Source: an uncultured Prochlorococcus sp. (GTDB taxonomy: Bacteria; Cyanobacteriota; Cyanobacteriia; PCC-6307; Cyanobiaceae). Taken from it: a stretch of 64,000 nucleotides of DNA. Positions 1-64,000 of this stretch are shown here, one piece after another (positions within the stretch are counted from its first letter, which is position 1; every line of letters begins with the position of its first letter). The notes under the pieces are model-generated. The model was given only the letters and a program-made list of their open reading frames with translations. It was not told where the DNA came from and made no database searches. The DNA lies in assembly GCA_902576415.1 (NCBI GenBank), contig CACGVZ010000001.1:1-64000 (forward strand), written 5' to 3'. The position numbers and the translations under genes were made by a program.

Positions 1-1521
1 GACAATGCTATAAAAAGTGCAAATACTCCAACCATGGATTCATTATGGCATGCATACCCTCATACTTTAATAAGCGCTAGTGGCTCTGATGTAGGACTTC
101 CTGATGGGCAAATGGGTAACTCAGAGGTCGGTCACCTTACCATTGGCTCTGGGAGAATAATCCAACAAGAACTTGTAAGAATTTCAAATGTTATAAAAAA
201 TAATCAATTAGATATGGTTAATGAATTCCAGGACTTAGCTGATTCATTAAAGAAGAACAATTCAACATTGCATATCACGGGATTATGTTCTGATGGAGGA
301 GTACATAGTCACATAGATCATTTATTAGGTTTAATAAAGTGGGCATCTGATAATGGCATCGAAAAAGTAGCAATCCATATTATTACCGATGGAAGAGATA
401 CTCCCGCAAAAAGTGCATCTAAATATCTAAATCAAATAGAGTCATGCATAAAAAAATTCAAAACAGGTGAGATAGCCTCTATATGCGGAAGATACTGGGT
501 AATGGATAGAAATCTTTTATGGGACAGAACAGAAAAAGCTTATGCTAATTTAACTGATCCAGGTATTGAAGTAACAAATATTTCTCCTCAGGATTACATA
601 AAAAAAAGTTATGAAAAAAATATAACTGATGAATTTATAGAGCCAATACGAATGTCTGAAAACTATCTAAAAGATGGTGATAGCTTAATTTGCTTTAACT
701 TCCGTCCTGACAGAGCCAGACAAATAATTAAATCTCTTTCAGAAAAAAATTTCTCAGATTTCGAAAGGAAAACTTTTCCAAATATTGATTTAGTTACTTT
801 TACTCAATATGACATTAATTTCCCAGTAAAAGTTGCATTTCCACCTGAATCTCTAAATAATTTTATCGGCCAAATAGTTTCTGAAAACGGACTTAAACAA
901 TACAGAACTGCAGAAACAGAAAAATATCCTCACGTTACATATTTTTTTAATGGAGGAGTAGAAATTCCTTTACCTGGAGAAGAGAGACATTTAATTCCAT
1001 CTCCAAGAGTCGCAACTTACGATTTACAACCTGAGATGTCTGCTGAAGAATTAACTATTAGTTGCTCTAAAGCAATTAAAAGTGGAAACTATGCTTTTGT
1101 TGTAATAAATTTTGCTAATCCTGATATGGTAGGTCATACAGGCAATATGAATGCAACAATTAAAGCAATAGAAACAGTGGATAAATGTATAGGTCAGATA
1201 GTAAATGCTACGGGGAAAATGGGTGGAAGTATTCTTATCACAGCCGATCATGGTAACGCAGAGTTGATGAGAGGGCCAGCTGGAGAACCATGGACGGCAC
1301 ATACTATAAATAAAGTTCCATTAATTTTTATTGAGGGTGAAAAAAGAAAAATCCCGAATATGGGGAATGAGATTAATTTACGTGATAATGCTGGCTTAGC
1401 AGATATTGCTCCAACTTTATTACAGTTATTAAACCTACCAATCCCAAAAGAAATGACAGGAAAATCTCTTATTAAAGAGATCGAGTTAAAAGGTTATAAT
1501 AAGGTTGTACAACACGTCTAA
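1..1521 (+). CDS. gpmI: 2,3-bisphosphoglycerate-independent phosphoglycerate mutase (5' partial)
   Basis: Interconverts 3- and 2-phosphoglycerate in central carbon metabolism; alkaline-phosphatase superfamily enzyme with two metal ions. The reading frame is open to base 1 ([11 protein letters not shown] precedes the first ATG of the ORF track), and family members begin a few dozen residues earlier, so the true start lies outside the window and the ATG at 34 is internal. Family motifs are visible: catalytic-serine segment MGNSEVGH, then [25 protein letters not shown] and the metal-binding ADHGNAE near the C-terminus. The C-terminus looks complete. secG follows after 21 bases on the same strand, an arrangement common in cyanobacteria. 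Confidence 0.97.
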
Positions 1522-1542
1522 AGTTAATACAAATCAATAGCG

Positions 1543-1770
1543 ATGATTCAAATTTTGAGTTGGATATGGGTATTTTCTGGGGTTCTTCTAATACTTCTAG
1601 TTTTACTTCATAGTCCCAAAGGCGATGGAATGGGAGGAATAGCTGCTAGTGGAAGCTCAATGTTTAATAGTGCAAGTAGTGCAGAAGCATCTCTAAACAA
1701 AATAACTTGGACTTTTTTAGTTATATTTTTATCTCTTGCGATTATTCTTAGTGCTCGCTGGATATCATAA
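1543..1770 (+). CDS. secG: Preprotein translocase subunit SecG
   Basis: Small auxiliary subunit of the SecYEG protein-conducting channel in the cytoplasmic or thylakoid membrane. The 75-residue product has two hydrophobic segments (about residues 5-22 and 50-72) separated by a polar loop with the SecG-typical KGDGMGG and a Ser/Gly-rich stretch. The ATG start sits just after gpmI, so the two are probably cotranscribed. The gene converges on groEL, with a hairpin between them. Confidence 0.93.
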   Translation: MIQILSWIWVFSGVLLILLVLLHSPKGDGMGGIAASGSSMFNSASSAEASLNKITWTFLVIFLSLAIILSARWIS

Positions 1771-1779
1771 AGTTTTAAC

Positions 1780-1806
1780 AAAAAAAGGGATCATTTTCAT
1801 GATCCC
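1780..1806 (-). terminator. Rho-independent terminator of groESL
   Basis: On the minus strand GGGATCAT, a 4-base loop and ATGATCCC form a perfect 8-bp stem, followed at once by seven T residues (A run at 1780-1786 on the plus strand). It lies about 35 bases after the groEL stop. On the plus strand the same hairpin lacks a good T tract, so it is a weaker terminator for secG. It is the only clear intrinsic terminator I found in the window. Confidence 0.8.
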
Positions 1807-1840
1807 CTATTAAAAGTTAATTTATTGACAATTTGTATAG

Positions 1841-3505
<1,665 letters not shown>

Positions 3506-3529
3506 TTAATAATTTTTGAAACAAATAAT

Positions 3530-3841
3530 TTAGCCAACTACAGCTAAAATATCTTTTTCTGAGAGTAAGACATATTCATCTCCCCCCAATTTAATGTCTG
3601 TTCCAGCGTATTTGCTGTACAAGACTTTATCGCCAATACTCACTTCTGGAGTTTGTCGAGAACCGTCGTCATTAAGTTTCCCAGGACCTACCTGAGCAAC
3701 TTCTCCAACCTGTGGTTTTTCTTTAGCTGAATCAGGCAAAAGAATGCCCCCAGCAGTTTTTTCCTCAGATGCGGAAACTTTAATAAATATTCTATCTCCC
3801 AGTGGTTTTACTGTAGAGACTGTAAGTGAAACAGCTGCCAT
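3530..3841 (-). CDS. groES: 10 kDa co-chaperonin GroES
   Basis: Heptameric lid of the GroEL chamber. The 103 residues contain the conserved [10 protein letters not shown] start, the mobile-loop region [18 protein letters not shown] that contacts GroEL, and the C-terminal [14 protein letters not shown]. The N-terminus is about six residues longer than in E. coli, as is common in cyanobacteria. It is the first gene of groES-groEL and is divergent from atpD across a 219-bp spacer. I could not find the classical CIRCE repeat (TTAGCACTC-N9-GAGTGCTAA) upstream. Confidence 0.97.
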
Positions 3842-3865
3842 AGATTAATGGAGGATCATAATTGA

Positions 3866-3878
3866 GACGCTTTGCGTC
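3866..3878 (-). promoter_or_regulatory. Small hairpin in the groES leader
   Basis: GACGC-TTT-GCGTC forms a perfect 5-bp GC-containing stem with a 3-base loop, 25 bases upstream of the groES ATG. It would lie in the 5' untranslated leader if transcription starts further upstream. A GC-rich hairpin stands out against the AT-rich spacer. No function is known to me; a role in translation or heat response is only a guess. Confidence 0.3.
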
Positions 3879-4057
3879 ATAAAAATGGAAAGAGGGATTC
3901 TCTATCCTTATCATCAACAACATAATCCGCAAAGCAGCAATTAAACCATACTTCAACTGTGCGGGTGGCCGAACCGATTTAACGAATCTACCCATGAGAT
4001 GGTAGTATTTTCGGATTATAAGCTGTATAAAATCAGCTAATCACCACCAAACAATAA

Positions 4058-5521
<1,464 letters not shown>

Positions 5522-5563
5522 ATTTCTAAATTTATAAACTAAACTCTATATAATTTCAAATTA

Positions 5564-5968
5564 ATGGCAATTTCTCTTAAAGTTTTAGCTCCAAATAAAA
5601 ATGTTTATCAAGGCGAAGCTGAAGAAGTAATCCTACCTAGTACAACCGGTCAACTTGGTGTGCTCCCTGGACATATTTCTTTAGTAACGGCTATTGATAT
5701 TGGCGTATTAAGGCTAAGAATGAATTCTCAGTGGAAATCAATAGCTTTAATGGGCGGCTTCGCTGAAATCGAATCAGATGAAGTCATAGTACTAGTTAAC
5801 AACGCAGAAATTGGATCTGAAATTAATGTTCAAAATGCTGAACAAGATCTCAAAGAAGCAAAATTAAAAATTAGTAAATTTTCTGAAAATGAAAAAAATT
5901 CAGAGAGAATAAAAGCTTTGAAGGAAATTTCTAAGGCCGAGGCAAGAATTCAAGCTGCAAAGAACTAA
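5564..5968 (+). CDS. atpC: ATP synthase F1 subunit epsilon
   Basis: Central-stalk subunit that couples rotation and inhibits ATP hydrolysis. The 134-residue product has the N-terminal beta-sandwich with conserved [21 protein letters not shown] and a C-terminal two-helix region rich in Lys, Glu and Ala. It lies 42 bases after atpD and must be cotranscribed with it. Its stop is only seven bases from the end of the convergent PSRP-3 gene, with no terminator hairpin between. Confidence 0.97.
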
Positions 5969-5975
5969 TTAATTC

Positions 5976-6454
5976 TTAAGCAGTTCCACAAAATGCTACT
6001 TCTGGAAACTTTAACTTGGCTTCCTCTAATTTTTTGGTCTTTCCCTCTTCTTGCCAATAATTTATTACTTCTGTAGCTTTATTCAATATCTCAACTCTCT
6101 CATTATCTGTAATCCAACCTTTATTTTCTAATTCACTTTTTAATTTTTCCCAAGCATCATCTCTTGGCCAAAAATAATAAGCAGTTAGGGGGCTTGGCCC
6201 CCCCCCCCTACTATTTGATCAACGGCTAAAGCAACATTATCAGGTAACCACAAAACTTTAATAATGAATCTTCCTTCGTCAGGTTTGGGGGTATAACCAG
6301 TAGGTACGCCATCTTCATCTATTGTTGCTGCTGCTAAAACAGCTGTAGCACCCATCATTCCTGTATTGGGTGAAGAATTTTTAGAGTTTGGCGTATCACT
6401 TTTTTGTTCTTTTTTTTCTGTTGAATTTTGATTTAATTTATCTGATGAAGTCAT
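5976..6454 (-). pseudogene. ycf65: Ribosomal protein PSRP-3/Ycf65 homologue, frameshifted at a G11 tract
   Basis: Cyanobacterial and plastid-specific 30S subunit protein. The ORF track shows an 89-residue ORF (6185-6454) that runs into a stop just after a run of eleven G on the minus strand (6198-6208). Past the run, another frame continues the family sequence without interruption: [16 protein letters not shown], then [20 protein letters not shown] and [10 protein letters not shown], ending at the stop at 5976-5978. Nine or twelve G would restore one frame; twelve gives 159 residues. The first 35 or so residues are low complexity (Ser, Lys, Asn). The downstream 73 codons are intact, so this is either a very recent lesion, a sequencing error in the homopolymer, or a gene expressed by slippage. 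Confidence 0.88.
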
Positions 6455-6560
6455 TCACATATTTATGATTAATTAACAATTTATCAGTTTATGGTCACAT
6501 TTTGATTGATTTATCTAAAATTTCTTGATTTTAGTTATTGATGCTTTCTAAACAAAATGT

Positions 6561-6719
6561 TTATCTATCATGCGAAACCTGATAAAAATCATAAATTGTA
6601 GCTTCTAATGCATCCCAAAGATCTTTAGGTATATCGTTTTCTTCTGCAAACATCCCAAGCTGACTAGCTAAGCCTCTTGCCTGGGATAGTTTCGAATCGT
6701 ATGAATCTGACTTATTCAT
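6561..6719 (-). CDS. Small conserved-type hypothetical protein, 52 aa
   Basis: An ORF too short for the supplied track runs from ATG at 6719 to TAA at 6561: MNKSDSYDSKLSQARGLASQ, then a mostly helical segment, ending YDFYQVSHDR. The composition is soluble, with no membrane segment. It lies 52 bases after the pepP stop on the same strand and before ycf65. The reading frame fills a gap that otherwise holds nothing and looks protein-like (balanced charge, Trp and Tyr present), so I think it is real. I do not recognise a function. Confidence 0.6.
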   Translation of the reverse strand: MNKSDSYDSKLSQARGLASQLGMFAEENDIPKDLWDALEATIYDFYQVSHDR

Positions 6720-6771
6720 TTTTAAACATTGAACTTTATAAAAATAAATCTATTAACTAGATAAGTCAAAT

Positions 6772-8097
6772 TTAAAACTCTAAATCAGAAATTTCTTTTA
6801 GTGCAGCAATACTTAAAACTTCTGGGTTTTTATCTTTGACCAGAACATCATCTTCTATTCTTATCCCAATGCCTTTCCATTTCTCTTCAATAAGAGGTTG
6901 TCCATCGGGGACTGGTATCCTGTCGCTTATATATATACCGGGTTCTACTGTAAGAATCATGCCATTTTGTAATGGCACTTCATAGTCTCCCATTCTGTAT
7001 GCTCCAACATCATGAACATCCAAGCCGAGCCAATGACCAGTTCTGTGCATGTAAAGATGTTTATAAGATTGATTCTCAATTATCTCCTCAGTACTACCCG
7101 CTAATAAACCAATTTCTTTTAATCCTTCTATCAAAATTGTTAAAGCAACATTATGCACAGCACTAGAATTAGATCCAGTTATGGCACTTTTAATTGCTTT
7201 TTTCTGGGCACTTAATACAATTTCGTAAATTACTTTCTGCTCTTCAGAAAATTTTCCACCTATTGGGATAGTTCTTGTTATATCTCCATTGTAGTAATCA
7301 GTTAGTGAGCAGCCAGCATCTATCAACAATAAATCTTCCTTTTTCAGTGGTGAATTATTTGAGGTGTAATGCAAAATACATGCATTATCTCCTGAAGCAA
7401 CAATAGAGTTATATGCTGGTCCTCTCGCCCCTTTTTCCAAAAAGAATCCCTCTAGAAGCCCCTGAATTTGTCTTTCATTTTTCTTTGATGAAATAGATTC
7501 TCTTACTAGTTCATGAGCTTCTGCTGAAATTTGTATAGCCTCTCTCATTCTCTTAATTTCAAATTCACTTTTAATTAATCTCATCTCATTTAAATAAATT
7601 TCTGGAGATTTTATAGAATTTCCACCAATGCCTAATCTTGAGCGATTTTCAAGTTGTTGTGAAAAAATTCCCAGAATTATTTTCTCAACTGATGGATGCT
7701 TACCAATAGAAAAAACAAGTTCATCAGAACCATTTATATAGGCTGGGAGTAAATCTTTTAATTCGTTTATTGAGTGAGCCTTATCAGCATTAAACTCTTT
7801 TTCAGCGCCTTCTAAACCCCATCTAAAGCCATGCCAGACTTCGCTAATAACATCTTTAGGAGCAACAAACATAATAAATCTCTCTCCTTTTGGCTTATGC
7901 GATAAGAAAAGAGCGATTGCATCTGGCTCATCGAAACCGGTTAAATACCAAAAATTACTATCTTGTCTAAAAGGATATTCACAATCAGCATGATGCTTTA
8001 CGAGACTAGCACCAGGGATAATAGCAGCTTTTCCATTTAATTTATTGAGGAAGATTTCTCTTCTTTCTTCAAAAACTTTATTTTTAGGTTTAAACAT
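6772..8097 (-). CDS. pepP: Xaa-Pro aminopeptidase (M24B)
   Basis: Metallopeptidase that removes N-terminal residues preceding proline, in the cytoplasm. The 441 residues comprise an N-terminal aminopeptidase-P domain (about 1-150) and a C-terminal pita-bread domain. All five metal ligands are visible in order: Asp in LLIDAGCS, Asp in YNGDITR, His in HRTGHWLGLDVHDVG, Glu in LTVEPGIYI and Glu in IRIEDDVLV. Length and layout match proteobacterial PepP. It is divergent from the DUF21/CBS gene across 73 bases, which probably hold both promoters. Confidence 0.96.
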   Translation of the reverse strand: MFKPKNKVFEERREIFLNKLNGKAAIIPGASLVKHHADCEYPFRQDSNFWYLTGFDEPDAIALFLSHKPKGERFIMFVAPKDVISEVWHGFRWGLEGAEKEFNADKAHSINELKDLLPAYINGSDELVFSIGKHPSVEKIILGIFSQQLENRSRLGIGGNSIKSPEIYLNEMRLIKSEFEIKRMREAIQISAEAHELVRESISSKKNERQIQGLLEGFFLEKGARGPAYNSIVASGDNACILHYTSNNSPLKKEDLLLIDAGCSLTDYYNGDITRTIPIGGKFSEEQKVIYEIVLSAQKKAIKSAITGSNSSAVHNVALTILIEGLKEIGLLAGSTEEIIENQSYKHLYMHRTGHWLGLDVHDVGAYRMGDYEVPLQNGMILTVEPGIYISDRIPVPDGQPLIEEKWKGIGIRIEDDVLVKDKNPEVLSIAALKEISDLEF

Positions 8098-8170
8098 AGA
8101 TTGTGTATTGGCGTGTTTTAAAAAAAATGGAAGAATGAATTAATACAGATTTAGTAACTAACCTATTTTA

Positions 8171-9154
8171 ATGGAACCAAGTGTTTACGGTTTAATTGTT
8201 CTTATAATAATTATCTTAATTGGGTCAGCATGTTGTTCGGGAGTAGAAGCTGCTTTTTTAGCTGTAAATTCGATTCGAATTCTAGAGATAGCCTCTAAAC
8301 AAAAACCAAAGAGTTCTGCAAATCAACTCCTTAAACTTAGAAAACATCTTGGAAGAACATTAACTGTAATTACTATTACTAATAATGGATTTAACATAAT
8401 TGGAAGTCTTATTTTAGGTGTGTATGGAGCATTGGTTATTAATAGTAGTTATGGCTTAACCTTGTTTTCAATTTCTTTTTACATATTAGTCGTACTAGTA
8501 GGCGAAGTACTACCTAAGGCTCTTGGTACAAGATTCTCAGTTCAAATAGCATTATTATCAGTTCCTATTTTGAGAATATTGCATACTTTAATGAGGCCAT
8601 TTTTAGTATTAATAGAACAAATATTTCCAGTTATTACGGCAGAAAATGAAATTTCAACAGATGAAGAAGAAATTAGACAAATGGCAAAAATTGGAAGCCA
8701 AAAAGGCTTGATAGAAGCTGATGAAGCAGCAATGATATTTAAGGTTTTTCAATTAAATGATTTAAAAGCTAAAGATTTAATGATCCCTAGAGTATCAGCA
8801 CCTTGTCTTGATGGGTCTTCGAATCTTGAAGAAATTTCAAAGCTTATAATGGGCGATAACTCTCCATGGTGGGTTATTTTGGGAGATAAAGTTGACAAAA
8901 TACAGGGGGTAGTTCCCCGTGAGAGAATGCTAGCAGAATTAATTAATGGAAAAAATAAAAAGTTATTGTCAGAAATTTGCGAACCTGTGGACTACATTCC
9001 CGAAATGATTAAGGCAGATCAATTATTAACAAGATTTGACAAGAATCATAAAGGAGTGAAAGTAGTAGTAGATGAATTTGGAGGATTCGTGGGCATTATT
9101 GGTGCAGAAGCTGTGTTATCTGTTTTAGCTGGCTGGTGGAAAAATAAATCATGA
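8171..9154 (+). CDS. DUF21/CBS-domain membrane protein (CNNM/CorC-like)
   Basis: Membrane protein of the CNNM/CorC (TlyC-like) family, members of which are implicated in Mg2+ or other cation transport. The N-terminal half has about four hydrophobic segments of the DUF21 type (residues 5-30, 65-85, 90-115, 130-150), including CCSGVEAAFLA and the conserved VGEVLPKALGTRFS. After residue 175 come two CBS-like repeats (around LMIPRVSAP and GVKVVVDEFGGFVGIIG). It ends shortly after the CBS pair, so the C-terminal CorC/HlyC domain found in many relatives is missing or minimal. Its stop overlaps the next gene by four bases. The transported ion is not predictable from sequence. Confidence 0.88.
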   Translation: MEPSVYGLIVLIIIILIGSACCSGVEAAFLAVNSIRILEIASKQKPKSSANQLLKLRKHLGRTLTVITITNNGFNIIGSLILGVYGALVINSSYGLTLFSISFYILVVLVGEVLPKALGTRFSVQIALLSVPILRILHTLMRPFLVLIEQIFPVITAENEISTDEEEIRQMAKIGSQKGLIEADEAAMIFKVFQLNDLKAKDLMIPRVSAPCLDGSSNLEEISKLIMGDNSPWWVILGDKVDKIQGVVPRERMLAELINGKNKKLLSEICEPVDYIPEMIKADQLLTRFDKNHKGVKVVVDEFGGFVGIIGAEAVLSVLAGWWKNKS

Positions 9155-10392
9155 AACAATTTAAAATTAAAAAAAATTATTTACTTTTAAAAAATTGGTG
9201 GGAGACTATTGATCTTACCAACTATGAAAAAAGTTATTTTAATAGGGACATAATTTCTTTTAATCAGCAACTTTTTAGGCTCAAAGAAAAAAAAATAAGA
9301 ATTGGCGCATATGGTAAATCAGGCGTAGGGAAATCGTCTGTTTTAAATTCTTTATTAGAAGAAGATATATTTAAGACAGATATTATCAATGGGACCACAA
9401 GAGAAATTCAGGCTGAAGAATGGAAATTTAAAGATCAATCACTCAACAGTATAGAGTTACTAGATTCTCCAGGATTTGATTTTTGCGATATTAAATTCCC
9501 AGATAAAATTTACTCCTCTATAAATCACTCAGATTTTATTTTATTTATAATTTCGGGAGATTTAAATAGAAATGAGTTAAACGAAATCAGCTCTTTTATA
9601 AAAGATGGAAAAAAAATTATTTTAATTTTAAACAAAATCGATCTATTTAATAAAAATGAATTAAAAGAAATAATTGAAAATATAAAGTTTAAGCTTCCAA
9701 AAGATTTAAATATTCCAATAATCATTAATAACGAAAACAATCTTAAAAATTACATAGCAAAATTAATCAATCAATATGGTGAGATATTATTAACACTAAA
9801 TTCTATTCAATTAGCAGACAAATTGTTTCTAAAAATAAAAGAGCATAGATTGAAAAGAAGGCAGAAATTAGCTCAATCAACTATTGGTAAATTTTCGACT
9901 ATAAAAGCATCCGCAGTAGCTCTTAATCCTTTTATTTTATTTGATGTTGCTGGTAGTTTTGCACTAGATACTGCATTGATTAACGAATTAAGTAAGATTT
10001 ACGGCTTAAAGTTGAAAGGTGAATCTACAAGAAAAATATTTAAAAATATATCCATTAATAATTTATGTTTGGGAATCACTCAAGTCGGCGTTAATACCTC
10101 TTTCAACCTTATTAAGAAACTAATTCTTTTAACAGCACCTTTTACTAACGGGCTTTCTTTATTACCCTATGGACCCATAGCAATAATTCAAGCTGCAATC
10201 GCTATATACTCTACAAAAATTCTAGGGAAATTAGCAGCAAAAGAGATATTTGTAAGAAGCAAAGCTTCTTTTTTAGAGCCTGCTATTTTTATCCAAAATA
10301 TGAATTTTAATGACCCAGAGATTTTTAACTACATAAATATTTATTTTTCAAGTAGAAATTTAAATAATAATTTTGTTAGTTTTCTACCTTAA
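9151..10392 (+). CDS. Era/YcjX-like GTPase with C-terminal DUF697-like domain
   Basis: The N-terminal G domain has a P loop GKSGVGKSS (about residues 55-63), a G2-like TTRE, G3 as DSPGFDF and G4 as NKIDLF. The C-terminal 170 residues contain ASAVALNPFILFDVAG and a hydrophobic LLPYGPIAIIQAAIAIYSTK, resembling the DUF697 domain attached to GTPases in cyanobacteria. The hydrophobic stretches suggest membrane association. It overlaps the CBS gene by ATGA and is followed eight bases later by nadD, so translation is probably coupled. The biological role is unknown; a link to the upstream membrane protein is inferred only from position. Confidence 0.83.
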   Translation: MKQFKIKKNYLLLKNWWETIDLTNYEKSYFNRDIISFNQQLFRLKEKKIRIGAYGKSGVGKSSVLNSLLEEDIFKTDIINGTTREIQAEEWKFKDQSLNSIELLDSPGFDFCDIKFPDKIYSSINHSDFILFIISGDLNRNELNEISSFIKDGKKIILILNKIDLFNKNELKEIIENIKFKLPKDLNIPIIINNENNLKNYIAKLINQYGEILLTLNSIQLADKLFLKIKEHRLKRRQKLAQSTIGKFSTIKASAVALNPFILFDVAGSFALDTALINELSKIYGLKLKGESTRKIFKNISINNLCLGITQVGVNTSFNLIKKLILLTAPFTNGLSLLPYGPIAIIQAAIAIYSTKILGKLAAKEIFVRSKASFLEPAIFIQNMNFNDPEIFNYINIYFSSRNLNNNFVSFLP

Positions 10393-10399
10393 AACTTAA

Positions 10400-10978
10400 A
10401 TGGAAAAAAGCATTGCTTTATTTGGTACTAGTGCTGATCCACCTACAATTGGACACAAAAAAATTCTTGAAGAATTATCCAAAATTTATGCTTTTACCAT
10501 TAGCTATGTGAGCAACAACCCCCAAAAAAAGCACATAGAGGATATCTCAATTCGTAGCCATTTATTAAAAACTCTCATTGATGATTTAGATAATCCGAAA
10601 ATTTTATTTAATCAAAAAATAAGTAGCCAATGGGCAGTAGATTCAATTAAAAAATGTAAAGAAATTTATAAATTTAATAATTTAGATTTTGTAATTGGGA
10701 GTGATTTAATTAAAGATATTTTCTACTGGAAAAATTTCGACAAAATTATTATGGAGGTAAGTTTTTTTATAATTTTGAGAGAGGGATATCCTGTTGAATC
10801 AAATACTCTTAAAATGTTAGAAACTTATAGAGTGAAATTTAAGATTTCAACCATCAAAACCCCAAACATTTCAAGTTCTAAGTTTAGATTAAATTTTAAT
10901 TGTTCTAATTTACCGTCGTCGTTAATAGATATAGTTAAGAGGAATAATTTATATGAATCTATCAAATTAGTTGAATGA
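10400..10978 (+). CDS. nadD: Nicotinate-nucleotide adenylyltransferase
   Basis: Transfers AMP from ATP to nicotinate mononucleotide, giving deamido-NAD. The 192-residue product has the nucleotidyltransferase signature GTSADPPTIGHKK at residues 9-21 (the GxFxPxHxGH type) and the C-terminal ISSSKFR that matches the family ISSTxIR motif. It overlaps nadE by four bases (ATGA), placing the last two steps of NAD synthesis in one coupled unit. Sequence between the motifs is divergent and very rich in Lys, Ile and Asn. Confidence 0.93.
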   Translation: MEKSIALFGTSADPPTIGHKKILEELSKIYAFTISYVSNNPQKKHIEDISIRSHLLKTLIDDLDNPKILFNQKISSQWAVDSIKKCKEIYKFNNLDFVIGSDLIKDIFYWKNFDKIIMEVSFFIILREGYPVESNTLKMLETYRVKFKISTIKTPNISSSKFRLNFNCSNLPSSLIDIVKRNNLYESIKLVE

Positions 10979-12672
10979 AATTTTTACTTGCCCAAATAAA
11001 TCCAGTTGTTGGAGATTTAGAGGGTAATGCAAAAAAAATACTTAATATTGCTTCGAAAGCTAGCTCAATTGCTGCTGATTTTGTTCTTACTCCAGAATTA
11101 TCATTATGGGGATATCCTGCAAATGACTTACTTTTTAAAAAAAATTTAATCAAAAATCAATGCCAAATTCTTGATCAATTAGCTTTAGATATTAATAAAA
11201 AATATGGCAACTTAAGCATCTCAATCGGAATAGCTGAGAAGATAAATGATTCTTTTTTTCCTAATCTTTATAATTCTATTGCGTTGGTTGAGGGAGGTGA
11301 ATGGAAAATAATTGCTCGGAAAATTATTCTTCCCACTTATGAAGTATTTGATGAGAAAAGATACTTTAGATCAGAAGAAAAAGTGTCAATATTAAATAAA
11401 CAAATTAAAAATAAAACTTGGCGACTTGGCTTTACTATATGTGAGGATTTATGGGTCAACAAAGATATAGAAGGTAGAGGAATCCATAGAAAAAATCCCA
11501 TTATTGATTTAAAGAAAAAAAAAGTTGATATTTTAGTAAATTTATCAGCCTCCCCATATACTCTGAAAAAGTTAGAGCTAAGATCCAAGGTTTCCAGTTT
11601 TGCTGCACAATATCTTCAAGTACCGCTGATTTATGTAAACCAGATTGGAGCAAATGATAATTTAATTTTTGATGGAAATAGTTTTATTCTTGATAAGAAT
11701 GGATCTAAAATTAAGCAATTAAAATCTTTTTCGGAAGATCTCTCCAGCTGGGAAATTGAGCAAACAAAACCTGAAAAAAATGAATTTAAAAAATCCGAAA
11801 TGTCATCAATTTTTGATGCATTAGTACTTGGTGTTAAAGATTATGCAAAAAAATGTGGATTTAAAACAGCTTTAATTGGATTAAGTGGTGGTATTGATTC
11901 AGCACTTGTCTCAGCAATTGCCACAGCGGCTCTAGGAAGTGATAATGTTTATTGCGTTTCAATGCCCTCTAAGTGGAGCTCATCTCATTCAAAGAGTGAT
12001 GCAAAAGATTTAGCAAGAAGATTAAAGATAAGTTTCAAGAGCATTCCAATTGAAAACTTGATGACCTCTTTTGAAGAATCATTTTTAAAAACCATATCTT
12101 TCGAGATGGCTGAAATAACAAATCAAAATATTCAGTCAAGGATAAGAGGCACACTTCTTATGGCTTTAGCAAATCAAGAAAAGCATTTGTTACTCTCAAC
12201 AGGAAATAAATCAGAACTAGCCGTAGGATATTGCACACTTTATGGTGATATGAATGGAGGATTATCTGTAATTGGGGATTTATATAAAACTAATGTTTTT
12301 AAATTATGCAATTGGCTTGATAGTGAAGATTCAATTAATAGTAGAAAGTTATATATGTTAGATACTATTGTAGATATAATTGGAGAAAATATACGTACGA
12401 AAGCTCCAAGTGCCGAATTAGGTCCTGATCAATTAGATACTGATTCTCTCCCACCTTACTCTATTTTAGATAAAATTCTTAAAGGAATTATTGAAGAGAA
12501 AAAAGATTTACAACAACTAGAAGAAGATGGTTATAAAAAAGATTTAATTTTAAAAATTATCTCACTCATAAAAAAAGCGGAATTTAAAAGAAAGCAGGCT
12601 CCTCCAATCCTAAAACTAAGCAGTCAATCATTAGGAAGTGACTGGAGAGTTCCCATTGCAATATCTTATTAA
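10975..12672 (+). CDS. nadE: Glutamine-dependent NAD+ synthetase
   Basis: Amidates deamido-NAD to NAD using ammonia released from glutamine. The 565 residues form an N-terminal nitrilase-type glutaminase domain with the Glu-Lys-Cys triad (TPELSLWGYP, RKIILPTYEVFDE, FTICEDLW) and a C-terminal synthetase domain with the ATP-pyrophosphatase loop LIGLSGGIDSALV near residue 300, followed by LLSTGNKSELAVGY. The length fits the two-domain form. The stop overlaps the end of the convergent DUF3326 gene by four bases. Confidence 0.97.
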   Translation: MKFLLAQINPVVGDLEGNAKKILNIASKASSIAADFVLTPELSLWGYPANDLLFKKNLIKNQCQILDQLALDINKKYGNLSISIGIAEKINDSFFPNLYNSIALVEGGEWKIIARKIILPTYEVFDEKRYFRSEEKVSILNKQIKNKTWRLGFTICEDLWVNKDIEGRGIHRKNPIIDLKKKKVDILVNLSASPYTLKKLELRSKVSSFAAQYLQVPLIYVNQIGANDNLIFDGNSFILDKNGSKIKQLKSFSEDLSSWEIEQTKPEKNEFKKSEMSSIFDALVLGVKDYAKKCGFKTALIGLSGGIDSALVSAIATAALGSDNVYCVSMPSKWSSSHSKSDAKDLARRLKISFKSIPIENLMTSFEESFLKTISFEMAEITNQNIQSRIRGTLLMALANQEKHLLLSTGNKSELAVGYCTLYGDMNGGLSVIGDLYKTNVFKLCNWLDSEDSINSRKLYMLDTIVDIIGENIRTKAPSAELGPDQLDTDSLPPYSILDKILKGIIEEKKDLQQLEEDGYKKDLILKIISLIKKAEFKRKQAPPILKLSSQSLGSDWRVPIAISY

Positions 12673-13730
12673 TTATTATAAGAACACTCTTGGATTTTTT
12701 TTAAAGGCCGTTTAACTGAATCAAGGTTGATACCTTTTTTGATAGCAAGAATTATGCCTGCAGCTTCTAAATAATTATCAACTTCAAAAAGATTGGGATA
12801 ATCATAAAACTCATTTGTCACTTTTAATGTATTTTGATTTTTTACAGAGATAATATTTAAACCTTTTTCAATCCCTGCTAGTACTGCTTCTCCTCCTAAT
12901 GCACCATTAGGAACAACAATCGATTCAATCTGATCAGGGTGTAGTGAGATTGATTCATTTTTAGCAGGCAATTCAACAATATCAGGTGCATTGCTTAACC
13001 CAATCAGTACAGATGGTAAAAAAGTGTATCCTATTTCTTCTGCAGCTGCACGAGGATCTAAATTTTCATTAAATTCAATTGGATTTAAAGCAGGTGCATG
13101 AGCACAGGGAACTTTAAAAAATTTGCTTATTAAATGACTTATTACTGCTTCGACTCCAGCAATAGGATCAACTCCTTTTCCCTCTCGATAGATATTTGTT
13201 TCTATAGAATCTGGATCATCTGGAAATTTTGCCACAATTGCTATTGCCGTAACTCCTTTTTCTATTAAACACTTTCCAGCATCAATTAGAGTATCAGGAT
13301 TTTCAATTATGCCACCACTGATTTTTGAAGAATCAGAATCAATAACTATGTTTAATGGTTTTTTTGTAATCACATAAGAATGAACATTAATCCCTAAAGT
13401 AGAAACACATGCATCAGCAACTTGTAAATGTCTTACTAATATTTCTTTTTGAATGGCTGAATCAAAAATTATCCCAATTTTCTGTTGCTTTACCTTCTTT
13501 AAAGCGATTTCTCCTTTAGCAAGTCGGTCTAAACTATAACCCTCAACATAAAAAATATTTTTATCTTTTTCGGAAAGAGTACCTCCATTCATAACATTTG
13601 GATGAGTAATTAAACATCCACTTGCGGATGCTAATAATTTAGCGGTAGGAAGTGCATCCCCAGCAAAACCTCCCACTTCACAACCAATACCAGTTGGAAC
13701 AATGAATATTGTTGGTGAATTTTCCATCAT
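12669..13730 (-). CDS. DUF3326 family protein
   Basis: A 353-residue soluble protein of the cyanobacterial DUF3326 family; no biochemical role is known to me. Visible features are the start IFIVPTGIGCEVGGFAGDA, HPNVMNGGTLSEKDKN, and the later CAHAPALNPIEFNENLDPRAA segment, all of which look like conserved active-site-type loops. It is the last gene of a minus-strand set with a 63-residue hypothetical and a [2Fe-2S] ferredoxin, which may hint at a redox-linked function. Family assignment is from memory of the N-terminal sequence. Confidence 0.8.
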   Translation of the reverse strand: MMENSPTIFIVPTGIGCEVGGFAGDALPTAKLLASASGCLITHPNVMNGGTLSEKDKNIFYVEGYSLDRLAKGEIALKKVKQQKIGIIFDSAIQKEILVRHLQVADACVSTLGINVHSYVITKKPLNIVIDSDSSKISGGIIENPDTLIDAGKCLIEKGVTAIAIVAKFPDDPDSIETNIYREGKGVDPIAGVEAVISHLISKFFKVPCAHAPALNPIEFNENLDPRAAAEEIGYTFLPSVLIGLSNAPDIVELPAKNESISLHPDQIESIVVPNGALGGEAVLAGIEKGLNIISVKNQNTLKVTNEFYDYPNLFEVDNYLEAAGIILAIKKGINLDSVKRPLKKIQECSYNN

Positions 13731-13754
13731 TAAAAATATTTCAATTTATATTTT

Positions 13755-13946
13755 TTAATTAGCTAAGACAGCTTTAATTTTAAGTTTTTTTGTTCCGAAA
13801 GAGTCAATAGAATCTTGAATATCAACAATTGACCATCGAATTAAATCTCCTTTTTTTTCTAAATTTATAATGATGAATTCCCTTAAATTTTTTAATTTGA
13901 TTGAAATTGGCCAATCTAAATAATAATCAACTGAACTTAATTTCAT
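13755..13946 (-). CDS. Small hypothetical protein downstream of ferredoxin
   Basis: A 63-residue ORF whose ATG overlaps the ferredoxin stop by four bases, strong evidence for translational coupling and so for a real gene. The sequence begins MKLSSVDYYLDWPISIKLKN and contains LEKKGDLIRWSIVDIQ. It looks like a small alpha/beta protein with no cysteines and no membrane segment. I recall similarly short proteins (a Y-L-x-W-P start) beside this ferredoxin in other cyanobacteria, but cannot name a family. It may be a partner of the ferredoxin. Confidence 0.7.
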   Translation of the reverse strand: MKLSSVDYYLDWPISIKLKNLREFIIINLEKKGDLIRWSIVDIQDSIDSFGTKKLKIKAVLAN

Positions 13947-14269
13947 TTTTGATATTTACCAAATTGATCATTATATAAATCATCTTCGACTTCTTTACCA
14001 ATAACAATATTTAAATCTGACTTAGGGTATGCTACACACAAAAGTGCAAAGCCCTTTTCCCTTAAATCATCATTCAATCCCATAGCATCCTCTTGATCTA
14101 CGCTTCCTTCCAATATCATGGATGCACAATCTGTACAAACTCCTGAACAACAACTACTTGGTAAATCTATTCCATTCATTTTTGCCGCTGAAATAATATC
14201 TTGATCCTCAGAACATAAAAAACTAAAAGTCTTTTGCTCAAATTGAACTTTGATATTGTATTCAGGCAT
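13943..14269 (-). CDS. Plant-type [2Fe-2S] ferredoxin
   Basis: Electron carrier of the plant-type ferredoxin fold. The four cluster ligands are visible as C-x4-C-x2-C in SSCCSGVCTDC and the last Cys in FALLCVAYPKSDL. An additional Cys directly follows the first ligand, where photosynthetic ferredoxin has Arg. The 108 residues are slightly longer than PetF at the C-terminus (EVEDDLYNDQFGKYQK). It is placed right after atpG on the same strand (16 bases) and before two hypotheticals. It is probably a specialised ferredoxin rather than the main photosystem I acceptor. Confidence 0.9.
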   Translation of the reverse strand: MPEYNIKVQFEQKTFSFLCSEDQDIISAAKMNGIDLPSSCCSGVCTDCASMILEGSVDQEDAMGLNDDLREKGFALLCVAYPKSDLNIVIGKEVEDDLYNDQFGKYQK

Positions 14270-14285
14270 ATCCTAAATCTTATTG

Positions 14286-15236
14286 CTAAACTGCTGAACC
14301 TCCTACAACTTCTAATATTTCTTGTGTAATAGCTGCTTGTCTGGCTTTGTTATAGGTTAGATTCAAAGTACTTGCTAATTCTTTAGCATTATCACTTGCA
14401 TTATTCATAGCAGTCATCCTGCAAGCGAGTTCTGAAGCTGCCGACTCTTGAAGAGCTCTAAGTACCTGATTCTGTAAATATAATGGTAATAAGGAATCTA
14501 ATAGTTGATCAGGACTTTGTTCAAAAACAATATCTGATGGCAACTTCTCTGAATCACTTTTTTCAATATTTGATTTTTCAACAAGTAACTTACTATCTTT
14601 TGTAGTCAACCTGAAAATTTCATCGTTTTCCTCAGCGATTCCTTGAGGGTCAAGTGGCAATAGTGTTTGAACAACAGGGGCACAGCTAACTAAAGTGATG
14701 AATTTCGTATAAATAATTTCCACCCTATCAGAATTTTCTGAAAGAAATTCGGCTAAAATCTCATTTGTAACACCTTCAGAGTCCTTAACTGTGGGAACCT
14801 GTTCTAGTTCTTTGAAAGTACTTTTAATTACATATCTATCCTTTCTATTTTGAAAATATCCAATAGCTTTCTTCCCTACCAAAATTAAATTTGGCTGATA
14901 CCCTTGTTTGACTAATTCTGCGTATCTTATTTCTACCTTTTTTATAATATTTGTATTGTAACCACCGCATAAACCTCTATCTGCAGTTATGCAAACCAAG
15001 GAGATACTCTTTACTTCTCTCTTGGATAATAGAGGAGAGTCGACAGCCTCAAATTGTACTCTAGATTGAATATTTTCTAAGACCCGTGCAAGTTTATCTG
15101 CAAAGGGTCTACTCTTGAGAACTTGATCTTGAGCTCTCCTAACTTTAGCAGCTGCAACAAGTCTCATGGCCTCCGTTATTTTTCTTGTGTTTTTAACGGA
15201 AACGATTCGATCTCTAATCTCTTTAAGATTTGCCAT
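14286..15236 (-). CDS. atpG: ATP synthase F1 subunit gamma
   Basis: Rotating central shaft of F1. The 316 residues have the coiled-coil N-terminus [24 protein letters not shown] and the C-terminal helix ending [26 protein letters not shown]. It contains the insertion typical of photosynthetic gamma subunits (around [20 protein letters not shown]), but without the Cys pair that makes the plant chloroplast enzyme thiol-regulated, as in other cyanobacteria. It is the last atp gene of this operon, 19 bases after atpA. Confidence 0.98.
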
Positions 15237-15255
15237 GGTATCTCCTTAAATAAAT

Positions 15256-16785
<1,530 letters not shown>

Positions 16786-16803
16786 TTAAGGTTGATTTAA
16801 AAG

Positions 16804-17346
16804 TTACTTGGAAAGGGATAAGCCAAGTTTTCTTATTTGTGAAGCAAGAGAAGCATCAATTACTTTTGATCCTACACTGGCGACGAAACCACCAATAAGA
16901 GATGGGTCGATTTTAGTTACAAGTTCTAATTTTTCTGTTCCAGCAATATTGATGATCTTTTTGGTAATTAAACCTTTCTGTTCATCAGTAAGCTCGACTG
17001 CAGAAGTAACAGTTGCCAAAGCAATATTACTATTTTCTCGGTAAATCTCTAAAAACCTATCAAGAATTGAAGTAAGAATTCCAATTCTTTGCCTATCGGC
17101 CAATAATTTTAAGAAATTCAGTAAAGAAGAATTAACCTTTTTTGAAAAAATTTCATTGATGATTTTCTTCTTAGCATCTGTCTCTAAAATGGGAGAGGAT
17201 AGTGCCTTCTCCAGTTCAGGGGAATCATTTATTAATTCCAAGAGTTGTTTAACCTCAGAAACCATCTCTTCAGTTTGCAAATTTTCATTCACAACTTGAA
17301 GTAATGCCTCTGCGTATGGTGTAGTAACTGAATTTAAAAGTGGCAT
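16804..17346 (-). CDS. atpH: ATP synthase F1 subunit delta (OSCP)
   Basis: Peripheral-stalk subunit joining the b/b' dimer to the top of F1. The 180-residue product has the helical N-terminal domain PYAEALLQVVNE, the middle LLNFLKLLADRQRIGIL and the C-terminal KIDPSLIGGFVASVGSKVIDASL, all family hallmarks. Its start touches the atpF stop with a one-base overlap (ATG at 17346 and stop ending 17346), so the two are translationally coupled. Confidence 0.97.
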   Translation of the reverse strand: MPLLNSVTTPYAEALLQVVNENLQTEEMVSEVKQLLELINDSPELEKALSSPILETDAKKKIINEIFSKKVNSSLLNFLKLLADRQRIGILTSILDRFLEIYRENSNIALATVTSAVELTDEQKGLITKKIINIAGTEKLELVTKIDPSLIGGFVASVGSKVIDASLASQIRKLGLSLSK

Positions 17347-17858
17347 TAGTTCACCTCAATATTGTTAATTGATTGAGTTACCAAATTTTCTTGCGTTGTT
17401 TTATCAAGTCGATTTGGGAGAGAATCTAAAGCTTTCTTAATTGCCAGTTCAACAGCTTCTTTTCGAAGTTGAGAAATTGCTCTGGATGCTTCAGAGCTCT
17501 CATCAGAGATTGCACTTTGTTTAATTCGTGCCATCTCCTCTATCGCTTTTTTCTCACTTTCCATTCTGATTGATTCAGATCTTTTAAGGGAATCTGCTTT
17601 TATTTGAGAAGCTTTTTCTTCTGCTGAAGATAAATCTTTCTTCGCCTTTTCTAAAGCTTGAGTTGCATTTAGGAGTCGATCTTCAGCATCTTTTAATTCA
17701 AGAAGGATTCCTTCTCTCCTTTTTTGAAGCATTTTACCTAGGAAACCAGGCAAAAATTTATAAAGACCGAAAACTACTACAGCCCAATTAAGGATATTGG
17801 TTTCGAATACATTGAAGTTCAATCCAAAACCTTCTGTAGCTAAAAGAGTTAAATTCAT
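17346..17858 (-). CDS. atpF: ATP synthase Fo subunit b
   Basis: Peripheral-stalk membrane subunit. Of 170 residues, one hydrophobic segment near residues 20-40 ([21 protein letters not shown]) is followed by a long charged coiled coil rich in Glu, Lys and Ala that ends at the C-terminus. The N-terminal [16 protein letters not shown] is typical for cyanobacterial b. It overlaps the b' gene by four bases (ATGA) and the delta gene by one, so b', b and delta form a coupled block. Confidence 0.96.
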
Positions 17859-18316
17859 TTTTCTAGAATCAATCTATTAACAATAAGTTCGCTTAGATCA
17901 TCAGCCTGTTTAGAAAGTTGATCACGAGCAGCAGACGTCTGACTTTCAATTTCTAGTCTTGCTTTTTCTTTTGAAGCATTTGCTTCATTGTTGGCAAGTT
18001 CTAGTGCTTCTTTATAAAGCTTGTCAGACTCATTCTCAGCTTCGCTCACAATTCTTTGGGCTTCTGTACGAGCACTTTGAAGCTGATTTAATAAATCAGC
18101 TTCTAATTTTTTAACCTCAGAAAGTTTATTTTTGGCCTCAATAATATTATTACTTACAAACTTTTCTCTTTTTTCTACAACATTGCCAACAGGCTTAAAA
18201 AATAGAGAATTTAATATGTAAGTAAGCGCAACTACTTGTATCGCCATTAGTGGCAAAGTGGCATTTATGTCAAATAATCCACCTTCTGTAGCACCAAAAA
18301 AATTAAAGGCCAACAT
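17855..18316 (-). CDS. atpG2: ATP synthase Fo subunit b'
   Basis: Second, b-like peripheral-stalk subunit found in photosynthetic bacteria and plastids, where b and b' form a heterodimer. The 153-residue product has an N-terminal membrane segment ([20 protein letters not shown]) followed by a long heptad-like helix ([12 protein letters not shown] onward). The N-terminal [18 protein letters not shown] is characteristic of b'. Gene naming varies (atpG, atpX, atpF2), and I use atpG2 to avoid confusion with gamma. Confidence 0.95.
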
Positions 18317-18384
18317 ATGATTCAGTTGAAGTTAAAAAATTAAATTTAAATATTGCTAATAAGAATTAGAAGCAATATTAACTT

Positions 18385-18648
<264 letters not shown>

Positions 18649-18708
18649 TTAATACTTTTGATAATCTTTGTTGTCATACACGCTTGGACATTCTTTCTTT
18701 TAAGAATG

Positions 18709-18727
18709 GGTCTGATATATTCAGACC
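18709..18727. promoter_or_regulatory. Hairpin in the atpB-atpE spacer (first)
   Basis: GGTCTGA-TATAT-TCAGACC forms a perfect 7-bp stem with a 5-base loop in the spacer between atpB (upstream on the minus strand) and atpE. There is no T tract right after it on the minus strand, so it is not a standard terminator. It is a candidate RNA-stabilising or processing element for the atpE message; function inferred only. Confidence 0.45.
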
Positions 18728-18754
18728 TACGCGATTAGATATTTTGACAGATTA

Positions 18755-18777
18755 CAGACTCTTTGTAAAAGTGTCTG
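18755..18777. promoter_or_regulatory. Hairpin in the atpB-atpE spacer (second)
   Basis: CAGAC and GTCTG, then a single mismatch, then CTTT and AAAG around a 3-base loop form a 23-base imperfect hairpin 28 bases from the first one. It begins 18 bases from the atpB stop. Both hairpins contain the CAGAC/GTCTG core, so they share a related arm sequence. It may act as a 3' stabiliser or attenuator after atpB; not demonstrated. Confidence 0.4.
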
Positions 18778-18794
18778 AATGTATTAGAAGTCAG

Positions 18795-19520
18795 CTAATG
18801 ATGTTCTTCAACAGCTTCTCCAATGTAATAGGCCGCCAAAGTTGCGAAAATCAATGCCTGAATTGCACTAGTAAACAATCCTAAGAACATAACAGGTATT
18901 GGGAGAATTAGCGGAACTAAAAAGACTAGAACACCAACAACGAGTTCATCAGCCAAAATATTCCCAAATAGCCTGAAAGAGAGCGATAAAGGTTTAGTAA
19001 AATCCTCTAGAATTTTGAAAGGAAGCATAATCGGAGTTGGGTGAACATAGTATTCGAAGTATCTCCAACCCTTATTGCTTAAACCTGCATAGAAATAAGA
19101 AAGTGAAACTAATAAAGCCAAGGCGATAGTTGTATTGATATCCGCAGTAGGGGCTCCTAATTCTCCACTTGGTAACTTAATTAATCTCCAAGGAATTAAG
19201 GCTCCTCCCCAATTACTAACAAAGACGAATAAAAATAAAGTACCTATAAACGGCATCCAGTCTCTATAAACTTTTTCACCTATTTGAGTCCTAGCAAGAT
19301 CTCTAATGTAATCCCATAGAAACTCAAGCAAATTTTGCAGGCCTTTAGGATCATTTTCCATTTTTTTAGTTCCTAAAGAAATAAAAACTAATAACGCTCC
19401 CAATAAAATCCAAGATGTCAAAAATACCTGCCCATGAAGTCTGATATTTCCAATTTTCCAATAAAGATGTTGACCAACTTCTAATGCTGCAAAATTTGTT
19501 ACCAAGGAATTAAAGAACAT
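18795..19520 (-). CDS. atpB: ATP synthase Fo subunit a
   Basis: Membrane subunit forming the two proton half-channels against the c ring. The 241 residues have five to six hydrophobic segments and the essential Arg in [19 protein letters not shown]; the N-terminal [20 protein letters not shown] and C-terminal [16 protein letters not shown] are typical of cyanobacterial or plastid AtpI-type subunit a. It follows the atpI-like gene by 24 bases. Confidence 0.98.
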
Positions 19521-19544
19521 TTGATTTGAATAAAAAAAATTTAC

Positions 19545-20021
19545 TTAAGAAAGTGAAAAATAGAGAATGAGAGAAGGTTTATATATAAAAAAACCTATCA
19601 TTGCAGGAAAAATATCCAAAGATCCTAGCTTGCTCGCAAAAATAAAGAGGCAAACTGGAACTAATAGTTGCAATTTTGATACACCTGTTGATTCTTTACC
19701 AAGTTTCCCTACACTTTTAGCAAGCAAACGTAAGTAAAAAATACCAGCAATTGCACCTATAAAAATACTAAAACCAAAAGTAAATCCGAGAAAAATTCCA
19801 GTTATTGAAGCTACCAAAATAGAAACAATAAAAGTAATTCCAAAAATTGTTAATTGCAATTTTGTGTATTCATCATTGTGAGAAAGAAAATTGTTTATTT
19901 GATTGGCAATGCCATATTTACTTTCTTTGATGATTGAATTATCTAGGGATTGAGGGAATTGAACATTCTTAATAGAAGGATGCTCAAGTTTTTTTTTATT
20001 TTGGTCCACTGATGTGAACAT
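19545..20021 (-). CDS. atpI: ATP synthase assembly protein AtpI (Atp1)
   Basis: First gene of the operon and member of the small AtpI/UncI family that helps assemble the c ring and may transport Mg2+. The 158 residues have a polar N-terminus of about 50 residues, then four hydrophobic segments (FGITFIVSILVASITGIFLG, then GFSIFIGAIAGIFYLRLL and two more). Sequence conservation in this family is weak, so position at the head of the atp genes is important evidence. The operon promoter must lie in the 263-bp spacer upstream, shared with ftsW. Confidence 0.85.
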   Translation of the reverse strand: MFTSVDQNKKKLEHPSIKNVQFPQSLDNSIIKESKYGIANQINNFLSHNDEYTKLQLTIFGITFIVSILVASITGIFLGFTFGFSIFIGAIAGIFYLRLLAKSVGKLGKESTGVSKLQLLVPVCLFIFASKLGSLDIFPAMIGFFIYKPSLILYFSLS

Positions 20022-20284
20022 AGCTTAAGATCCCCTCGGAATTGGTTTGAAGTAAGTATATAAACCCACGGAATCTATCACGGAGAGGTACCTTTTAGCT
20101 AGTTTTTATTTATAAAAAATTAATTCTTAAGATTTATGATTAATCTTTATACCGTTTTTCTGTCTTAAGCTTGTAAATAAAATATATAAATTTAAATTTT
20201 TTAGTTAGTTTATGCATTAAAACGTTCATAAAAACTTGCAAAGTCTGAATTTAACGTCTCAATAGTATATGTACACTTAAAAAA

Positions 20285-21520
20285 TTGGAGATAAGTCAAG
20301 AAAAAATAAAATATAAAGATATTTCTAATAGAAAAAATTTCCTTAATTCTAAAAACCATAAGAAACCAACATTTTTGAAAGTATCTATATTTCCCTTACC
20401 TTGGGCTATATGGCCATATGAAGCAAAAATTCTAATAATCCTGGTCGGAATTTGGTCAATTCTTGGTTTATTTATTTTAGGATCTTCTAGCTGGTGGGTT
20501 GCTAGCAGGGAGATGGGAAATTGGGCTTACTTTTTAAAAAAACAAATTATTTGGACAATACCAGGATTGGGCTGTTTTTATTTCGTTATAAATACAAAGA
20601 TTAGAGATCTTTTAAAATTTTCAAGATTTATTTTTTATTTTTTATTCTTTTTAATTTTTCTCACCAATATTTCTGGAATCACCGTAAATGGATCTTCAAG
20701 ATGGCTTTTACTAGGAAATTTACGTCTGCAACCATCCGAATTAATAAAACCTTTTTTAATTCTTGAGTGTTCTAACCTATTTGCTCATTGGAATTTAATA
20801 AAAAATGATAAAAAATTTAGTTCAGTTATCTCTTATGGTTTGTTAATTTTTTTAATACTTAAGCAGCCAAATTTAAGTACTGCATCATTAACAGGGATAC
20901 TTTTTTGGGTGATGGGTTTGTGTGGAGGCGTCAGACTACCTACTCTATGCTCATTTGCATCATTAGGATTTATAACTGGATGTATTAGTATCTTTAATAA
21001 CGAATATCAAAAACTAAGAGTTACCTCATTTATTGATCCTTGGAAAGACCAGCAAGGTGATGGGTTTCAATTAGTTCAGAGTTTATTAGCCATAGGCTCA
21101 GGTGGTCTATTTGGCCAAGGTTTTGGGCTTTCTATACAAAAATTACAGTATTTACCATTTATGTATACAGATTTTATTTTTGCCATTTTTGCTGAAGAAT
21201 TTGGTTTGTTAGGCTGTACTTTATTCTTAGGATTTTTAACGGTTTTCTCTTATATAAGTTTGAGAATTGCTATTAAGTGCAGAAATAACTATACAAAATT
21301 AGTTGCTATCGGATGTGGTGTATTGTTGGCTAGTCAATCAATAATGCATATTGCTGTAGCAACAGGTTCGATGCCAACTACTGGCTTACCACTACCTTTT
21401 ATTAGTTATGGTGGTAATTCATTAATCGCATCTTTTTTTATTGCTGGGATGTTAGTGAGATGTTCATTAGAGTCAACAGGTTTGATTGGTATGATTAGTA
21501 CACGAAAGACTCTTAATTAG
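20285..21520 (+). CDS. ftsW: Cell-division peptidoglycan polymerase FtsW (SEDS family)
   Basis: SEDS-family membrane glycosyltransferase that polymerises lipid II at the division site together with a class B PBP. The 411 residues have about nine or ten membrane segments and the conserved motifs GSSRWLLLGNLRLQPSELIK, DGFQLVQSLLAIGSGGLFGQG, FIFAIFAEEFGLLG and GLPLPFISYGGNSL. FtsW rather than RodA is favoured by the GDGFQ-QSLLAIGSGG block. The only start between the upstream in-frame stop and the conserved region is TTG at 20285, preceded by no strong Shine-Dalgarno sequence. Confidence 0.92.
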   Translation: MEISQEKIKYKDISNRKNFLNSKNHKKPTFLKVSIFPLPWAIWPYEAKILIILVGIWSILGLFILGSSSWWVASREMGNWAYFLKKQIIWTIPGLGCFYFVINTKIRDLLKFSRFIFYFLFFLIFLTNISGITVNGSSRWLLLGNLRLQPSELIKPFLILECSNLFAHWNLIKNDKKFSSVISYGLLIFLILKQPNLSTASLTGILFWVMGLCGGVRLPTLCSFASLGFITGCISIFNNEYQKLRVTSFIDPWKDQQGDGFQLVQSLLAIGSGGLFGQGFGLSIQKLQYLPFMYTDFIFAIFAEEFGLLGCTLFLGFLTVFSYISLRIAIKCRNNYTKLVAIGCGVLLASQSIMHIAVATGSMPTTGLPLPFISYGGNSLIASFFIAGMLVRCSLESTGLIGMISTRKTLN

Positions 21521-21603
21521 TTAGAATTTAAAAAAATTTACCCTAAGCTATCGAATCATTTAATTTAGTTATTTCAGAATTATCTCAAAAAGGTAATCTG
21601 CTT

Positions 21604-22260
21604 ATGCAGAATGGTCTTAATAGTCCTGGTCCATTTACTATATTTTTGGTTTTCAGCGCAGGACTTTTAACAAGTCTTGGACCATGCTCATTATCATTAC
21701 TTCCAGTGACAATTGCTTATATAGGAGGAACAGAGAAAAATAAATTTAAACTTATTAGTTTTTCAGGAGGAGTAGTTTTTTCGCTTGTTGCACTGGGGGC
21801 TGCAAGTGGATTCTTAGGTAAAATATACGGGCAAATTCCAGCTTATTACACTTCGATTGTTGCCTTGATAGCAATAATAATGGGTTTAAATTTACTAGGA
21901 ATTTTAAAGTTTCAGTTCCCGAATGGTCCTGATCTAAAAAAAATAGAGGACAAGATACCATCCCTCATAGCACCTTTTGCGATAGGAACTTCTTTTGGAC
22001 TAGCCTCTTCACCTTGCATTACTCCAGTTTTAGCAACTCTTCTAGCTTGGGTATCGCAATCTAAAAACCCTATAATCTCAATTATTTTTTTATTTTTCTT
22101 TGGAATAGGACAAGTCACTCCACTAATTATTGCGGGAGCCACGGCAGAAAACTTAAAAAGATTTTTAGAGCTTAGAAAATTTAGTCAAATAATACCTACC
22201 TTAAGTGGGATATTTTTAGTAGCACTAGGATTATTAAATTTATTTTCAAATTGGATTTAA
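21604..22260 (+). CDS. ccdA: Cytochrome c biogenesis protein CcdA
   Basis: Membrane thiol-disulfide transporter that carries reducing power across the thylakoid membrane to keep apocytochrome c and CcsX-type proteins reduced. The 218 residues have six hydrophobic segments with the two functional Cys in SLGPCSLSLLPVT and ASSPCITPVLATLL. It ends exactly where ccs1 starts (stop 22258-22260, ATG 22261). The pair indicates System II cytochrome c maturation. Confidence 0.95.
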   Translation: MQNGLNSPGPFTIFLVFSAGLLTSLGPCSLSLLPVTIAYIGGTEKNKFKLISFSGGVVFSLVALGAASGFLGKIYGQIPAYYTSIVALIAIIMGLNLLGILKFQFPNGPDLKKIEDKIPSLIAPFAIGTSFGLASSPCITPVLATLLAWVSQSKNPIISIIFLFFFGIGQVTPLIIAGATAENLKRFLELRKFSQIIPTLSGIFLVALGLLNLFSNWI

Positions 22261-23547
22261 ATGATTATTTTTAAGAATCTAATTTTAAAAATATCAAGTT
22301 TAAGATTCGCAATATCACTGATAATCTTCATAGCTATTACCAGTGGCATAGGTACTTTTATACCTCAAGAAAATAATAATAAATTTTATATTGATAATTT
22401 CGATAGAGCTCCCATTTTTGGATTTTTAGATGGAGAAAAAGTCTTAAAACTTCAATTGGATCATATTTATACAAGCTTTTGGTTTTTATTTACATTAATT
22501 CTTCTTTGCATTTCTCTGGCAGCTTGTAGTTTCAGGAGGCAAATTCCTTCGTTAAAAGCTTCTTTAAAATGGATTGAATATGAAAGCGAAAAAAAATTTA
22601 GCAAACTGCAACTAACTACAAGTCATCCAATCAATCAAGATGGAGAACATATATCAAAAGTAGATTTATTACTTAAAAAAAAAGGATGGAAAACATACAA
22701 ATTTAATAGTCATATTTCTGCAAGAAAGGGGTTAATTGGAAAAATCGGTCCTTTAGTTGTACATATCGGATTAATTGTCTTACTTATAGGCTCAGCATAT
22801 GGAAGTTTTACAAGTCAATCAAAAGAACAATATTTACTGCCTGGAGAAACTTTAGATCTTGTTAATGAGAGCACAAACTCAAAAGCCAATATAAAATTAG
22901 TCGATTTTTCTATAGAACGTGAAAGTGATGGTGTGCCCAAACAGTTTATTTCAAAATTAAATTTTTCTTCTGAAGATCTAAATTTAAATGAAATAAAAAC
23001 AACCAAAGTTAATCACCCAATCAGGTTTAAAGGATTAACTATTTATCAAGCAGATTGGGCAATATCAAATGTTGTTTTAGAAATAGATAATATCCTTTAT
23101 CAATTACAACTAAAGGAGATTCCAGAAATAAATAATCAAGTTTGGGGAGTTTTAGTTGAATTAGGATCGGAGACTAAAAAAAATTTCCTCTTAACAATAG
23201 ATAATGAAAATGGTCCACTTAAAATTTCGAATATAGAAAATTTTTCCGGAAATAATCTCTATATCAATGACGATCCTTTAGAAGTCAACTCTTCAAAAGT
23301 ATCTCTGAAAAAAATAATCCCCAGCAGTGGATTAATAATTAAAAATGATCCGTCTATACCATTTATTTACTTTTCTTTTTTCTTAATAATTTTTGGAACA
23401 ATAATAAGTCTTATACCAACTAACCAATTATGGATTCTGGTAAATAAAGAATCACAAAAGTTATCTATTGGAGGCCTTAGTAATAAAAATCTAGTTGGTT
23501 TTAAAAAAGAATTTTTTAAATTATCAGACGAAATAAAAAATTTTTAA
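22261..23547 (+). CDS. ccs1: Cytochrome c biogenesis protein Ccs1/CcsB (ResB-like)
   Basis: Partner of CcsA in the System II haem lyase of thylakoids. The 428-residue product has three N-terminal hydrophobic segments ([59 protein letters not shown]), a large lumenal domain (about residues 185-360) and one C-terminal segment ([19 protein letters not shown]). The conserved His in VVHIG and the YQADWA motif are family marks. The last four bases overlap the end of convergent queF. Confidence 0.95.
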
Positions 23548-23954
23548 TTTCTTTTATGCCCATTAAAAATATCTAACTGCATAGAAACATTCCCTCTGGG
23601 GTTAAATGCAGCATTTAAATGTATCCAGTGAGGTGAACCTTCATTCACTAAATCATCCATAATTCTATTCACAACTTCCTCATGTGATATTTTTATATCC
23701 CTAAAATTATTAATATAAAGCTTTAAAGACTTCAACTCATAGACTTTCAAATTAGGTTGATAAATAATATTTAGCTTTGCAAAATCTGGATAACCAGAAA
23801 AGGGGCACTTACATGTAAATTCAGGTAACTGAATAGAAATTTCATAAATTCTTTTCTTATTTGGATTATCGAAACAAATTATTTTTGATTCTTCAATAAT
23901 TCTTTCACCATATAGCGGACTTTGAGTGGAATCTTCTAATTTAGCTGTACTCAT
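23544..23954 (-). CDS. queF: NADPH-dependent 7-cyano-7-deazaguanine reductase
   Basis: Reduces preQ0 to preQ1 in queuosine tRNA synthesis (type I QueF). The 136 residues contain the active-site Cys in [16 protein letters not shown], the QueF motif [20 protein letters not shown], and the C-terminal [14 protein letters not shown]. The length is that of the short YkvM-type enzymes. It stands alone on the minus strand, divergent from the gene before glnB. Confidence 0.96.
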
Positions 23955-24043
23955 TTTTAGTAGAACTTTTTTACTAAACCTATATAAAAAATATATATAA
24001 AGATAAAAATTCGCAAAAGTATCAACAAATCTAAGTATTACAA

Positions 24044-24056
24044 TTGACTAAGTCAA
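24044..24056. promoter_or_regulatory. Perfect palindrome TTGACTAAGTCAA upstream of the glnB gene pair
   Basis: TTGACT-A-AGTCAA has two perfect 6-bp arms around one base and lies in the 190-bp spacer between queF and the 81-residue gene that precedes glnB. The left arm equals a near-consensus -35 hexamer. GTA-N8-GAC (24035-24048) overlaps it and GTA-N8-AAC (24078-24091) lies further down; each differs from the NtcA consensus GTA-N8-TAC in the second half-site. A nitrogen-control operator is plausible but unproven. Confidence 0.3.
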
Positions 24057-24144
24057 AAGATGTTAAATCTTATTTTTGTATCAACAGTAACATTCATAAT
24101 GTCCGCCGAAAGGTTTATATGTGTTTAGTTCAATGTAAAAGTTA

Positions 24145-24390
24145 ATGGACATTTGTTTGATAACTATCGATAACAACTTAAATAAATCCCTTCAACCAAA
24201 AACTGCAATTGGGATGTTATGGCTTCAAACACACTTTGAGAATGATCAGTGGGAAGCGTTGTCAAATAGTACAGTAATAATTTCTGAAGAAAATTCCCAA
24301 CTATTAATTGAAGACGCCAAGAATGCAGGTCTTAATGTTGAATGTTTTTCTGATATTTCAATGTTGGATGTTTTCCCAAAAAACAATTAA
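24145..24390 (+). CDS. Small hypothetical protein preceding glnB
   Basis: An 81-residue ORF, MDICLITIDNNLNKSLQPKT onward, with TAIGMLWLQTHFENDQWEAL and a C-terminal GLNVECFSDISMLDVFPKNN. It is soluble and acidic with no motif I recognise. It lies 25 bases before glnB on the same strand, so the two are probably cotranscribed. Codon use and amino-acid mix look like a normal gene. I recall short proteins of this sort beside glnB in marine picocyanobacteria but cannot assign a family. Confidence 0.75.
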   Translation: MDICLITIDNNLNKSLQPKTAIGMLWLQTHFENDQWEALSNSTVIISEENSQLLIEDAKNAGLNVECFSDISMLDVFPKNN

Positions 24391-24753
<363 letters not shown>

Positions 24754-24754
24754 T

Positions 24755-25567
24755 TCATAGAGTTTCTTTTACTAAATTTTTTATATATTCACTATTAATA
24801 CTTTTATTTGATTGACTTCCTAAGGTCATCCAAGCTAGATATTCATGATTCCCAGCAGGACCTACCAGCGGAGAAGCTATCAAATTCTTTATATTCCATT
24901 GGAAATTCTTAGCAGCATAGATAACAGACTCTATAGCCTCAATATGGAATTTAGGATTGCGAACAACACCTCCTTTACTGACTTTATCTTTACCTACCTC
25001 AAATTGGGGTTTAATTAAAAATATTCCCTCAATACAATCACCTGCTAATAAATTACCAATAGATTTAAAAACTAACTTTAATGAAATAAAAGACAAATCA
25101 GCAACAACAAAATTTGGTAATTCATTACTTCTAGATAAAAGATCATTAGGTTTTAAATTTCGAATATTAGTTCGTTCAAAAAGTATAACTTTTGGGTTAT
25201 TTCTAATCTTCCACGCAGTTTGTCCATAACCAACATCTATCCCATAAACTAACTTTGCGCCTTGTTGCAATAAGCAATCAGTAAATCCCCCAGTAGAGAT
25301 TCCTGCGTCAATACATATTTTGTCTTTTACTTTAATTTCAAGTTTTTTAAATGCCTCCAATAATTTTTCGCCGCCCCTTGATACAAACATTGGCGCGGAA
25401 TCAATAAAAAACTCAGATCCAATTAATACTTGTTGTCCAGGTTTATCAAACACTTTCCCATTGATATCTCTAACCTTGCCCGCAAGAATTAAACCTTGGG
25501 CTTTTTGACGAGTTTCACATAAACCTTTATTTAGAAGATAAAGATCTAATCTACTTTTTTTAATCAT
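24755..25567 (-). CDS. tlyA: TlyA-type rRNA 2'-O-methyltransferase
   Basis: RrmJ/FtsJ-fold methyltransferase of the TlyA (hemolysin A) family; M. tuberculosis TlyA methylates 16S and 23S rRNA. The 270 residues start with an S4 RNA-binding domain (about 1-60, RLDLYLLNKGLCETRQKAQ) followed by a methyltransferase domain with SAM motif CIDAGISTGGFTDCLLQQGA and later NFVVADLSFISLKL and FLIKPQFEVGK. The older hemolysin label is unlikely to describe its role here. Confidence 0.92.
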   Translation of the reverse strand: MIKKSRLDLYLLNKGLCETRQKAQGLILAGKVRDINGKVFDKPGQQVLIGSEFFIDSAPMFVSRGGEKLLEAFKKLEIKVKDKICIDAGISTGGFTDCLLQQGAKLVYGIDVGYGQTAWKIRNNPKVILFERTNIRNLKPNDLLSRSNELPNFVVADLSFISLKLVFKSIGNLLAGDCIEGIFLIKPQFEVGKDKVSKGGVVRNPKFHIEAIESVIYAAKNFQWNIKNLIASPLVGPAGNHEYLAWMTLGSQSNKSINSEYIKNLVKETL

Positions 25568-25848
25568 ATATTAATCAATAAAAAAAGACTGAATAATGAA
25601 CTTCTATAAGATTAAGATCCAAATTCTTTAATACCTTTCAATTTTAATTAGGAACTAAAAAATTACCCATGATTAACGAAGGGAAATATACAAACATTTT
25701 TATATTTAAGCTTTCTTTATTAGCCAGTAAAATGTCACATAGGAAAATAATAATCAGTCAAATATGTTCAATGGCAAGTACATCTTTAAAGGTATAGGGC
25801 AATAATTCGATTTTGTTATAAAGTTTAAATTGATAATAAATAAAAATT

Positions 25849-27144
25849 GTGATCGAGCGTTACACATTACCCGAAATGGGGAAAATCTGGACTGAAAGGG
25901 CAAAATTCCAGAGTTGGCTTAAGGTTGAAATAGCTGCATGTGAAGCAAATTTTTCCCTTGGAAACATTCCTGAGAATGCCATGAAAGAGATTCGCTCAAA
26001 TGCAAAGTTTGATGAATCTAGAATTACAGAAATTGAGAAAGAAGTTAAACATGATGTCATAGCATTTCTTACAAGCGTTAATGAATTTGTAGGAGATTCT
26101 GGAAGATACATACATGTTGGTATGACCAGTAGTGATGTACTTGATACTGGCTTATCTCTTCAGTTAAAAGATTCTTGCGAATTGTTATTAGAAGAAATTG
26201 AGAACCTAGAAAATGAAGTCAGATTATTAGCAAGGAAGCATAAAAATACATTAATGATTGGCAGATCTCATGCAATTCATGGAGAGCCAATTTCCTTCGG
26301 TTTTAAACTTGCTGGATGGTTAGCAGAAATAATAAGGAACAAAAAAAGATTGCTAACACTAAAAGAATCTATAGCAATTGGACAAATAAGTGGAGCAATG
26401 GGAACTTACGCTAATACGAATCCCAAAGTAGAACAAATAACTTGTGATTTACTCGGGTTAAAACCAGATACTGCAAGTACGCAGGTTATATCGAGAGATA
26501 GACATGCAGAATATGTGCAAACTATTGCACTAGTTGGTGCTTCTCTAGATAGATTCGCAACAGAAATAAGAAATTTACAAAGAACTGATGTTTTAGAAGT
26601 TGAGGAGGGCTTTACAAAAGGGCAAAAAGGAAGTTCTGCTATGCCTCATAAAAGAAACCCTATTCGTAGTGAAAGAGTAAGCGGTTTAGCAAGAATTTTG
26701 AGGAGTTACGTCTTAACAGCACTGGAAAATGTTCCACTTTGGCACGAAAGAGATATAAGCCATAGTTCAAATGAACGTATCATGTTACCTGACGTATCAA
26801 TCTGTTTGCATTTTATGCTCAGGGAAATGAAAGATATAATAAGCAATTTAGAAGTTTATCCAAAAAATATGCTCAAAAATTTAAATATATATGGTGGTGT
26901 AATCTTTAGTCAGAAAGTTTTACTTTTGCTTGTAGAGAAAGGCTTGTCTAGAGAAAAAGCTTATAGCTTAGTACAAAGAAATGCGCATCAGGCCTGGAAT
27001 ACTCAGAATGGAAATTTCAAACAAAATATAGAAAGAGATAATGAAATAATGGATTGTATTGATCAAAGTGATTTAGAAGAATGTTTTAATCCTTCAATTC
27101 ATCTCAATAATTTAAGTGTAATATGGGAGAAGTTAGGTATCTAG
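25849..27144 (+). CDS. purB: Adenylosuccinate lyase
   Basis: Cleaves SAICAR and adenylosuccinate in purine synthesis. The 431 residues have the fumarase/aspartase-superfamily blocks HVGMTSSDVLDTGLSLQ, GRSHAIHGEPISFG and the signature GSSAMPHKRNPI carrying the catalytic Ser loop. The start codon is GTG at 25849, with the first residues MIERYTLPEMGKIW matching the family start. A related superfamily member, fumC, follows 48 bases later on the same strand. Confidence 0.97.
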   Translation: MIERYTLPEMGKIWTERAKFQSWLKVEIAACEANFSLGNIPENAMKEIRSNAKFDESRITEIEKEVKHDVIAFLTSVNEFVGDSGRYIHVGMTSSDVLDTGLSLQLKDSCELLLEEIENLENEVRLLARKHKNTLMIGRSHAIHGEPISFGFKLAGWLAEIIRNKKRLLTLKESIAIGQISGAMGTYANTNPKVEQITCDLLGLKPDTASTQVISRDRHAEYVQTIALVGASLDRFATEIRNLQRTDVLEVEEGFTKGQKGSSAMPHKRNPIRSERVSGLARILRSYVLTALENVPLWHERDISHSSNERIMLPDVSICLHFMLREMKDIISNLEVYPKNMLKNLNIYGGVIFSQKVLLLLVEKGLSREKAYSLVQRNAHQAWNTQNGNFKQNIERDNEIMDCIDQSDLEECFNPSIHLNNLSVIWEKLGI

Positions 27145-27192
27145 GATTACTGAAAACCTTATCTTAATTAAACCAGTGTTTTCAGAGGAATA

Positions 27193-28578
27193 ATGACAAA
27201 AAACTTTAGGATTGAAAAAGATAGTATGGGAACAATAGAAGTTCCCAGCGATGCTTTGTGGGGTGCTCAAACACAAAGATCGATAATAAATTTTTCTATT
27301 GGAGAAGAATTAATTCCAATTGAGTTAATTTATTCACTCACCATCATAAAAAAAGCTGCTTCAATTGCAAATTTCAATTTAGGGTTAATAGATCAAAGAA
27401 AAAAAGATTTAATTGTAGAGGCATGTACAGAAATACTTGATGGGCTTCATGATTCACAGTTCCCCTTAAAAGTTTGGCAAACAGGTAGTGGCACGCAAAC
27501 AAATATGAATATTAACGAGGTAATTTCAAATATTGCAGCATTAAAAACAAATTCGGAGCTTGGAAGTCATCAACCAATTCATCCAAATGATGATGTAAAT
27601 AAATCTCAGTCAACTAATGATACTTTTCCTGCTGCTATCCAAATATCTGTTGTAAATGAAATAATCAAAAATTTAGTCCCAACGATAAGAGAACTTACGA
27701 AGATCCTTGATAAAAAAAGTGAAGAATGGAAAGACCTTATAAAGATAGGAAGAACTCATTTTCAAGATGCAGTGCCACTTACTTTTGGGCAAGAAATTTC
27801 AGGATGGTCAGAGCAACTTAAAGATGCTGAAAATGCAATTATTATGAGTCTGAATGAATTGTACTTCTTACCTCTAGGAGGAACTGCAGTTGGTACAGGG
27901 ATTAATTGTCCAAAAGGATTTTGTGAAGAGTCTATAAAATCAATTTCCGATGATACTAATCTAATTTTCTATAAATCAAAAAATAATTTTTCTATCATGG
28001 CCTCGCATGATCGTCTAGCTCAAGTAATGAGTCAGTTAAAAATATTAGCAGGTGCATTATTTAAAATTTCAAATGATATAAAAATTCTATCTTCTGGGCC
28101 AAGATCAGGAATATATGAATTAATTATCCCTCAAAATGAACCTGGAAGTTCAATCATGCCTGGGAAAGTGAATCCGACTCAATGCGAAGCCTTATCAATG
28201 GTTTGCACTCAGATAATGGGTCTTGAATATGCAGTTTCAATGGCAAATTCTAGTGGCACGTTACAGATGAATGAATATAAGCCTCTTATTGGATTTAATA
28301 TTCTTACAAGTTTAAAATTACTTAAAAATGCAATAGAAAACTTCAGAATAAAATTAGTTGATGGGATGGAACCTAATCAAAAGAAAATGAAGTTAAATTT
28401 AGAAAATTCACTAATGTTGGTTACAGCTATAGTGCCAAAAGTTGGTTATGAAAAAGCGGCTGAAATTGCAACACTTGCCTTCAAAGAATCATTAAATTTA
28501 AAAGAGGCAACACTTAAATTAGGTTATTTAAACGAAGATGAATTTAATGAAGCGATGAATATTAATTCAATGATTTGA
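27193..28578 (+). CDS. fumC: Fumarate hydratase class II
   Basis: Hydrates fumarate to malate. The 461-residue product contains the FumC blocks TGSGTQTNMNINEVISN, IGRTHFQDAVPLTFGQE and the signature GSSIMPGKVNPTQCE with the catalytic Ser. Iron is not needed by this class, which suits an iron-poor ocean. It sits after purB, whose reaction releases fumarate, so the pair may channel purine-derived fumarate into the C4 acid pool. Its stop lies ten bases from the end of the convergent helicase gene. Confidence 0.97.
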   Translation: MTKNFRIEKDSMGTIEVPSDALWGAQTQRSIINFSIGEELIPIELIYSLTIIKKAASIANFNLGLIDQRKKDLIVEACTEILDGLHDSQFPLKVWQTGSGTQTNMNINEVISNIAALKTNSELGSHQPIHPNDDVNKSQSTNDTFPAAIQISVVNEIIKNLVPTIRELTKILDKKSEEWKDLIKIGRTHFQDAVPLTFGQEISGWSEQLKDAENAIIMSLNELYFLPLGGTAVGTGINCPKGFCEESIKSISDDTNLIFYKSKNNFSIMASHDRLAQVMSQLKILAGALFKISNDIKILSSGPRSGIYELIIPQNEPGSSIMPGKVNPTQCEALSMVCTQIMGLEYAVSMANSSGTLQMNEYKPLIGFNILTSLKLLKNAIENFRIKLVDGMEPNQKKMKLNLENSLMLVTAIVPKVGYEKAAEIATLAFKESLNLKEATLKLGYLNEDEFNEAMNINSMI

Positions 28579-28587
28579 TTAAAAAAT

Positions 28588-31314
28588 TTAAGAATTATTG
28601 TCAATTCTTTTTGTTGCAGGATTAATGTCTTCAGAGACTTTTATAAGATCATTAGTTTCAGAAACAGGAAAACGATTAATAGCCTTTAATGCTAGCTTTG
28701 CTTTGCTCTTTAATTTATTACTAACACCAATACAGTATTGCACTTGAGAAAGGACATCAATTGATCTTCTAATAATCCTCACTACATCACCTTCGTCTAA
28801 TGAAGTATTAAAAACCAAATCTTTCCATTTTTTTCCCCTTGCCCATTCAGAAATAATTCCAGTCAACTCTGTTTCTAAATAGATAGGAATTTCAATATGA
28901 AATTTATTTTGTTGAGAAGCAACTAATTTTCTTAAAACATCTAATTCATTAAAAACATCTATTAACTTTAAAGAGGGCTTGAAATTACACCAAAGATTAG
29001 GTCTCCTTACATCAACACATATAGCTTGAATAATTGCAGCTAAATCAGGAGGATCTAAATCGTCCAAATAACCACTAACTAAAACAAGACCAATCCATAA
29101 TTCATTTTCACTTCTTATTGCACCAACTGTTTGTCCAACTTCAGTTAACTCTAAATCATTCAAACAACCAAAATGATTCAAAATTTTAATCAAATCGGTA
29201 AAAGTTCTCCAGTTATGATTTTCTTTATCCTCAAGAAGTTTTTTTCTCATATTTATTTCTTGTTCAACGTCAACAATTCTTTTTCTATATTTCTTTAATT
29301 TCTTGGAATCTCCAAATCTATGTGCGGGATGATCAGTGACTGTTTCTTCTAAATTTTTAATTTGTTGTTGTTGTGCCAAAACTTCCATTGTCAAATCATA
29401 TTGTGGAGTTTGTAAATCATTTTTTTTAGAAACTTCTAAAATTTGATCCGCAAAAAACTGCGACATATCATCTCCCCTAAATACCTCTCCAGAAAAATAC
29501 ATCTTTGGTGCTTCAAGTCCTAAGACATCAATTGCATCCAAATCATTAAAAATACTTACTATATATGAGGGTTTTATAAGAATAAATAAATTATCAATTG
29601 TCAAACACAATAAACTCTTAATTTTTTGGGATTCATATATTTTTTTACAAATTAATCCTGGAACAATTTTTCTTTTAATTTGAGGAGCTTTGATTGAAAT
29701 TAAGCTTCCATCTTTAATATATGGGAGTGCATTAGTGATCTCTTCTGATAATTTTTCTGCTGCTTGTTTTTCTAAAATTTTCAAGAGTCTTCTCTCTTCT
29801 TTAAGACGATTTTTTAACTTTTCGTAAGCATCAAAATCTTTCCAGGAAACATTAGATGTAATTTTTTTTAATTCAATTAAATCCTTATCTAAATTTTCGA
29901 GTATTATATTCTCACCTGAGGATTCACCTAAATATAAAAAACTACCAAAACTTCTTTTAATTAATTCTTTAGACTTCTCTAGAGTATAACTTTGTAAAAG
30001 ATTAAGCACCATTCCATAGCTAGGAGTAAATTGACTCTCTAAAGAATTTGGTTTACTAATAGCCAGTGCACTTGCTTCTTTGGCACCTTCGAATCTTGTT
30101 TGTAATGTAACAACATATCCTTGGTTATCTTTTCCTCTTCTTCCCGCTCTTCCTGACATTTGCAAAAATTCACTGCTAAATAATAATCTATGCCCATCTT
30201 CTGTCCTTTTTGATAAAGAAGAAATAACAGTTGTTCTTGCGGGCATATTAATTCCTGCAGCTAGAGTTTCAGTTGCAAAAACAACTTTAATCAAACCTTG
30301 CTGAAACAATTCCTCAACCAATTCTTTCCATGCTGGCAATAATCCAGCATGATGAGATGCAATTCCGCGTTTTAAGGCCTCGCACTGAGATTTATCTTTA
30401 ATTGCCTCTTGATTATTTTTAAGATAAACATCTAATTTTTGGGATATCATATTTGCTTCTGAATAACTTACCAAAGTTAAATCTTTTATATTTTCAATAG
30501 CCTTATCACATCCTCTTCTACTGAAAATAAAATAAATAGCTGGCAACATATTTCGTTCAGCTAGTTTCGAGATCACAAAGCCAATTGAGGGGGACTTTGG
30601 TTGCATTATCCTGCCCACTTTCCCTCTCATTTTCTGCCCTTTAGGAGCTCTCCAAATCTTACAATTTGGATGAATTCCATTACCCTTATTATTTAAAAGT
30701 GGATGAAGACCTTTAACACTACAAAAAATAAAATCAAGTGGAACTGGTCTTCTATCACTAATAATTAGTTCTGTGGGTCCATGCACTTTTTCTATCCAAT
30801 TTTGTAGTTGATCTGCATTGGCTATTGTTGCTGATAAAGCTATTATTTGAGTTCTAGTAGGGCAATGAATTATAGTTTCTTCCCAAACTGTGCCTCTTTG
30901 GGGATCATTCATGTAATGACATTCATCAAGAATGATAGATTCTAAATTTTCCAGGGGATCATCAAATTCATCAAATTCACCATAAAGCATGTTCCTAAAA
31001 ATCTCAGTCGTCATAACCAAGATTGATGCTTCTCTATTTATACTTATATCTCCAGTTAAAAGACCAACTTTATTCTCACCATATTGTTTCGCAAAATCTC
31101 TAAACTTTTGGTTTGATAAGGCCTTTAAAGGTGTTGTGTAAAAAACTCTACTGTCATGAGATAAACCTCTATATATGGCAAATTCACCTATCAATGTTTT
31201 TCCTGAACCTGTTGGTGCTGTTAAAACAACAGAATTTCCGCTATTAATAGCTCGTATTGCCTCTAATTGAAAGTCATCTAGCGGAAATGGGAAATATTCC
31301 TCTAAATTAAGCAA
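28588..31314 (-). CDS. Ski2/Mtr4-like superfamily II RNA helicase
   Basis: Predicted RNA helicase. Of 908 residues, the N-terminal half holds the helicase core: motif I APTGSGKTLIGEFA (about residues 33-46), motif II as DECH in LDECHYMNDPQRG, motif III SATIAN and motif VI QMSGRAGRRGKD. The C-terminal part matches the rRNA-processing-arch/DSHCT layout (EWARGKKWKDLV, DEGDVVRIIRRSIDVLSQV). This is the cyanobacterial family related to plant chloroplast ISE2, which acts in plastid RNA processing; by analogy it probably works on rRNA or mRNA maturation. It stands alone on the minus strand. Confidence 0.93.
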   Translation of the reverse strand: MLNLEEYFPFPLDDFQLEAIRAINSGNSVVLTAPTGSGKTLIGEFAIYRGLSHDSRVFYTTPLKALSNQKFRDFAKQYGENKVGLLTGDISINREASILVMTTEIFRNMLYGEFDEFDDPLENLESIILDECHYMNDPQRGTVWEETIIHCPTRTQIIALSATIANADQLQNWIEKVHGPTELIISDRRPVPLDFIFCSVKGLHPLLNNKGNGIHPNCKIWRAPKGQKMRGKVGRIMQPKSPSIGFVISKLAERNMLPAIYFIFSRRGCDKAIENIKDLTLVSYSEANMISQKLDVYLKNNQEAIKDKSQCEALKRGIASHHAGLLPAWKELVEELFQQGLIKVVFATETLAAGINMPARTTVISSLSKRTEDGHRLLFSSEFLQMSGRAGRRGKDNQGYVVTLQTRFEGAKEASALAISKPNSLESQFTPSYGMVLNLLQSYTLEKSKELIKRSFGSFLYLGESSGENIILENLDKDLIELKKITSNVSWKDFDAYEKLKNRLKEERRLLKILEKQAAEKLSEEITNALPYIKDGSLISIKAPQIKRKIVPGLICKKIYESQKIKSLLCLTIDNLFILIKPSYIVSIFNDLDAIDVLGLEAPKMYFSGEVFRGDDMSQFFADQILEVSKKNDLQTPQYDLTMEVLAQQQQIKNLEETVTDHPAHRFGDSKKLKKYRKRIVDVEQEINMRKKLLEDKENHNWRTFTDLIKILNHFGCLNDLELTEVGQTVGAIRSENELWIGLVLVSGYLDDLDPPDLAAIIQAICVDVRRPNLWCNFKPSLKLIDVFNELDVLRKLVASQQNKFHIEIPIYLETELTGIISEWARGKKWKDLVFNTSLDEGDVVRIIRRSIDVLSQVQYCIGVSNKLKSKAKLALKAINRFPVSETNDLIKVSEDINPATKRIDNNS

Positions 31315-31453
31315 TAATTGTGATTGAAGAGAGGATGAGTTAACTTCTTAATATATGATCTATATAGATATTAATAAACAAAAAATACCTTGCAAACTTT
31401 AATAGTAAATCTAAATCTTTTTAATTAAATCCACTATATTTTATTTTACCAAA

Positions 31454-32593
31454 ATGAAAAAAATTAAAATTCCAAAAAATAGAATCCGTAAATTAAAAAC
31501 ATTTTCTTTAGGTAAAAAACCATTCGAACTTCTAGGTTCGAATTCGCAAAACAAAAAACTTATAGACTTATGCAGTAATGATTATTTTGGATTAAGCAGG
31601 GACAAGGATTTAATAAAAGCTGCTTACGAAATAAGTTTGTTAGAAGGCATTGGTTCAGGAAGCTCTAGGTTTATTACAGGTTCAAGACCAATACATAAAT
31701 TATTAGAAACAGAACTTGCCAAGTGGCTTGATCAAGAGAAAGTATTACTTTTCCCAAGCGGATTTCAAGCAAATATAGCCGCTATCCAGGCTTTGGCAAA
31801 CAGAAATAGTATCGTAATAGCAGATAAATTTATCCATAACTCTTTATTGGTTGGAGTCAAAGCTGCTCAAGCAAAACTAGTTCGATTCTCACACAATAAT
31901 TTAAAAGATTTAGAAGATAAAATTATTAAATCTAACCCCACAAAAAATTCCATTTTAGTTGTTGTTGAATCTCTTTATAGCATGGAGGGATCAATTGCTC
32001 CGCTTAGAAAAATAACGGAAATTTGCAAAAAAAATAGTGTTCAATTATTAGTTGACGAAGCTCATGCGATTGGGATCTTGGGCCCTGAAGGCAGGGGTTT
32101 AAGTTTTAATTGTCGTTCAGATATAACTATGATTACTGGAACTTTTGGAAAAGCATTTGGAAGCGGTGGAGCTTTTATAGCTTCCAATTCAGAAATTGGA
32201 GAATATCTTATCCAAACAAGTGGTGCATTTAGGTATACAACCGCACTTGCGCCATCTTTAGCTGCTGGGGCACTAGAAGGTTTAAAAAAAATTTTAGAAA
32301 ATAAAGAATGGGGTAATGATTTGTTATCTTCTGCGAATGTATGGAAAGATGAAATTATTAAAAATTTTAGTTTTCCAGTTCAGGGAGATTCTCACATTTT
32401 ATCAATTATTGTTAGGCAAGAAGAGAAAGCAATTTATCTACAAAAATATCTCGAAGAAAATGGGTTTTTAGCAATTGCGATAAGACCTCCAACTGTTCCA
32501 GTGGGGCAATCAAGAATCAGAATAACAATACGAAGAAACTTAGATTTTAATCTGCTAAATAATTTCATTGCAGTATTAAAAGAGTTTAAATGA
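31454..32593 (+). CDS. bioF: 8-amino-7-oxononanoate synthase
   Basis: PLP enzyme condensing pimeloyl-ACP with alanine, the first step of biotin ring assembly. The 379 residues carry LCSNDYFGLSRD, the Gly-rich GSGSSRFITGSRPIH, the Asp-Glu-Ala-His block LLVDEAHAIGILGPEGRG, and the PLP-binding Lys in TGTFGKAFGSGG. It is the first gene of a tight five-gene biotin operon and overlaps the next gene by four bases. Confidence 0.97.
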   Translation: MKKIKIPKNRIRKLKTFSLGKKPFELLGSNSQNKKLIDLCSNDYFGLSRDKDLIKAAYEISLLEGIGSGSSRFITGSRPIHKLLETELAKWLDQEKVLLFPSGFQANIAAIQALANRNSIVIADKFIHNSLLVGVKAAQAKLVRFSHNNLKDLEDKIIKSNPTKNSILVVVESLYSMEGSIAPLRKITEICKKNSVQLLVDEAHAIGILGPEGRGLSFNCRSDITMITGTFGKAFGSGGAFIASNSEIGEYLIQTSGAFRYTTALAPSLAAGALEGLKKILENKEWGNDLLSSANVWKDEIIKNFSFPVQGDSHILSIIVRQEEKAIYLQKYLEENGFLAIAIRPPTVPVGQSRIRITIRRNLDFNLLNNFIAVLKEFK

Positions 32594-33294
32594 AACAAAT
32601 TATTACTCAACATGGGTGGGGACTAAATAAATATTTCTGGGATGATTATAAAGTTAATTTTTTAAATAATAATTGGCATTGGCAAGATAATGAAAGGGGC
32701 TATTTTTCCACAAATAATTATCAAGCAAAATGGATTCAAAGCGAATCTAAAAAAGAAATCAGAATGACTTTATGCCATTCATTTGGTTTTCATTTAATGC
32801 CAAAAAATATTTTAAAAGAAGCAACTCATATTGTTCTTATAAATTCTTTTAATAATTTTCTTCCTTTAAGTAATAAGAGAAACTTTATTTTGAGGTCTCT
32901 AAAAAGAATGGAAACAAAAATCATAAAAGATGAACCTAAGGATATGTTGAAAGAATTTATATATAGGTCATTTATGCCAAATCGTATGAATAATAGTTTT
33001 AAAAATATCTTTTATAAAAGTCTAGAGAGTTTAAATAAAACTCTTCTTTTAAATGATTTAAAAGAACTTTACATCAATAGAGATTTTCCAGTATTTTTAA
33101 AAAAAGATTGCAAAATTATTTTTATAAAATCAGAAAATGATTTGATTCTTGATAACGAATCAAATGATAACTTTTTAGATTACTTAAATAAAACACTTGA
33201 AAGGAAGCCAATTTTAATTAAATTAGCTCAACAAGGTCATTGCTTGAATAATTTTAATTTATACGAGATCTTACATAATAAACTTAATGATTGA
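32590..33294 (+). CDS. bioK: Alpha/beta hydrolase, BioK-type pimeloyl-ACP methyl ester esterase
   Basis: Expected to remove the methyl group that BioC adds, ending pimelate chain growth. The 234-residue protein shows the start QHGWGLNKYFWDDY like BioH/BioG esterases, a nucleophile elbow LCHSFGFH with Ser near residue 64, a candidate acid in FIKSENDLIL and a candidate catalytic His in QQGHCLNNF. Overall divergence from BioH is large, and marine picocyanobacteria are known to use a distinct class named BioK. Position between bioF and bioC, with overlaps on both sides, supports the role. Confidence 0.85.
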   Translation: MKQIITQHGWGLNKYFWDDYKVNFLNNNWHWQDNERGYFSTNNYQAKWIQSESKKEIRMTLCHSFGFHLMPKNILKEATHIVLINSFNNFLPLSNKRNFILRSLKRMETKIIKDEPKDMLKEFIYRSFMPNRMNNSFKNIFYKSLESLNKTLLLNDLKELYINRDFPVFLKKDCKIIFIKSENDLILDNESNDNFLDYLNKTLERKPILIKLAQQGHCLNNFNLYEILHNKLND

Positions 33295-34054
33295 AATGGA
33301 TAGTAAAAAGTGGAATGAGAAAATACAAAATAATTTTAATGATGCTGCATATAGGTATTTAGAGCATTCAAATATTCAGAAATTTTTTGCAAAAAAGATT
33401 GTTCATCTTATCAAAGAATTAAATCCCCAAAAAAAAGGTGAATGGATAGACCTTGGATCAGGACCAGGACTATTAGCAGATGAAATAGAAAAAATTTCTT
33501 CCCAAAAAGTATCCAGAATTGATTTCAGCAAGAAAATGCTTCTTGCGAATAAATTATCTAGAAAAAAAATTTTATGGGATTTGAATAATGATTTACCTTC
33601 TGAAATAAATAACTGTTCTCTATTAACATCTAACTTTTGCATACATTGGTTAAACAACCCAGAAAAGATAATAAAAAATTGGTTTAGCAAATTAACACCT
33701 GGAGGTTTTTTAATCATTTCATATCCAACAAAGGATTGTTTTCCTGAATGGAAAGATACTTGTAAAAAAATTGATATTGAATATAGTGGTCTTAATTTCC
33801 TTTGCTCTAAAGAATTATTAAAAGATTTCAAATCAACTGAAATATATTATTCAAAACAGTTTAATTATCTTGAAAATTTTGAAGATGTATATAAACTTTT
33901 TAAAAGCATTAAAAATGTAGGAGCACAATCAACAAAATGTAAACGCAAAACGGTGAAAGAGTTAAAGGAAATTCAAAAGTTTTGGCCAAAGAATTACAAT
34001 AATACAGTGAACCTTGCATGGCAAATTGAGATTCAAATCATAAAGAAACTATGA
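33287..34054 (+). CDS. bioC: Malonyl-ACP O-methyltransferase
   Basis: SAM-dependent enzyme that caps the malonyl group so that fatty-acid synthesis can build pimelate. The 255 residues have a Rossmann methyltransferase fold with motif I WIDLGSGPGLLADEI, the conserved KWNEKIQNNFNDAAYRYLEH start typical of BioC, SNFCIHWLNNPE and LTPGGFLIISYPT. The first ATG overlaps the bioK stop by eight bases; a second ATG three codons later is an equally possible start. The 3' end overlaps bioD by four bases. Confidence 0.93.
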   Translation: MIEMDSKKWNEKIQNNFNDAAYRYLEHSNIQKFFAKKIVHLIKELNPQKKGEWIDLGSGPGLLADEIEKISSQKVSRIDFSKKMLLANKLSRKKILWDLNNDLPSEINNCSLLTSNFCIHWLNNPEKIIKNWFSKLTPGGFLIISYPTKDCFPEWKDTCKKIDIEYSGLNFLCSKELLKDFKSTEIYYSKQFNYLENFEDVYKLFKSIKNVGAQSTKCKRKTVKELKEIQKFWPKNYNNTVNLAWQIEIQIIKKL

Positions 34055-34716
34055 GAATTCACAAAAATATTTTCAAATTTATAATTTGTGGAACAGATAC
34101 TGATATTGGGAAAACTTTAATAAGCTCTTTTTTCGTTAAGGGATTAAATTCCTTTTATTGGAAACCTATTCAAAGTGGGATTGAATCGCAAACTGATAGT
34201 CAAACTGTTGAAAAACTTGCACAAGTAAGTAAAGAGAAAATAATCAAAGAAGCTTATGTCTTTACAAAACCTCTTTCTCCGCATTGGGCTGCTGAAATAG
34301 ATCAAAAAGCTATTAATTTTGACAAGTTGAGATTGCCAAAAGTGCATGGCTCACTAATTATAGAAACTGCAGGTGGATTAATGGTTCCAATAACACGCAA
34401 TTTTTTGCAAATAGATCAAATAAAAGAATGGGATCTTCCGGTAATACTTGTATGTAAGAGCTCACTTGGCACTCTTAACCATACGCTGCTTAGTATTGAG
34501 GCCTTAAAACGAAGAAATATTGAGATTTTAGGTTTAGTAGTCAATGGCGAAAAACACCTAGATAATCCAAAAACTCTAGTTGATTTTAGTGGTATTCCTT
34601 TAATTGCTGAATTTCCTTACATCAAAAAAATGGACTCAAATAATTTAGATATACTATGGAAAGAACTAGACATCAAGAATAAGTTGATCTCACTATTAAA
34701 CTCAAAAATAAGTTAA
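34051..34716 (+). CDS. bioD: Dethiobiotin synthetase
   Basis: ATP-dependent carboxylase closing the ureido ring of biotin. The 221-residue product has the P-loop ICGTDTDIGKTLISSFF, the substrate Lys region YWKPIQSG and the second-site ETAGGLMVPI. It lies between bioC and bioA, with the bioA ATG directly after its stop. Confidence 0.96.
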   Translation: MRIHKNIFKFIICGTDTDIGKTLISSFFVKGLNSFYWKPIQSGIESQTDSQTVEKLAQVSKEKIIKEAYVFTKPLSPHWAAEIDQKAINFDKLRLPKVHGSLIIETAGGLMVPITRNFLQIDQIKEWDLPVILVCKSSLGTLNHTLLSIEALKRRNIEILGLVVNGEKHLDNPKTLVDFSGIPLIAEFPYIKKMDSNNLDILWKELDIKNKLISLLNSKIS

Positions 34717-36018
34717 ATGAAATTTTTGGATTCAAAAACTCCAAATCAAGATTGGCACCCAAATATTTGGCCACCTTTTACGCAAATCAATAACAGTAAA
34801 CCGCAGATAGAAGTAACTCATGGTAAAGATGCCCTCCTATTTACTAAAGATCCTGAAAAAGAACTAATAGATGCAATTAGTAGTTGGTGGGTAACTCTTC
34901 ATGGTCATAGTAACGAGTATATTGCGGATGCCATTTTTGATCAATCAAAAAAACTTGAGCAAGTTATATTTGCTGATTTCTTGCATCCACAGGCAAAAAA
35001 ATTAGCGGAAAGACTTAGTGAATTAACAAAATTAAAAAGATTATTCTTTTCTGACAACGGTTCTACTGCAGTGGAAGTCGCTTTAAAAATTGCCTTCCAA
35101 TCATGGCAAAATAGAGGAGAGACAAGAACTCAAATAGTAGCTTTTGATGGCGCCTATCATGGTGATACATTTGGCGCAATGGCATTAGGTGAAAGAAATA
35201 TTTTTAATGAGAATTTCGATAATCTTATGTTCCCAGTTAGAAGAGTCCCATGGCCTTCAACTTGGATGAACGATGAAGAAGTAGAAAATAAAGAAAATAA
35301 GGCGATCCAAAAATTAGAAACTCTGCTTAAAACTCCTACAGTAGCAGTAATCCTTGAGCCACTTGTTCAAGGAGCAGGAGGGATGAATATGGTTAGGCCT
35401 CAGTTTATAAAAAAAGTTTCAGAAACTATAAAAAATAATAATTCTTTGTTAATTGCCGATGAAGTATTGACTGGGTTTGGAAGATGTGGAACCCTTTTTG
35501 CTTTTCAAAAGGCACAAATCATTCCTGATTTAATAAGTATTTCAAAAGGTTTAACTGGTGGATTTTTACCGATGGGAATAACTTTATGTAAAGAAAAAAT
35601 TTTTCAATCCTTTATTGATGATTCCCCAAGAAAAACTTTTTGGCATGGACATAGTTTTACTGCTAATCCTTTAGGTTGTGCTGCAGCAAACGCAAGCCTT
35701 GATTTATTAGAAAAAGAACCACAAAAATACCTTTCATTTGAAGAAAAACATTTATCTCATCTAATTAAATTTAAAAACTTACCTTATATAAAGAAGGTAA
35801 GGGTATCCGGCACAATTGCTGCCTTCGATTTAGATATTGGGAACAAAAAAGGTTATTTCAATAATATTGGGAAAGAAATAAAGAGTCTTGCAATGGAGCA
35901 GGGTTTATTCATTAGACCCCTCGGGAACGTTATTTACCTCTTGCCGCCTCTCTGTATAACAGATGATCAATTGGGGAAAAGTTACTGGATAATAAGGCAA
36001 ATCTTAGACAATCTTTAG
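34717..36018 (+). CDS. bioA: Adenosylmethionine-8-amino-7-oxononanoate aminotransferase
   Basis: PLP aminotransferase making 7,8-diaminopelargonate with SAM as amino donor. The 433 residues contain the SSWWVTLHGHSNEYI start, DNGSTAVEVALKIAFQ, FDGAYHGDTFGAMALG, the Asp-containing IADEVLTGFGRCGT and the PLP Lys in SISKGLTGGFLPMG. It is the last gene of the biotin operon; bioB (biotin synthase) is not in the window. Confidence 0.97.
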   Translation: MKFLDSKTPNQDWHPNIWPPFTQINNSKPQIEVTHGKDALLFTKDPEKELIDAISSWWVTLHGHSNEYIADAIFDQSKKLEQVIFADFLHPQAKKLAERLSELTKLKRLFFSDNGSTAVEVALKIAFQSWQNRGETRTQIVAFDGAYHGDTFGAMALGERNIFNENFDNLMFPVRRVPWPSTWMNDEEVENKENKAIQKLETLLKTPTVAVILEPLVQGAGGMNMVRPQFIKKVSETIKNNNSLLIADEVLTGFGRCGTLFAFQKAQIIPDLISISKGLTGGFLPMGITLCKEKIFQSFIDDSPRKTFWHGHSFTANPLGCAAANASLDLLEKEPQKYLSFEEKHLSHLIKFKNLPYIKKVRVSGTIAAFDLDIGNKKGYFNNIGKEIKSLAMEQGLFIRPLGNVIYLLPPLCITDDQLGKSYWIIRQILDNL

Positions 36019-36026
36019 AAAGAAGT

Positions 36027-36284
36027 TTATGGTCCCTGCAGTATTGCATTTTCCACATCTTCTCTATTAATGCAGTAGGAAAATAGTCTTTTAGTTTCTT
36101 GTCCTTCGCTTTCCCATATAACACTTAAATCTTCTCGTTCAAACATGATAGTTGCATTCCAATTAGAGAGTAACAGGTACCATTTAGATGGATTATTAAC
36201 ATCCTTTACAGCCCCTAAATCGGTTAGCCACAATTCTAATGAATGTAGTGAATGTTGGTTGATAGGTTTTTTAGGGAGATTCAC
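36027..36284 (-). CDS. DUF3143 family protein
   Basis: An 85-residue soluble protein of the cyanobacterial DUF3143 type: LHSLELWLTDLGAVKD, WYLLLSNWNATIMFEREDLSV and a C-terminal YCINREDVENAILQGP. I recall this family adjacent to a DnaJ-domain gene in cyanobacteria, and here the J protein gene lies 15 bases upstream on the same strand. A co-chaperone partner role is inference. The stop is eight bases from the end of convergent bioA. Confidence 0.83.
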   Translation of the reverse strand: MNLPKKPINQHSLHSLELWLTDLGAVKDVNNPSKWYLLLSNWNATIMFEREDLSVIWESEGQETKRLFSYCINREDVENAILQGP

Positions 36285-36299
36285 AGACTTTTTTAGGTA

Positions 36300-36740
36300 T
36301 TATTTTAATAACCATGTGGGTATTGTATCTAATTCTTTACCAGTAAAAGAGGCAACAAAAATTGAACAAATCAAACTAATAAATATGATAATAAATAAAA
36401 GAAATAACGAAAACAATTCCCCATTTGAAAAAGGTCTTCTATTACCTACTAAATTTTGATTATTTGAATCGATTTTTAAATTATTTAAGACTTTAGTATC
36501 ACTCTTACTTCTAGATTTCTCCTTTAGTTTGTCATCATATATTTTTCTCAAATTACTATTATTCAAATTTTCATAAGCTTCCAAAACTTCTTGAAATTTA
36601 CTTTTAGCATCGTTTATTTCTAAAGAAGTTGTATCAGGATGCAATTCAATAGAGAGTTTGCAAAATGCCTTCCTTAATTCATGATTTGACGCATTTTCAT
36701 CTACACCTAAAATTTTGTAATAAGAAATTTCCCCTTTCAA
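36300..36740 (-). CDS. Membrane-anchored DnaJ-domain protein
   Basis: Type III J protein of 146 residues. An N-terminal J domain (about 5-65) has the diagnostic HPD at 34-36 (SIELHPDTTSLE), which stimulates DnaK ATPase. A linker rich in Lys, Ser and Asn follows, then one strongly hydrophobic segment (about 110-133, LFSLFLLFIIIFISLICSIF). It lacks the Gly/Phe and zinc-finger regions of DnaJ. It probably recruits DnaK to a membrane site, perhaps together with the DUF3143 product. Confidence 0.9.
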   Translation of the reverse strand: MKGEISYYKILGVDENASNHELRKAFCKLSIELHPDTTSLEINDAKSKFQEVLEAYENLNNSNLRKIYDDKLKEKSRSKSDTKVLNNLKIDSNNQNLVGNRRPFSNGELFSLFLLFIIIFISLICSIFVASFTGKELDTIPTWLLK

Positions 36741-36830
36741 AATAATCTTTTATAAACATTGTAATTCTAATAAATTTTTAATAAATAGAATGTATTTTAT
36801 GAATGGTAAAAAATTTATAATCATAACTAA

Positions 36831-37544
36831 ATGAAAAAACAAGACATACCAGAGGAAATCTCTGCCTTAATAAATGAAGAAGAGATAATTATGTTTCAAG
36901 AATTGCAAATTAAAATAAAAGAATTAAATAATAAAACCAATCTTACGAGATTAATTAATGGTGATGATTATTGGGTATCTCAAGTTTTTGACAGCATTTG
37001 GCCATTTAAAACTTTCCCGAATATTAATTTTGATAATAAAAAATTTTTAGATATTGGATCTGGATGTGGCTTCCCTGGTTTAGCTTATGCCATAACTCAT
37101 CCTACTTCAGAAATATACCTAGTTGATTCTTCCAAAAAGAAAACAGATGCACTAAAAGCCTTAATTAAAGAGATCAATTTCAAAAATAATATTCATGTAA
37201 TCAATGATCGTATTGAAAATTTAGCTCATCAATCGTCAATGAGAAATAGTTTCCATATTGCTACTACTAGAGCGGTGAGTAATCCATCAACTGTTTCAGA
37301 ATATATAATACCAATGCTAAAAAAAGAAGGATTTGGAGTTTTATATTGTGGGAAATGGACTGATGAGGAAAGTAAAAATCTTGATAAAACTTTAGAAATA
37401 TTAGAAGGAAAATTTAAAGAGAAAAAAAAGATTTTATTACCAAAAAGTAAAGGCACCCGAAATATTATTCTTATTCAACCAAAAAATTATTGCCCCGAAA
37501 TTTACCCAAGAAAAGTTGGTAAACCTGAGAAAAATCCATTATGA
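36831..37544 (+). CDS. rsmG: 16S rRNA (guanine527-N7)-methyltransferase RsmG
   Basis: Methylates G527 (E. coli numbering) of 16S rRNA. The 237-residue protein has the family SAM motif FLDIGSGCGFPGLAYAI, the NLTRLINGDDYWVSQVFDSI N-terminal block and IATTRAVSNPSTVSEY. The C-terminus RNIILIQPKN is typical. It ends two bases before the end of the convergent aldo/keto reductase gene. Confidence 0.96.
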   Translation: MKKQDIPEEISALINEEEIIMFQELQIKIKELNNKTNLTRLINGDDYWVSQVFDSIWPFKTFPNINFDNKKFLDIGSGCGFPGLAYAITHPTSEIYLVDSSKKKTDALKALIKEINFKNNIHVINDRIENLAHQSSMRNSFHIATTRAVSNPSTVSEYIIPMLKKEGFGVLYCGKWTDEESKNLDKTLEILEGKFKEKKKILLPKSKGTRNIILIQPKNYCPEIYPRKVGKPEKNPL

Positions 37545-37546
37545 AA

Positions 37547-38740
37547 TTATTTTTTTGATAATCTTTTAGCAACGTTATCTCCAAACTTTTCTTTTAAAGT
37601 TCTTAATTTATTTATAACTTTTTTTGGATTTATATGGCCTTCTAAAACTTTCAATAATTGGCCTTCAGAAACATCCACATCGAGTAAATTAGAGTTAGAT
37701 CCTGGGAACCAATGACTGCCATTCCCAAGCAGTTGATATCTAGCTCTTGCAAATCCTTCCATATCCAACCAATCTATTAAATTTGAAAGCCATAGCAAAA
37801 CGGGAATATTAATATTACCAGGAGTATATTCCCAACTCGGTAGATTTCTATCCCAATTTTGATGCCACTCTAAACCAAAAACATTAATCGATTCCTGCCT
37901 TAATCGACTTAATATCTTTGGAAGATACTTCTCGGATTCTGATAATAACGAAACAGCTTCTAAATGAAGGTCAAAATCTGCCTCTTTTGCAATGCCTACA
38001 CTAAGGGTATGAACATTTTTATTTCTTAAACAAAAAAGATCATTAAAAACTATAGGATGAAGTGGTCTACAAAGTTCCAACATTTTGTTTGAGGGAGTAT
38101 GAAGATGTCCCCCTTTATCAGTAGGACTTATTATAAAAACCCCAAGATCATACTTATTTGCTAAATTTATAACCTTTGCATTTTCTTGATTTATGAAATA
38201 CCAGTGCAAATTTACATAATCAAATAAATTTGTTGAAATAGCCTTCTCAATTAGCGAAGATTTTCCATGGGTCGAAAATCCAATAGAACCAATTAAATTT
38301 TCTTTTTGAAAATTCCTTAAAATATCAATACAACCTCCATCTTTAACAGCCTGGTACAAATGTTCATTTGTATTGATGCCATGTATTGCTAGCAAATCAA
38401 TTCTTTTAACTTTCAATTTTTCAATGCTTGTTAAAACATCTCTCTCAAAAACTTCTGGATCAATATTTGGTGGGATCTTTGTTTGAATAATGTTTGGAAT
38501 TGTTTTGGTATTGTGAAAACCCATTCCTAATTGCACCTCAGAAGTTCCATAATACTTAGCAGTTTCGACATGACTTAAGCCATATTTGTTTGCCAAATTC
38601 AAAATATTTTCTACTTTATTTTGTTCTATATAGGAAATTTCAGAAAAATCTAATTGATCCCAACTTTTTTGAAATCTCATGCCCCCCAAAGATAAAACAG
38701 GAATCTTTAAATTGGTTCGACCAAATCTCCGATATTCCAT
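37547..38740 (-). CDS. Aldo/keto reductase
   Basis: NADPH-type oxidoreductase with the AKR barrel (about residues 1-280). The start MEYRRFGRTNLKIPVLSLGG, the catalytic Tyr in ETAKYYGTSE, the Lys in IQTKIPP and the His in LLAIHGINT are in place. The C-terminal 110 residues are helical and contain NGSHWFPGSN. In many relatives of this layout a Cys-rich 4Fe-4S segment occurs in that part; it is not visible here. A 4Fe-4S ferredoxin gene lies nine bases upstream on the same strand. The substrate is unknown. Confidence 0.9.
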   Translation of the reverse strand: MEYRRFGRTNLKIPVLSLGGMRFQKSWDQLDFSEISYIEQNKVENILNLANKYGLSHVETAKYYGTSEVQLGMGFHNTKTIPNIIQTKIPPNIDPEVFERDVLTSIEKLKVKRIDLLAIHGINTNEHLYQAVKDGGCIDILRNFQKENLIGSIGFSTHGKSSLIEKAISTNLFDYVNLHWYFINQENAKVINLANKYDLGVFIISPTDKGGHLHTPSNKMLELCRPLHPIVFNDLFCLRNKNVHTLSVGIAKEADFDLHLEAVSLLSESEKYLPKILSRLRQESINVFGLEWHQNWDRNLPSWEYTPGNINIPVLLWLSNLIDWLDMEGFARARYQLLGNGSHWFPGSNSNLLDVDVSEGQLLKVLEGHINPKKVINKLRTLKEKFGDNVAKRLSKK

Positions 38741-38749
38741 TTTATAAAA

Positions 38750-39109
38750 TTAATGCTTATTCATTCTTGGTGGTTTTCCAAATGATTGAAACATATCCCT
38801 ATCTAGACTTTTTTCCAAATCATCCAATTCTTCAAACTTGACCCAGTGAATACAATCAACAGGGCATGTGTCTATCGCTTCTTGTATTACATCACAACTA
38901 TCTCCATCTTGCCTAATAGCTCGACTTCTACCATGAAATTCATCAACCATGAACGTGTTCGAAGCTACGTGTACGCAATATTGACAACCTATACATTTAG
39001 CTTCATCCACCCAAACAGCTTTTTCGGCTAATTTACCACCTAGTACGGGCTCAAAGCCAGTAATTTCAATATCATCTTCAAAAGTATCAAATGGATCTTT
39101 AAAATCCAT
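38750..39109 (-). CDS. 4Fe-4S ferredoxin
   Basis: A 119-residue ferredoxin with C-x2-C-x2-C in KCIGCQYCVHVASNTF and a distant CPVDCIHWV, enough ligands for at least one 4Fe-4S cluster; the fourth position of the first motif is not Cys. The N-terminal 35 residues are acidic (MDFKDPFDTFEDDIEITGFE). It belongs to the family present in cyanobacteria and in plant chloroplasts as a ferredoxin-like domain. It sits ten bases after ycf35 and before the aldo/keto reductase, so it probably serves one of these. Confidence 0.93.
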   Translation of the reverse strand: MDFKDPFDTFEDDIEITGFEPVLGGKLAEKAVWVDEAKCIGCQYCVHVASNTFMVDEFHGRSRAIRQDGDSCDVIQEAIDTCPVDCIHWVKFEELDDLEKSLDRDMFQSFGKPPRMNKH

Positions 39110-39118
39110 ATTCTAATA

Positions 39119-39511
39119 TTAATTATCCCACTTGGTTAAAACCAATTCAATAGCACCGTCATTAGTATTTTTTTCTTCAACAATTTGGTAACCATCTTCT
39201 TTAGTTTTGGAAATAATAGTTTGGTAAGCATACATTTGAGTAACCTTGGAAATGAATCTCTCTACTGGAATTTCAAATTTCCATAGATCAAGGTCAGTAA
39301 CTAATTCATAAGTATTTGAATTATGATCCCATTTAAATCCAACTTTAGTATCACCAGGTAGATTAATGCTTATATCAACTGCTGTAAATTTGCCCTTGTA
39401 ACCTTTGACAAACTTTTCTTCTTGATCAATTTCGTATCCTAGAATATTTAAAGCCTTGAATAATGGCTCTGCTTTTTTAAGCTGGGTTTTAATAGTACTA
39501 AAATGTGACAT
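39119..39511 (-). CDS. ycf35: Ycf35 (DUF1257) protein
   Basis: A 130-residue protein of the Ycf35 family, encoded in some algal plastid genomes and in cyanobacteria; the function is not established. It shows the family start MSHFSTIKTQLKKAEPLFKA, GYKGKFTAVDISI, VGFKWDHNSNTYELVTDL and KVTQMYAYQTI. It overlaps the upstream DUF2997 gene by 14 bases and precedes the ferredoxin, forming a compact conserved set. Confidence 0.93.
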   Translation of the reverse strand: MSHFSTIKTQLKKAEPLFKALNILGYEIDQEEKFVKGYKGKFTAVDISINLPGDTKVGFKWDHNSNTYELVTDLDLWKFEIPVERFISKVTQMYAYQTIISKTKEDGYQIVEEKNTNDGAIELVLTKWDN

Positions 39512-39713
39512 TAGATTCGTTGTTTAATTGTTTAAAGTTTTCATTTTGATTAGAGATGAAAGCATCAGAAGTTTTGTTCTTGACAGTTACTTTGCCGAGA
39601 GAATCTTCAAGATTTTTAGTAGCTTCATTGCATGAATTACCTGTGAAGCCTTCAACAGTCTCTTCAACTCTTCCATCTTGATGAATTTTGAATCTCAATG
39701 TTTTTTGAGGCAT
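39498..39713 (-). CDS. DUF2997 family protein
   Basis: A small protein of the DUF2997 family, usually found beside Ycf35: MPQKTLRFKIHQDGRVEETV and GFTGNSCNEATKNLEDSLG. I chose the second Met (71 residues) because the conserved part starts at MPQKTL; the ORF track gives three extra residues from 39722. The C-terminal third is polar and low in conservation. Its end lies inside the ycf35 start, so the two are coupled. Confidence 0.83.
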   Translation of the reverse strand: MPQKTLRFKIHQDGRVEETVEGFTGNSCNEATKNLEDSLGKVTVKNKTSDAFISNQNENFKQLNNESNVTF

Positions 39714-39861
39714 TAAATTCAAGTACTAAGTACTTTTTACTTTATATAGAATAACGAAAATATTTTGTTTCAGTTGGTACAAGTTAAATATTTTTAATTT
39801 TTATATTGAATATCTGATAAATTTATTTTTTGGTAGAGTTCTATTAAGAAATTTTAGATAT

Positions 39862-40635
39862 TCAATTATAAAAACCTTGCATGCCCATTGAATCCAGGGC
39901 AGTTTTTGCTTCTTCCATAACTGATGGCTCCTTATCGAAAAGGGCTATTTTAGTACATTCATCAACGAAACTTTCTTGTAATGTATTGTTTAATTTTTCG
40001 TACAATCTACATAATGACCATATGCAATTACTTCTTACACCAGATTCATTATCAATCTTTAAACTTATTAAAAGTTGTTCTGCTGCTAATTGAGCATTTT
40101 CCAAAGAAACACTTCCAATTTCAGCTAAAGAACTAGATGACCATAACCTGACTGCAGCTACATCATTCTTTAAAGCACTAATTAATGGCTTTAAAACAAT
40201 TTGGTCATCATAATTAGCTAAGCTCCACGCAGTCGCCCTTCTTACATAAGCATTATCATCAGTCTTCAGAAGACTGACAAGTTTCTTAACTGCGCTAGGG
40301 CATGGATTACGACCTAAAGCATATACTGCACTCATTCTCTCAACAGGACAGGGTTGATCAAGTAATGGTAACAAAAGGGGAAAAGATCTTTTATCTCTAT
40401 ATTCGCAAAATATTCTTAAGCCTTGTATTCTTTCTTCTCTCTTTCCTTCTAGCATTTTTAAAGCTTCATTACACTCTTGAGTTATGTTTAAACCTTTTGA
40501 AAAAGCATCTTCATCAATTTGCTCTAAAGGATCTATTTCAATCTCTAAAGCCAATTCTTTGGCCAAAACATCTGGATCAACTGCAATTTCAGCAAGGCTT
40601 TCTTTTTTAGGATCCTTATTTTGAGTCATTTTCAA
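39862..40635 (-). CDS. HEAT-repeat protein
   Basis: A 257-residue protein with an acidic N-terminus (about 1-60, LALEIEIDPLEQIDEDAFSK) and then several HEAT/PBS-lyase-type helical repeats: RSFPLLLPLLDQPCPVERM, AVYALGRNPCPSAVKKLVSL, RRATAWSLANYDDQIVLKPL, RLWSSSSLAEIGS. Such repeats mediate protein contacts; in cyanobacteria many are phycobilin lyases, but this organism type lacks phycobilisomes, so an assembly or scaffold role is more likely. Upstream neighbour on the same strand is a 41-codon membrane protein; downstream lie DUF2997 and ycf35. Confidence 0.86.
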   Translation of the reverse strand: MKMTQNKDPKKESLAEIAVDPDVLAKELALEIEIDPLEQIDEDAFSKGLNITQECNEALKMLEGKREERIQGLRIFCEYRDKRSFPLLLPLLDQPCPVERMSAVYALGRNPCPSAVKKLVSLLKTDDNAYVRRATAWSLANYDDQIVLKPLISALKNDVAAVRLWSSSSLAEIGSVSLENAQLAAEQLLISLKIDNESGVRSNCIWSLCRLYEKLNNTLQESFVDECTKIALFDKEPSVMEEAKTALDSMGMQGFYN

Positions 40636-40647
40636 ATACTAAAAATA

Positions 40648-40773
40648 TTAATTCATTGGGGCAGGCGACATCATATCTCCTGGCAACCAAATTCTTGCAC
40701 TAACTGCAAAGAAAGCAATCCCAAAAAGTGCAACGATAGCGAAAGGTAAAACTTTTGTCTTAATAAAACCCAA
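40648..40773 (-). CDS. Tiny single-span membrane protein, about 41 aa
   Basis: An ORF below the track cut-off: start at TTG 40773, LGFIKTKVLPFAIVALFGIA, continuing through FFAVSARIWLPGD to a stop at 40648. One membrane segment spans about residues 8-25, followed by a short polar tail. No ATG or GTG exists upstream before a stop, so the TTG start is tentative. The open frame, hydrophobic profile and position 12 bases before the HEAT gene suggest a real gene. It resembles the small thylakoid subunits in form but I cannot name it. Confidence 0.55.
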   Translation of the reverse strand: MGFIKTKVLPFAIVALFGIAFFAVSARIWLPGDMMSPAPMN

Positions 40774-40845
40774 AGATTCAAAATTAATTAAGTCAATAAT
40801 AACCTGTTTAATATACTTTTAAAAAAATTTTCTTAGATAATATTA

Positions 40846-41901
<1,056 letters not shown>

Positions 41902-41918
41902 TTAGTTCGAAACTGTTT

Positions 41919-42074
<156 letters not shown>

Positions 42075-42124
42075 TTACAAATTAAAAATTCATTCTAGTC
42101 ACTAAAAATATTAATAGATAATAT

Positions 42125-48192
<6,068 letters not shown>

Positions 48193-48213
48193 TTAGAAGT
48201 TTTAATCAAGTAT

Positions 48214-51200
48214 TTAATCTTCCTCATATTCAGAGGTTCCAAGTGATTCGTATGTTGGTCTCGATGGCGTATTCCTTCTAGGATTTATGTCTTGCATTAA
48301 ATCAACCTCTTTTCCTTCATCTGTATAAACCCCAATATCTAATCCTAGAGATTGTAATTCTCTCATAAGAACTTTGAATGACTCAGGAGTTCCAGGCCTA
48401 GGAATTGGTTTCCCTTTCACAATTGCATTCAAAGCTTCATTTCTTCCTTGCATATCATCAGATTTAACAGTTAATAGTTCTTGTAAGGTGTAGGCTGCTC
48501 CATATGCTTCAAGAGCCCATACTTCCATTTCTCCAAGCCTTTGTCCACCTTGTTGAGCTTTACCACCCAATGGTTGCTGTGTAACTAGAGAATAAGGACC
48601 AGTAGATCTGGCATGAATTTTGTCATCCACTAGATGAACTAACTTAAGAAAGTGTGAGTATCCTACAGCAACTGGCTGATCAAAAGGTTCACCTGTTCTG
48701 CCATCTTTAAGTAATAATTTGCCTGGATCTTCAGGATTGTAAACCCAAGCTTTTCCTGGCTGTTTTGAAGCTTCCTCTAAAAATGCTTGAACAGTCTGAT
48801 GTGATTTTTCAGCACCATACATTTCATCAAATGGGACAACTTTAACTCTACAATTTAAGTTTGAAGCTGCCCAGCCCATCAATAGTTCAAAAACTTGACC
48901 CACGTTCATTCTACTTGGAACTCCTAAAGGGTTTAGAACTATATCTACAGGAGTTCCATCTGGAAGATAAGGCATATCTTCTCTAGGTAAGATTCTGCTA
49001 ATAATACCTTTATTACCATGCCTACCAGCCATTTTGTCGCCTACTTGGATTTTCCTTCTCTGGGCCACATAAACTCTTACAACCATATTTGCCCCTGGAG
49101 GTAATTCATCACCTTGTTCTCTTGTGTAAATACGAACATCTAAAACTCTTCCCTTTTCAGTCTTTGGGACCCTAAGGGAGTTATCTCTAACATCTCGAGC
49201 CTTTTCTCCGAAAATCGCTCTCAAAAGTTTTTCTTCAGGAGGTTGGTCTGATTCTCCTTTTGGTGTAACTTTTCCTACAAGGATATCTCCACTCTCCACA
49301 AAAGCTCCAATCCTAATAATTCCCATTTCATCAAGATTATTCAAGCTTTCTTCAGAGATGTTGGGAATTTCTCTTGTAATTTCTTCTGGTCCTAACTTTG
49401 TTTGTCTTGCCTCAATTTCATATTTTTCAATATGTACTGATGTATATAAATCATCAGTTACCATCCTTTCACTTACAAGAATTGCATCTTCGTAGTTGTA
49501 GCCCTCCCAAGGCATATATGCGATTAAGACATTCTGGCCTAATGCTATTTCTCCTCCTTCACAAGCTGATCCATCTGCCAACACTTGCCCAGATATAACT
49601 TGATCTCCCATTTTTACTATTGGTCTTTGGTTTAGGCAGGTATCTTGATTTGATCTTTGATATTTTTGAAGATAATGAAAATGTTCATTACCATCATCAT
49701 CTTTAATAACGATCTCATTTGCATCTACATAAGAGACAGTGCCATTGACTTTTGTGATGGGTACCATTCCAGAATCTCTAGCAACCTGAGATTCTAGACC
49801 TGTGCCAACCAAAGGACGTTCTGGTCTAAGCAATGGAACAGCTTGTCTTTGCATATTTGATCCCATCAGGGCTCTATTTGCATCATCATGTTCCAAAAAG
49901 GGAATAAGTGAAGTTGCAACTGAAATCACTTGAACAGGTGAAAGTTGAACATAATCAACTTGATGAGGAGGAACTTTTTCAAAATCTTGTCTGTATCTTA
50001 CCGGTATTAAATTTGCAAGTATATTTCCATCCTTGTCAGTTGCAACATCTCCAGGGGCAACCCTACACTCATCTTCTAAGTCAGCAGAAAGGTAAACAGG
50101 ATTACCTTCTTTATTAACTTTGCCATTACTAACTTCCCAAAAAGGAGTTTCAATAAAACCATATTCGTTAACTCTTGCATGAGTAGCTAAAGAGTTTATA
50201 AGTCCTGCATTAGGACCTTCAGGTGTCTCAATAGGACATAAACGTCCGTAATGTGATGGATGAATATCTCTTACCGCAAAGCCTGCTCTTTCTCTTGTTA
50301 AACCTCCTGGACCTAATGCCGAGATTCTTCTCTTATGTGTTAATTCAGCAAGAGGATTAGTTTGATCCATAAATTGGCTTAATTGACTGGATCCGAAAAA
50401 CTCCTTAATAGCAGCCACTAAAGGTTTAGGATTGACAAGTTGAGCGGGAGTAAGAGAATCTGTTTCTCCAACAGTCATTCTTTCTTTAATAATTCTTTCT
50501 AGACGGTTAAGTCCAACTCTTACTTGATTTTGAAGAAGTTCTCCTACAGATCTAACTCTCCGATTACCAAGATGGTCAATATCATCTAAAGTCACACCCC
50601 CTATATCCAATTCTAAGTTAATTAGGTAATCGATAGTGGAAAGAACATCTTCATGTGTAAGTGTTCTCACTTCATCTGGTACGGTAAGTCTTAATTTTTT
50701 ATTTATTTTATATCTCCCAACTCGGCCTAAATCATATCTTTTTGGATCAAAAAATCTGCTATGCAAAAGTTGTTGTCCACCAGAAACAGAGGGAGGTTCG
50801 CCAGGACGTAGCTTCTTGTAGAGTTCAAGTAAAGCCTGATCTTCTGAATTTATCCCCTCTTCATTAGCTGACTCAATTGAACTTTGATAAAACTCAGGAT
50901 GCCTAAGTTTATCCACTACATCATTATCAGAAAGTCCCATTGCTCTCATGAGAACATGAGCATTAATTTTTCGAGTTTTGTCAACTCTTACATAGAGTAA
51001 ATTATTTTTATCAGTCTCGAATTTTAACCATGCGCCCCTATTAGGAATAACACTTGCGTTATAGGTTCTTCGACCATTTTTATCTTGTTCATCTTTAAAA
51101 TATACACCTGGGCTGCGAACAATTTGGTTGACAATTACTCTTTCAGCACCATTAATGATAAAAGTCCCTCTTTCAGTCATTAATGGTAATTCGCCAATAA

Positions 51201-51507
51201 ATACTTCTTGTTCTTTAATTTCTCCTGTCTCTTTATTAATCAATCTGCAAGTAACATACATTTGAGATGCAAATGTAGCATCTCTTCTTTTTGCTTCCTC
51301 GACATCATGCCTAGGTCTTTTTAACCTGTATTCTTCACCAATAAAGTGTAATTCTAATTTACCTGTGTAATCAGAAATTGGAGAAAAATTTTGTAATTCC
51401 TCTATTAAACCTTTTTCTAAAAACCATTTAAAGCTTGCTCTTTGTACTTCAACCAAATCTGGTAGATAAGTAGCTGTTTTTGCTACCTGTAAAGCGCTAC
51501 TGCTCAT
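48214..51507 (-). CDS. rpoB: DNA-directed RNA polymerase subunit beta
   Basis: Second largest subunit of the polymerase core. The 1097-residue protein has the rifampicin-region sequence [20 protein letters not shown] and [17 protein letters not shown], then the C-terminal [13 protein letters not shown] and [17 protein letters not shown]. It is shorter than E. coli RpoB, as normal for cyanobacteria. Unlike most bacteria, it follows tatD instead of rplJL. A 234-bp AT-rich spacer with two inverted repeats lies upstream. Confidence 0.99.
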
Positions 51508-51588
51508 CCAAGAAAACCTGCGATTTTGTGAGATTTACTATTTACTTTAAATTTACTCAATAATTATCTGTTTAACTTTTCTTATAAT

Positions 51589-51618
51589 TTGAAATCAACA
51601 ATTAAATTTCGATTTCAA
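51589..51618. repeat. Inverted repeat upstream of rpoB (distal to next)
   Basis: TTGAAATC and GATTTCAA are perfect 8-bp arms around a 14-base spacer in the rpoB upstream region. The base composition is almost all A and T, so chance occurrence is possible. It lies directly beside a second, longer inverted repeat. Confidence 0.4.
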
Positions 51619-51621
51619 CAA

Positions 51622-51655
51622 AAAATCAATTTAATAAAAACAAAAAATTGATTTT
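51622..51655. repeat. 11-bp inverted repeat upstream of rpoB
   Basis: AAAATCAATTT and AAATTGATTTT form perfect 11-bp arms around 12 bases, 115 bases upstream of the rpoB start. It could be a binding site, a transcript hairpin, or the 3' end of the tatD transcript. In the minus-strand RNA there is no good T tract, so an intrinsic terminator is not clear. Confidence 0.42.
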
Positions 51656-51741
51656 GTGGTCACCAAAAACGTTATCTGAGAAAGTTAAAACTAAAAATTA
51701 AGAAAAATTTCCAGTAATTCCTAATACTAGCAGCTTAAACG

Positions 51742-52536
51742 TCAAATTAACAAGTCAAATTTAAACAAATCTTCAGCATTCTTAGATGACTCTTTGGCAA
51801 TTGTAATTAATTTAGTAGATCTAAGATCTGCCATGAATTTGGCTACATTTTCAACAAATGCAGGTTCATTTCTTTTACCCCTGTGAGGTACAGGCGCTAA
51901 AAAGGGCGAGTCAGTTTCGATTAAGTATTTATCATTAGGGACTATTTTGGCACATTCATGAATTTCAATTGCTTTTGGGAAAGTCACTATCCCACTAAAA
52001 CTTATATAAAAACCAAGATCCAAGAATTGCTCCATTTCTTTTGGAGTTCCTGTCCAACAATGAAGTACTCCTTTAGGACATTTACCACTCTTAGAGAGAC
52101 TATTACATATATCAATCATGTCATTTGCAGCATCTCTGCAATGAATAATTACAGGCAATCCTAGTTCATAAGCCAACTCCATTTGAGGAATAAGAGCATC
52201 AATTTGTTGAGTTTTATTATTACTTTTAAAAAAATCTAAGCCTAATTCTCCAATCGCAACAACTTTTCTATCTTCTTGAACTGATTTTTTTAAAGTGGAC
52301 TTGGAACTTAGTTCCCATTTTTTTGCTTCTAGCGGATGCAAACCCACTGAATAATAAATCTCATTAAATTTTTGGGATATTTTTTTTAATTTAGGAATTT
52401 CTGTTAATTCACAACAAGCATGAACTAACTTTTTTACACCTTTTGAACGCAACCTTAGGATTACATCTTCAAGGTCTTCTTCAAAATTTTCGAATATTAA
52501 ATGACAGTGTGAATCTATGAGTTTAAAATCGCTCAT
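51742..52536 (-). CDS. tatD: TatD-family metal-dependent deoxyribonuclease
   Basis: Amidohydrolase-fold nuclease involved in DNA repair/degradation in E. coli. The 264 residues show the metal-binding start DSHCHLIFENFEED, the GLHPLEAKKWE block, the Glu in VAIGELGLDFF, HCRDA, and the Asp of ETDSPFLAPVPHRGKRNEP. It lies 17 bases after rpsT and upstream of rpoB on the same strand, the usual cyanobacterial order. Confidence 0.95.
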   Translation of the reverse strand: MSDFKLIDSHCHLIFENFEEDLEDVILRLRSKGVKKLVHACCELTEIPKLKKISQKFNEIYYSVGLHPLEAKKWELSSKSTLKKSVQEDRKVVAIGELGLDFFKSNNKTQQIDALIPQMELAYELGLPVIIHCRDAANDMIDICNSLSKSGKCPKGVLHCWTGTPKEMEQFLDLGFYISFSGIVTFPKAIEIHECAKIVPNDKYLIETDSPFLAPVPHRGKRNEPAFVENVAKFMADLRSTKLITIAKESSKNAEDLFKFDLLI

Positions 52537-52553
52537 AATTTTGGTCTGCCTCT

Positions 52554-52847
52554 TTAATTAGCGGTAAGTGTATTTTTTACAATAGTGTTAATTTTTGATT
52601 TTTTATTAGCCCCATTATTCTTATGCAGAACATTTTTTTTGACTGCTTTGTCAATTAAACTGAAAGTCTTATTAAGGGTTGTTTTAACTAAATTTTTATT
52701 ATCTTCGCTAGGATCTTTCTTATATTTATTGCAATTTTCTAATGTTCTTTTAGTCAAAGTTCTAACTGTAGATTTATATGTTTTATTTATTAAACGATTT
52801 CGTTCCGCAATTTGAATTCTCTTTTTTGCTGATTTGTTATTGGCCAC
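52554..52847 (-). CDS. rpsT: 30S ribosomal protein S20
   Basis: Binds 16S rRNA in the small subunit. The 97 residues are highly basic with the S20 start MANNKSAKKRIQIAERNRL and the later TFSLIDKAVKKNVLHKNNGANKKSKI. It is the first gene of rpsT-tatD-rpoB-rpoC1-rpoC2, and divergent from hisD across 120 bases. Confidence 0.97.
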   Translation of the reverse strand: MANNKSAKKRIQIAERNRLINKTYKSTVRTLTKRTLENCNKYKKDPSEDNKNLVKTTLNKTFSLIDKAVKKNVLHKNNGANKKSKINTIVKNTLTAN

Positions 52848-52967
52848 TGGAAATATATAAATATAAGATTTTAATCATAACAAACAAATCGACAACTTAT
52901 CAATCATATATAATTTGGATAGGAATAAATTTGGACTTGAGCCTTTCGATTAAGAAAAATTAAAAAT

Positions 52968-54254
52968 ATGAAGATAGTAAATAATAAAAAAGAAGCTTTT
53001 AAAGAACTACAACGGATCTCCAATAGAACTAATTTAGAAAACAATACCAAGATTAATTTGATTGTCGAAGAAATTCTTCGAGATGTAAAAACCAATGGCG
53101 ATGTAGCTGTAGAAAAATATACTAAAAAGTTTGATGGTTTCAATCCTAAACCAATGCAAATTAAGGCGAATGATTTAAAAAGTGCATGGAATGAGATTGA
53201 TAGCAATTTAAAGTGCGCACTTGAGGTTGCACATAAAAGAATTAAGAAATTCCATGAAAAAGAAATTCCATCATCCTTCGCTATAAAAGGTGAACATGGT
53301 GATACAGTTCAAAGAAGGTGGAGGCCAGTAAAAAATGCAGGAATTTATATTCCTGGAGGTAGAGCTGCTTATCCAAGTACTGTTTTAATGAATGCGGTAC
53401 CTGCAAAAGTAGCAGGAGTAAACGAAATTATCATGGTATCTCCAGGGAATAAAGAAGGGATGATAGACAAAACAGTTTTAGCTGCAGCTCACTTATCAGG
53501 AATTAATAAAGTTTTTAGAATTGGAGGAGCTCAAGCAATTGGCGCTTTAGCATTTGGGACAAAACAAATTGATAAAGTCGATGTTATTTCAGGTCCAGGT
53601 AACATTTATGTAACTACCGCCAAAAAATTAATTTACGGTTTTACAGGAATTGATTCTCTAGCCGGTCCAAGTGAAATATTAATCATCGCAGATGAAACCG
53701 CAAAGAGTTCACATATAGCCTCTGATTTACTTGCACAAGCAGAACATGATCCCTTAGCTTCATCAATACTTTTAACTACATCAAAGGAGCAGGCTAAAGA
53801 AGTTTTAAAAGACGTTTATAAAAAGATAGATGATCATCCAAGAAAACAAATTTGTATGGAATCAATAAAAAATTGGGGATTAATTGTTATTTGTGAAAAT
53901 CATGAATCATGCATTGAACTAAGCAATAAGTTTGCTCCAGAGCACCTAGAAATTTTAGCTTTTGATCCAAAAAAGATTCTTGACGGTATAGAAAATGCAG
54001 GGGCAATATTTTTAGGGAAATGGACGCCGGAAGCAGTAGGAGATTACTTGGCTGGACCAAATCATACTTTACCTACATCAGGAAATTCAAGATTTAGTGG
54101 GTCTTTAGGAGTTGAAACTTTTATGAAAAATACTTCAATAATCGAATTTAATGAAGAAAGTTTAAAAGTTAACAGTGTTAATATTATTAACCTCGCTAAA
54201 AGTGAGGGATTACATAGTCACGCCAATTCAGTACAAATAAGGTTTAAAGATTAA
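52968..54254 (+). CDS. hisD: Histidinol dehydrogenase
   Basis: Oxidises histidinol to histidine in two NAD-dependent steps, the last of histidine synthesis. The 428 residues include [36 protein letters not shown], the signature region [22 protein letters not shown] and the C-terminal zinc-site segment [13 protein letters not shown]. Length is normal. Its last four bases overlap the end of convergent rpiA. Confidence 0.97.
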
Positions 54255-54964
54255 CCCACTTTTGATGGAGAAAAAACAACTGGAATATTGTTTTCAATTT
54301 TACCAACCAATACTTTATCTGTAAGATCAACAAATAATCCGTTCTCTAAGACTCCCGGAATATTATTTATAGTCATTTCAATCTCTTTTGGATTCTGAAT
54401 GCCATCATCAAACAATACATCTAAGATTAAATTGCCCTGATCAGTGACTATTGGGCCAGCTTTTTTGGTAGCCATTCTTAGAGTAGAAGTACCATTCATT
54501 TCTGAAATCAATTCATGCACTTGTTTCCAAGCATTTGGAAGTACTTCTACCGGTAAAGGAAAAGATTGATTTAAATTTTGTACAAGTTTAGTTTCGTCAA
54601 CAACAATTAGCAATTTATTAGCCTTAGATGCAACTAACTTTTCCCTAACATGGCATGCTCCTCCCCCTTTTATTAGTTGAAACCCTGGATCAACTTCATC
54701 TGCTCCATCAATAGCTAAATCTATTTGAGAAACAGAAGCTAAATCAATAAGTGGGATATCGAGTTGAAGTGCTAAAACTTCTGACTGAAAGGAAGTTGCA
54801 ACACCTCTTATATTTTTCAGTTTTCCAGAACGAATATTATCCGCGAGGCTTCTTATCATAAGTGCGGCTGTAGATCCAGACCCTAATCCAAGGATCATGT
54901 CACTCTTAACCTCTTTAATTGCTGCTTCAGCAACTATTTGTTTCATCTGAGTTTGTGAATCCAA
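54251..54964 (-). CDS. rpiA: Ribose-5-phosphate isomerase A
   Basis: Interconverts ribose 5-phosphate and ribulose 5-phosphate in the Calvin and pentose phosphate cycles. The 237 residues have the family motifs [34 protein letters not shown] (catalytic Asp) and [13 protein letters not shown] with the Glu/Lys pair, then [10 protein letters not shown]. The HtrA gene precedes it by 43 bases on the same strand. Confidence 0.97.
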
Positions 54965-55007
54965 AATCTTTTTTGAGTTTATAGATTATTAAATTTCAAT
55001 GGGTGAT

Positions 55008-56165
<1,158 letters not shown>

Positions 56166-56296
56166 TTAATCTAATTGAAGAAACATATTATTGTTGTTTT
56201 TTTGTTTACATCCATAAAATACAAATTTTTGAGTGTTTTATAGAAAAAGCTTTTTTATATGTGAAAATTATTTTAAATTAATCTAAATAAATAAAT

Positions 56297-56764
56297 TTGA
56301 ATAAAGAAAACCAAAGTAAATTGGAGACTCTTTTAAAAAAAGTCGCCAATGTTAGGGATTTCGAAATCTGCAGTTTTAAAATAAAAACCAATCAAAATCC
56401 AATTGTTATAGAAATCATTATAAAAAAAACTAATGAAGACGATATTTCACTTGATGATTGTGCGCTATTTAATACCCCAGCATCTGAAGAAATAGAAAAA
56501 TCAAATCTTTTAAATTGTTCATATGTGTTAGAAATTAGTAGTCAAGGGGTCAGTGATGAATTAACCTCAGAAAGAGACTTCAAAACTTTTAAGGGTTTTC
56601 CTGTTAATGTTGAGTTAAACCAGAAGAATTCAAAAATTAAATTTCTGAATGGTTTACTTTATGAAAAGTCTAAAGATTATTTAGCCATTAACATAAAAGG
56701 TAAGATAAAAAAAATCCCCTTTGATGAAGTACTTAAGATTAGTCTTTCTACATTAAAAGATTAA
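56297..56764 (+). CDS. rimP: Ribosome maturation factor RimP
   Basis: Needed for 30S subunit maturation. The 155-residue product matches RimP: a first domain with [16 protein letters not shown] (family DDC region) and [20 protein letters not shown] (SSPGxxRxL-like), then a C-terminal Sm-like domain with [19 protein letters not shown]. The start is TTG at 56297. It leads the conserved rimP-nusA-ylxR-infB operon, which confirms the assignment. Confidence 0.94.
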
Positions 56765-56799
56765 TTATTTTCACCCATTTCTTAATTTTCCCATCATAG

Positions 56800-58203
56800 A
56801 TGGCATTAGTTATTCTCCCAGGTTTAAACAATCTCATTGAAGATATTAGTGAGGAAAAAAAGTTGCCTCCTAATATCGTAGAAGCAGCATTGCGCGAAGC
56901 TTTATTAAAAGGATACGAAAAGTATAGAAAAACTTTTTACATTGGAGTTAACGAAGATCCATTTGATGAAGAGTATTTTAGTAATTTTGATGTTGGACTA
57001 GATCTAGATGAAGAAGGTTATCGAATATTATCGAGTAAAATAATTGTTGACGAAGTTGAAAGTGAAGATCATCAAATCTCATTAGTAGAGGTTAAACAAG
57101 TGGCCGACGATGCTCAAGTAGGAGACACAGTTGTTTTAGACGTCACTCCAGAAAAAGAGGATTTTGGGAGAATGGCTGCTGCAACAACAAAGCAAGTTTT
57201 AGCCCAAAAATTAAGAGATCAACAAAGAAAAATGATCCAAGAAGAATTTGCAGATTTAGAAGATCCTGTTTTAACAGCAAGAGTTATAAGATTTGAAAGA
57301 CAATCAGTCATTATGGGAGTTAGTTCAGGTATTGGTAGACCTGAAGTTGAAGCAGAACTTCCCAAGAGAGATCAATTACCAAATGATAATTACAGGGCAA
57401 ATGCAACTTTTAAAGTATTTTTGAAAGAAGTTAGCGAAATAGCGAGAAAAGGGCCACAACTTTTTGTAAGTAGAGCAAATGCTGGTTTAGTTGTTTATTT
57501 ATTTGAAAATGAAGTACCGGAAATTCAAGAAGGTACAGTAAAAATTGTTGCTGTTTCAAGAGAAGCAAACCCTCCTTCAAGAGCTGTTGGGCCAAGAACT
57601 AAAGTAGCTGTTGATAGTGTCGAGCAAGAAGTTGATCCTGTAGGTGCTTGTATTGGTGCTAGAGGAGCAAGAATACAACAAGTAGTTAATGAATTAAGAG
57701 GAGAAAAAATTGATGTTATTAAATGGTCATCTGATCCTATTCAGTATATTTTAAACTCTTTAAGTCCTGCGAAAGTTGATCTTGTGAGACTAGTTGACCC
57801 AGCAGGGCAACATGCACACGTACTAGTTCCTCCTGATCAATTGAGTCTCGCAATTGGTAGAGAAGGTCAAAATGTTAGGCTTGCCGCAAGATTAACTGGT
57901 TGGAAGATTGATGTTAAAAACTCCCATGAATATGATCAGGAAGCAGAGGATGCTGCAGTCTCTGAATTAATCATTCAAAGGGAAGATGAAGAAAATCTCC
58001 AGCGAGAAGCTGAGCTAAGATTAGAAGCAGAACAAGCCGAACGTGCTGCAGAAGATGCAAGATTAAGAGAACTTTATCCACTCCCTGAAGATGATCAAGA
58101 ATATGAAGAAGAACAATATGATGGTGAGTCTTTATCAGCTAATGATCAATTAGAGACACCTCAAGGTGGTGAACTACCTGCTAATGAGGAAAGACAACGG
58201 TGA
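56800..58203 (+). CDS. nusA: Transcription termination/antitermination factor NusA
   Basis: Binds RNA polymerase and nascent RNA to control pausing, termination and antitermination. The 467 residues comprise an N-terminal domain (1-125), an S1 domain (around 130-200), and KH domains with VDPVGACIGARGARIQQVV and SLAIGREGQNVRLAARLTGW. The last 90 residues are a highly acidic Glu-rich tail (REDEENLQREAELRLEAEQA) in place of the AR repeats of E. coli NusA. The stop overlaps the GTG start of ylxR. Confidence 0.97.
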   Translation: MALVILPGLNNLIEDISEEKKLPPNIVEAALREALLKGYEKYRKTFYIGVNEDPFDEEYFSNFDVGLDLDEEGYRILSSKIIVDEVESEDHQISLVEVKQVADDAQVGDTVVLDVTPEKEDFGRMAAATTKQVLAQKLRDQQRKMIQEEFADLEDPVLTARVIRFERQSVIMGVSSGIGRPEVEAELPKRDQLPNDNYRANATFKVFLKEVSEIARKGPQLFVSRANAGLVVYLFENEVPEIQEGTVKIVAVSREANPPSRAVGPRTKVAVDSVEQEVDPVGACIGARGARIQQVVNELRGEKIDVIKWSSDPIQYILNSLSPAKVDLVRLVDPAGQHAHVLVPPDQLSLAIGREGQNVRLAARLTGWKIDVKNSHEYDQEAEDAAVSELIIQREDEENLQREAELRLEAEQAERAAEDARLRELYPLPEDDQEYEEEQYDGESLSANDQLETPQGGELPANEERQR

Positions 58204-58472
58204 TAAAACAAACCCCTGTCATGCGTATTTGTATCTCATGTAGAAAAACCTATGACAGGAATAATCTTTTTAAGATTACCAAAGACCATAAGCAAGGCAT
58301 CATGATTCAAAAAGGGATGGGTCGTTCAGCTTATATTTGTAAGTCAGCAAAGTGTTATTCAGATTCCAAAATCAAAAAAAAGCTTCAAAAAGCACTAAAA
58401 ACATTTTTAGAACCTGAATTTATTGATATTTTTGAAAAAGAAATTGCAAGCTACAGTGACCAGCCCAATTAG
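58200..58472 (+). CDS. ylxR: YlxR (DUF448) RNA-binding protein
   Basis: Small RNA-binding protein; in other bacteria it is a nucleoid or RNase P-associated factor (RnpM). The 90 residues have the family start MRICISCRKTYDRNNLFKI with CxxC, then GMGRSAYICKSAKC and Lys-rich helices. The GTG start at 58200 overlaps the nusA stop (GTGA); an internal ATG six codons later precedes the conserved part and is an alternative. The position between nusA and infB is universal for this family. Confidence 0.92.
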   Translation: MIKQTPVMRICISCRKTYDRNNLFKITKDHKQGIMIQKGMGRSAYICKSAKCYSDSKIKKKLQKALKTFLEPEFIDIFEKEIASYSDQPN

Positions 58473-58528
58473 AGAATATAATTAAATTAAATTCTTTTTT
58501 TAAATTCAAAAGAGTAAAATCAAATTAA

Positions 58529-61500
58529 ATGACTATCAGCGACAAAATAAGAATATATGAACTTTCCAGAGACTTAAATCTGGAAAATAAAGATATATTA
58601 GATGCTGCTCAAAAACTTTCAATTTCTGTCAAAAGTCATAGTAGTTCTATTACGGCAGAAGATGCAAATAAAATAAAAAGTCTCATTAATAAAAAAAATT
58701 CAGATAAAAAAATACTTTCTATTAACAAGCCTTCTACTAAAGAAGAGATCCCCAAGCAAAAGAAGGATGATAAATCTCCTTTGTCCTCCTCTCCAAACGG
58801 AGAACGACCTCTCAAAAATAATTCAAATAAAAAGCCCTTATTAATAAAACCTCTTAATAAGCCCGAATCTCCTGGTATCATTTTAAATCAACCCAAAAAT
58901 GTCAACAAACCTACTATTATCAGCACAAATTCACAAACTAAAACAAATCTTCGAAATCCAAATTTAAATAATAAACCTTCGCAAAATTTTAACCAAGATA
59001 AAAAAAATTCTTTCAGTAATAGCACAACCCCACCCATCAAAAGTCCTGCAAAACCACCTATACAATTAATTGAAAAACCTAAAAATATAATTAATAATAA
59101 AAACAATCAAACTAATAAGACCGTCTATAACTCAGGAGACAAAAGACAACTACTAAACAAATCTGATCAAAATAAGACAAGACCTAAAACAAAAAATCTT
59201 GATAATAGGAAAAATACTCCTGAGCTCGTAGGAGCTCCTATAAGAAAAGACCAAACAAAGCTTAACCCCAATAGGCAAAATACTAATAATAGACAAAACA
59301 TTTCCTTTAAACAATCTATCCCAAACAGACCTGGTTCTCCAAACAGACCTGGTTCTCCAAACAGATCTGGTTATCCAAATCGAGCTGGTGCTCCAAATAG
59401 ACCAGGTGCTCCAAACAGATCTGGTTCATTCAATAGGCAGGGCAATCCCAATAGAACTGGAAGCCCAAGTCGTCCTAACGGTAATTTCAGACAAGGTGAT
59501 TTAAATAGGCCGGGTTCTAAATTCAATAGCCAAAAGTCCTCTGGGATTAGGAAACCTGTATCGCCTAATGAACTTTTACAGATTCAAAAAACCAATAAAT
59601 CCGAGAAAGACAAACTTAGTAAACAGGTTAAAGATAAACCGACTATAGATACATCTAAACAGAAAGCGAAGGCTCCTAATAGTCGTCCAAATAGTGCTTT
59701 AAACTCCAAAAAACCACCCAATAGAACATTTTCAAATAGTTCAAAAAAACCAGGTAGGACAGATTGGGACGATAGCGCGAAACTAGAAGCATTAAGAAAT
59801 AAAAATCCACAGAAACAAAGACAGAAAGTTCACATTATCGGAGAAAATGATGATTCACTAACATCTGAAACCAGTGGATACTCAGGTGAAAAAATTTCAA
59901 TACTATCAGCAAGTTTAGCTAGGCCAAAGAAAGATAAAGCTTCTGAACCTAAATCTCAAAAATCCATAAAACAATTTAAGAAGAAGAAAAAAGAGTCCAC
60001 AAGACAAAGGCAGAAAAGAAGAGCTATGGAATTAAAGGCCGCAAAAGAGGCTAAGCAAGTAAGACCTGAAATGATAATAGTTCCCGAGGATAATTTAACG
60101 GTTCAAGAATTAGCAGATAAGCTAAGTCTTGAAAGTTCTGAAATAATTAAATCTCTTTTCTTTAAAGGAATAACAGCAACTGTAACTCAATCACTTGACT
60201 TAGCAACTATTGAAGCAGTAGCAGAAGAATTTGGAGTACCTGTTTTGCAGGATGATGTTAAAGAAGCTGCTGAAAAAACGGTAGATATGATTGAATCTGA
60301 TGATGTTGATAGTTTAATAAAAAGGCCACCTGTTATAACAGTAATGGGGCATGTAGATCATGGAAAAACAAGTCTTTTAGATTCCATCAGAGAATCAAGA
60401 GTAGCTTCAGGAGAAGCAGGAGGAATAACTCAACATATAGGAGCTTATCAAGTTGAATTTGAGCATGAATCTAAAAAGAAAAAATTAACTTTCCTAGATA
60501 CTCCTGGTCATGAAGCATTTACTGCGATGAGAGCTAGGGGTACCAAAGTAACTGATGTAGCCGTTCTTGTGGTGGCGGCAGATGATGGTTGTAGACCTCA
60601 AACACTTGAAGCTATAAGTCATGCAAGAGCTGCAAAAGTACCAATTGTTGTTGCAATAAATAAAATTGATAAAGAAGGTGCATCTCCAGAAAGGGTCAAG
60701 CAAGAACTCTCGGAGAAAGATTTAATTGCTGAAGATTGGGGAGGAGATACTGTTATGGTTCCAGTAAGTGCAATCAAAAAACAAAATATTAATAAATTGC
60801 TAGAAATGATTTTATTAGTTTCAGAAGTTGAGGATCTGCAAGCCAACCCCGAAAGATCCGCCAAAGGTACTGTAATTGAAGCCCATCTAGATAAAGCCAA
60901 AGGTCCAGTAGCTACTTTATTAGTACAAAATGGTACTTTAAAATCTGGAGATGTTTTAGCTGCAGGTTCAGTACTTGGGAAAATTAGAGCAATGGTTGAT
61001 GAACATGGTAATAGAATTAAAGAGGCTGGTCCATCATTCCCAGTGGAAGCGTTAGGATTTAGTGAAGTTCCAACTGCAGGAGATGAATTTGAGGTCTACC
61101 CTGATGAGAAAACTGCTCGAGCTATTGTTGGAGATAGAGCTACAGATGCTAGAGCTACAAAATTAGCCCAGCAAATGGCTTCCAGGAGGGTAAGCCTATC
61201 ATCCTTATCGACTCAAGCAAATGATGGGGAATTAAAAGAATTAAACTTAATCCTTAAAGCTGATGTTCAAGGTAGTGTTGAAGCGATATTAGGATCACTA
61301 GAACAATTACCAAAGAATGAAGTTCAAGTGAGGGTTTTATTCTCTGCTCCAGGAGAAATAACTGAAACAGATATAGATCTCGCAGCTGCATCAGGGTCAG
61401 TAATCATTGGATTTAACACCTCATTAGCATCTGGAGCCAAGAGAGCAGCTGATGCAAATGATGTTGATATAAGAGAATACGAAGTAATCTACAAACTTTT

Positions 61501-61852
61501 AGAAGATATTCAATTGGCGATGGAGGGTCTATTAGAGCCTGATCTTGTAGAAGAATCACTTGGCAAAGCAGAAGTAAGAGCAACTTTTGCAGTTGGCAAA
61601 GGAGCTATTGCAGGCTGTTATATACAAACTGGAAAGTTGCAAAGGAATTGTTCTCTTAGAGTTATTAGATCAGAAAAAATCATTTTTGAGGGTAATTTAG
61701 ACTCTCTAAAAAGGTCAAAAGATGATGTAAAAGAAGTAAATACAGGATTTGAATGTGGAGTTGGCTGCGATAAATTTTCCTCGTGGAAAGAAGGAGACAT
61801 AATTGAAGCCTTCAGATTTGTAACTAAAAAGAGAACACTAACTCAAAATTAA
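58529..61852 (+). CDS. infB: Translation initiation factor IF-2
   Basis: GTPase that places initiator tRNA on the 30S subunit. The 1107-residue protein has an N-terminal IF2-N domain ([20 protein letters not shown]), a very long low-complexity linker (about residues 65-470) rich in Asn, Lys, Pro and Ser with NRPGSP repeats, then a second IF2-N-like segment ([20 protein letters not shown]), the G domain ([10 protein letters not shown] near residue 610, [13 protein letters not shown]), and domains II-IV. The linker length is at the high end for IF2. It ends the rimP-nusA-ylxR-infB operon. Confidence 0.98.
59321..59464 (+). repeat. 18-bp tandem repeats inside infB
   Basis: Eight units of 18 bases encode the hexapeptide PNRPGS or close variants. 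The first two units (59321-59338 and 59339-59356) are identical at the DNA level (CCAAACAGACCTGGTTCT), while later ones differ mostly at third positions and in the Pro/Ser/Ala choice. Perfect neighbours next to diverged ones suggest recent duplication on an old repeat, so copy number may vary between strains. Confidence 0.85.
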
Positions 61853-61864
61853 ATTCCTAACCTT

Positions 61865-62113
61865 TTAATTTTTATTATTATCAAGAAACAATAAAGCAGG
61901 AAATAGTATACACGCACCAAGTTGAATGATAAGGTTGTTTTGCTGCAATTCACTGCCACTTGCAATTTTGGAAAGCATAATTAGAAGTCCCAAAAAGGCA
62001 GAACCACTAAAAGCTATCCATAATATTTTCCTTAATCCCTTAAAAGGAGCTTGGGATTCCTTAAGTAATTTCTTTTTTAATTCAGGATCTATTTTTGACA
62101 TAAATTCATTCAT
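61865..62113 (-). CDS. DUF3493 small membrane protein (LPA1-like)
   Basis: An 82-residue protein with the conserved APFKGLRKILWIAFSGSA block containing the Gly-Leu-Arg motif of DUF3493, and two hydrophobic segments (LWIAFSGSAFLGLLIMLSKI and LIIQLGACILFPALLFL). The domain also occurs in the plant LOW PSII ACCUMULATION 1 protein, which aids photosystem II assembly, so a thylakoid role is plausible. It is convergent with infB (12 bases apart). Confidence 0.8.
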   Translation of the reverse strand: MNEFMSKIDPELKKKLLKESQAPFKGLRKILWIAFSGSAFLGLLIMLSKIASGSELQQNNLIIQLGACILFPALLFLDNNKN

Positions 62114-62157
62114 TTATACTATGAAGTCTATATGAAAATTTTAAACATTTTAATATT

Positions 62158-62229
62158 GCCGGTATAGCTCAGGGGTAGAGCAACTGTCTCGTAAACAGTA
62201 GGTCATTGGTTCAATTCCAATTATCGGCA
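62158..62229 (+). tRNA. trnT: tRNA-Thr (anticodon CGT)
   Basis: A full cloverleaf can be folded: acceptor GCCGGTA with TATCGGC (one G-T pair), D arm GCTC..GAGC, anticodon stem ACTGT/ACAGT with loop CTCGTAA giving anticodon CGT, which reads ACG (Thr), and T arm ATTGG/CCAAT with TTCAATT. The discriminator base is A, and no CCA is encoded. Length is 72 bases. It starts 44 bases after the divergent DUF3493 gene start and ends 22 bases before the glycosyltransferase gene. Confidence 0.96.
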
Positions 62230-62251
62230 TTTCAAAAGCATAAAAAAAAGA

Positions 62252-63805
62252 ATGAATAGTAAAATTTTTAAATCTAAAAATCTTTTTAAACTATTAATTT
62301 TTATTCCTCTCATATTTTATTTTGGCAAAAGAAGTTATATTGCCTTTGATGAAGGATTTTATGCATTACAAGCTAGATGGATACTAGATAAAGGCAATTG
62401 GACAATTCCCCTTTGGTGGGATGAATATGTTTTAGATAGGACTATAGGGTTACAGTTTTTAATTGCAAAGTCACAATATATCTTTGGAAGAAATATGTTT
62501 TCCGCATATCTGCCCACAACAACTGCTGCGATATTGATGCTATTCATAACTTACAAATTACATGAAGAATTTTTTAATAAAAAATATGCAATTATATCTC
62601 CACTCTTACTTGCTACTACATATCTATGGTTTGACTACTCACACCTAGCCAGTCAAGATATTATTTATTCATGTTTGGTTACAATTGGAGTATTTTCTTT
62701 AGTCAAAATAAAAAGTAAAGATAATAAATTTTATATTCTGCTTTTTGGTACTTGGATTGGTTTGTCTTTTATGATGAAAACTTTTCTAGTATTTGTACCT
62801 TTATTATCACTCTTACCTTATTTATTTAAAAAAAAGAAAATTTTATTCAGTAAATTCTTTTATATTGGTCTACTCATTGGATTTGTTCCGTTTTTATTTT
62901 GGTCATTATCTATTAACCCTTATTTAGAGAAAAATATTATTTTTTACTTATTCGAAAAGTTTAATATTCTTTCTAATAAAAATACTTTTACAAATCCTAT
63001 TTATTATTATTTTTGGAATATACCCGTAACATATCTACCATGGAGTATTTTTGGAATTATAGGCATAATATATAATTTGTTTGAATGCAAAAAGAATAAA
63101 TATATACTTGCCGTTTTCCCATTATTGTTGATTGCAATCTTAAGTATTTTCTCTACAAAGACTCCATATTATACTTTACAAATTTCATCTATTTTGACGC
63201 TAAATTCTTACGTTGGAATTAAATACTTATTTAAGTCTGAAAGATATAAATATATTTTAATATTTATATCTTCGAAAATAATTCCACTAATATCACTTTC
63301 ACTGACATTAATTTATTATTTTTTCTTTAAAAATATGATTAACTTTAACTCTAAGGAAAATACATTTCTAATTCTTGGATTATTATTTTTCGGGCTATCT
63401 TGGTCACTTATAAAACATAAAAACTCATTTAAAGAAATACTTATAACACTCATTATTGGGCCTTACTTACTGACTTCATTTCTTTTGCAATCAGGATTAT
63501 TCACTGATAGATCAAGAGAAATAAGAGAAAAAATGGAATACGTTTCATCCCTTGATATCGTAAAAAATCAACCAATAAAGGTTGATAAAAGTGGGATAAA
63601 AAATTCCAGATCTCAATCAAAAATCATAAGGATTTCTTTATTAACTCCTATATTAGGTGAAAGTTTGGATAGTATTAATCATCTGAAAAATTCAGAACTG
63701 GCATGGTCAACGGAATTTAAAGAAATAAAAAACAATAATGCTACTTATGAAATAATCTACGAAAACGATGTTTTACAGCCATGGAAATTAATATTAAAAA
63801 AATAA
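62252..63805 (+). CDS. ArnT/PMT-like membrane glycosyltransferase
   Basis: Predicted GT-C-fold transferase that moves a sugar from a polyprenyl-phosphate donor to lipid or protein on the outer face of the membrane. The 517 residues have about ten membrane segments; the first extracytoplasmic loop has the characteristic acidic motif FDEGFYALQARW (catalytic Asp-Glu) and WWDEYVLDRTIGLQFLI, and a second SQDIIYSCLV loop follows. The composition is very rich in Phe, Ile, Lys and Tyr. Which sugar and acceptor are used cannot be told. It may shape the cell surface. Confidence 0.85.
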   Translation: MNSKIFKSKNLFKLLIFIPLIFYFGKRSYIAFDEGFYALQARWILDKGNWTIPLWWDEYVLDRTIGLQFLIAKSQYIFGRNMFSAYLPTTTAAILMLFITYKLHEEFFNKKYAIISPLLLATTYLWFDYSHLASQDIIYSCLVTIGVFSLVKIKSKDNKFYILLFGTWIGLSFMMKTFLVFVPLLSLLPYLFKKKKILFSKFFYIGLLIGFVPFLFWSLSINPYLEKNIIFYLFEKFNILSNKNTFTNPIYYYFWNIPVTYLPWSIFGIIGIIYNLFECKKNKYILAVFPLLLIAILSIFSTKTPYYTLQISSILTLNSYVGIKYLFKSERYKYILIFISSKIIPLISLSLTLIYYFFFKNMINFNSKENTFLILGLLFFGLSWSLIKHKNSFKEILITLIIGPYLLTSFLLQSGLFTDRSREIREKMEYVSSLDIVKNQPIKVDKSGIKNSRSQSKIIRISLLTPILGESLDSINHLKNSELAWSTEFKEIKNNNATYEIIYENDVLQPWKLILKK

Positions 63806-63845
63806 TCCATATGTACTAAAGTGTCGTTAGCAAACAAAAAAAGGA

Positions 63846-64000
63846 ATGAAATCTGTTAATACTTGGAATTTAACGAATAATAAACTTCATCAATTATTCA
63901 AAGAAAATAACGAATTTATTTCAATTAAAGTTAGGGGAAATACTTGGGAGCCAATAACTAGATGGCTGAAATTAGATTCAAGAATTTTTAGAGAAACAAC
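63846..64000 (+). CDS. Unidentified protein, 3' truncated by the window
   Basis: An ORF begins with ATG at 63846, 40 bases after the glycosyltransferase stop, and stays open to the end of the window (51 codons): MKSVNTWNLTNNKLHQLFKE, then NNEFISIKVRGNTWEPITRW, LKLDSRIFRET. It looks like a soluble protein. The visible part is too short for me to assign a family. Confidence 0.6.
   Translation, partial: MKSVNTWNLTNNKLHQLFKENNEFISIKVRGNTWEPITRWLKLDSRIFRET

Follow-up and report, generated by a model that had tools for sequence, protein, structure and literature searches.

A run of eleven G that splits a Prochlorococcus PSRP-3 gene is probably a technical length error

The PSRP-3/Ycf65 reading frame breaks at G11

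Does a ribosomal protein gene that changes frame at a run of eleven G reflect the living genome, or the way in which that genome was sequenced? The question arises on the minus strand of the window (the whole stretch of DNA analysed, 64,000 nt). The 5′ part of the PSRP-3/Ycf65 gene (6209–6454) comprises 82 codons, from an ATG at 6454 to ...VDQIV, and is colinear with intact relatives. It leads into the eleven G (6198–6208), a site at which all listed relatives have nine in-frame bases (GGN GGN GGN), and the 3′ part then continues in another frame (5976–6197) for 73 codons and a stop (5978–5976). Read on in its first frame, the gene gives CCAAGCCCCCTAA after the run and stops at 89 aa, this off-frame tail occupying 6185–6197 and ending at a TAA (6187–6185).

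The C-terminal fragment matches PF04839 (PSRP-3_Ycf65) across the full profile (positions 1–48 of 48; 2.2e-27, 95.5 bits, against a curated cut-off of 25 bits), and also matches solved PSRP-3 chains. Family membership is therefore secure by profile; the single uninterrupted frame of the relatives is missing from the assembly. The initial annotation had the identity, coordinates and frames right, and its arithmetic, that 9 or 12 G would restore one protein, holds. Judged from its sequence, the gene itself is ordinary and would function as a normal small-subunit ribosomal protein gene; we judge the split at G11 to be a technical break. The interval separating the PSRP-3 gene from the next one (6772–8097) holds a short open frame (MNKSDSYDSKLSQARGLASQLGMFAEENDIPKDLWDALEATIYDFYQVSHDR; 6561–6719, minus strand).

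Relatives keep nine in-frame bases at the site

Of 200 genomes of the genus covered by a protein search, 168 have the PSRP-3 gene. Contig-end cases aside, the listed matches are open and mostly 155–161 codons long (about 158), with a few longer open frames. Two-part matches in three genomes (G047, G085 and G180) proved to be contig ends near residue 41, away from the tract. Most of the named relatives are single-cell genomes; a few, among them MIT 9107 and MIT 9401, are isolates. A gapped pattern laid across the tract matches 156 of 266 genomes, its length being 29 bases (GGN GGN GGN) in every listed match except the window, which has 31. Tract length is likewise constant over 112 aligned loci, where the longest G-run is 6; from a further alignment of the tract, rows L031 and L009, which were on the wrong strand, were left out. 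The third bases of the three glycine codons are mixed among the listed relatives (about 150 genomes plus the 112 aligned loci). The nearest relative by flanking DNA (L085, 90%) reads GGGGGAGGG at the tract, which one A-to-G substitution would turn into pure G9.

Since all listed relatives have nine in-frame bases, the pure G tract is, on sequence comparison, private to this genome and its length otherwise fixed; a private tract would be neither a conserved slippage site nor a contingency locus. This bears on two proposals of the initial annotation. One was phase variation of the tract, with ribosomes of mixed composition as the result; all that favours it is that a long mononucleotide run sits inside a gene. 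Tract length does not vary between the genomes compared: the listed relatives, which are other species, all carry nine interrupted bases, and a housekeeping ribosomal gene would be an unusual contingency locus. We regard phase variation as extremely unlikely.

The other proposal was polymerase slippage on the G run, by which a single gene would yield both a complete and a truncated protein; slippage of the ribosome would have the same outcome. In its favour, slippage is known at long homopolymers in general, and the frame after the run is fully intact here; against this, a slippery tract is not conserved across the listed relatives, none of which has a G-run longer than 6 at the site. Transcriptional slippage is further disfavoured because the homopolymer insertions seen in E. 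coli and Buchnera transcription all fall in A or T runs and none in G or C runs (PMC5574713).

Breaks recur at G tracts of the same assembly

The assembly, a Prochlorococcus draft, totals 1.29 Mb over 50 contigs and is 76.7% complete. The eleven G of the PSRP-3 gene form the sole G or C run longer than 6 within the window, giving four overlapping matches to G8 against a mean of 0.25 in shuffles. Across the genus such runs are commonplace (G≥8 in 259 of 266 genomes), contrary to the initial view that they are exceptional. Poor assembly in general is ruled out as the cause: a near-complete relative, G108, has 54 proteins with a match in the window, and 53 of them are whole, PSRP-3 being the one split. 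Runs of A≥8 (n = 20) and T≥8 (n = 5) inside matched coding sequence of the window cause no breaks, so the effect is tied either to G or to longer runs. A hairpin was also rejected; the G run can pair with the C5 that follows, yet shuffled sequences fold equally well (z = 0.43). The corresponding value for the hisS tract is z = −1.67.

Six G≥8 runs occur in the assembly, four off frame and two in frame. The off-frame tracts lie in PSRP-3 (G11), hisS (G9), mfd (G10) and a ubiE/menG homologue (G8); the in-frame tracts are both G9, one in a methyltransferase-like gene and the other in a gene read as NeuB/SAF-like. Other conserved genes of this assembly (hisS, mfd and ubiE/menG) thus carry off-frame long G tracts, as an error would predict. 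For hisS and mfd, both halves match consecutive parts of one NCBIfam equivalog, and it was this match that led us to replace recG by mfd as the identity of the gene broken at G10.

Two of these tracts were followed through the genus. A pattern across the mfd tract matches 142 genomes, the listed ones having 32 bases except G160 and G264 (one base more) and G000 (two more); all three exceptions have pure G tracts at the site. At the ubiE tract, all ten listed genomes of deviant length have one base more and none is shorter, and all ten are less than 90% complete, although taken on its own the comparison is not significant (p = 0.11).

A real, private frameshift would have arisen by a DNA polymerase slip on G9 in the cell or its recent ancestors, which then survived on the remaining protein or without PSRP-3. 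A pure G9 would be prone to slippage, and no listed relative shares the tract, both of which fit. The event would, however, have to be one of four like breaks in a single genome, the others being in hisS, mfd and ubiE, and a living cell is not expected to manage without HisS. We consider a private frameshift unlikely.

Near-complete genomes stay in frame

For a wider comparison, 2.4-kb stretches holding a G run were taken, the minimum run being G≥8 or G≥9 for near-complete genomes and G≥9 for the others, mostly drafts; a run was scored as in frame if the long reading frame that enters it stays open beyond it. At G≥8, the near-complete genomes gave 32 runs in frame and one apparent exception (L154), which, as read from the translations, is the end of one gene followed by another gene. 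Coding G≥9 runs are in frame in 11 of 11 cases from near-complete genomes versus 4 of 15 (11 off) from the others, mostly drafts (Fisher p = 0.0002), with completeness standing as a proxy for culture versus single cell and one member of the draft set (G160) being 96% complete.

Off-frame G9–G10 runs were seen in drafts G154, G190, G124 and G070 (L179, L182, L183, L187, L191, L194 and L208), the genes affected being rplF, lipA, dnaJ, aroK, a copper-type P-ATPase, typA and chlD. A conservative recount takes only draft breaks confirmed by family on both sides, namely those in these genes, and drops three near-complete tracts whose short open frame could be chance; it leaves 8 of 8 in frame against 4 of 11 (p = 0.013). 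Off-frame tracts are therefore a feature of drafts and not of near-complete genomes, again as expected of errors.

The reading frame appears to be under selection, because none of the long coding G runs examined in near-complete genomes disrupts it. Neither a cell lacking HisS nor a lineage lacking L6 would be expected to survive, and the off-frame lengths in drafts therefore most likely arose after sampling.

The same data return to the proposals of the initial annotation. Neither phase variation nor slippage on the G run sits well with hisS and mfd being broken alike, or with off-frame tracts confined to drafts. Slippage would require the off-frame calls to be real, and near-complete genomes, in frame at all coding G≥9 runs, suggest that frame is not freely corrected; we hold it to be very unlikely. 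A broader possibility is that wild Prochlorococcus carry frequent off-frame G tracts in essential genes (hisS, rplF, chlD and PSRP-3) and survive through frame correction at the level of RNA or on the ribosome. Such tolerance is not seen in the near-complete, probably cultured genomes, and we find it highly improbable.

A different kind of homopolymer was encountered in 14 near-complete Prochlorococcus genomes, where a C run of 8 to 16 (coding strand), usually with an A run after it, lies in the spacer upstream of a gene read as rpoA (near position 1200 of L141, L145, L157, L162, L171, L221, L222, L224, L227, L229, L231, L234, L238 and L239). The spacer follows the end of rpsK; both genes were read by translation only. 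In contrast to the PSRP-3 tract, this homopolymer is both conserved and variable in length, and drafts have it too.

A technical length error best explains the locus

We conclude, with a probability of roughly nine in ten, that the in-frame G tract of an intact PSRP-3 gene was lengthened or miscounted technically, and that the deposited frameshift is not present in the living genome. A length error is favoured because nine in-frame bases are fixed in every listed relative; because, of the assembly's five further G≥8 tracts, three likewise disrupt conserved genes; because breaks in drafts strike genes that cells need (rplF, chlD, lipA); because the ubiE genomes of deviant length all have an added base and a completeness below 90%; and because the window has no other split gene, its A and T runs being intact. 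A sequencing error was among the explanations first offered, to be recognized by a fixed in-frame tract in relatives; the presence of that tract in all those listed supports it.

The course of events may have been as follows. In the living cell, the three glycine codons would have become GGG GGG GGG. Run length would then have changed, from 9 to 11 G or from 12 to 11, at one of the technical steps: whole-genome amplification from the single cell, library preparation, Illumina sequencing or assembly. That the assembly is a single-cell genome we infer from its form and its named relatives. Single-cell work on this genus amplified DNA by MDA or WGA-X, sequenced it with Illumina technology and assembled it with SPAdes in its single-cell mode, the benchmark indel rate being 3.0 per 100 kb (PMC6122165); the pipeline cited there ran on a NextSeq 500 (PMC5519541).

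On this reading, the claim that a mutable tract makes ribosomes heterogeneous no longer stands. Long coding G runs are often off frame in draft, probably single-cell, Prochlorococcus genomes, and at the one tract counted genus-wide (ubiE) only added bases occur among the listed genomes. Calls of pseudogenes or gene loss at such tracts are untrustworthy without reads, and genes in drafts could be wrongly called pseudogenes.

Comparison with known systems

Poly-G phase-variable loci share with this locus a poly-G of about ten inside a gene; they differ in that the PSRP-3 tract is absent from relatives, shows no length polymorphism and sits in a housekeeping gene. Transcriptional slippage sites likewise have a homopolymer at a frame break with the downstream frame preserved, whereas the PSRP-3 tract is not conserved and consists of G, not A or T. 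The protein itself is familiar: the C-terminal fragment resembles PSRP-3/Ycf65 (cS23; PF04839) as solved in PDB 2kt9 and in the chloroplast ribosome chains 5x8p_w, 5mmj_w and 28jw_v, and relative to PSRP-3/Ycf65 of other genomes the gene is the same in length and order, differing by assembled G-run length alone. The locus also resembles homopolymer errors in amplified or short-read drafts, with off-frame lengths confined to long G runs and seen in unrelated conserved genes of drafts.
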